Source: Arachnia propionica | GTDB lineage: Bacteria > Actinomycetota > Actinomycetes > Propionibacteriales > Propionibacteriaceae | DNA length: 32,232 nucleotides | Assembly: GCF_003932785.1 (NCBI RefSeq) | Contig: NZ_RQYT01000035.1 | Span: 1-32,232 of the forward strand | Direction of reading: 5' to 3' | Part shown: piece after piece, positions 1 to 32,232 of the stretch | Layout of the letters: every line of letters begins with the position of its first letter | How positions within the stretch are numbered: position 1 is the stretch's first letter | Position numbers and translations under genes: made by a program | The notes under the pieces: model-generated | Databases searched by the model: none | What the model saw: only the letters and a program-made list of their open reading frames with translations | What the model was told of the DNA's origin: nothing

Positions 1-13
1 GGGAGGTGATGTG

Positions 14-670
14 ATGCGTCGTCGTGTGTTGATGGGTGGCATTGTTGGTGGAGTGATGGCCTTGTCAGTGGGATGTTCTCCTGAGGGAGCCCCTGGCGGT
101 GAGGGGCCGCCTTCGCCGAAGCCGTCTCGGGTATTGATGCCGACGGAGAATGCGGATCATTATGATCTCGTGGTGCCGGAGGGCTGGGAGGTAGTTCGGT
201 GGATTCAGTACGAGAAGGCGTATTTCTATGGGCGGAGGGTTGAGGATGTGAAGCCCCCGGTCGGCGTGGTTATAGAGAACTGGAGTGGTGAGTGGGCGGA
301 CGAGTTCACGGATCGGCCGCTTCGGGTGAATGCGTTGAGTTGGGAAGAGGTGTTTGAAACCCAGGTGGATTACTTCTCGAGTTCAGAGTTCTTCGGTTTT
401 GAGGTTTTGCCTGAGCGGACGATCGGTGGGGAGCGAGCTGTCGGGATGAGGGTGCGTGAAGTGATGGAGAAGGTGGGGAAGGAGATTGTCTGGGAGCAGT
501 GGCATGTGTTGCGTCATGATGGGGTGTGGTTGTTTGATCTGTCCTCGGGTGGGGATCGGGACATGGTGAGTGATGATGCCTATGGAATTCTGGATTCGTT
601 CCGTTGGACTGGTCCGGCGCCTTCGCCGATACCTGACCCGCTGCCAGTGCCGACGCCCCGTCAGAGGTGA
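14..670 (+). CDS. Putative secreted lipoprotein, family not recognised
   Basis: The product begins with a positively charged stretch and a hydrophobic run ending in the lipobox L-S-V-G-C, so it should be lipidated at that Cys (about residue 21) and tethered outside the membrane. The mature part is about 195 residues, rich in Trp and acidic residues, with a Pro-rich C-terminal tail. I do not recognise a domain. ATG at 14 is preferred over GTG at 11 because the GGAGGTGAT ribosome site at 2-10 is better spaced for it. Third codon positions carry many T and G, unlike the C-rich genes downstream, which suggests recent acquisition or a different lineage history. A decayed fragment of a related gene lies at 865-970, so this looks like a multicopy family in the genome. 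Confidence 0.7.
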   Translation: MRRRVLMGGIVGGVMALSVGCSPEGAPGGEGPPSPKPSRVLMPTENADHYDLVVPEGWEVVRWIQYEKAYFYGRRVEDVKPPVGVVIENWSGEWADEFTDRPLRVNALSWEEVFETQVDYFSSSEFFGFEVLPERTIGGERAVGMRVREVMEKVGKEIVWEQWHVLRHDGVWLFDLSSGGDRDMVSDDAYGILDSFRWTGPAPSPIPDPLPVPTPRQR

Positions 671-691
671 GGGCTGAGGTGGTTGTTTCCG

Positions 692-835
692 CCGTTGGTC
701 GAGCCGGGTCCGGAGCCTGCGGAGGGCCCGTGTCGAGACCCAGGGGGGTCCCGCTCGGCTCGAGTTCCAGCATCGTGTGCCAAGGGTCTCGACACGGACG
801 GAGCGCTGGCGCGCCCAGTCCGGCTCGACCAGCGG
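692..835. repeat. Intergenic palindromic element with two inverted arms
   Basis: The outer ends 692-707 (CCGTTGGTCGAGCCGG) and 820-835 (CCGGCTCGACCAGCGG) are inverted copies with one mismatch. The inner ends 728-741 (CCGTGTCGAGACCC) and 784-797 (GGGTCTCGACACGG) are perfect inverted copies. Each arm of about 50 bp therefore has the form GGTCTCGACACGG...CTCGACCAGCGG, and the arms are separated by 42 bp. From memory, similar GGTCTCGACACGG/CTCGACCA palindromes are common between genes in Actinobacteria. The element follows the lipoprotein gene by about 20 bp and may end its transcript, although no T-run follows. Confidence 0.7.
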
Positions 836-864
836 TGAAGAAGGTCGTGAACAACGCCTTGAGC

Positions 865-970
865 ATGGAGAACTGGGGCGGTGACTGGGTCGGGGAGTTC
901 GTGGACCGCCCGCTTTGAGTCAATGCCTTGAGTTGGGAAGAGGTTTGAAACCCACATGGGGGAGTTCTCG
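865..970 (+). pseudogene. Decayed fragment of a paralogue of the lipoprotein at 14-670
   Basis: This stretch aligns base by base with 273-380 of the upstream lipoprotein gene. Shared peptide pieces include ENW-x-G-x-W, EF-x-DRPL, VNALSWEEV and FET. It carries an in-frame TGA at 916-918 where the intact gene has CGG, and a 2-base deletion at the GAGGTGTTTGAA equivalent that shifts the frame. Similarity stops at TTCTCGA near 964-970, exactly where a degenerate copy of the palindromic repeat arm begins. No start codon or signal peptide remains. Codon choice is more GC-rich than in the intact copy, so the two are diverged paralogues and not a fresh duplication. Confidence 0.75.
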
Positions 971-1013
971 ACACGGACCACGCACTGGCGCACCCTGTCC
1001 GGTGTGAGCGGCG
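965..1013. repeat. Degenerate third copy of the palindromic repeat arm
   Basis: The segment starting TTCTCGACACGGAC and ending GAGCGGCGG matches the right arm at 784-835 in its first half (TCTCGACACGGAC, CTGGCGC, GTCCGG) and only loosely at its end. It is fused directly to the broken end of the lipoprotein pseudogene, suggesting insertion or recombination at a shared TCTCGA. Confidence 0.5.
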
Positions 1014-1054
1014 GAGAAGGAGGGTAACACTTTGAAAACGAAAGGGATTCTGGA

Positions 1055-1465
1055 ATGAGCGGTAACGTGTTGCGGTGTCGGGAGTGCGGGACGCGGGCGC
1101 TGTCCTCGGATTTGACCTGTGCGAAATGTCGGGCTGCGCTACCCGAGGTTCCCGGGAGGGTGGTCGACCTGCCTCCCGTGGTGCGAAGTGGGCCACGAGC
1201 GTTGCACAGAAACGGGGTTGAACAGAGTGCTCTTCCGCTGGACTCCACGGCTGCTCTGGCCGGCTTCCTGGCCCTCCTGTCGCTGTGGGCTCCCCTGTTC
1301 GGGCTGACCCCGGTCGTGGCGGTGGTCGTCGGCGTCAGAGCGGTGAGGAGTGTGGCGAAGTTCGAACTCGGCGGCATGGGCATTGCGGTACTGAGCATCA
1401 TCATCGGGCTCCTCAAGATCTGGGACGTCCTCACTCTGCTCGTGGCCGCGACGGCCTCTTCGTAG
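1055..1465 (+). CDS. Small zinc-ribbon membrane protein (DUF4190-like)
   Basis: A 136-residue product. The N-terminus has four cysteines arranged C8-x2-C11-x10-C22-x2-C25, a zinc-ribbon layout. A polar linker of about 35 residues follows, then two hydrophobic segments at roughly 65-95 and 107-130 separated by a short basic hairpin and a G-G-M-G-I-A motif typical of DUF4190-type membrane modules. It is probably an inner-membrane protein with the ribbon in the cytoplasm. An AAAGG-type ribosome site precedes the ATG. It ends 21 bases before the CsoR operator and is transcribed towards the copper operon, but the operon has its own promoter. The function is unknown. Confidence 0.75.
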   Translation: MSGNVLRCRECGTRALSSDLTCAKCRAALPEVPGRVVDLPPVVRSGPRALHRNGVEQSALPLDSTAALAGFLALLSLWAPLFGLTPVVAVVVGVRAVRSVAKFELGGMGIAVLSIIIGLLKIWDVLTLLVAATASS

Positions 1466-1485
1466 GGTGGCCGGGGTGGCCGCCC

Positions 1486-1504
1486 CTACCCCTGGGGGGT
1501 ATAG
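1486..1504 (+). promoter_or_regulatory. CsoR operator overlapping the -10 box of the copper operon
   Basis: The sequence CTACCCCTGGGGGGTATAG has the dyad C-tract/G-tract form (TACCCC...GGGGTA) of known CsoR binding sites. It overlaps TATAGT at 1500-1505, a good -10 hexamer; a weak -35 (TGGCCG, 1477-1482) lies 17 bases upstream. Repressor bound here would block RNA polymerase until Cu(I) releases CsoR. Transcription would begin near 1512-1513, at the GTG taken as the csoR start. Confidence 0.85.
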
Positions 1505-1512
1505 TGCTCCTC

Positions 1513-1821
1513 GTGGAGACAGCTGAGGAGTGCTGCGGGGTCGAGCACGGGTACACGGCCGCCAAGGAGGCCTACCTGCGCCGGATGAAACTCATCGAGG
1601 GGCAGGCGCGTGGTATTGCCCGGATGATCGAGCAGGACGAGTACTGCATCGACATCCTCACCCAGGTCTCAGCAGTCAACAGCGCCCTGAAATCGGTGGC
1701 CATGGCCCTGCTCAAGGACCACCTCGAGCACTGCGTGGCCGCCGCCGCCCGTGAGGGCGGGGACGCGGCACAGCAGAAGTTCGATGAGGCCATGACCGCC
1801 ATCTCCCGGCTCACCCGTTGA
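1513..1821 (+). CDS. csoR: Copper-sensing repressor CsoR
   Basis: A 102-residue all-helical DUF156/CsoR-family repressor that binds Cu(I) and then leaves its operator. The conserved ligands are visible as C45, H70 and C74 (in E-Y-C-I-D and D-H-L-E-H-C), with the same 25- and 4-residue spacing as the C-H-C set of Mycobacterium tuberculosis CsoR. The I-E-G-Q-A-R-G-I-x-R-M family motif is at 28-38. GTG 1513 is chosen because the TATAGT -10 box ends 7 bases upstream, which predicts a leaderless transcript; GTG 1504 lies inside the operator and is less likely. It is the first gene of csoR-copZ-copA, with 22 bases to copZ. An extra Cys pair at residues 7-8 lies outside the usual site. Confidence 0.93.
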   Translation: METAEECCGVEHGYTAAKEAYLRRMKLIEGQARGIARMIEQDEYCIDILTQVSAVNSALKSVAMALLKDHLEHCVAAAAREGGDAAQQKFDEAMTAISRLTR

Positions 1822-1843
1822 AACACCAACCCCAGGAGGACAC

Positions 1844-2053
1844 ATGCAGACCACCTACATCGTCAGCGGAATGACCTGCGGCAACTGCGCCAAGCACGTC
1901 ACCGAGGAACTCCAGGAGATCGACGGCGTCACCGGCGTCCAGGTCGACTGGGAGAGCGGACGCACCCTCGTCGAGTCCCACGACCGCATCCCCTTCGACG
2001 CCGTCATCGCTGCGGTCGCCGAGGCGGGCGGGTACACCGTCGTCGAGGCCTGA
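1844..2053 (+). CDS. copZ: Copper chaperone CopZ
   Basis: A 69-residue single heavy-metal-associated (HMA) domain. The Cu(I)-binding G-M-T-C-G-N-C motif places its cysteines at 12 and 15, and the rest follows the ferredoxin-like beta-alpha-beta pattern. It carries Cu(I) in the cytoplasm and hands it to CopA and CsoR. An AGGAGG ribosome site lies 6 bases before the ATG. It sits between csoR and copA, and its stop is 4 bases before the proposed copA start, so translation is probably coupled. Confidence 0.93.
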
Positions 2054-2057
2054 GCCC

Positions 2058-4247
2058 TTGCCCGAGGACACCCGCCGACCCGGTGAGCGCCTGACCGAGA
2101 TCAGCCTCGACCTCCAGGGCATGACCTGCGCCGCCTGCGCCAACCGGATCGAGAAGAAACTCAACAAGGTCGAGGGAGTCAGCGCCACCGTCAACTACGC
2201 GACGGAGCGCGCGCAGATCCTCGCCCCACGCGGCACCACCGCCGACGACCTCGTCAAGGTGGTCGAGGCCGCCGGGTACGGGGCCAGCCCCGCCGCCGTC
2301 GAGCCCAGGGAGGAACGCGCCGAGACCCTCCTGCCGCGGGTCCGGCTCGCCTTCGGTCTCGCGGTCCCCGTCATCGCCGTGTCGATGATCCCCGCCTGGC
2401 AGTTCCCGGGCTGGCAGTGGGTGGCCCTGGTCCTCACAGCCGTCGTCGTGCTCTGGTGTGGGCGCAGCTTCCATGCCGCCACCTGGCGCAACCTTCGCCA
2501 CGGCACCACGACGATGGACACCCTGGTCAGCCTCGGCACCCTCGTCGCCCTCGGCTGGTCGATCATTGCGATGCTGTTCGGGCATGCCGGCGTCATCGGG
2601 ATGCGGCACGAGTTCAGCATCACCCTCGGCCACTCCGACCCGCTCGGCAACATCTACCTCGAAGCCGCCGCAGGGATCATCGCCTTCCTGCTCCTCGGCC
2701 GCTGGATCGAGGCCCGGTCCAAGCGGGAGGCCGGCTCGGCCGTCCGGGCACTCATGGAGGTCGCCGCCAAGGAGGCGGTGGTGCTGCGCGACGACGTCGA
2801 GACCACCGTTGCGGCCGACCGGCTCCGGGTCGGCGACGTCGTCGTCGTCCGCCCCGGCGAGAAGGTCTCCGCGGACGGCGAGGTCATCGACGGGCAGTCC
2901 GCCGTCGACGCCTCCATCATCACCGGCGAGTCGCTGCCCGTCGAGGTGGGAGTCGGATCCCTGGTCGTCGGTGGCTCCGTCAACACCACCGGGCGGCTGC
3001 TCGTCCGCGCGACGGCGGTCGGTTCGGCGACGCAGATCGCCCAGATCGCGCGACTCGTCGAGGAGGCGCAGACCGGCAAGGCGGAGGCGCAGCGCCTCGC
3101 CGACCGGATCACCGAGTTCTTCGTCCCCGGGGTGCTGGCCCTCGCCGCGCTCACCTGCATCGTCCACCTGCTGCTCGGCGCAGGGTTCACCTTCGCCCTC
3201 ACCGCTGCCATCTCGGTCCTCATCATCGCCTGCCCCTGCGCGCTCGGTCTCGCCACCCCCTCCGCCCTCCTCGTCGGCACCGGGCGCGGTGCCGAGCTCG
3301 GCATCGTCATCCGGGGGGCCCAGGCCCTCGAGAAGGCCCGCGCCGTCAACGTCGTGGTCCTCGACAAGACCGGCACCCTCACCACGGGAGTGATGTCCGT
3401 GCTGGCGGTCGAACCGAGTCCCGGAGGCAGCCGCGACGACCTGCTCGGGCTCGCCGCGGCCGTCGAGGCGGGATCGGAGCACCCGATCGCCCGCGCCATC
3501 GTCGCCGCCGCCCCGACTCCGCGGCCAGCCGCCGGTTTCGAGGCCCTGCCGGGGCGCGGCGTTGTCGCCACCGTCGACGGGGTGACGGTCCACGCCGGAT
3601 CCCGTCGCCTCCTCGCCGAGCTGGGCATCCCGGCGCCGGAACGATCCGGCCCGCTGGGCAGCGAGGTGTTCGTCGTCGCCGACCAGGAACTGCTCGGCCG
3701 CATCGTCGTCGGCGACAGCCTCAAGCCGGGCGCCCGGGAGGCAGTGGCCGATCTCAGGGCCCTCGGCCTGGAGCCGGTCCTCCTCACCGGCGATGCCACC
3801 GAGGTGGCCGAGGAGGTTGCGGCATCCGTCGGTATCCGAACGGTTCACGCCGAGGTGCTGCCCGAGGGCAAGGTCTCGGTCATCCGCGACCTGCAGGGGC
3901 GTGGGTCCCGGGTGGCGATGGTCGGCGACGGTGTCAACGACGCCGCTGCACTGGCGGTCTCCGACCTCGGCATCGCCATGGGGGCCGGGGCCGATGCGGC
4001 CGCTGCTGCCAGCGACCTCACCCTCATGCGCGACGATCTCCACGGCGTCGTCGCTGCGGTGCGGTTGTCGCGGGCCACGGACCGGACCATCCGCGGCAAC
4101 CTCATGTGGGCCTTCGCCTACAACGTGGCCGCGCTGCCGATCGCGGCCCTCGGCTGGCTCACCCCCATGATCGCGGGTGCGGCGATGGCCTGCTCCAGCG
4201 TCTTCGTCGTGCTCAACTCGCTGCGGCTACGGACCTTCAACGGCTGA
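2058..4247 (+). CDS. copA: Copper-exporting P-type ATPase CopA
   Basis: A 729-residue P1B-1 ATPase that pumps Cu(I) out of the cytoplasm. In order: one N-terminal HMA domain with C24-A-A-C27, membrane helices, the actuator T-G-E-S at 289-292, the ion-binding C-P-C at 392-394, phosphorylation motif D-K-T-G-T at 436-440, the S-E-H-P nucleotide-domain motif near 473-476, and G-D-G-V-N-D at 623-628. The late membrane segments contain A-Y-N and M-x-C-S-S, the pair that marks Cu(I) specificity. TTG 2058 is the only start giving a complete HMA domain close to copZ; there is no strong ribosome site, so coupling to copZ is likely. It is the last gene of the copper operon. Confidence 0.93.
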
Positions 4248-4258
4248 GAGATTCTCAG
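4244..4258 (+). terminator. Short hairpin at the end of copA
   Basis: CTGAGA-GAT-TCTCAG is a perfect 6-bp stem with a 3-base loop, starting in the last codons of copA and followed by a T-rich tract (ACTTTGTTTGG). It could act as a weak intrinsic terminator for the copper operon. Confidence 0.45.
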
Positions 4259-4265
4259 ACTTTGT

Positions 4266-4294
4266 TTGGCTTTGGCTCAGGCTTCCTTTAAGAT
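4266..4294 (+). promoter_or_regulatory. Promoter of the DUF348/G5/RlpA gene
   Basis: TTGGCT at 4266-4271 and TAAGAT at 4289-4294 are separated by 17 bases, close to the housekeeping consensus. This gives a leader of about 40 bases containing an AGGAG ribosome site before the ATG at 4340. Confidence 0.55.
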
Positions 4295-4339
4295 GCTTCA
4301 GTCGGGCACACCCGGCGAGAGTTCGACCAGGAGTCGTTG

Positions 4340-5527
4340 ATGGCCAAGAAACACATCTGGATCCCCGCCGCCGCAGGAGGACTCGCGCTGACCCTCGTGG
4401 GAGGCGCGTCCTTGGCGAGCGCCATGCACAAGAATGACGTGTCCCTCGTCGTCGACGGGGTGGTCACGGAACTGTCGGTGCGTGAGGACAGCGTCGGCGA
4501 GGTGCTGGACCTGCAGGGAATCACCGTCGGCGAACACGACGTCGTCCTGCCTGCCGTCGACTCCGAGGTCACCGACGGGATGGAGATCAGCGTCCTCTAC
4601 GGTCGGGAACTCAATCTCACCGTCGATGGCGAGCAGCGCACCGTCTGGACCACTGCCCGCACCGTCGAGGAGGCGCTCGCCTTCCTCGGCATGAACCAGC
4701 CCGATTCGAAGCTGTCCGCATCCCGCTCCGACGCGATCGGTCGCGAGGGGCTCGACCTCGAGATCACCACCGCCAAGAACGTCACCCTCACCCACCAGGG
4801 GCAGGCCAGCCAGCACAAGCTCGCCGGAACCGTCGCTGACGTCCTCGGCGAGGCCGGAGTCACCCCCGACGAGGACGACATCGTGACCCCTGCCGCCGAC
4901 ACCGTCCTCACTGAGGGCCTGGAGATCAGCGTCGTCGTGGTGACGCAGTCCACCTCCACCAAGGAGGTTGAGATCCCCTTCGAGAAGGCCGAGGAGGAGA
5001 GCGCCGACCTCGCAAAGGGCAAGAAGAAGGTCAAGACCAAGGGTGCCAATGGCGTCAAGGTGGAGACCTACCTCGAGGTCTACCACGACGGCGTGCTGCA
5101 GAACTCCACCCTCCAGGGCGAGGAGATCACCAAGGAGCCGGTCAAGGAGGTCACCCTCATCGGCACCAAGGAGGAGAAGCAGGAGAAGAAGGCTGAGGAG
5201 CCGGCGCCGTCGAACCCGGGCGACGAGTCGTCGGATCTCACCCCCGCCAGCGGCAACACCTGCAAGGCCTCCTACTACTGGCAGCCGCAGATGACCGCGA
5301 GCGGCGAGCAGTTCAATCCCAACGACCTCACCGCCGCCCACAAGACCCTCAAGCTCGGTACCCGCGTCAAGGTGACGAACCCGTCCAACGGCAAGTCCGT
5401 CATCGTGCGGATCAACGACCGCGGCCCCTACATCGCCGGACGCTGCCTGGATCTGTCCAAGGCGGCCATGGAGACCATCGGCGGTACGGCTGCCGGGGTC
5501 ATCACGGTGAACTGGGAAACCGTCTGA
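4340..5527 (+). CDS. Secreted DUF348-G5-RlpA cell-wall protein (Rpf-like architecture)
   Basis: A 395-residue exported protein with a signal or anchor helix at about 5-27. Three DUF348 ubiquitin-like repeats follow (about 33-75, 90-130 and 146-190), each ending in a D-G-M/L-E-I/L-S/T-type strand. A G5 domain occupies about 195-272, then a Lys/Glu-rich linker. The C-terminal double-psi beta-barrel (308-395) contains S-Y-Y, T-A-S-G and I-N-D-R-G-P, the hallmark of RlpA-type lytic transglycosylases, with D360 the likely catalytic acid. Two cysteines (308 and 369) may form a disulphide. The N-terminal layout is that of actinobacterial resuscitation-promoting factors, but the Rpf lysozyme-like domain is replaced by RlpA. 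Peptidoglycan cleavage or remodelling is inferred. Confidence 0.85.
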   Translation: MAKKHIWIPAAAGGLALTLVGGASLASAMHKNDVSLVVDGVVTELSVREDSVGEVLDLQGITVGEHDVVLPAVDSEVTDGMEISVLYGRELNLTVDGEQRTVWTTARTVEEALAFLGMNQPDSKLSASRSDAIGREGLDLEITTAKNVTLTHQGQASQHKLAGTVADVLGEAGVTPDEDDIVTPAADTVLTEGLEISVVVVTQSTSTKEVEIPFEKAEEESADLAKGKKKVKTKGANGVKVETYLEVYHDGVLQNSTLQGEEITKEPVKEVTLIGTKEEKQEKKAEEPAPSNPGDESSDLTPASGNTCKASYYWQPQMTASGEQFNPNDLTAAHKTLKLGTRVKVTNPSNGKSVIVRINDRGPYIAGRCLDLSKAAMETIGGTAAGVITVNWETV

Positions 5528-5547
5528 TCCTCGCCCGAAGCCACACG

Positions 5548-5579
5548 ACGGGCCGGCCCCTCGACGGGGGTCGGCCCGT
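5548..5579 (+). terminator. Hairpin after the RlpA-domain gene
   Basis: ACGGGCCG at 5548-5555 pairs perfectly with CGGCCCGT at 5572-5579, and inner GCCCC/GGGGT can extend the stem. It begins about 20 bases after the stop codon. There is no long T-run, only TTCG. Confidence 0.55.
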
Positions 5580-5632
5580 TCGCCGTTCAGCCGCCAGCGA
5601 AGGGGCGCGCAGTGGACGCGTGGGCCGAGCGC

Positions 5633-5638
5633 TACGCT
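5633..5638 (+). promoter_or_regulatory. -10 box (TACGCT) of the DUF1707 gene
   Basis: TACGCT ends 8 bases before the ATG at 5647, the spacing expected if transcription starts at or next to the start codon (leaderless). There is no ribosome site at that position. Confidence 0.45.
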
Positions 5639-5646
5639 GGGTACCC

Positions 5647-6306
5647 ATGGAGGACGGGCACATCCGGATCGGGGACAACGAGCGGGATGAGGCCGTCCGG
5701 CGACTCCAGGAGTTCCACGTCGAGGGGCGGCTCACCGTCGAGGAACTCGAGCAGCGCGTCCAGGCGGTCCTGGAGGCGAGGACCGGCAATGACCTTGAGC
5801 GGCTCTTCGACGACCTGCCGGGCGGTACGTCGTGGCGGCAGCCGTTGCCGGAGGTGGTGCTGCCGGAGACCCGGTGGCACGGATCGCCGGATTCGCCCGG
5901 CTCCCCGGACTCCCCCCACCGCCACGACCGTCACGATCCGGCGCTGAGGCACCACGCCCCCCGGCCCGCACGGAGGAGGGGCAGTGGCCTCGAATGGGTG
6001 CTGCCCACGGCGTTCGTGCTGTTCGTCATGTTCAGTCCGTTGCGAGGGCGGGCCTTCATCATCATTCCCGCCATCCTGCTGCTGATGGCGCTGGTTCCGC
6101 GGGTGGTGCGCGCCCTGCGTCCCCAAGCCGCCACTCCCACCGTCGGCCCCCGGCAGATCACCCTCCAGGAGCGCGACGAGGTGATGCGGGCCCTGACCGC
6201 CGGGAGAACCATGCAGGCCATCAAGCTCTACCGGCAGTACTCCGGAGCGGACCTGTACACCGCCAAGATGACCATCGAGGCCTGGCGACGCGGCCTGCCC
6301 GGGTGA
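5647..6306 (+). CDS. DUF1707 membrane protein with L7/L12-like C-terminal segment
   Basis: A 219-residue protein. Residues 5-60 form a DUF1707 domain (I-R-I-G-D-x-E-R-D-E-A, then E-G-R-L-T-x-E-E-L-E-Q-R and D-L-x-x-L-x-x-D-L-P). A His/Pro-rich linker follows, then two membrane segments at about 114-131 and 136-153. The cytoplasmic tail at 186-213 fits the helix-turn-helix of the ribosomal L7/L12 C-terminal domain (I-K-x-x-R-x-x-S/T-G-x-x-L-x-x-A-K-x-x-I/V-E). ATG 5647 is chosen over GTG 5620 because DUF1707 domains begin just after Met and a -10 box lies 8 bases upstream. Its stop is 4 bases from the stop of the convergent glycosyltransferase gene. The biological role is unknown. Confidence 0.8.
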   Translation: MEDGHIRIGDNERDEAVRRLQEFHVEGRLTVEELEQRVQAVLEARTGNDLERLFDDLPGGTSWRQPLPEVVLPETRWHGSPDSPGSPDSPHRHDRHDPALRHHAPRPARRRGSGLEWVLPTAFVLFVMFSPLRGRAFIIIPAILLLMALVPRVVRALRPQAATPTVGPRQITLQERDEVMRALTAGRTMQAIKLYRQYSGADLYTAKMTIEAWRRGLPG

Positions 6307-6310
6307 GATG

Positions 6311-7597
6311 TCAGCGGGTGAGGACGGGAGCCCGCTCCGCGACCAGCCCGTACAGCCGCAGCATCTCCTGCGCCTGCGAGTCGATGCTCCACTGACCGGC
6401 CAGCCGCTTCGACGTCGCCGAGGCGCGGGCACGCCAGCGGGCGTCGGGCAGCCGATTGATGACCCGCATGAGCGCGGCGGCGAGGGAGGCCGGGGTCGGT
6501 CGGGCCAGTTCACCGTTCACCCCCGGCTCCAGCACGAGCTGCAGCCCCGGGTCGACGGAGACGATCGGCAGCCCGGCCAGCGCCGCCTCGTGGAGGACCA
6601 GGGCCTGGGTGTCGGTCTGGCTGGGGAAGGCGAACACGTCGGCCAGTTGGTAGAAGGCGCCGAGGGCGTCGCGTTTCTGCTCGCCGGGGAGGATGATGTG
6701 GCCGCGGTCGCGACCGGCGGCGAGCACCTTCTTGATCCGGGGGTAACGCTGCCAGTCGCCGACCACCATGAGCCGCGCGTCGGGACGCTGCGCCACGACC
6801 ATCTCGAAGGCCTCGACGAGCAGCGGCAGCCCCTTCTCGGGGGCGATCCGGCCCGCGTAGAGGACGAGCGGGCCGGGAGGGCGCTCCATCGGCGGCGGCC
6901 CCTCGGGAAGCGGGTCGACGCCGTTCGGGACCACCATGATGTTCGCGTCGGGGGCGAGTTCGCGGCAGCGGGATGCGGTCTTGGGTGAGGGGGTGGTCAC
7001 GAGGTAGGAGCTGTCCAGCATCTTCTTGCACAGCCCGAGCAGGGTGGCGGTGGAGCGGCCCCGGTCCTCGAAGCGGACGGCTGCCTCCCGGAGATCCTCG
7101 ACGTCGACGACCTCGCCGTGGGTGATGCGGGCGAAGGCCTGCACGACGCCGCGCAGGAGCGGCAGCACGGCCGAGTAGTGGTCGGCGTAGGCGTCGAAGT
7201 CGGTGTGCCAGGTCATCAGCAGCGGCTTGCGGAGACGACGCGCTGCCCACACGCCGAGGGCGCCGACGGTGCCGAGCCCGTGGACGTGGAGGACGTCGGG
7301 GTCGAGGTCGCGGATCTTCTCGATGGTCCGCTCGAACCGGGCGCCGCTCGCTACCCGGGTGGGCATGTTCGGCACCCGCACGGAGGGGAGCCGGATCTCG
7401 ACGCGGCCCTCCCGGCCCAGGTGGGGGTTGGGTCCCTTCGCCTTGGGGGCGACGACCACGACCTCGTGGCCGGCGTCGAGGAGATTCCCCTCGAGCTGCT
7501 GGACGGCGAACATGAGGCCGTTGCTACCGGGTCCGTAGTTGTCGGTGAACTGGGCCACCTTCAGGCGCCGCGACCCACACGGCGGTTCATCGATCAC
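6311..7597 (-). CDS. GT4-family glycosyltransferase
   Basis: A 428-residue GT-B fold enzyme. The N-terminal acceptor domain shows the usual D-N-Y-x-P-x-x-N-G opening and G-H-E-V-V-V-V-A-P. The C-terminal donor domain has Y-A-G-R-I-A-P-E-K-G-L (about 270) and the nucleotide-sugar motif E-A-A-L-A-G-L-P-I-V. It resembles retaining mannosyl- or glucosyl-transferases that build membrane glycolipids in Actinobacteria, but donor and acceptor cannot be read from sequence. The GTG start at 7597 is supported by a TAGAGT -10 box 6 bases upstream, implying leaderless translation. It lies 89 bases after cydC on the same strand but appears to have its own promoter. Confidence 0.85.
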   Translation of the reverse strand: MIDEPPCGSRRLKVAQFTDNYGPGSNGLMFAVQQLEGNLLDAGHEVVVVAPKAKGPNPHLGREGRVEIRLPSVRVPNMPTRVASGARFERTIEKIRDLDPDVLHVHGLGTVGALGVWAARRLRKPLLMTWHTDFDAYADHYSAVLPLLRGVVQAFARITHGEVVDVEDLREAAVRFEDRGRSTATLLGLCKKMLDSSYLVTTPSPKTASRCRELAPDANIMVVPNGVDPLPEGPPPMERPPGPLVLYAGRIAPEKGLPLLVEAFEMVVAQRPDARLMVVGDWQRYPRIKKVLAAGRDRGHIILPGEQKRDALGAFYQLADVFAFPSQTDTQALVLHEAALAGLPIVSVDPGLQLVLEPGVNGELARPTPASLAAALMRVINRLPDARWRARASATSKRLAGQWSIDSQAQEMLRLYGLVAERAPVLTR

Positions 7598-7603
7598 GGC
7601 GCC

Positions 7604-7609
7604 ACTCTA
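7604..7609 (-). promoter_or_regulatory. -10 box (TAGAGT) of the GT4 gene
   Basis: Read on the minus strand, TAGAGT is followed by GGCGCC and then the GTG start at 7597. The 6-base spacing fits a leaderless transcript. Confidence 0.45.
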
Positions 7610-7636
7610 GCCGACCCCCGGGCCGAACGAGACCCA

Positions 7637-7654
7637 TGTCGCGGTCTGGCGACA
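7637..7654. promoter_or_regulatory. Perfect dyad TGTCGC-N6-GCGACA
   Basis: An 18-base perfect inverted repeat in the 89-base gap between cydC and the glycosyltransferase gene, about 28 bases upstream of the TAGAGT box. The symmetry and location suit an operator for the glycosyltransferase promoter. It could instead be a weak hairpin ending the cyd transcript, but no T-run follows it on the minus strand. Confidence 0.3.
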
Positions 7655-7686
7655 ACACCCGGGGCAGGGGTCGCGATCGGTGGCGG

Positions 7687-9249
7687 TCAGCCGAGCCGGA
7701 GCTCCCGGTCGCAGGCCGCGACCACCGCCGGGTCGTGGGTGATGACGAGGACCGCGCGGCCCCTCGACGCCCGCCACACGTCCGCCATGAGGGCCTCGGC
7801 CGTCGCCTGGTCCAGGTGCTCCGTCGGCTCGTCGAGGATCCACAGGTCACGGTCCGCGACGAGCAGCCTCGCCAGCGCCAGCCGACGCCGCTCGCCCCCG
7901 GACAGGGTCGCCCCGTCCTCCCCGACCACACGATCCGGATCCAGCGGCAGGCCAGCGCTCGCCAACGCCGCCGCCACCTCCTCGTCAGAGGCGTCCTTGT
8001 TGCCGATCCGCACGTTCTCCGCCACCGACGTCGCAAAGATGTGCGCATCCTGGGCGAGATACCCGACGCGGCCGCCACGCTCCAGCGACCCAGCCAGCGG
8101 CGGGATCAGGCCCATCGCCGTCGCCGCCACCGTCGTCTTGCCGATCCCCGAGGCCCCCGTCAGGGCGACGCGGTCGCCCGGGCGGACCTCGAGGGTCAGG
8201 TCACGCTGTACCGGCTCGCCGCCCGGCCAGCCCACGCTCACGCGATCGAGCCGCAGCCCCGGGGCGGCCCCGCCGTCGGGCACCACGTCGCCCGTGCCGA
8301 CGGGATCCGCCTCCAGCACCTCGGCCACCCGCCCCAGAGCCGACCGCGCCCGCGTCCACGTCTGCGCCGCCTGCGTGAAGGTCGCCAGCACCTCGTGCAA
8401 CGCCAACGGGGTCAACGCCAGCACCGCGAGGAAGGTCGGGTGCAGCTGCCCCGCCGCCACGGCCGGACCGCCGATCGCCAACCCGGCGACCACCGCCACA
8501 CCCGCCGCGACGACCTGCACCGCCGCCGCGACGCCACGCACCCATGCCCCCCGCGCCTCCTGCTCCCGCAGTTCGGTGTCGATGGTCAGCAGTCGCTCCA
8601 ACGCTGGTGCCTCCGCGCCATAGGCCGCGAGATCAGGGGCTGTGCGGGCCAGCTCCCGGACCGCATCCGACAGCCGCCCTCGTGTCGGAACCGCCGCCTC
8701 ATCAACCCGCAACGACGCACGCTGCGCCAACCATGGCACCAGCAATCCGGCCACCAACGCCGTCGCCAACAGCACCGCCCCGGCCCCGGGGGAGATCACC
8801 GCGACCCCCACCGACGCGGCCGTCACCACCAGCAGCGCCGAGGAGAACGGGATCAGCACCCGCACCAGGACGTCCGTCACCGCCTCCGTGTCCGCCATCA
8901 CCCGGGTCAGCAGATCGCCGCGCCGAGCCCCGATGAGGGTCGTCCGGGACAGCGCGTCGTAGGTGCGGACCCGGAGCGCCGACTGCATCCTCAGCGCCAC
9001 GTCGTGCCCCACCAGCCGCTCCACGTAACGGAACACACCACGTGAGATCGCGAACGTCCGCACCCCGACAGCGGGGGCCTGCAGATACAGCACCGGGGGC
9101 ATCAGCGCCGCGAAACTGATGAGCCACGCCGACAACCCCATGAGCGCCACCGAGGAGAACGAGGCGAGGAACGCCAACAGGATGGCCAGGGCCAGCCGGC
9201 CTCGCCCCTTCGGCACCTCCGCCAGCAGCGTCGTCAACAAGCCCTTCAC
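7687..9249 (-). CDS. cydC: Thiol/heme-handling ABC exporter subunit CydC
   Basis: A 520-residue ABC half-transporter. Six membrane segments fill the first ~310 residues, then a nucleotide-binding domain with Walker A G-A-S-G-I-G-K-T-T, signature L-S-G-G-E-R-R-R and Walker B L-W-I-L-D-E-P. With CydD it forms the heterodimer required to assemble cytochrome bd (export of cysteine/glutathione-type thiols, with reported heme interaction). Its GTG start overlaps the cydD stop as GTGA (9246-9249), a sign of translational coupling. It is the last cyd gene in the order cydA-cydB-cydD-cydC. Confidence 0.92.
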   Translation of the reverse strand: MKGLLTTLLAEVPKGRGRLALAILLAFLASFSSVALMGLSAWLISFAALMPPVLYLQAPAVGVRTFAISRGVFRYVERLVGHDVALRMQSALRVRTYDALSRTTLIGARRGDLLTRVMADTEAVTDVLVRVLIPFSSALLVVTAASVGVAVISPGAGAVLLATALVAGLLVPWLAQRASLRVDEAAVPTRGRLSDAVRELARTAPDLAAYGAEAPALERLLTIDTELREQEARGAWVRGVAAAVQVVAAGVAVVAGLAIGGPAVAAGQLHPTFLAVLALTPLALHEVLATFTQAAQTWTRARSALGRVAEVLEADPVGTGDVVPDGGAAPGLRLDRVSVGWPGGEPVQRDLTLEVRPGDRVALTGASGIGKTTVAATAMGLIPPLAGSLERGGRVGYLAQDAHIFATSVAENVRIGNKDASDEEVAAALASAGLPLDPDRVVGEDGATLSGGERRRLALARLLVADRDLWILDEPTEHLDQATAEALMADVWRASRGRAVLVITHDPAVVAACDRELRLG

Positions 9250-10841
9250 AGCGTCACCACCTCATCCGCAGCTGCCATCACCGCGGGACGGTGCGTCACC
9301 ACGAGTGCGCCCGCACCCGAGGCCCGCACCGCACGCACCACCGCGGCCTCCGTCTCCGCGTCCAGCCCCGCCGTCGGCTCGTCGAGCACCAGCAGCCGGG
9401 CCCCCTCGTGACGGATCCGCAGCAGCGCCCGGGCCAGCGCCACCCGTCGCCGCTCCCCGGCCGACAGGCCCTCGCCGTCGTCGCCGACCCCCTTCGACGC
9501 GGGGAAGTCCGCCCCCGCCTCCCGCAGGGCCTGCGCCACCTGTTGGTCGCTCGCCCCGGGGGACCCCAATCGAACGTTGTCGCCGACGGTACCTGCCACC
9601 ATGCCGGGGGTCTGCGCCACCCACGCCAACCGACGACGCCACGCCGCCGGATCCAACTCCGCCAGATCCACACCGTCGACCAGCACCCGGCCCGAGGCGG
9701 GGGTCTGGAACCCCAGCACCAGGGTCAACGCCGTCGACTTCCCGCACCCCGACGGCCCCGTCAACGCGACGACCCGCCCCTCCGGGACGTCGAGGTCCAG
9801 GCCGGTGACGGTGGGGGCCGCCGCCCCCGGCCAGGTGAACCCGACCCCCTCCAGCCGCAGCGAACTCCCCGGCGGCAGCTCCCGCGACGGGGCGGGGGCG
9901 TCGTCGCCGATGAGGTCGAGGGCCGCCTTCGCGGCGGCCACCCCGTCGGCGGAGTCGTGGAAGTGCACCCCGACCTGCCGCACCGGCAGGAAGGCCTCCG
10001 GCGCGAGGATGAGGATGAACAACGCCATGACGAAGGGCATCTCCCCGAAGGCCAGCCGGAACCCCACCGTCACCGCAACGACCGCCACCGACAAGGACGC
10101 CAGCAGCTCCAACGCGAACGAGGACAGGAACGAGACGTAGAGCACCTTCATCGTCTCGGAGCGGTACTGCCCCTCCGTCAGCTCCACCCCCTTGCGCTGC
10201 GCCCGCGCCCGCGCGAAGGCCTGCAACGTCGGCAGGCCCTGGATGAGATCCGCGAAGTGATTCGCCAGCTTGTCGGCGCGGGCGAAGCTGCGACGGGTGG
10301 CCGCCTGCGTCGTCCAGCCGATGAGGGCCATGAACACCGGGATCAACGGCAGCGTGAACGCGACGATCAACGCGCTCGGCCAGTCCGCCAGCAGGATCAC
10401 CCCGCCGACAAGGAACGGCACCGTCATCGCGAGCCCCAGCTGCGGCAGGTACTTCGAGAAGTAGCCGTCCAACGCGTCGAGCCCCGTCGTGACGATTCGC
10501 ACCAGGCTCGCCGAGGAAGCCGTCGGGCGTCGCAGGTGCGCGGTGAGGACGTCACGACGCAGCTGCGACTTCACCGCCGCGGCTGACCGATGGGCCAGCA
10601 CGGAACTCACCCAAGCCAACAGCCCCCGCGCCACGAAGACCGCCGCCAGCAGCCCCAACGTCAGGCCCCAGTCCGGGGGAAGAGCCAGGAGACGGAAGAC
10701 GATCGCGATGAGGTTCGCCAGCAGCCATGCCTGGCCGATCACCAACACCGCCGTCACGACGCCAACAACAACCGAGGCGACCAGGTGGTTCCTGGTCGCC
10801 CCGGCACGTTTCAGAAGTCTCGGCTCCACCGGTCCTGCCAT
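9246..10841 (-). CDS. cydD: Thiol/heme-handling ABC exporter subunit CydD
   Basis: A 531-residue ABC half-transporter: six membrane segments, then Walker A G-P-S-G-C-G-K-S-T, a signature written L-S-A-G-E-R-R-R (Ala in place of the usual second Gly-position residue) and Walker B L-L-V-L-D-E-P. It partners CydC in cytochrome bd maturation. The ATG at 10841 is 27 bases after the cydB stop, and the 3' end overlaps cydC by 4 bases. The arrangement cydABDC is the usual actinobacterial one. Confidence 0.92.
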   Translation of the reverse strand: MAGPVEPRLLKRAGATRNHLVASVVVGVVTAVLVIGQAWLLANLIAIVFRLLALPPDWGLTLGLLAAVFVARGLLAWVSSVLAHRSAAAVKSQLRRDVLTAHLRRPTASSASLVRIVTTGLDALDGYFSKYLPQLGLAMTVPFLVGGVILLADWPSALIVAFTLPLIPVFMALIGWTTQAATRRSFARADKLANHFADLIQGLPTLQAFARARAQRKGVELTEGQYRSETMKVLYVSFLSSFALELLASLSVAVVAVTVGFRLAFGEMPFVMALFILILAPEAFLPVRQVGVHFHDSADGVAAAKAALDLIGDDAPAPSRELPPGSSLRLEGVGFTWPGAAAPTVTGLDLDVPEGRVVALTGPSGCGKSTALTLVLGFQTPASGRVLVDGVDLAELDPAAWRRRLAWVAQTPGMVAGTVGDNVRLGSPGASDQQVAQALREAGADFPASKGVGDDGEGLSAGERRRVALARALLRIRHEGARLLVLDEPTAGLDAETEAAVVRAVRASGAGALVVTHRPAVMAAADEVVTL

Positions 10842-10868
10842 GGTGTCAGGCTACCGGCTGGTGAAAAC

Positions 10869-11939
10869 TCAGTACACGATCCCATCCGGGATGTTCTTGC
10901 GGCTCACGCGGCGGCTGAACACCCAGTAGCTCCAGGCCTGGTAGGCCAGGACGATCGGCAGGAAGATCACGGTGAACCACGTCATGAGGGTCAAGGTGGT
11001 CTCCGAGGCCGCCGCCGTGAGGATGTTGAGCCGGGCGTCCGGGGCCACCTTGGTGTCCTGGACGAAGCCGAGGTTGCCGTACATCCGTAGGAAGATGCCC
11101 GCGATGAGCGTGACAACGGAGATCCCGCCGAGGATGAAGCCCCAGCCCTCCCGTGACCTGTGCCCCGTCATGTACACCGACGCGCCGAGGGACACGACGG
11201 CGATGACCGCAAGCAGCACGCCGACGACCGTGAAGTCGCCGAACTCGCTCCGGGCAGGGTGGAAGATCTGCTGTGCGCCGACGAACAGGGCCATGAGAGC
11301 CACAGCCGTCCACCCGACCCGGCGCACCAGCTGCTCGGCGCGCTCCTGGATCTCGCCACGGGTCTTCAACCCGACGAAGGTGGCGCCGTGGACGATGAAC
11401 AGGACGATGAACAGGACCCCGCCCAGCAGGGCGAACGGGCCGAACAGGCCGAAGAAGTTGCCGTTCCAGAGCTTGTTGTCGTTGGCCAGCCCGATGACGA
11501 AGTTCGCGAAACCCACCCCCAGCACGAGCGACGGCAGGAAGGAGCCGATGATGGCGAACCAGTCGAACATGTTGCGCCACTTCAGGTCGGGGCTCTTCGA
11601 GCGGTACTCGAAGGCCACGCCACGCAGGATCAGACCCACGAGGATCAGCAGCAGCGGCAGGTACAGGCCCGAGAACAGGGAGGCGTACCACCCCGGGAAG
11701 GCAGCGAAGGTCGCCCCGCCCGCCGTCAGCAACCACACCTCGTTGCCGTCCCACGTCGGGCCGATCGTGTTGACCATGACGCGACGCTCCTTGTCGTCGC
11801 GCCCCAGGATGGGAAGCAGCATGGCCACACCGAAGTCGAAGCCCTCCAGGAAGAAGAAGCCGATCCACAGCACGGCGATGAGCACGAACCAGATGGTGTT
11901 CAGAAGCGGAACACTCGTCAGGGTCTCGAGAAGAAACAT
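10869..11939 (-). CDS. cydB: Cytochrome bd ubiquinol/menaquinol oxidase subunit II
   Basis: A 356-residue integral membrane protein with the CydB hallmarks: W-I-G-F-F-F-L-E-G-F-D-F-G-V-A near the N-terminus, W-D-G-N-E-V-W-L and F-P-x-W-Y-A. It pairs with CydA to form the terminal oxidase that reduces oxygen at low concentration. ATG 11939 is preferred over GTG 11951 because the GAGG next to the cydA stop is then a properly spaced ribosome site; the GTG would start inside that site. Its coding sequence follows cydA almost without a gap. Confidence 0.92.
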   Translation of the reverse strand: MFLLETLTSVPLLNTIWFVLIAVLWIGFFFLEGFDFGVAMLLPILGRDDKERRVMVNTIGPTWDGNEVWLLTAGGATFAAFPGWYASLFSGLYLPLLLILVGLILRGVAFEYRSKSPDLKWRNMFDWFAIIGSFLPSLVLGVGFANFVIGLANDNKLWNGNFFGLFGPFALLGGVLFIVLFIVHGATFVGLKTRGEIQERAEQLVRRVGWTAVALMALFVGAQQIFHPARSEFGDFTVVGVLLAVIAVVSLGASVYMTGHRSREGWGFILGGISVVTLIAGIFLRMYGNLGFVQDTKVAPDARLNILTAAASETTLTLMTWFTVIFLPIVLAYQAWSYWVFSRRVSRKNIPDGIVY

Positions 11940-11952
11940 GTGAGCAACCACC

Positions 11953-13464
11953 TCAGTAAGCGAACGACATCGGGGCGTCGGGATCGGAGGTCACCTTCGG
12001 TTCCTTGACGTCGGGCAGACCCTTGACCGTGTAGTGGAGGAACAGCTTGACCTCGATCACCGCGAGCACCCCGTAGAGCACGGTGTAGACGATCAACGAG
12101 AACAGCACCTCTGCGGCACTGGCCGTGGGGGAGACGCCGGATGCGGTGGGCAGCACGCCCGCCACCAGCCAGGGCTGGCGGCCCATCTCGGTGAAGATCC
12201 AGCCGAAGGAGATCGCGAACAGGGGCATCAGCGGCATCGCCGTCATGAGCGTCGTCCACAGCTTAGACGCCTTCGGGGTACGGCCCCCGCGCAGGGTGAA
12301 CAGCAGGTAGATGCCGATGAGCAGCCCGGCGCCGCCGAGCCCCATCATGGCGCGGAAGCTCCAGTAGGCGACGTTGACGTCGGGGATCGGGTCGAAGTTC
12401 TTGCCCTGGCTCTCCAGCGACTGGACATAGGCCTTGACGTTCTCGGCGTACTGCTCCTGCAGCTTCGTGCGCTCGCCGTTGTAGTTGACGAAGCCCTTCT
12501 CCGCGAACTCGGTGCGGATGGTGTCGATGCCCTTGATGTGGGGCACGCCGGCGATGAAGGAGAGCACTCCAGGGATCGGGGCCTTGATCTCGACGACAGC
12601 CTCTGTCTGGTCGGCGTTGGGGATGGTGAGCAGCGAGAAGTCAGCGGTGTCCTGGAAGGCGCCCTCGGCCGCGGCCAGCTTGTAGGGCTGCATGACGGTG
12701 ATGGCCTTCGCCTGGGCGTCGCCGGAGAGGAAGGTCAGGGCGGAGGAGACGATGAGCACCCAGGCGCCGAACTTTGCGGCCCAGCGGTAGGCGAGCACGT
12801 CGTCGGCGGAGACCTCGTCGTTGCCGTTCGCCCTGGCCAGGTGCCAGCCAGCGATGCCCGCGACGAGGCCACCCGCGACCATGTAGGAGGCGGTGATGAC
12901 GTGCGGGAGCGCTGACAGCAGCAGCGGGTTCAGCAGCACCTCGACGAAGCCGCTGACGCCGTCGAGCTCAGCGCGACCCAGCTCCTCGTTGAACTTCGCG
13001 CCAACCGGGTTCTGCATCCACGAGTTCGCGGCGAGGATGAACACCGAGGAGATCACGGTGCCGATGCTGGCGGCGTAGATGCACAGCAGGTGGATCTTCT
13101 TCGGCAGCTTGTCCCAGCCGAAGATCCACAGTCCGATGAAGGTTGACTCCAGGAAGAAGGCGATCAACGCCTCCAGGGCCAGCGGGGCACCGAAGATGTC
13201 ACCGACGAAGCGGGAGTACTCGGACCAGTTCATGCCGAACTGGAACTCCTGCACGATGCCGGTGACGACACCGAGGGCGAAGTTGATGAGGAACAGCTTG
13301 CCAAAGAACTTGGTCAACCGCAGGAAGCGTTCCTGCCCGGTCCGAACCCAGATCGTCTGCATGACCGCCACGAGCATGGACATGGCGATGGTGATGGGCA
13401 CGAAGAGAAAGTGGTAGACGGTTGTGACACCGAACTGCCACCGGGCGATAGTCACCGGATCCAT
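11953..13464 (-). CDS. cydA: Cytochrome bd ubiquinol/menaquinol oxidase subunit I
   Basis: A 503-residue membrane protein carrying the hemes of cytochrome bd. The conserved heme-ligand His is H18 in R-W-Q-F-G-x-x-x-x-Y-H-F, and the G-W-x-x-x-E-M-G-R-Q-P-W motif ends at about 432. The Q-loop region is of the short type found in Gram-positive bacteria. It is the first gene of cydABDC. A -35/-10 pair (TTGCGT, 17 bases, TAGCTT) puts the transcription start at the ATG, so the mRNA is predicted to be leaderless. The repeat-flanked nuclease unit ends about 108 bases upstream on the same strand, so read-through from it could affect cyd expression. Confidence 0.93.
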   Translation of the reverse strand: MDPVTIARWQFGVTTVYHFLFVPITIAMSMLVAVMQTIWVRTGQERFLRLTKFFGKLFLINFALGVVTGIVQEFQFGMNWSEYSRFVGDIFGAPLALEALIAFFLESTFIGLWIFGWDKLPKKIHLLCIYAASIGTVISSVFILAANSWMQNPVGAKFNEELGRAELDGVSGFVEVLLNPLLLSALPHVITASYMVAGGLVAGIAGWHLARANGNDEVSADDVLAYRWAAKFGAWVLIVSSALTFLSGDAQAKAITVMQPYKLAAAEGAFQDTADFSLLTIPNADQTEAVVEIKAPIPGVLSFIAGVPHIKGIDTIRTEFAEKGFVNYNGERTKLQEQYAENVKAYVQSLESQGKNFDPIPDVNVAYWSFRAMMGLGGAGLLIGIYLLFTLRGGRTPKASKLWTTLMTAMPLMPLFAISFGWIFTEMGRQPWLVAGVLPTASGVSPTASAAEVLFSLIVYTVLYGVLAVIEVKLFLHYTVKGLPDVKEPKVTSDPDAPMSFAY

Positions 13465-13470
13465 GCGCGA

Positions 13471-13499
13471 AAGCTACTACGGGAAGGCCTTTCACGCAA
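13471..13499 (-). promoter_or_regulatory. Promoter of the cydABDC operon
   Basis: On the minus strand TTGCGT (13499-13494) and TAGCTT (13476-13471) are separated by exactly 17 bases. Six bases (TCGCGC) then lead to the cydA ATG at 13464, with no ribosome site, fitting leaderless initiation. Confidence 0.5.
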
Positions 13500-13571
13500 G
13501 ATTCGGACGACATGTCTCCACCCGTCGGGCGCACCCACCCAGCGCCCCGCCCCCGCCCCGGAACCGGCGCA

Positions 13572-13622
13572 TTATGTCATTTTAGGTGGTTATCGGTCCG
13601 TTTTCCCCAACAATGCATAACT
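13572..13622 (-). repeat. Left 51-bp inverted repeat
   Basis: It overlaps the end of the nuclease gene: read on the minus strand it encodes the last ten residues (S-Y-A-L-L-G-K-T-D-R) and the TAA stop, then continues 18 bases as ACCTAAAATGACATAA-type 3' sequence. It is AT-rich compared with its surroundings. Confidence 0.85.
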
Positions 13623-14546
13623 TCTCGGTCCGGCGCAGCGGTAACAGCGTCGAAGAGCGCCGTCCCACCCGCGTTGGCTGAGGGCCAGGGCCACCTCCTC
13701 GGCCACGCGACAGGGGTCCCCGACGACGTCGCGCCATCCGTAGCGCAGCGTCGCCCAGCCGAGGGTGAGAACGGTCCGGTTGTCGCGACGCCGATCGCGC
13801 GCCTCGTCGTGGAACTCGCGGCCGTCGACCTCGATCACGAGCTGGTGGTCCTCGTAGGTGCCGTCGAAGACCGCGCCGGGCAGCCGCGAGTCCTGGCGGG
13901 TGAGGGTGGGCAGCCGGTGCGCGCGTTCGACGAACATCCAGTAGCGCCACTCCAGCAGGCTGTGGACCCCGTTGTCCGCGTGGGACAGGAGATCCTCCAC
14001 CGGGAGTCTGTGGTGGGCGCGCGTGGCTGCCCTGAAAGCGGCACCCAGGGCCTGCGCCGTCGTGCGACGCGTGCCGAGGGCATGGGTGACTGCGGCCATG
14101 AGCTCGTCCTCGGTGGCGTCGAGAGAGTAGTCGACCAGCGTTTCGGGGACCGGGAGGCGACGGGGATGGCCCAGGGAGGGCCTCGATCCCTGGCGGAACT
14201 GGATCCGCTGCTCACCGACCCAGAAGTGCCGCCGGACCCGGCCGCGGGGTACCCAGATCGGCACGAGGTGGGGGTCGCGTCGGGTGAGCCCGTGGAGTCG
14301 GGCCGCGGCCTCTCCACCCACGACGGCACCGTCGCCTCCCCGGAGGAGTCCGGCCCAGACCGCGGACTCCCAGGTCGGGGTGGTGGTGCAGAAGATGCCC
14401 TGACTGAGTCGGCGCCACTCTCCCAGGCACAGTCCACGGATCCGCTCGTAGGTGAGGCCGGCGGCGAGGGCCTGGGTGACGGTGATGACGCCGCCCTGGT
14501 CGGCGGCGAGGTCGAGCAGCGGCGTGGGCAGGAAGGGGAGTCTCAT
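13590..14546 (-). CDS. AbiEi-like winged-helix plus Vsr/DUF559-type nuclease-fold protein
   Basis: A protein of about 318 residues. The N-terminal 50 residues (G-V-I-T-V-T-Q-A-L-A-A-G-L, then W-R-R-L-S-Q-G-I-F) look like the winged-helix domain of AbiEi-type regulators. The C-terminal ~100 residues fit a Vsr/DUF559 PD-(D/E)XK nuclease fold: V-F-D-G, L-V-I-E-V-D-G-R-E-F-H, D-R-R-R-D-N and L-G-W-A-T-L-R-Y. Candidate metal ligands are Asp and Glu/Asp of F-D-G and E-V-D. ATG 14546 or GTG 14552 could start it; neither has a clear ribosome site. The last ten residues are encoded inside the left inverted repeat. Such proteins are common singletons in Actinobacteria, mostly of unknown role; DNA cleavage or nicking is inferred. 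Confidence 0.8.
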   Translation of the reverse strand: MRLPFLPTPLLDLAADQGGVITVTQALAAGLTYERIRGLCLGEWRRLSQGIFCTTTPTWESAVWAGLLRGGDGAVVGGEAAARLHGLTRRDPHLVPIWVPRGRVRRHFWVGEQRIQFRQGSRPSLGHPRRLPVPETLVDYSLDATEDELMAAVTHALGTRRTTAQALGAAFRAATRAHHRLPVEDLLSHADNGVHSLLEWRYWMFVERAHRLPTLTRQDSRLPGAVFDGTYEDHQLVIEVDGREFHDEARDRRRDNRTVLTLGWATLRYGWRDVVGDPCRVAEEVALALSQRGWDGALRRCYRCAGPRSYALLGKTDR

Positions 14547-14625
14547 GCCCACACTGTGGGCGGAAGGAGCCCACGGTGAGTCACCCCGTCGCCAGGCTGT
14601 GGAAAAGTCCCGCAGACGTGCCCGC

Positions 14626-14676
14626 AGTTATGGATTGTTGGGCGAAACGGACCGATAAACACCTAAAATGACATAA
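14626..14676 (+). repeat. Right 51-bp inverted repeat
   Basis: Matches the left repeat in inverted orientation at 47 of 51 positions. It lies about 80 bases upstream of the nuclease start codon. Read on the plus strand it preserves the open frame S-Y-G-L-L-G-E-T-D-R-stop, the counterpart of the nuclease C-terminus, although no gene appears to end here. Confidence 0.85.
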
Positions 14677-14705
14677 GGCGGGGGGAGTCGGTGGGGGGAG
14701 GGGCG

Positions 14706-16412
14706 TCAGGGGGTGGCGGAGTTGGTCGAGATGCCCGGGCGGCCCTCGTGGACGATCTTGCCCGGGTTCAGGTTGCGGCCGGGGTCGACCCCCTCGAACA
14801 GCGTCCGCTGGATGAACACACCCGCCGGTGAGATGTCCTGCTCCATCCACGGCGAGTGCTCCTCGCCGACACCGTGGTGGTGGCTGACCGTGCCGTGGAA
14901 GTCCATGAACGACTGCTGGATCACACGTTTGACGTGGTCGTAGCTCGCCATCGCCGTCTCCGAGTCGTCCGCGATCGCGAACGTGAAGTACTGGCACGCC
15001 CCCGAGTGGTACGAGTGCGACAGATGGCAGAACACCGTGCCACGCTTGCCGATCTCGGCGAGGGCCTCGTGCACCCGGGCGACGGTGCGGTCGTGGATCT
15101 CCGCCGCGTGGCGCCACGGCGTCGTCGTCTCCGACACGTCGCAGACCATGCCGTGATCCAGCATGAAGTCACGCAGATAGGGGGTGTCGTACTTCTTCTG
15201 GTCGTACAGGGTGCCGGGCCCCTTCCCGACGCCCATCCCGCCGTTCGCCCGCACGATCTTGCCCACCAGGCCCTTCTCGTACGTGACGTGGTTGGCCGAC
15301 CCCTCGAACCCGATGAAGCTCATCGCGATCCGCTCCAGGTCCCAGCCCTTCGCCTCCATCAGCTTCGAGATGCCCTTGCTCAGCCAGGACGACAACGTCG
15401 AGGACTTCTTGCCGTTGGCCATGATGTACTGCGTCTCCACCGCGTCGGACACCCGCGCCATCATGACGCTCGCATCCGAGGCGACGATCTGCTCGCACGC
15501 CTTCAGCCCGTCCTCGTAGGTGGGGAAGAAGTACGCCTGGATCTCCCGGACCTCCGGGATGCGGTGCACGTTCACCCAGGCCGAGGTGATGATGCCCAAC
15601 CGGCCCTCGGAGCCGATGACCATCTCCCGCACCGACGGCCCCGACGACGTCGACGGCAGCGGACGAAGCGTCAGCACCTGGCCCGGCATCACCATCGTCA
15701 GCCCCCGGCAGATGTCCGCGATGTCGCCGTACTTGTCCGACTGCATCCCCGACGACCGCGTCGCGATCCAGCCGCCCAGCGTCGACCACACGAACGAGTC
15801 CGGGTGATGCCCCATCGTCCAGCCACGCGCCTGGAGCTGCTCCTCCATGTCGGGGCCGAACACCCCCGCCTGGATGTGTGCCAGCCCCGACTGCTCGTCG
15901 ATCTCCAGCACCTTGTTGAGCCGCCCCAGGTTCACCGAGACGACCTGCCGCTTTTCGTCCGGCAGCGCCTCCAGGGCCGCGACGATGTTCGAGCCGCCTC
16001 CGAACGGGATCACCACGGCATCCGCATCGACCACCGCGTCGACGATCCCCTCGACCTCCGCCTGGGAGCCCGGGTAGACCACCACGTCGGGCAGCCGACC
16101 GAAATCACCGGAGCGTACCCGCATCAGGTCACGCACGCCCTTGCCGTAGCCGTGGACGACGCGGGTCTCGTCGTCGGTCTGGACGAAACCGGCCCCGCAG
16201 ATCGCCTCCAACCGCTCCCGCAGCGCTCCCGTGAGCTGTGACGGCGGGACATCGAGGTCCTCCAGCCGCGGCAGCGGCTTGACGGGGGCGTTGACGTCCA
16301 CCCCCGTCAGCTTCATCACGAACGGGGCGAACTTGGGCTTGTCGGCGTGGTGGTAGGACAGGCCCTCCTCACCCCAGCCCCACCACTTCTGCTGCTTCAC
16401 GCCGTCGATCAT
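14706..16412 (-). CDS. FAD-linked oxidase of the alkylglycerone-phosphate synthase (AGPS) family
   Basis: A 568-residue flavoprotein that is clearly AGPS-like. It opens with K-W-W-G-W-G. The FAD domain has P-F-G-G-G-S-N, L-G-G-W-I-A-T-R-S-S-G-M and G-S-E-G-R-L-G-I-I-T. The cap has S-H-S-Y-x-x-G-A-C-x-Y-F and the active-site H-H-H-G-V-G at 511-516, all matching eukaryotic AGPS. AGPS exchanges the acyl chain of acyl-dihydroxyacetone phosphate for a fatty alcohol, giving an ether bond. Its ATG overlaps the acyltransferase stop as ATGA (16409-16412). Other actinobacterial members (M. tuberculosis agpS) lack a firmly proven substrate, so a different hydroxy-acid or alcohol substrate remains possible. 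Confidence 0.85.
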   Translation of the reverse strand: MIDGVKQQKWWGWGEEGLSYHHADKPKFAPFVMKLTGVDVNAPVKPLPRLEDLDVPPSQLTGALRERLEAICGAGFVQTDDETRVVHGYGKGVRDLMRVRSGDFGRLPDVVVYPGSQAEVEGIVDAVVDADAVVIPFGGGSNIVAALEALPDEKRQVVSVNLGRLNKVLEIDEQSGLAHIQAGVFGPDMEEQLQARGWTMGHHPDSFVWSTLGGWIATRSSGMQSDKYGDIADICRGLTMVMPGQVLTLRPLPSTSSGPSVREMVIGSEGRLGIITSAWVNVHRIPEVREIQAYFFPTYEDGLKACEQIVASDASVMMARVSDAVETQYIMANGKKSSTLSSWLSKGISKLMEAKGWDLERIAMSFIGFEGSANHVTYEKGLVGKIVRANGGMGVGKGPGTLYDQKKYDTPYLRDFMLDHGMVCDVSETTTPWRHAAEIHDRTVARVHEALAEIGKRGTVFCHLSHSYHSGACQYFTFAIADDSETAMASYDHVKRVIQQSFMDFHGTVSHHHGVGEEHSPWMEQDISPAGVFIQRTLFEGVDPGRNLNPGKIVHEGRPGISTNSATP

Positions 16413-17209
16413 CGATCCTCCTGTGTGTGGGAGTCCGTCCGGTCCGCTCCGGACAACTCTGTCCTCCTCGCGGCCTCGAGGGCGACGGCGCGCGCGTACT
16501 CGTCGAGCGTCCTCGCCCCGTATGCCCGGGCCGTCGTGTCATGCAGTTCCAGCACCTGGCGCCGCATCCGTTCACTGAACTCGTGAGCGATCTCCCCCGG
16601 GCGCGGCGTCATGGGTCGGCCGATCACGACGTGCACCGTCGGGCGCCCCTTCGGCAGCCCGCTCTGCGAACTCGGCCACGCCGCATGCGCCCCGATCAGC
16701 GCCACCGGCACGGCAGGTACCTTCCGGGAGATGCACAGCGACGCCACTCCGTGCTTGAACGGCCCCATCGCTCCCGTCCGGGACCGGCTGCCCTCCGGGA
16801 AGATGAGCAGCGGGATCCCCTCGTCCAGGAGCGCCCCCGACAGACCGCGCACGTTCTGCTTGCGGGAGCCGTCGTCGCGACCCCTGTCGATGGGGTAGCC
16901 GTTGAAGAACAGCGTCATGGGGCCGCTCTTCCACCACTTGTCGTACCAGTAGTCCTGGGCGGCCCCGGCCGCGAGGAACTTCGAGATGCGACGGGGCAGT
17001 GCCCCGTAGATCAGCGGTGTGTCCAGGTGGGAGGCGTGGTTGGCGAAGACGACGCAGGCACCCTCCAGCCCGTCGAGGTTCGACTGGCCGTGGACGTGGA
17101 CCTTCAACAGCCGCCACATCGTGGGCTTGAGCAGCAGCATCTGGGCTGCCTGGCGGGCGGTGGCGTTGAAGTTCGACGAGTACTTGCGGTGCCGCTTGGG
17201 CGAGGCCAT
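16409..17209 (-). CDS. PlsC-type glycerophosphate/acyl-DHAP acyltransferase
   Basis: A 266-residue acyltransferase. Motif I is N-H-A-S-H-L-D (H58 and D63, the HX4D catalytic pair), and motif III F-P-E-G-S-R-S lies at 137-143; motif II-like N-G-Y-P-I-D-R-G is near 103-110. It transfers an acyl chain to a glycerol-type phosphate acceptor at the membrane. Between an SDR and an AGPS homologue, a dihydroxyacetone-phosphate acyltransferase role is plausible, while lysophosphatidate acyltransferase is the default reading. ATG 17209 is 2 bases after the SDR stop; GTG 17215 overlaps it and is also possible, since GGAGG lies 5 bases before the GTG and 11 before the ATG. Confidence 0.85.
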   Translation of the reverse strand: MASPKRHRKYSSNFNATARQAAQMLLLKPTMWRLLKVHVHGQSNLDGLEGACVVFANHASHLDTPLIYGALPRRISKFLAAGAAQDYWYDKWWKSGPMTLFFNGYPIDRGRDDGSRKQNVRGLSGALLDEGIPLLIFPEGSRSRTGAMGPFKHGVASLCISRKVPAVPVALIGAHAAWPSSQSGLPKGRPTVHVVIGRPMTPRPGEIAHEFSERMRRQVLELHDTTARAYGARTLDEYARAVALEAARRTELSGADRTDSHTQEDR

Positions 17210-17211
17210 GC

Positions 17212-17988
17212 TCACTGCTTCCTCCGGCTGGCCGACAGCTTGCGCGAGAACCAGCGGATGAAGCCGCGCGGCCCGTGGTCGGCGATGAACAGCGCGATCT
17301 TCCACTTCAGCGTCGGCACCGACTCGATGCGGCCCCTCGCGACATCCGCCAGGCACTGCTTGACGAGGACGTCCGCGTCGATCCACACCACGTCCGGCAG
17401 GCTGTGGGCCTTGATCCCGGCCCGCTCGTGGAACTCGGTGCGGACCCAGCCGGGCAGCAGCGCCGTGACGGTGACCCCCGTGCCGCGCAGCTCCAGGGCC
17501 AGCCCCGTCGACCAGGTCCGCGCCCACGCCTTGATGGCCGAGTAGTTGCCGGTGAAGATCGCGCCCGAGGTGGAGGCGACGTTGATGATCCGGCCGTGGC
17601 CCCGCGCCTTCATCGCCCGTGCCGCGGCCCCGCCGAGGATCAGCATCGCCAGACACATCACGTCGAGGGCCCGCTCGTGGAGGTCCAGCTTCGTCTCGTC
17701 GAGCAGGGAGGCGTGCAGCCCGAACCCGGCGTTGTTGACGAGCATGTCCACGGGCGCGGCCGTGTCCTCCAGCCGCTCGGCGACGGCGAGCACCTGCTCC
17801 CGGACGGAGAGGTCGGCCTGCATCACCTCGACATCCACCCCGTGGACCTGCTGCAGCTCCTCTGCGACGGCGTCGAGGCGCGGCAGATCCCGGGCGACCA
17901 ACACGAGGTCGTGGCCCCGGGCGGCCAGTTCTCGGGCAAAGGCGTTGCCGATTCCGGCGGTCGCTCCGGTGATCAGTGCTCGTGCCAT
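17212..17988 (-). CDS. Short-chain dehydrogenase/reductase
   Basis: A 258-residue classical SDR using NAD(P)H: T-G-x-x-x-G-I-G at 7-14, N-N-A-G at 85-88, active-site Ser near 139-141 and Y149-x3-K153. The tail after 240 is basic and hydrophobic and may touch the membrane. As first gene of a three-gene unit with an acyltransferase and an AGPS homologue, it could reduce acyl- or alkyl-dihydroxyacetone phosphate, the job of the SDR DHRS7B in animals; this is inferred from context only. A TACCGT box 7 bases before the ATG indicates leaderless transcription from just behind the 5'-nucleotidase gene. Confidence 0.85.
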   Translation of the reverse strand: MARALITGATAGIGNAFARELAARGHDLVLVARDLPRLDAVAEELQQVHGVDVEVMQADLSVREQVLAVAERLEDTAAPVDMLVNNAGFGLHASLLDETKLDLHERALDVMCLAMLILGGAAARAMKARGHGRIINVASTSGAIFTGNYSAIKAWARTWSTGLALELRGTGVTVTALLPGWVRTEFHERAGIKAHSLPDVVWIDADVLVKQCLADVARGRIESVPTLKWKIALFIADHGPRGFIRWFSRKLSASRRKQ

Positions 17989-17995
17989 GGGGTCA

Positions 17996-18001
17996 ACGGT
18001 A
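17996..18001 (-). promoter_or_regulatory. -10 box (TACCGT) of the SDR-acyltransferase-AGPS operon
   Basis: On the minus strand TACCGT is followed by TGACCCC and the ATG at 17988, spacing that fits a leaderless transcript. It separates this operon from the pta-ackA group just upstream. Confidence 0.45.
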
Positions 18002-18008
18002 GTCCCCC

Positions 18009-18980
18009 TCAGGGCAGGGAAGAAATACCTCTCCGCGGCTGGTGGGGAAGTGACAAGCCGGTGGCCGGTTGCTTGTCGGATCCGGCATCGACGTTGGCCA
18101 CCCCGAACGGGACGTGGACGGCCGGGGCGTGCTGGAGGTTCTCGAGGTTGCCCATCTGGTCGTCGAAGAAGATGTGCGGGCGCAGGACCTCCAGGACCGA
18201 CGCCTTGTCGAGACCGCCCAGGAAGAACGCCTCATCCACCCGGAGCCCCCAGGCCAGCAGGCTCCGGACGGCCCGCTCATGGGCTGGGGCGGAGCGTGCC
18301 GTGACCAGCGCGATGCGCAGCCGACCCGGACCGCGCCCCCGCTCGGCCTCGGCGGCCTGGATGCGGTTCAGCCCCTGGAGGAAGCCGGCCAGCGGCCCCT
18401 GCGGCAGGGGAAGGTCGGCGTGGGTCGCCTCATGGTGGGCGAAACCGGTGAGTCCCTTCTCGCGGAACAGCCGCTCCGACGAGTCGTCGGCCAGCACCCC
18501 GTCGAAGTCGAAGGCGACGCGGAGGCTCTCCCCGTCGTCGTCGGGGACCGGACCCTTCAGCACCCGACCCGCCGGGAGGCCGCTGCTGATGGCCTGCGCG
18601 ACGTCTCCCTCGTGGGAGGTGAGGAACAACGACATGTCCAGGGCCCGCATGAACTCGAAGGAACTGAGCCCCTCCCGGAACACGGCCCGGCTGATGGGCA
18701 GCCCCGCCGAGGTGATCGAGCGCATCACCCTGAGCCCCGTCTCGGCGCTGTTGCGCGACATCACGATGACGTCGACGGCGCCGGGCACGACCTCGTTCAG
18801 CCCCAGCAGCCGCCGCAGGAAGGGCTGCGCAGGTCCAGCGGCGAGGGGGTCGTCGAGGTGTTCCTCCTGGTACCTGCGGTACGCCTCCACCCCCTGCTCG
18901 CGATGGACCCTGTCGGACTCCGACAGGTCGAACAGGGCGCTGCTGGCGACACCGAGCGTCAGCAGGGGGCGGGGCTCCAC
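18009..18980 (-). CDS. Cytosolic 5'-nucleotidase (NT5C1-like family)
   Basis: A 323-residue protein of the 5_nucleotid family: V-M-S-R-N-S-A-E-T-G-L-R-V at 73-85, F-L-T-S-H near 119-123 and the HAD nucleophile motif F-D-F-D-G-V-L-A-D-D at 157-166, with I-F-F-D-D-Q near the end. Members dephosphorylate nucleoside monophosphates such as AMP or IMP in the cytoplasm. The start is 4 bases after the ackA stop, so it is probably the third gene of a pta-ackA-nucleotidase operon. Confidence 0.85.
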   Translation of the reverse strand: MEPRPLLTLGVASSALFDLSESDRVHREQGVEAYRRYQEEHLDDPLAAGPAQPFLRRLLGLNEVVPGAVDVIVMSRNSAETGLRVMRSITSAGLPISRAVFREGLSSFEFMRALDMSLFLTSHEGDVAQAISSGLPAGRVLKGPVPDDDGESLRVAFDFDGVLADDSSERLFREKGLTGFAHHEATHADLPLPQGPLAGFLQGLNRIQAAEAERGRGPGRLRIALVTARSAPAHERAVRSLLAWGLRVDEAFFLGGLDKASVLEVLRPHIFFDDQMGNLENLQHAPAVHVPFGVANVDAGSDKQPATGLSLPHQPRRGISSLP

Positions 18981-18984
18981 CGGG

Positions 18985-20169
18985 TCAGGCCCCGATCACC
19001 CGCAGGGTGTCCTCGGCCATCGCGAGCTCCTCGTTCGTCGGCACGACGACGACCTTCACGGGCGAGTCCGCCGTCGAGATGAGACGGGGCTCCTTGCTGC
19101 GGGTCTCGTTGGCGGCATCATCGAGATGGAAGCCGAGCGCGTGGAGGCGGCGCACCGCCGGGCCACGCACGTGGGCGGCGTTCTCGCCGATGCCGGCGGT
19201 GAACACCAGCGCATCCGCCCCGCCCAGCACCGCCATGTAGGCGCCGATGTAGGAGATGAGACGGTGAATGTAGACGTCGAGGGCGAGCTTCGCGTCGGCG
19301 TTGCCCTTCCCGATCTCCGCCTCGACGTCACGCATGTCGGTGAAACCGCACAGCCCTGCCATGCCGGACTGCTTGTTGAGCAGGGTGTCGATCTCGTCGA
19401 TGCTCATGCCGTGGCCGGCGAGGAACTTGAACACGCCCGGGTCGATGTCGCCGGAGCGGGTGCCCATGACCAGACCCTGCAGGGGGGTCAGCCCCATCGA
19501 CGTGTCCACCGCGACGCCGCCGTCGATCGCGGAGATGGAGGCCCCGTTGCCGAGGTGGCAGACGATGAGCTTCAGTTCCTCGATGGGGCGGCCCAGGAAC
19601 TCAGCGGTCCGCTTCGACACGTATCCGTGGGAGGTGCCGTGGAAGCCGTAGCGACGCAGCCCGTGGGTCTCGGTCAGTTCCTTCGGGATGGCGTAGGTGT
19701 AGGACTCGGCGGGCAGGGTGGAGAAGAACGCCGTGTCGAAGATCGCGACGTGTGGGACGTCGGGCAGGAGGGCCATCGCCGCGTTGATGCCCGCGATGCC
19801 GGGTGGGTTGTGGAGGGGGGCGAGGTCGGACAGCTCCTCGAGCTTGGCGATCACCTCGTCGGTGATGATCGTCGACTCACGGAACGTCGAGCCGCCGTGG
19901 ACGGTGCGGTGCCCGACGGCCATGACCCCGTCGAGGAACGGCCCGTGCTCCTTGAACGCCGCGACGACCCCCGCGAAGGCGGCCGTGTGGTCGGCGAACG
20001 GCTGCTCGGTCCGGAACTCCTCCCCGTCCACCTCGTGGACCAGGTTGCCCTGCTCCTGACCGATGCGCTCGACAAGCCCGACGGCCAGCGGCCCGCCGAC
20101 CTCGGCGTCGAACAGCTGGTACTTCATGGATGACGAGCCGCAGTTCAGCAGCAGGATGTGCTTCGACAC
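18985..20169 (-). CDS. ackA: Acetate kinase
   Basis: A 394-residue ASKHA-fold kinase of normal length. It begins I-L-L-L-N-C-G-S-S-S-M-K-Y, and contains R-T-V-H-G-G, F-D-T-A-F-F, R-Y-G-F-H-G-T-S-H and G-T-R-S-G-D-I-D-P-G, all AckA signatures. It makes ATP from acetyl phosphate in fermentation, or activates acetate in reverse. It starts 15 bases after the pta stop, and a GAAGGAAT-type ribosome site precedes the ATG. Confidence 0.95.
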   Translation of the reverse strand: MSKHILLLNCGSSSMKYQLFDAEVGGPLAVGLVERIGQEQGNLVHEVDGEEFRTEQPFADHTAAFAGVVAAFKEHGPFLDGVMAVGHRTVHGGSTFRESTIITDEVIAKLEELSDLAPLHNPPGIAGINAAMALLPDVPHVAIFDTAFFSTLPAESYTYAIPKELTETHGLRRYGFHGTSHGYVSKRTAEFLGRPIEELKLIVCHLGNGASISAIDGGVAVDTSMGLTPLQGLVMGTRSGDIDPGVFKFLAGHGMSIDEIDTLLNKQSGMAGLCGFTDMRDVEAEIGKGNADAKLALDVYIHRLISYIGAYMAVLGGADALVFTAGIGENAAHVRGPAVRRLHALGFHLDDAANETRSKEPRLISTADSPVKVVVVPTNEELAMAEDTLRVIGA

Positions 20170-20184
20170 GAGGTGATTCCTTCT

Positions 20185-22245
20185 TCAGTTGGTCTGGGCC
20201 TGGATGGCCGTGATGGTGATGGTGGAGACGATGTCGTCGACCAGCGCCCCGCGGGAGAGGTCGTTGACGGGCTTGCGCAGCCCCTGCAGGACCGGGCCGA
20301 TCGCGACGGCACCGGAGGTGCGCTGCACGGCCTTGTAGGTGTTGTTGCCCGTGTTGAGGTCCGGGAAGATGAACACCGTCGCCCGACCCGCGACCTCCGA
20401 GTCCGGCATCTTCTTCGCGGCCACAACGGAGTCGACGGCGGCGTCGAACTGGATCGGCCCCTCGACCTTCAGGTCCGGCTGCTTCTCCTTCGCGATCCGG
20501 GTGGCCTCACGCACCAGGTCGACGTCCTCGCCGGAGCCGGAGTCGCCCGTCGAGTAGGACAGCATCGCCACGCGCGGCTCGACCCCGAAGCTGACGGCGG
20601 TCTCGGCGGAGGAGATGGCGATGTCGGCGAGCTGCTCGGCCGTCGGGTTCGGATTGACGGCGCAGTCGGCGTAGACGACGACCCGGCTCGACATCGACAT
20701 CAGGAACGATCCCGAGACGACGGACACGCCCGGCTTGGTCTTGACGAACTCCAGGGATGGACGGATCGTGTTGGCGGTGGTGTTCACCGCACCCGAGACC
20801 ATGCCGTCGGCCATCCCGAGGTGGACCATCATGGTGCCGAAGTAGGACAGGTCCGTGAGCTTCTCCCGGGCCTGCTCGATGGTGACGCCCTTGTGGGCGC
20901 GAAGCGTCGCGTATTCGTTGGCGAAACGCTCGACCAGCTCCGCGTCCGTCGGGTTGACGATCGCGGCCTTCGACAGGTTGAGGCCCAGCTCGGCGGCACG
21001 ACGTGCGATGACCGCGGGATCGCCGAGCAGGATGATCTCGGCCACGCCCCGCTGCAGCACGATGTCGGCGGCGCGCAGGATCCGGTCGTCGGTGGATTCG
21101 GGCAGCACGATCCGCTTGAGGTGCCTGCGGGCCATCTGCATGAGCTGGTGCTCGAACATCGTGGGGGTGCGGATCTCGGAGCGCGGCAGGTCGATGGCCT
21201 TCAGCAGCGCCTCCTCGTCGACATGACGGTCGAACAGGTCGCGGGCCACCTCGATCTTGCGGGGGGATGCGGTGGAGATGCCGGAGACCCCCTGCAGCAC
21301 GACGGCGGTGCTGAAGGTGTCGAGGCGGGTGCGGCCGATCGGCAGGTCGACCTCCGTCGAGCCGAGGAGGTTCGCGACACTGTCGGGCACGTCGAAGCCG
21401 CCGGTCATGACGATCGACGCGAGCGGCCCGTAGGTGGAGGAACGGTGCGCCATGATGAGCGGCGGCAGCAGGTCCAGTCGGTCAGCCGGGACGATCACCG
21501 TCGCCTCCCGGCGCAGGTGGTCGAGCACGTTCGGCAGGGTCATGCCCGCGACGATGGTGTGGAGGGACTCCTTCGCGAGGAAGTCGGGGTTGCCGCGCCA
21601 CAGCTCCGCCTCGACCGCCTCGAACTGGGCGGCGACGGAGGGTGCGGGCAGGACCGGCTCGCCCGGGAACACCGACACCGCGACGTCGCGCACCTCGCGC
21701 AGGGCGGTCGCGATGGCGTCGACCTGGTCCTCGGCGGCCCGGGTGCCCATGATCCCGACGACGGTGTTGTCCCGGGCCTCGAAGACCTCGATGGCCTCCT
21801 CGGCGAGGCGCCGAACCTCCTCGATGGTGCGGTCCGCGGTGCGGCACACGTAGATGATGGGTGTGTTGAGGTTCGCGGCGATCTGCGCGTTCGTGTCGAG
21901 CTCGGTCCCGACCGTGAGGTCGGCGAAGTCGGAGCCGATGACCACGACCACGTCGTGGCGCTCCGCCAGGGCCGAGTACTTGGCGACGATGTGGTCAAGG
22001 CTCGCGGCGGGGTCGTCGGCCCAGGTCTCGTAGGTGACGCCGACGCATTCCTCCACCCCCTGCGGCGGGACGGCCTTCGCGTTGAGCAGGGCCGTGGCGA
22101 TGGGGTCGGCGTCCAGTGACGGGACGAGTGGACGGAAGAAGCCCACCGACTTCACTTGACGCGCGAACAGCTCCACAACTCCCAGCGCGATGGCGCTCTT
22201 GTTGACCTGACGCTCCGATGCGGCGATGAAAACACTCTTGGTCAC
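20185..22245 (-). CDS. pta: Phosphate acetyltransferase (long form)
   Basis: A 686-residue long-form Pta that interconverts acetyl-CoA and acetyl phosphate. It has an N-terminal BioD/DRTGG-type P-loop-like region (T-K-S-V-F-I-A-A-S-E), a central DRTGG-like region, and the C-terminal catalytic PTA domain starting about residue 365 (F-E-H-Q-L, I-V-L-P-E-S, and S-Y-S-T-G-D-S-G-S-G). An open frame continues further upstream, but GTG 22245 is chosen because the Pta homology begins there and a TATAGT -10 box ends 9 bases before it, giving a nearly leaderless mRNA. It heads pta-ackA-nucleotidase and diverges from aspA. Confidence 0.93.
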   Translation of the reverse strand: MTKSVFIAASERQVNKSAIALGVVELFARQVKSVGFFRPLVPSLDADPIATALLNAKAVPPQGVEECVGVTYETWADDPAASLDHIVAKYSALAERHDVVVVIGSDFADLTVGTELDTNAQIAANLNTPIIYVCRTADRTIEEVRRLAEEAIEVFEARDNTVVGIMGTRAAEDQVDAIATALREVRDVAVSVFPGEPVLPAPSVAAQFEAVEAELWRGNPDFLAKESLHTIVAGMTLPNVLDHLRREATVIVPADRLDLLPPLIMAHRSSTYGPLASIVMTGGFDVPDSVANLLGSTEVDLPIGRTRLDTFSTAVVLQGVSGISTASPRKIEVARDLFDRHVDEEALLKAIDLPRSEIRTPTMFEHQLMQMARRHLKRIVLPESTDDRILRAADIVLQRGVAEIILLGDPAVIARRAAELGLNLSKAAIVNPTDAELVERFANEYATLRAHKGVTIEQAREKLTDLSYFGTMMVHLGMADGMVSGAVNTTANTIRPSLEFVKTKPGVSVVSGSFLMSMSSRVVVYADCAVNPNPTAEQLADIAISSAETAVSFGVEPRVAMLSYSTGDSGSGEDVDLVREATRIAKEKQPDLKVEGPIQFDAAVDSVVAAKKMPDSEVAGRATVFIFPDLNTGNNTYKAVQRTSGAVAIGPVLQGLRKPVNDLSRGALVDDIVSTITITAIQAQTN

Positions 22246-22254
22246 GAGAGCCAG

Positions 22255-22260
22255 ACTATA
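22255..22260 (-). promoter_or_regulatory. -10 box (TATAGT) of pta
   Basis: TATAGT on the minus strand ends 9 bases before the pta GTG. The same hexamer serves csoR at 1500-1505. No recognisable -35 lies 17 bases upstream. Confidence 0.5.
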
Positions 22261-22361
22261 TCCTCTCCGCCCTGGGTGCTGATGCGGCGGATGCCGCCTG
22301 CGTGGGTTAACGTGGCCTTCTCCCCGACGAGGGGCGTCGGGGTGCTGCTCGAAGGAATGCA

Positions 22362-23771
22362 ATGACGCGCATCGAGACGGACCTGCTCGGGTCCCGCGAG
22401 ATCCCCGACGACGCCTGGTACGGCATCCACACGCTGCGAGCGGTGGAGAACTTCCCGGTGTCGGGGACGCCGGTCAGTTCGATCCCGGAACTCATCCGGG
22501 GAATGGTGTTGGTGAAGAAGGCGGCCACGCTGGCGAACCTGCAGCTGGGGGCGTTGCCGGGGGACATCGGCAACGCGATCCTCGGCGCCTGCGACGACGT
22601 CCTGGTCGAGGGGCGCTGCCTCGACCAGTTCCCCATCGACGTCTTCCAGGGTGGGGCGGGGACGTCGCTCAACATGAACACCAACGAGGTGCTGGCCAAC
22701 CTGGCCCTGGCACGGCTGGGCCTGGAGAAGGGGCGTTACGACATCATCGACCCCAACGACCACGTCAACCGCAGCCAGTCCACCAACGACGCCTACCCGA
22801 CGGGGTTCCGGGTGGCCGTCGACGACCGGTTCGGGCGTCTTGTCGAGGCGGTGCGGCAGCTGGCGGACGCGTTCAAGGCCAAGGGGAGGGAGTTCGCGGA
22901 CGTGGTGAAGCTGGGGCGCACCCAGCTGCAGGACGCGGTTCCGATGACGCTCGGGCAGGAGTTCACGGCCTTCGGTGTGACCCTGGCCGAGGAGGTCCGG
23001 CACCTCGACTACGCCAGGGGGCTGCTGCTCGAGGTGAACCTCGGCGCCACCGCCATCGGCACCGGCCTCAACACACCCTCCGGCTACCAGGAACTGGCGG
23101 TGGCTCACCTGGCGAGGATGACGGGACGCCCCGTCGTGCCCGCCCCGGATCTCATCGAGGCGACCTCCGACACGGGGGCCTACGTCATGGTCCATGCCAC
23201 CTGCAAGCGGCTGGCCTGCAAGCTGTCGAAGGTCTGCAACGACCTCAGGCTGCTGTCGTCGGGTCCCAGGGCGGGACTGGGCGAGATCAAGCTGCCGGAG
23301 ATGCAGGCGGGCAGCTCGATCATGCCCGCCAAGGTCAACCCGGTCATCCCCGAGGTGGTCAACCAGGTGACCTTCAAGGTGCGGGGCAACGACGTCACCG
23401 TCGGACTCGGTGCCGAGGCCGGGCAACTCCAGCTCAACGCGATGGAGCCGGTCATCGCGCAGGCGATCTTCGAGTCGGTGGCGCTGCTCATCTCCGGGTG
23501 TGACGTGCTGCGGGAGCGGTGCGTCGAGGGCATCACCGCGAACCGGGAGGTGTGCGAACGTTACGTCCGCGAGTCGATCTCGATGGTGACGCTGCTCAAC
23601 GACCACATCGGACACCGGGCCGGTGACGAGGTGGGGCGGGAAGCGGCGGCGACGGGGCGCTCGGTGCGGGACATCGTCGTCGAGCGGGGCCTCATGGATG
23701 CGACCACCGTCGATCACCTGTTGTCGATGGAGAACCTGTGCAGCGGCCGGGGACGGGGCCCCTGCCAGTGA
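22362..23771 (+). CDS. aspA: Aspartate ammonia-lyase
   Basis: A 469-residue member of the aspartase/fumarase family. The lyase signature [11 protein letters not shown] (about 311-321) holds the catalytic serine loop. The N-terminal E-x-D-L-L-G-x-x-x-I-P-x-x-x-Y-Y/W-G-I-H-T and [14 protein letters not shown] favour aspartase over fumarase. It deaminates aspartate to fumarate, which can serve anaerobic respiration. GAAGGA lies 6 bases upstream of the ATG. A weak TAACGT at 22308-22313 might be its -10. It diverges from pta, and converges with the HNH gene 8 bases away. Confidence 0.93.
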
Positions 23772-23779
23772 GCACCCTC

Positions 23780-24670
23780 TCAGGCCATGAGGAACCGGGC
23801 GTAGCGTTCCTCGAGGCGGGTCGGGTCCGGCCGTTGTGCTGCTGAGCGGGGCAGGATCTCCAGGCTGCGGTTGTGCACGCCCTGGATGCCTCCGGCGAGC
23901 ATCCAGCCGTCGCGCTCGGCCAGGACGTCGTCGCGGACGTGCAGCGTCAGGTCCGGGCGGATGCCGAGGATGTTCGTGTCGTAGGCCGCGTGGTGGATCT
24001 TGCACAGCGAGATGCCGTTGGGGACGACGGCGTTGCCGCGCGGCAGGCCGTCCTCGATGATGTGGGCGGCATCGAGCAGCTCCGAGTGCTTGAGACGGCA
24101 GATGCTGCACTTGCCGTCGTAGGCGAGTAGCACCTGGGTGCGGAAGATGCGCTGGTGGAGCCGCTGTTTGGTGACCCGCTCCGTCCAGGCCCGGCGATCC
24201 GGTTCGAGGGCGCCGGGGTTGAGGTCGCGTTGGCTTGCGTCGAGGGCGAGGGTGAACTCGTGGTTCCTCGGGTCGTCCCCGATGACGTACACCGGGTAGA
24301 TCGCCTGGTACCGCCCCTTCGCGACCCCGACGAACCAGATGAGCGGCAGCCGATCCAGCATCGCCCGTCGCAGCGCCACGTTGTTCCGGGCCTCCGGGTC
24401 GGTCCCCTGGTACTTGTAACGCTGGAGGCCATCTGGCCCGATCGCATCCTCGTAGGGCGGGCTCTGGCCGTCGGGGGTGTGGACGGTCCTGATCGACAGC
24501 GCGGCCCCGACCCCCTTCGGGACCCGGATGCCCCGCACCCGATCGAGCAGCGGGACGCGTTCCCCGTCGTACTCGAACGTCGACAGCCATGCGAAGTCCA
24601 CCAGCGGTGACGGGCTGGCGTCCAGCCACCTCATCGCGGCTTCGCGAAGCTCGATCTCCGGGAGGGCCAT
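23780..24670 (-). CDS. HNH endonuclease with N-terminal recognition-like domain
   Basis: A 296-residue protein. The C-terminal third is an HNH nuclease: zinc-type C188-x2-C191, D-A-A-H-I-I at 200-205, N218-G-I-S-L-C and K-I-H-H at 224-227. The first ~145 residues (R-G-I-R-V-P-K-G, R-Y-K-Y-Q-G and I-x-P-V-Y-V-I) form a separate alpha/beta domain like those in front of HNH domains in modification-dependent (type IV-like) restriction enzymes; I cannot identify it more closely. No methylase is nearby. A TACCCT box 6 bases before the ATG suggests leaderless translation. Confidence 0.75.
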   Translation of the reverse strand: MALPEIELREAAMRWLDASPSPLVDFAWLSTFEYDGERVPLLDRVRGIRVPKGVGAALSIRTVHTPDGQSPPYEDAIGPDGLQRYKYQGTDPEARNNVALRRAMLDRLPLIWFVGVAKGRYQAIYPVYVIGDDPRNHEFTLALDASQRDLNPGALEPDRRAWTERVTKQRLHQRIFRTQVLLAYDGKCSICRLKHSELLDAAHIIEDGLPRGNAVVPNGISLCKIHHAAYDTNILGIRPDLTLHVRDDVLAERDGWMLAGGIQGVHNRSLEILPRSAAQRPDPTRLEERYARFLMA

Positions 24671-24676
24671 GGGCCC

Positions 24677-24682
24677 AGGGTA
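24677..24682 (-). promoter_or_regulatory. -10 box (TACCCT) of the HNH gene
   Basis: TACCCT, then GGGCCC, then the ATG at 24670 on the minus strand. The spacing matches the other leaderless starts in this window. Confidence 0.4.
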
Positions 24683-24700
24683 ACGACGAGGCGGCGCGGG

Positions 24701-25042
24701 TCACCAGTCCCGCGGCGAGATCAGCTCCTCCCCGTCGGCATCGTCGAACCCGTAGGTCTCCGCGATGAAACGCATGTCCGCGCCGATGCTCTCCCGGGCG
24801 ACGGTCTCGATCTCGCTGTCCGCCTCGTCGAACTCCTCCGCCAGATCGTTGAACCGCTCTGTGGCGGCATGGGTGAGGGCGTACAGGCCGGCCAGGTCGG
24901 CAGGAGGTGTGGTCTCGATCTCAACACACAGCTCCCTGAGGATCTCCTGGCCTTTGGTCACCAGGTGGGGCGGGTAGTAGGCGTCGCCGACCATGTCGGC
25001 GAGGAACACGTGATCGGTCAGGGCGGGATGGGATGGCTGCAT
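24701..25042 (-). CDS. DUF5713 family protein
   Basis: A 113-residue acidic, helical cytoplasmic protein. The patterns D-M-V-G-D-A-Y-Y-P-P-H-L-V-x-K-G, T-H-A-A-T-E-R-F-N-D-L, F-D-E-A-D-S-E-I-E-T-V-A-R-E and the terminal S-P-R-D-W match my memory of DUF5713, a family with no assigned function. A GGAG ribosome site precedes the ATG. It lies between the HNH gene and a small zinc-binding ORF on the same strand, separated from each by about 30 bases. Confidence 0.7.
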   Translation of the reverse strand: MQPSHPALTDHVFLADMVGDAYYPPHLVTKGQEILRELCVEIETTPPADLAGLYALTHAATERFNDLAEEFDEADSEIETVARESIGADMRFIAETYGFDDADGEELISPRDW

Positions 25043-25072
25043 GGCTGCTCCTCGTGGTGTGGGTCGGTGGGG

Positions 25073-25264
25073 TCAGGGGCGACGCTGCCGGGCGGCCTCG
25101 ACCTCGGGTCGGATCGTACCGTCGGCGTTCATGGGGGTCCAGGGCTCGGAGGGCACCCATTCGGAGGTGCAGCCGGAGCACTCGAAGACCGGCTCGCCCT
25201 CCAGTTCCCGGGAAGTCGGGCGCCAGTCGCAGCGGGAGCGGCAGCTGTTCTGCGCCAGGGTCAT
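25073..25264 (-). CDS. Small Cys-rich, probably zinc-binding protein
   Basis: A 63-residue product with C8-x3-C12 and C28-x2-C31, a likely zinc site, followed by S-E-W-V-P-S-E-P-W-T-P and a charged tail. Its ATG (25264-25262) overlaps the endonuclease IV stop as ATGA, good evidence that it is translated as part of that operon. The family is not recognised. It could assist DNA repair through its neighbour, but nothing in the sequence proves this. Confidence 0.6.
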   Translation of the reverse strand: MTLAQNSCRSRCDWRPTSRELEGEPVFECSGCTSEWVPSEPWTPMNADGTIRPEVEAARQRRP

Positions 25265-26034
25265 GACGCCACCGCCCCGCGCAGCCACGCGATCTCGTCA
25301 CGGTGGTTCGCCGCCGGGGTCTCCAGCACGACGGGGGCGTCCGCGTCGCGGAGGATCGCCAACAGCACCTCCGCGTCGATCATCCCGTCGCCCCACGGGG
25401 CGTGGCGGTCGCGCCCGGAGCCGGGGGCGTCGGCGGAGTCGTTGCAGTGGACGAGGTCGATGCGTCCGGTGATCGCCCGCACGTCGTCGACGACGGTGGT
25501 GAGGTCCAGCCCGGCGGCGTGGGCGTGGCAGGTGTCGAGGCACAGCCCCACCCGGGGCAGGTTCTCGGAACCGTCGAGGGTCTCCCAGAGCGTCGCCATG
25601 GCGTCGAGATGGCGCATCATCGCCTTTTTGCCGCCGGCGGTGTTCTCGATGAGAACCGGGACCTTGGGGTCGAGGCCGTCGATGCACTTGCGCCAGTTGT
25701 CGCGGCCGAGCTGCGGGTCCTCGTCGGCGGTGACGTGGCCGCCGTGGACGATCACGCCCTCGGCGCCCAGCTCGGCGGCGGCGTCGATGGTCTGCTGGAG
25801 CAGTTTCCGGGACGGGATGCGGATGCGGTTGTTCGTCGAGGCGACGTTGATGACGTAGGCGGCGTGCACGAACAGGCCGATCCCGGCCGCGCCGGCCGTC
25901 TCGGCGAGCCCCTCGGGAACGACGGGTTTCTTCCAGGACTGCGGGTCCCCGAGTGTGATCTGGGCGACCTCCGCCTTGACGGCGACAGCCTGGGAGATCG
26001 CGTTCTGGAGGTCCACGTGACAACCGATCCTCAT
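25261..26034 (-). CDS. nfo: Endonuclease IV-type AP endonuclease
   Basis: A 257-residue TIM-barrel protein of the AP-endonuclease-2 family. Visible metal-site and family motifs are H-G-G-H (about 97-100), I-E-N-T-A-G-G, C-L-D-T-C-H-A-H-A-A-G and V-H-C-N-D-S-x-x-x-x-G-S-G-R-D-R-H. It cleaves DNA 5' to abasic sites in base-excision repair. A TACGCT box ends 9 bases before the ATG. It is followed directly by the small zinc protein. It is slightly short (E. coli Nfo is about 285 residues) but has the full set of metal motifs. Confidence 0.85.
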   Translation of the reverse strand: MRIGCHVDLQNAISQAVAVKAEVAQITLGDPQSWKKPVVPEGLAETAGAAGIGLFVHAAYVINVASTNNRIRIPSRKLLQQTIDAAAELGAEGVIVHGGHVTADEDPQLGRDNWRKCIDGLDPKVPVLIENTAGGKKAMMRHLDAMATLWETLDGSENLPRVGLCLDTCHAHAAGLDLTTVVDDVRAITGRIDLVHCNDSADAPGSGRDRHAPWGDGMIDAEVLLAILRDADAPVVLETPAANHRDEIAWLRGAVAS

Positions 26035-26043
26035 GGAACCAGA

Positions 26044-26049
26044 AGCGTA
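26044..26049 (-). promoter_or_regulatory. -10 box (TACGCT) of nfo
   Basis: TACGCT on the minus strand lies 9 bases before the ATG at 26034, just downstream of the strong terminator of the preceding gene. Confidence 0.4.
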
Positions 26050-26056
26050 CGCAAAA

Positions 26057-26094
26057 GTTGGGGCCCGCGCGGGATCATCCGCGCGGGCCCCAAC
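26057..26094 (-). terminator. Strong intrinsic terminator of the thioester-protein gene
   Basis: A perfect 16-bp GC-rich stem (GTTGGGGCCCGCGCGG at 26057-26072 paired with 26079-26094) with a 6-base loop, followed on the minus strand by TTTTGC. It lies 17 bases after the stop codon, confirming that the gene really ends at the LPKTGF motif. Confidence 0.9.
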
Positions 26095-26111
26095 CGAAGG
26101 GGGAGAGGGGA

Positions 26112-27380
26112 TCAGAAGCCGGTCTTGGGGAGGCCGGGCTTCTTGGGGACCGGGTTGCTCGGCGTCGGCACGTTCGGAGCGGGGGTGCTCGGGGCAGGCG
26201 TGCTGGGAGCCGGGGTGCTCGGAGCGGGCGTGCTGGGAGCCGGGGTGCTCGGGGCAGGCGTGCTGGGAGCCGGGGTGCTCGGGGCAGGCGTGCTCGGAGC
26301 GGGGGTGCTCGGGGCAGGCGTGCTGGGAGCGGGGGTGCTCGGGGCAGGAACACTCGGCGACGGGGTCGGGCTCGGGGTGGGCGTCGGAGCCGGGGCAGGC
26401 TTGGCGTCCCAGGTCACCTTGGCCTCGGCGTCGACCTGCTTCGGGGTGGAGTGCACGAGGATGATGGTCTGGGTGCGCTGGTTCTTGCCCACCAGCAGCT
26501 GGCCCGCGTTGGCGTGCCCGAACAGCGACGACTTGAGCACTGCCTCGCCCGCGGGGGCATCAGCGGGGACGTCGAGGAAGAGCTTCACACCCGTCGGGAC
26601 GGCCTGGGGGTCAACCGGGGTGCCGTCCTCGGTCACCAGGTCGTAGGGCAGCTTCTCCAGGAGCTTGACGGTGCCGGCGGTGGACTCGACGACGATCGGA
26701 CCGAGCTTGGTGCCCGCCTCGCCAACACCCTCGGGAACCACGAACCTCAGGGCCGGGCCGGAGGTCTCCTGCATGCCGGTGTTGTTCTCGCCCAGGAGGT
26801 AGTCGTACAGCTTCTTGACGCGCTGCTGGCGCGCCTGGTCGGTGTCGACGTGCTCGGCGTAGTGCGACCACAGCACGCCGCGGAAGTCGTAGCCGTTGGT
26901 GAGGTGCCAGATGGCGGCCTGGGTGGCGGTCACGGCCTCCTTGTCGGTGAGGCCCTCAACGCCAGCAGCCTTCGCGATCTCCTCGACGGAGACCTGCGGG
27001 TAGCTGCGCTGCACGATCCAGCCGACCTTCGCGCGGACGCCTGCGTCGGTCTTGAAGCGGTTCGTGCCGGGGAACTGGTCCCAGCCCACCTGCTGCAGGT
27101 CGGTGCCCCAGGCGGCGTGCACGTCGAGCTCGATGCAGTAGGCGTAGAACTTCTCGCCCGCAGCGTTGCTGTGGACCGCGAGGAGCTGGGTGGACATCGG
27201 CTTGCCGTCGCGGTCCACGTAGTGGCCGTAGAACAACTCCTGGGAGCTGCCCAGCTTCGGGTAGCCAGCTTCGTACTGTTCGGCGCGTGCCTGCGGGGAG
27301 ATGAGGGCGCTGAACGCGAGCGCAACCGCCATCATCACGGCGAAGGCCGGCCGAAGAATCGCGCGGTTGGGGTTGCGCAT
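26112..27380 (-). CDS. Secreted thioester-domain (TED) adhesin with APSTP repeats and terminal LPKTGF
   Basis: A 422-residue secreted protein. The signal peptide is cleaved near A-R-A at 31-33. The thioester domain follows (about 40-215): the single Cys of the mature protein, C82 in A-Y-C-I-E-L-D, and Q154 in T-Q-A-A-I-W are the pair expected to form the internal Cys-Gln thioester, by which such domains bind host proteins covalently. A beta-rich domain (about 215-335) leads to a Pro-rich stalk with 11 APSTP repeats. The chain ends in P-G-L-P-K-T-G-F. An LPXTG-like motif is there, but no membrane helix or basic tail follows. A CGGAGGAA ribosome site precedes the ATG. The repeat stalk recalls the Pro-Thr-repeat adhesins DsA1/DsA2 of Cutibacterium acnes. 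Confidence 0.85.
   Translation of the reverse strand: MRNPNRAILRPAFAVMMAVALAFSALISPQARAEQYEAGYPKLGSSQELFYGHYVDRDGKPMSTQLLAVHSNAAGEKFYAYCIELDVHAAWGTDLQQVGWDQFPGTNRFKTDAGVRAKVGWIVQRSYPQVSVEEIAKAAGVEGLTDKEAVTATQAAIWHLTNGYDFRGVLWSHYAEHVDTDQARQQRVKKLYDYLLGENNTGMQETSGPALRFVVPEGVGEAGTKLGPIVVESTAGTVKLLEKLPYDLVTEDGTPVDPQAVPTGVKLFLDVPADAPAGEAVLKSSLFGHANAGQLLVGKNQRTQTIILVHSTPKQVDAEAKVTWDAKPAPAPTPTPSPTPSPSVPAPSTPAPSTPAPSTPAPSTPAPSTPAPSTPAPSTPAPSTPAPSTPAPSTPAPSTPAPNVPTPSNPVPKKPGLPKTGF
26176..26340 (-). repeat. Eleven 15-bp units encoding APSTP
   Basis: A tandem array of 15-base units inside the thioester-protein gene. Two synonymous unit types largely alternate, giving an underlying 30-base period. Near-identical units make copy-number change by slippage likely. 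Confidence 0.9.
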
Positions 27381-27477
27381 GACTCTTCCTCCGAAAGTCA
27401 GATGGGTTCAAGGCGGCCTACTGAACTTTCGGCCAGGGCCAACATACCCTTTCGGGAGGCCCAAGGGAAATCGGAGT

Positions 27478-29415
27478 TTACTTTGGCGTGTCGTCCTTCC
27501 GGCCTTCACGTTCGACCACCCGGCACACGAGGGCCTCGTACGGGCGCATCGGCTGCGTGCGATCCGGGGCGGTGCCCACCACCACCTCCAGCGGCCGGTC
27601 CCGATGCCGTCGCTTCAACTCCCGCGGGGAGAGGTTCACCTCGATGAACCACCGGTCCCCGTCGTGCTCCCGGAACCATGCGAAGTAGTCCCGCACCTTG
27701 TGATCGATGAATCGGATGGCGCCGAGCCGCAGCGTCGGTTCCCGGCGACGGAGCCGGATCAGGTCCTGGTGGAAGCGCAGCACCGAACCCGGATCCCGCT
27801 CCTGCTCCTCGACGGTGTGCCCCACCGAGTCCTCGAACCCGGCCAGCCATGGAACGCCGTCGGTGAATCCCAGCCCCGGGCGTCGTGACCACCGCATCGG
27901 AACCCGGGCGTGATCTCGGGAACCGGCCATCACCTTCGGCCAGGCGGTTGGTCCTTCTGTTGCAAGAAGATTGAGCGATTCGACGTCGCGCAGCGCCGAC
28001 GGATCCGGGAAATCCTGGTTCACCGCGCCGATTTCCTGGCCCTGGAAGATGAACGGGGTGCCGCGCATCGTGAGCAGCATCGTCGCGAGGGCCTTGCCGA
28101 GGGCCGTGCGGAAACGCGGGTCCGGGTTGACCTTCGAGATCATGCGCGGGTTGTCGTGGTTCTCGAAGAACAGGGTCTGCCAGTCCTCGGAACCGAGCCG
28201 ACTCTGGTAGTCGATCCAGTACTGCTTGAGGAAGTTCAGGTCGTAGGCGTAGTCGTCCCACCGGACGTGGCCCGGCGACTCGAGATGGTCGAAGCTGAAC
28301 ACGAGATCCAGTTCGCCGCGTCCCGCATTCGTCAACAGCCGCCCCGTCTCCACCCCGACCCCCGGCCCCTCGCCGATCATGACGGGGAGGGCGTCACCGC
28401 CAGGGGTCTCCGTGCCGGGTGCGACATCCCTGCGGGTGAATCCCTCCCGACGCAGTTCGGCCAGATGGTCGTGGAGACGGGGGCCGTGGAAGTAGTGCTC
28501 CACGCCGGTGAACCCCATGAGCTGCCCCACGACGGGATTGCCGTCGGGCAGGCCGTCGCGTTTCGAGATGTAGTTGATGACATCGAGGCGGAAGCCGTCG
28601 ATGCCCCTGTCGAGCCAGAACCGGACGATGTCGGCGACCTCGCGGCGCACCGCGGGGTTCTCCCAGTTGAGGTCCGGTTGCTCGGGGGTGAACAGGTGCA
28701 GCACCCACGTGTCGTCGATGCGTCGCCAGGCCGGGCCGGAGAAGAAGGAGGTCCAGTTGTTCGGTGGCTCCTCCCCGTTGCGGAGGAAGTAGAAGTCACG
28801 GTGGTCGCCCCCCGCGAGGGCGTCGCGGAACCAGGGGTGCTCATCGGAGGTGTGGTTGACGACGAGGTCCAGGATGATGCGCATGTCGCGTCGGTGGCAG
28901 GAGGCGACGAGCTCGTCGAGGTCGGCCATCGTGCCCATCTCCGTCATGATCTGCCGGTAGTCGGAGATGTCGTAGCCCATGTCCTTGTTCGGCGAGGCGA
29001 AGATGGGGGACAGCCAGAGGCAGTCGACGCCGAGCCGCTCCAGGTGGGGCAGGTGCTCGATGATGCCGCGGAGGTCGCCGATGCCGTCGCCGTCGCTGTC
29101 GGCGAAGGAACGCGGGTAGATCTGGTAGAACACCGCCTGTTTCCACCACGTCGCCCGGATCGGCCCGTCGCTGCGGGGGAGGGGCTCGGGGCAGGTGGCG
29201 AGGAGGTCGAGGAGGGTCTCCATGAAATTGGAGCCGAGGAAGCGCTCCACGAGGGGCTCCAGACTGGACAGCCTCAGCCGGGAGACGAGCGGGTTGGTGG
29301 CCCATGCCCGGCTGCGGCCGGCCTGCAGCAGGACCTTGTCGATGATGTCGCGCCCGAGTGGGTGCGCGTAGACCTCGGCAACGGTGGCGGTTCGATCCAG
29401 CTTCACAGGCCCCAT
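27478..29415 (-). CDS. GH13 alpha-glucosidase / oligo-1,6-glucosidase with N-terminal extension
   Basis: A 645-residue cytoplasmic glycosidase. The catalytic (beta/alpha)8 domain starts near 89 with W-W-K-Q-A-V-F-Y-Q-I-Y-P-R-S-F. It shows D-L-V-V-N-H-T-S (183-190), nucleophile D278 in G-F-R-L-D-V, acid/base E349 in M-I-G-E-G, and E-N-H-D-N-P-R with D421. This set belongs to the oligo-1,6-glucosidase/alpha-glucosidase/trehalose hydrolase branch; the exact sugar is uncertain. The first ~85 residues (V-A-E-V-Y-A-H-P-L-G-R-D-I-I-D-K and later S-S-L-E-P-L-V-E-R-F-L-G) are a helical extension absent from standard members. Its stop is 97 bases from the next start; a weak CCCTT/AAGGG hairpin (27447-27467) may end it. 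Confidence 0.88.
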   Translation of the reverse strand: MGPVKLDRTATVAEVYAHPLGRDIIDKVLLQAGRSRAWATNPLVSRLRLSSLEPLVERFLGSNFMETLLDLLATCPEPLPRSDGPIRATWWKQAVFYQIYPRSFADSDGDGIGDLRGIIEHLPHLERLGVDCLWLSPIFASPNKDMGYDISDYRQIMTEMGTMADLDELVASCHRRDMRIILDLVVNHTSDEHPWFRDALAGGDHRDFYFLRNGEEPPNNWTSFFSGPAWRRIDDTWVLHLFTPEQPDLNWENPAVRREVADIVRFWLDRGIDGFRLDVINYISKRDGLPDGNPVVGQLMGFTGVEHYFHGPRLHDHLAELRREGFTRRDVAPGTETPGGDALPVMIGEGPGVGVETGRLLTNAGRGELDLVFSFDHLESPGHVRWDDYAYDLNFLKQYWIDYQSRLGSEDWQTLFFENHDNPRMISKVNPDPRFRTALGKALATMLLTMRGTPFIFQGQEIGAVNQDFPDPSALRDVESLNLLATEGPTAWPKVMAGSRDHARVPMRWSRRPGLGFTDGVPWLAGFEDSVGHTVEEQERDPGSVLRFHQDLIRLRRREPTLRLGAIRFIDHKVRDYFAWFREHDGDRWFIEVNLSPRELKRRHRDRPLEVVVGTAPDRTQPMRPYEALVCRVVEREGRKDDTPK

Positions 29416-29457
29416 CGTGCCGGAGGTGCCGAGCGGTTGTGGGGCATTCTCAGAGAG

Positions 29458-29473
29458 TGCGCGAATAGGCGCA
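29458..29473. promoter_or_regulatory. Dyad TGCGC-N6-GCGCA upstream of the GH13 gene
   Basis: A perfect 5-bp inverted repeat 43 bases upstream of the glucosidase start. The position suits an operator for a sugar-responsive regulator, but the arms are short and no regulator gene is adjacent. The rest of 29416-29688 shows only a 10-base direct repeat GTGACGATCC (29571 and 29583) and the next gene's -10 box. Confidence 0.25.
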
Positions 29474-29676
29474 TCTACTGCGGTCGCCCCGGTGACCCCC
29501 TGGCGGCGTTGTCCTCCTCGAACGCACGATCCAGTGCGCTCCTCGTCGTCCGCCTTGCCAAGAGGCCACCGTGACGATCCTCGTGACGATCCCCCTATCC
29601 GCGCACCCTCTCAGCAGAAGAACCGGCGTGGCTGGACGGTCGTGGTCCGGTTCGACCATCGGGGAGGGGTGCCCTC

Positions 29677-29682
29677 TACACT
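29677..29682 (+). promoter_or_regulatory. -10 box (TACACT) of the phosphatase gene
   Basis: TACACT is followed by CTGGCC and the ATG at 29689. The 6-base spacing without a ribosome site indicates leaderless translation. Confidence 0.5.
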
Positions 29683-29688
29683 CTGGCC

Positions 29689-30132
29689 ATGAGCAAACTG
29701 GTGTTCGTGTGCTGGGGCAACATCTGCCGCTCCCCGATGGCGGAGCGGGTCGCCAGACGGATGGCGGCCGAACGGGGGCTCGACGTGGAGATCACCAGCG
29801 TCGGCATCTCCTCCGAGGAGTCCGGGAACCCGATCGACCGACGCGCCGTCGCCGTCCTCACCGGGGCGGGATACGACGCGTCCGGGCACCGCGCCAGGCG
29901 GGTCAGCCGCGACGACCTCGTCGACGCCGACCTCGTCGTCGCCGCGGAGGGCATGCACATCGACAGACTGCGCGGAATCCACCCCGAGGGCACCTACGCG
30001 CTCCTCAACGACTTCAACCCCGACCTCAAGGGAACCGATCTCCGGGACCCCTGGTACGGGCCCGCGAGCGGTTTCCACGAGACCCTCGCCGACATCGAGG
30101 CGGCGATGCCTGGCATTCTCGACACCCTCTGA
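29689..30132 (+). CDS. Low-molecular-weight protein-tyrosine phosphatase
   Basis: A 147-residue cytoplasmic phosphatase. The P-loop is C8-W-G-N-I-C-R-S15 (CX5RS, nucleophile C8 and R14), and the general acid is D120 in D-P-W-Y. The length and both motifs match Wzb/PtpA-type enzymes, which dephosphorylate tyrosine on kinases of envelope polysaccharide systems or on other proteins. No tyrosine kinase is nearby. Its stop lies about 8 bases before the ECF-type promoter of the sigma gene, so the two are adjacent but probably separately controlled. Confidence 0.92.
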   Translation: MSKLVFVCWGNICRSPMAERVARRMAAERGLDVEITSVGISSEESGNPIDRRAVAVLTGAGYDASGHRARRVSRDDLVDADLVVAAEGMHIDRLRGIHPEGTYALLNDFNPDLKGTDLRDPWYGPASGFHETLADIEAAMPGILDTL

Positions 30133-30139
30133 ACGGACA

Positions 30140-30164
30140 GAACCTTTTCGACCCCGAGCGCGTT
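30140..30164 (+). promoter_or_regulatory. ECF-type promoter of the first sigma gene
   Basis: GAACC (30140-30144) and CGTT (30161-30164) are separated by 16 bases, the classic -35/-10 pattern of group-4 sigma factors. It lies directly upstream of a SigE-family gene, which suggests autoregulation. The leader then carries GTGAAAGGGGG before ATG 30187. Confidence 0.55.
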
Positions 30165-30186
30165 TGCGGGGTGAAAGGGGGTCGGG

Positions 30187-30711
30187 ATGCCGACAAGAAC
30201 TGAAGTACAGGAACACTTCTCCGAATTCGTCGCCGCCCATCTCGACCTGCTGGTCAGGATCGCCCGTTCCCTGACCGGCAGCGCCGAGTCCGCCGACGAC
30301 CTGGCCCAGACCGCGCTCGAGAAGGCGTATCGGTCGTGGCCGAAGGTGATGACCATGGCGGAGCCGCTCGCCTACGTGCGGCGGATCCTCGTGAACTCCG
30401 CCTACGACGCGTGGCGCCGCAGGACGCGCCTGAGACACATCCTCGGCGTGCGCGCCGACGTCGAGGACCCGCCCGCGACGAGCCGTTGGGGCAACAGCGA
30501 GGACACCGTCGACTCGCTGTCCCGGATCGACGCGCTCATGCGGCCCCTCACCGCGAAGGAACGCGCCGTGGTGACGCTCCGTTTCCTCGTCGGCCTCACC
30601 GAGGCCGAGACCGCCTGGGAGCTGGGCATCGCCCTCGGCACCGTCAAATCAACCGCCGCCCGCGCCCTCAACCGGATGCGCGTGGCCGAACACCAGCGAA
30701 GCGGAGTCTGA
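30187..30711 (+). CDS. SigE-family (ECF) RNA polymerase sigma factor
   Basis: A 174-residue sigma factor. Region 2 spans about 10-75 (F-V-A-A-H-L-x-x-L-V-R-I-A-R-S-L-T-G, A-D-D-L-A-Q-T-A-L-E-K-A-Y, and Y-V-R-R-I-L-V-N). Region 4 spans about 115-168 (L-T-A-K-E-R-A-V-V-T-L-R-F, L-T-E-A-E-T-A, and G-T-V-K-S-T-A-A-R-A-L). It matches the actinobacterial SigE-like family usually encoded beside a membrane partner. The stop is one base before the ATG of the next gene. A closely related sigma gene begins at 32103. Confidence 0.92.
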   Translation: MPTRTEVQEHFSEFVAAHLDLLVRIARSLTGSAESADDLAQTALEKAYRSWPKVMTMAEPLAYVRRILVNSAYDAWRRRTRLRHILGVRADVEDPPATSRWGNSEDTVDSLSRIDALMRPLTAKERAVVTLRFLVGLTEAETAWELGIALGTVKSTAARALNRMRVAEHQRSGV

Positions 30712-30712
30712 C

Positions 30713-31957
30713 ATGGACACCCACGATCTCAAGAACCTTTTCGACAGCCCCTCCGGGACGGCACTCGACGCGACGACGGTCCTGCAGCATGCGGAACGCA
30801 GTCGTCGGCGGCGGGTCCGCGTCACCGCACTCGGCATCGCCGCCGTCACGACGATGGTCGTGGGGGTGGGTGCCCTCGTCGTCGTGGACCGGGTCAGCCG
30901 CCCCGGACCGGATGTGCTCGCCACACCCGTGCCGACGGTGAGCGCCGAACCCACCCCGGAGCCGACGGAGGCACCCCCGGTCACACCCACCGCGGAGTCC
31001 ACGAGCGCGCCGGCCCCGGGCGTCGTCGAGCCCGAGCCGCCGGTGGCGTACCCACAGGTGCGGTGCGAGATCGGCGTCCCCGAGTCCTGGCGACAGCTGC
31101 TGGAGGCGGCCCCCGAATCCAAGCGCAACCAGGAACTCCTGCCCCTCGAGCGGGGAGGATTCGTGCGACTGACGACGTCGCAGGTCGTGTGGGAGCGCCC
31201 CGGCGAGGAGCCGCTGACGATCCACGAGGGCGCGATCAGGTATCCCTCGCTCGCCGGCGACGGGCGGTTCGTGGCCTTCGGGGTGGGCGGCGGGGGCATC
31301 CTGGTGTGGGACGCGGCATCCCCGGAGCAGGCGGCCCGTGACATCGGCGGCGAAGTGACCTGGGACGTCGCCTCCCTCGACATCTCCGAGGGCCAGCTCT
31401 GGTTCGCGGCCATCGAGGAGCCGGAGGACCACGACCCGCTCAACGGGCACACCACCTTCCACCACGCCGACCTCACCGCGGGGGGAGCCCTCACCCGCGT
31501 CGGCCGGTTCGAGAACACCCTGCCGGGACCCGTCATCGGCGGGATGGCGCAGCTCACCTCCCGGAGCGAGGCCGCCCGGTTCCTCTCACCGGACGGCACG
31601 ATCACCCCGATCGAGACCGCGACGCAGGAGGCCGGGGTCATCGCCCGCACCGGCGACGTCCGGCTCCTCGGCTCCACCCGGGAGGGTTTCGCGCCCGGAT
31701 GGCTGTGGAGCCCCCACTGGGACAGCACCTTCCCGATCAGCGGGGTCAGCGGCATGGCAGGGGACCTGGTCGCCGAGTCCCCCAACCTCCTCATCAACAT
31801 CCGCACCGGGGTCTCCGTCCGGTTCGGCGACGACGAGATGGTCAGGCTCTCGGGTGAGGGCGGTGCCGCCCGGCTCGACGTCGAGGAGGGCTTCGGCGAC
31901 GGGGCGCGGTCCCGGACGATCGCTCTGCGGGATCTGCCCGCGGCGCAGTGCAGCTGA
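30713..31957 (+). CDS. Single-pass membrane protein co-transcribed with the sigma factor, possible anti-sigma
   Basis: A 414-residue protein. A short cytoplasmic part (1-36) ends in five arginines; one membrane helix lies at about 37-58; then an extracellular Pro/Thr/Glu-rich linker (about 65-113) and a ~300-residue beta-rich domain with repeated W/F and G-D-G-R-F-like turns that suggests a propeller-like sensor. Two external cysteines frame the domain (near 120 and 413). The one-base spacing to the sigma gene and the topology suggest it controls that sigma factor, but the cytoplasmic part lacks the zinc HxxxCxxC anti-sigma motif and is short, so the role is inference. Confidence 0.75.
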   Translation: MDTHDLKNLFDSPSGTALDATTVLQHAERSRRRRVRVTALGIAAVTTMVVGVGALVVVDRVSRPGPDVLATPVPTVSAEPTPEPTEAPPVTPTAESTSAPAPGVVEPEPPVAYPQVRCEIGVPESWRQLLEAAPESKRNQELLPLERGGFVRLTTSQVVWERPGEEPLTIHEGAIRYPSLAGDGRFVAFGVGGGGILVWDAASPEQAARDIGGEVTWDVASLDISEGQLWFAAIEEPEDHDPLNGHTTFHHADLTAGGALTRVGRFENTLPGPVIGGMAQLTSRSEAARFLSPDGTITPIETATQEAGVIARTGDVRLLGSTREGFAPGWLWSPHWDSTFPISGVSGMAGDLVAESPNLLINIRTGVSVRFGDDEMVRLSGEGGAARLDVEEGFGDGARSRTIALRDLPAAQCS

Positions 31958-31987
31958 ACCATCCCAACCGGTGGTGGGTTGAGACCG

Positions 31988-32033
31988 CCCCGGCCCCCGG
32001 CCCGCCACCACGACCCCTGGCCGGGGGCCGGGG
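31988..32033 (+). terminator. Strong hairpin terminator after the sigma/membrane-protein pair
   Basis: CCCCGGCCCCCGGCC (31988-32002) pairs perfectly with GGCCGGGGGCCGGGG (32019-32033), a 15-bp stem with a 16-base loop, followed by TTCCATTGTG. It separates the first sigma module from the second. Confidence 0.8.
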
Positions 32034-32053
32034 TTCCATTGTGCCGCGGATGT

Positions 32054-32079
32054 GAACCTCGGCGGGGATGTGGGTCGTC
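32054..32079 (+). promoter_or_regulatory. ECF-type promoter of the second sigma gene
   Basis: GAACC (32054-32058) and CGTC (32076-32079) are 17 bases apart, the same pattern as at 30140-30164. A GTGAAAGGAGGG ribosome site follows before ATG 32103. Confidence 0.55.
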
Positions 32080-32102
32080 TGGATGGGTGAAAGGAGGGTG
32101 AC

Positions 32103-32232
32103 ATGCCAACCAGCGTGGAGGTTCAGGAGAACTTCGACGATTTCGTCAGTGCGAATCTGTCGCATCTGGTGAAGATCGCCCGGTCATTGACGGGTGGCGC
32201 CGATGCTGCTGATGAATTGGTGCAGACGGCGA
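32103..32232 (+). CDS. Second SigE-family sigma factor, cut by the window end
   Basis: Only the first 43 residues are present. They align with the sigma factor at 30187 almost throughout (M-P-T-x-x-E-V-Q-E-x-F-x-x-F-V-x-A-x-L-x-x-L-V-x-I-A-R-S-L-T-G and A-D-E/D-L-x-Q-T-A), so this is a tandem paralogue. The leader also matches (GTGAAAGG then ATGCC). Codons are less GC-rich than in the first copy, similar in style to the lipoprotein at the window start. Confidence 0.88.
   Translation, partial: MPTSVEVQENFDDFVSANLSHLVKIARSLTGGADAADELVQTA

What the first reader, a model, noticed from the sequence alone, without database searches (positions are those of the whole stretch)
13572..14676. Nuclease-fold gene framed by 51-bp inverted repeats: possible minimal mobile or invertible unit
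The repeats at 13572-13622 and 14626-14676 agree at 47 of 51 positions, are AT-rich in a GC-rich region, and enclose exactly one gene, an AbiEi-like winged-helix plus Vsr/DUF559 PD-(D/E)XK protein. Each repeat is also an imperfect hairpin with TTATG/CATAA ends, as in REP elements whose partner gene spreads them. The element lacks a known transposase, so the nuclease itself could be the mobilising or repeat-processing enzyme. DUF559-type proteins are abundant in Actinobacteria without clear function; a repeat-associated nuclease would be a new type of system. Visible: repeats, gene, fold motifs. Inferred: mobility.
Basis: partly seen in the sequence, partly recalled or inferred. Interest (0 to 1): 0.8.

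Follow-up and report, generated by a model that had tools for sequence, protein, structure and literature searches.

The report
Dispersed repeats framing a flipped gene
Two copies of a short DNA repeat that is scattered between genes in a few related actinobacteria bracket one nuclease-like gene, and the gene between them is turned around relative to its relatives; the nuclease does not appear to spread the repeats, but one end of the repeat is identical to half of the cell's own chromosome-separation site.

Summary
The 51-bp inverted repeats are real (47/51). They are not the ends of a DUF559 element. They are two of about 16 copies of a repeat scattered between genes of this genome, with the same kind of repeat in two related genomes (10 and 12 copies). 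The genome has one DUF559 match above Pfam's cut-off (the window's) and one weak match without a repeat. In two sister species the same gene sits in the same slot with an arm-bearing element on one side only, so gene and repeat pair arrived separately.

Unexpected features: the copies start with TTATGTCATTT, identical to the XerD arm of this genome's dif site; they follow a C-rich, G-poor stretch; and at two loci (a third from one side) a copy resembles its own genome's copies more than its counterpart in another species. Against a Xer role: in G002, G004 and G005 the dif arm differs from the dispersed arm, and the copies that could be placed lie far from the terminus.

Verdict: a new variant of dispersed intergenic repeats; the inversion is probably a by-product.

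The parts
13572..13622 (+). Left repeat copy (winL): TTATGTCATTT arm at 13572-13582, then variable interior, then CCAACAATGCATAACT end
   Evidence: member of a dispersed family
14626..14676 (-). Right repeat copy (winR), same family, 47/51 identical to winL and inverted
13572..13582 (+). Arm identical to the XerD-side arm of the genome's dif site (TTATGTCATTT)
   Evidence: dif at G000:C2:104300-104327; longest exact match to dif of 11 or more in 24 of 20000 shuffles of winL
14666..14676 (-). Same 11-base arm on the right copy
13590..14552 (-). AbiEi-like winged helix plus DUF559 (PD-(D/E)XK-like) gene, 320 aa; reading frame ends inside the left repeat
13530..13569 (+). C-rich, G-poor stretch upstream of the left arm (C 0.62, G 0.25 over 40 bases)
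14679..14718 (-). C-rich, G-poor stretch upstream of the right arm, read on the minus strand (C 0.70, G 0.12 over 40 bases)
13635..14561 (.). Inverted segment: 13690-14561 aligns in reverse to G034, 13635-14156 to G010, and shorter stretches to G005 and G002, relative to collinear flanks (13301-13519 and 14652-14900 with G034)
11953..13464 (-). Cytochrome bd oxidase subunit I-like gene, left neighbour; used as synteny anchor
14706..16412 (-). FAD-linked oxidase-like gene (GlcD-like stretch), right neighbour; used as synteny anchor

Best explanation
The two 51-bp inverted repeats are independent members of a clade-restricted family of small dispersed intergenic repeats (REP/MITE-like in habit). 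They are not the ends of a DUF559 element. The DUF559 gene is an older resident of the slot between the FAD-oxidase and cytochrome bd genes. An arm-bearing element stands on the cytochrome side in all five species compared (so it is probably old); a repeat on the FAD side is seen only in G000, G010 and G034. Because the two copies lie in opposite orientation they can act as crossover sites, and the gene between them was turned around on the way to this genome (shown by synteny; the enzyme, RecA-type homologous recombination or a site-specific recombinase, is inferred). Each copy begins with an 11-base arm that matches the XerD arm of dif and is preceded by a C-rich stretch. Part of the remaining sequence is homogenised within a genome, which implies copying or gene conversion by a trans-acting activity that I could not identify.
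For: About 16 copies in G000 (14, taking C115/C117 as one interrupted copy and leaving out the dif hit, plus C171b and degenerate C99); reversed-pattern control 0. 10 copies in G010 and 12 in G034. Of 45 arm sites examined none lies wholly inside a predicted ORF (a rough ORF caller; three overlap an ORF's edge, the window's left copy among them). One DUF559 match over the cut-off in G000. Orthologous gene in G005 and G002 in the same slot with an arm on the cytochrome side only. Inner segment reversed, flanks collinear, against four relatives. Sites without the repeat: at C145b the flanking genes abut in G002 and G004, and G062 has other sequence there; at C115/C117 G062 has a short gap without it. 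Homogenisation: interior identity of G000 to G034 orthologues 0.47, 0.50 and 0.69, against 0.83-0.85 to its own paralogues.
Against: Only one inversion was seen, so 'invertible' rests on one event. G000 is a 181-contig draft, and a mis-oriented 1-kb segment between 51-bp repeats cannot be fully excluded. Direct evidence of mobility is thin: sites without the repeat have diverged flanks, and the C-rich stretch is absent there too. No transposase was identified, but only Y1 was looked for. Homogenisation is not general: for the third locus the G034 copy is no closer to its own paralogues than to its G000 orthologue (0.69 and 0.69), at C171b the orthologue is closest (0.94), and two of three further G010/G034 pairs are (slightly) closest to each other.
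Confidence: 0.75

Rival explanations
1. Xer-exploiting module: the repeats are half- or composite Xer sites, and XerC/XerD (not the nuclease) invert or mobilise what lies between them, a chromosomal actinobacterial counterpart of the Acinetobacter dif modules, which are also single genes between inverted Xer sites.
For: Arm identical to the dif XerD arm in G000, G010 and G034; matches to dif this long in 24 of 20000 shuffles. A second motif 18 bases in (TTATCGGGCAT in G010/G034) resembles the inverted XerC arm, at best 10 of 11 bases in G010, 9 of 11 in G034, 8 of 11 in G000; mean over 37 copies 7.4 against 6.0 for shuffles. G002 and G005 carry an 81-bp element with the arm at both ends. One framed gene is inverted.
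Against: The XerC-like and XerD-like arms stand head to tail 7 bases apart, not facing each other across 6 bases as in dif. In G002, G004 and G005 the dif-like site reads TTATGTAATT-, while the dispersed arm stays TTATGTCATTT. The XerC-like match is absent in seven G000 copies (5-6 of 11). The shuffle test is post hoc.
Confidence: 0.22
2. One reading: the DUF559 protein mobilises or processes the repeats.
For: The gene or its remnant lies between two copies in three genomes, and the residues expected of a PD-(D/E)XK site (D230, E241, D243; expectation recalled) are invariant in 11 homologues.
Against: G010 keeps 10 copies but only a truncated DUF559 gene at this locus. The weak second DUF559 match in G000 has no repeat, and by my reading 22 of the 27 genomes with homologues have no dispersed arms. 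The gene is present in G005 and G002 without the repeat pair.
Confidence: 0.03
3. XerD-binding sites that unload SMC or organise the chromosome, as reported for the Bacillus subtilis terminus, without recombination.
For: The arm matches XerD's half site; position and orientation of the cytochrome-side arm are kept in five species while its neighbouring sequence differs between two groups of them.
Against: Nine copies at seven places could be placed on complete G004 through flanking genes; they lie 56-578 kb from dnaA, none near dif at about 1.69 Mb. Five copies (C108, C171a, C130, C94, C125) gave no confident match, the search scored only 40 of 207 first-look candidates in G004, and two copies were not tried.
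Confidence: 0.07
4. Transcript 3'-end element: a C-rich (rut-like) stretch plus an AT-rich element acting in Rho-dependent termination.
For: C-rich, G-poor upstream stretch (mean C 0.48, G 0.23; C above G in 43 of 45; z 11.5 against random 40-mers of fetched G000 sequence). Upstream gene on the same strand in 28 of 45, often ending within tens of bases. Two copies lie just beyond a 5S-rRNA-like end and terminator.
Against: 28 of 45 is not far from half; 17 lie behind a gene of opposite orientation. No conserved RNA structure. An invariant 11-14 base arm is not expected of a Rho site.
Confidence: 0.1
5. The inversion is an assembly error across the repeats.
For: G000 is a 181-contig draft; the flip involves the repeat-bounded segment.
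Against: The repeats are only 51 bp and differ at 4 positions, so ordinary reads would span them (read data not seen).
Confidence: 0.08

Closest known systems
REP/BIME elements and MITEs (dispersed small intergenic repeats; recalled)
   Same: Short, intergenic, tens of copies or fewer, species-specific variants, sometimes in inverted pairs
   Different: No Y1 transposase of the REP-partner type in the genome, no consensus hairpin, no target duplication seen by eye, and one end identical to a dif half site
dif (p-dif) modules of Acinetobacter plasmids and chromosomes (PMC6449649 passages; PMC12907356 abstract and outline)
   Same: Single genes bracketed by inverted repeats related to Xer sites
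   Different: Here only one arm matches exactly, arm order differs from a 28-bp dif, most copies are solitary, and the host is an actinobacterium; PMC6449649 says such extra sites and modules are not commonly found in other bacteria
IMEX, mobile elements exploiting Xer (PMC5357621 passages)
   Same: Carry dif-like attachment sites
   Different: The ones described there integrate at dif or dif-like sites; these copies lie elsewhere, and three viral-contig scans with related patterns found nothing
XerD sites for SMC unloading (Karaboja 2021; paper not held, seen only as cited in passages of PMC11898615 and PMC12322038)
   Same: XerD half-site sequence outside dif (that the known sites are half sites is recalled)
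   Different: Known role is at the terminus; the copies placed here are in the origin-proximal third
AbiEi / DUF559 proteins (Pfam PF13338, PF04480; PADLOC AbiEi)
   Same: The framed protein matches AbiEi-like N-terminal and DUF559 C-terminal models
   Different: By my reading of the ORF list no second gene, hence no AbiEii-type partner, lies in the framed segment

Membership tests
Transposon with DUF559 as its mobilising gene | Gene and both repeats gained or lost as one unit; sister sites empty of both | tested here: not met
   G005 and G002 have the gene in the same slot with an arm on one side only; G010 has the repeats with a truncated gene
Transposon with DUF559 as its mobilising gene | Repeat copies linked to DUF559 genes | tested here: not met
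   about 16 copies against one DUF559 match over the cut-off in G000
REP elements with RAYT | Y1 (HUH) transposase in the genome | tested here: not met
   PF01797: 0 matches at E 0.1 or better; 8 of 14 control genomes ring
REP elements with RAYT | Conserved imperfect hairpin | tested here: not met
   0 consensus pairs in 14 copies; mixed single-copy folds
MITE | Terminal inverted repeats, target duplication and a related autonomous transposon | tested here: inconclusive
   Ends TTATG.../...CATAA are inverted but imperfect; no target duplication noticed by eye in flanks; no autonomous source looked for beyond Y1
dif module / Xer site | 28-bp site: XerC arm, 6-bp centre, XerD arm in facing orientation | tested here: not met
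   Only the XerD-like arm is exact; the XerC-like motif is head to tail with it at a 7-base distance
dif module / Xer site | Recombination by XerC/XerD | not testable with these tools
   needs binding and recombination assays
XerD site for SMC unloading | Clustered in the replication terminus | tested here: not met
   Nine placed copies at 56-578 kb from dnaA in G004; five copies gave no confident match in a capped search, two were not tried
Invertible segment | Both orientations found between inverted repeats | tested here: met
   Between species only: G000 against G034 and G010 (both with the repeat pair) and G005, G002 (without it); within one strain not testable
DUF559 / AbiEi protein family | Matches to family models | tested here: met
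   PF04480 23.9 bits over cut-off 20.6; AbiEi_4 23.5 bits, just under 25; PADLOC AbiEi 1.4e-15

The most novel reading that the evidence does not exclude
A family of small chromosomal elements in Arachnia-type actinobacteria uses the host's XerD half-site as its own terminus, so that the cell's chromosome-dimer resolution enzymes spread, homogenise and invert short gene-bearing segments: a dif-module-like system outside Acinetobacter, built from half sites with a C-rich leader instead of full dif sites.
Probability: 0.18. Interest if true: 0.75.

Novelty: new variant of a known kind. Interest (0 to 1): 0.45.

Why it matters
It replaces a tempting reading (a nuclease that spreads its own repeats) with a testable one. 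If the exact match of the repeat's conserved end to the dif XerD arm is functional, Xer recombination would have a second, genome-wide use in these actinobacteria. If it is not, the family is still a compact case of dispersed intergenic repeats that are partly homogenised within a genome at fixed loci, with one framed gene that has flipped.

Tried and rejected
DUF559 as mobiliser: rejected. RAYT partner: none. C125/C91 contig ends as ends of a larger insertion element: rejected, the shared 3' flank looks like a 5S rRNA end plus terminator (recognised from recall, Rfam was run only on the window, 0 hits). RNA or DNA hairpin: not supported. Integron attC: considered from memory only, end polarity differs; not tested. 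The G002/G005 81-bp element first looked like two different insertion sites; cross-alignment showed one shared locus with a 1-kb difference beside it, so that argument for mobility was dropped. Terminus clustering (SMC unloading): not supported. KOPS-like reading of the G-rich opposite strand: looked at by eye, dropped. Named-genome scan for the repeat: 0 hits, with own and near genomes possibly left out. Three viral-contig pattern scans: 0 hits. Plasmid search: one 34-base hit in an Azospirillum plasmid, taken as chance. Solved-structure search for the DUF559 protein: 0. Rows dropped: one search left out interrupted or internally deleted copies (L028, L078, L079, L082) and, from the G034 paralogue set, L089; searches do not include the C99 and C115 fragments. 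In one search the single hits in G004, G030 and G032 were set aside (two taken as chance, G032 is its dif). Arms were retrieved by the arm itself, so their invariance there is circular; the independent retrieval is (whole-repeat query). One search's pattern covers TTATGTCANTT only, so genomes with other arm variants would be missed; its reversed control gave 7 places against 67.

Full report
WHAT IS THERE. The two repeats are at 13572-13622 (+) and 14626-14676 (-), identical at 47 of 51 positions and 39% GC each. The gene between them (13590-14552, minus strand, 320 aa) has an AbiEi-like N-terminus and a DUF559 C-terminus (PADLOC AbiEi 1.4e-15). D230, E241 and D243, which I take from recall to be the PD-(D/E)XK site, are invariant in 11 homologues. 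The reading frame runs into the left repeat: the stop and the last 10 codons lie in it. The G034 orthologue ends before its repeat without that tail; of 10 homologues checked, 6 end within 4 residues of the last conserved motif and 4 have unrelated tails. Hairpin formation is weak for the window copies and there is no consensus structure over 14 copies.

A DISPERSED FAMILY. Searching the window's own genome (G000, 3.49 Mb, 181 contigs) with the left repeat gave 16 matches: the two in the window, 13 elsewhere that are copies or pieces of copies, and one that is dif (identified). The 14-base left end with up to 2 mismatches gave 17 places (control 0): it adds C171b and a degenerate copy at C99. 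C115 and C117 carry the two halves of one copy interrupted by an insertion: their neighbours map next to each other in G002, G004, G005 and G062 (junctions). That makes about 16 copies. Among relatives, (60 genomes, up to 1 mismatch) found 7 genomes with matches including G000. G010 has 10 copies and G034 12 (with the extra arm); G006 has one copy; the single hits in G004 and G030 look like chance and that in G032 is its dif. Of 45 arm sites examined in seven genomes none lies wholly inside a predicted ORF; three overlap an ORF's edge (rough ORF caller).

NO LINK TO DUF559. G000 has one DUF559 match over the family cut-off (the window's) and one below it, at C14, where no arm is found. Homologues of the window protein match in 27 of 39 genus genomes, up to 8 matches per genome. 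By my reading only 7 of the 39 (G000, G002, G004, G005, G006, G010, G034) show dispersed arms of this kind, 5 of them among the 27; G008 and G022 have extra dif-like sites instead, and G007 and G062 isolated hits that look like chance. sees only TTATGTCANTT; its reversed control gave 7 places against 67. In G005 and G002 the gene sits between the same two neighbours at 53-54% identity, with an arm on the cytochrome side only. In G062 the two neighbours are there without gene or arm. The gene therefore was not delivered by a repeat-bounded unit.

THE INVERSION. Aligning window 13301-14900 to G034 gives collinear matches at 13301-13519 and 14652-14900 and a reversed match at 13690-14561. G010 is reversed at 13635-14156, and G005 and G002 over shorter inner stretches, again with collinear flanks. 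With the flanking genes oriented alike, the gene points one way in G000 and the other way in all four relatives. Breakpoints fall in the intervals that hold the repeats. This is one event; whether it still switches is unknown, and a draft-assembly error is a remaining, unlikely alternative.

THE DIF CONNECTION. A dif-like pattern (up to 2 mismatches) was found in 30 of 39 genus genomes, once in 28 of them. In G000 it is at C2:104300-104327, and its XerD-side arm TTATGTCATTT is the conserved left end of the repeats; G010 and G034 have the same arm in dif. A match of 11 or more bases to dif arose in 24 of 20000 shuffles of the left repeat (simple shuffling by pairs of neighbouring bases, post hoc). 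TTATGTCANTT has 15 places in G000: dif and 14 repeat copies. A second motif resembling the inverted XerC arm has its best match 18 bases in for 31 of 37 copies: 10 of 11 bases in three G010 copies, 8 of 11 in seven of the eight G000 type-A copies, but only 5-6 of 11 in seven other G000 copies; the mean is 7.4 against 6.0 for shuffles. Against a Xer role: the arms are not arranged as in dif, and the dif-like site of G002, G004, G005 and G062 carries TTATGTAATT-, while the dispersed elements of G002, G005 and G004 keep TTATGTCATTT.

OTHER PROPERTIES. The 40 bases before the arm are C-rich and G-poor (mean C 0.48, G 0.23; C above G in 43 of 45; z 11.5 against random 40-mers of fetched G000 sequence). 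At three loci shared by G000 and G034 the interior of the G000 copy is more like its own paralogues (0.83-0.85) than its orthologue (0.47, 0.50, 0.69). Seen from G034, own paralogues are closer at two of the three (0.79 and 0.74) and tied at the third (0.69). For three further G010/G034 pairs orthologue identity is 0.86, 0.81 and 0.72 against 0.72-0.79 to paralogues, and at C171b the orthologue is closest (0.94). So homogenisation is seen between the more distant genomes, not everywhere. Sites without the repeat: at C145b the flanking genes abut in G002 and G004 and other sequence stands there in G062; at C115/C117 G062 has a short gap. Mapping flanking genes to complete G004 put nine copies at seven places, 56-60, 101, 240, 254, 315, 565 and 578 kb from dnaA, with the dif neighbourhood at 1.69 Mb. 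C108, C171a, C130, C94 and C125 gave no confident match there; the search scored 40 of 207 first-look candidates, so absence is weak; C171b and C99 were not tried.

MECHANISM. Shown: dispersed family, independent history of gene and repeat pair, one inversion bounded by the repeats, conserved arm, C-rich leader, partial homogenisation. Inferred: the inversion is recombination between the two copies; copying or conversion goes on within genomes; the enzyme is unknown. A Xer-based mechanism is the most interesting candidate and is not excluded.

COMPARISON. The nearest habit is that of REP/MITE repeats (recalled), without the REP partner. The nearest anatomical parallel is the Acinetobacter dif module (PMC6449649, passages; PMC12907356, abstract and outline); membership fails on site structure. 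Literature searches on dif with Actinobacteria, XerD with SMC, dif modules, Arachnia with repeats, and DUF559 with inverted repeats listed 11 of 11, 10 of 19, 12 of 33, 10 of 767 and 12 of 101 papers. None of the listed titles and abstract openings describes this repeat family; only open-licence PMC papers are covered.

Noticed in passing
L019:6951 to end, L028:5980 to end, L022:4858-5015, L079:3689-3848: A second small repeat of about 160 bp (160 in L079, 158 in L022) with inverted ends GAGGGTGCGCGG.../...CCGCGCACCCTC has inserted into copies of the first repeat (C115/C117 in G000, L079 in G010) and lies near others; TTA stands on both sides in L079, not in L022. Looks like a separate MITE.
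   Followed up: partly
L007, L008 (G000 C125 and C91, first 150 bases): Two contigs start with the same 5S-rRNA-like end and terminator followed by a repeat copy; a third place with the same end (C152) has no repeat match listed.
   Followed up: partly
G008:C1:1789256 and 1790899; G022:C27:42980: Extra full dif-like sites besides the main dif, 1.6 kb apart in G008: possible Xer-integrated elements.
   Followed up: no
L204:1501-1581 (G002), L225:1501-1581 (G005): An 81-bp element with the TTATGTCATTT arm at both ends at a shared locus; about 1 kb beside it, within a transporter-like gene, is present in G002 and missing in G005.
   Followed up: partly
L082:3591-4271 (G010): A gene pair beside a repeat copy matches a Phd/YefM antitoxin model (just under its cut-off) and a PIN-domain model; not tested against background.
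   Followed up: no
L023:5900-8392 (G000 C171), L089 (G034 C25): An array of related small paralogous genes (MDSTTPHLRWASRKLRG-type) with repeat copies beside them, 95% DNA identity between the two genomes over 2.4 kb.
   Followed up: no
G005:C1: Marker order in G005 is strongly rearranged against G004 (dnaA at 1.1 kb in both, but C145 markers at 1.98 Mb against 0.06 Mb): large rearrangement or odd assembly.
   Followed up: no
window 13590-13622: The DUF559 frame in G000 ends inside the repeat, giving a 10-codon tail encoded by it that the G034 orthologue lacks; an effect of the repeat or the inversion on the protein.
   Followed up: partly
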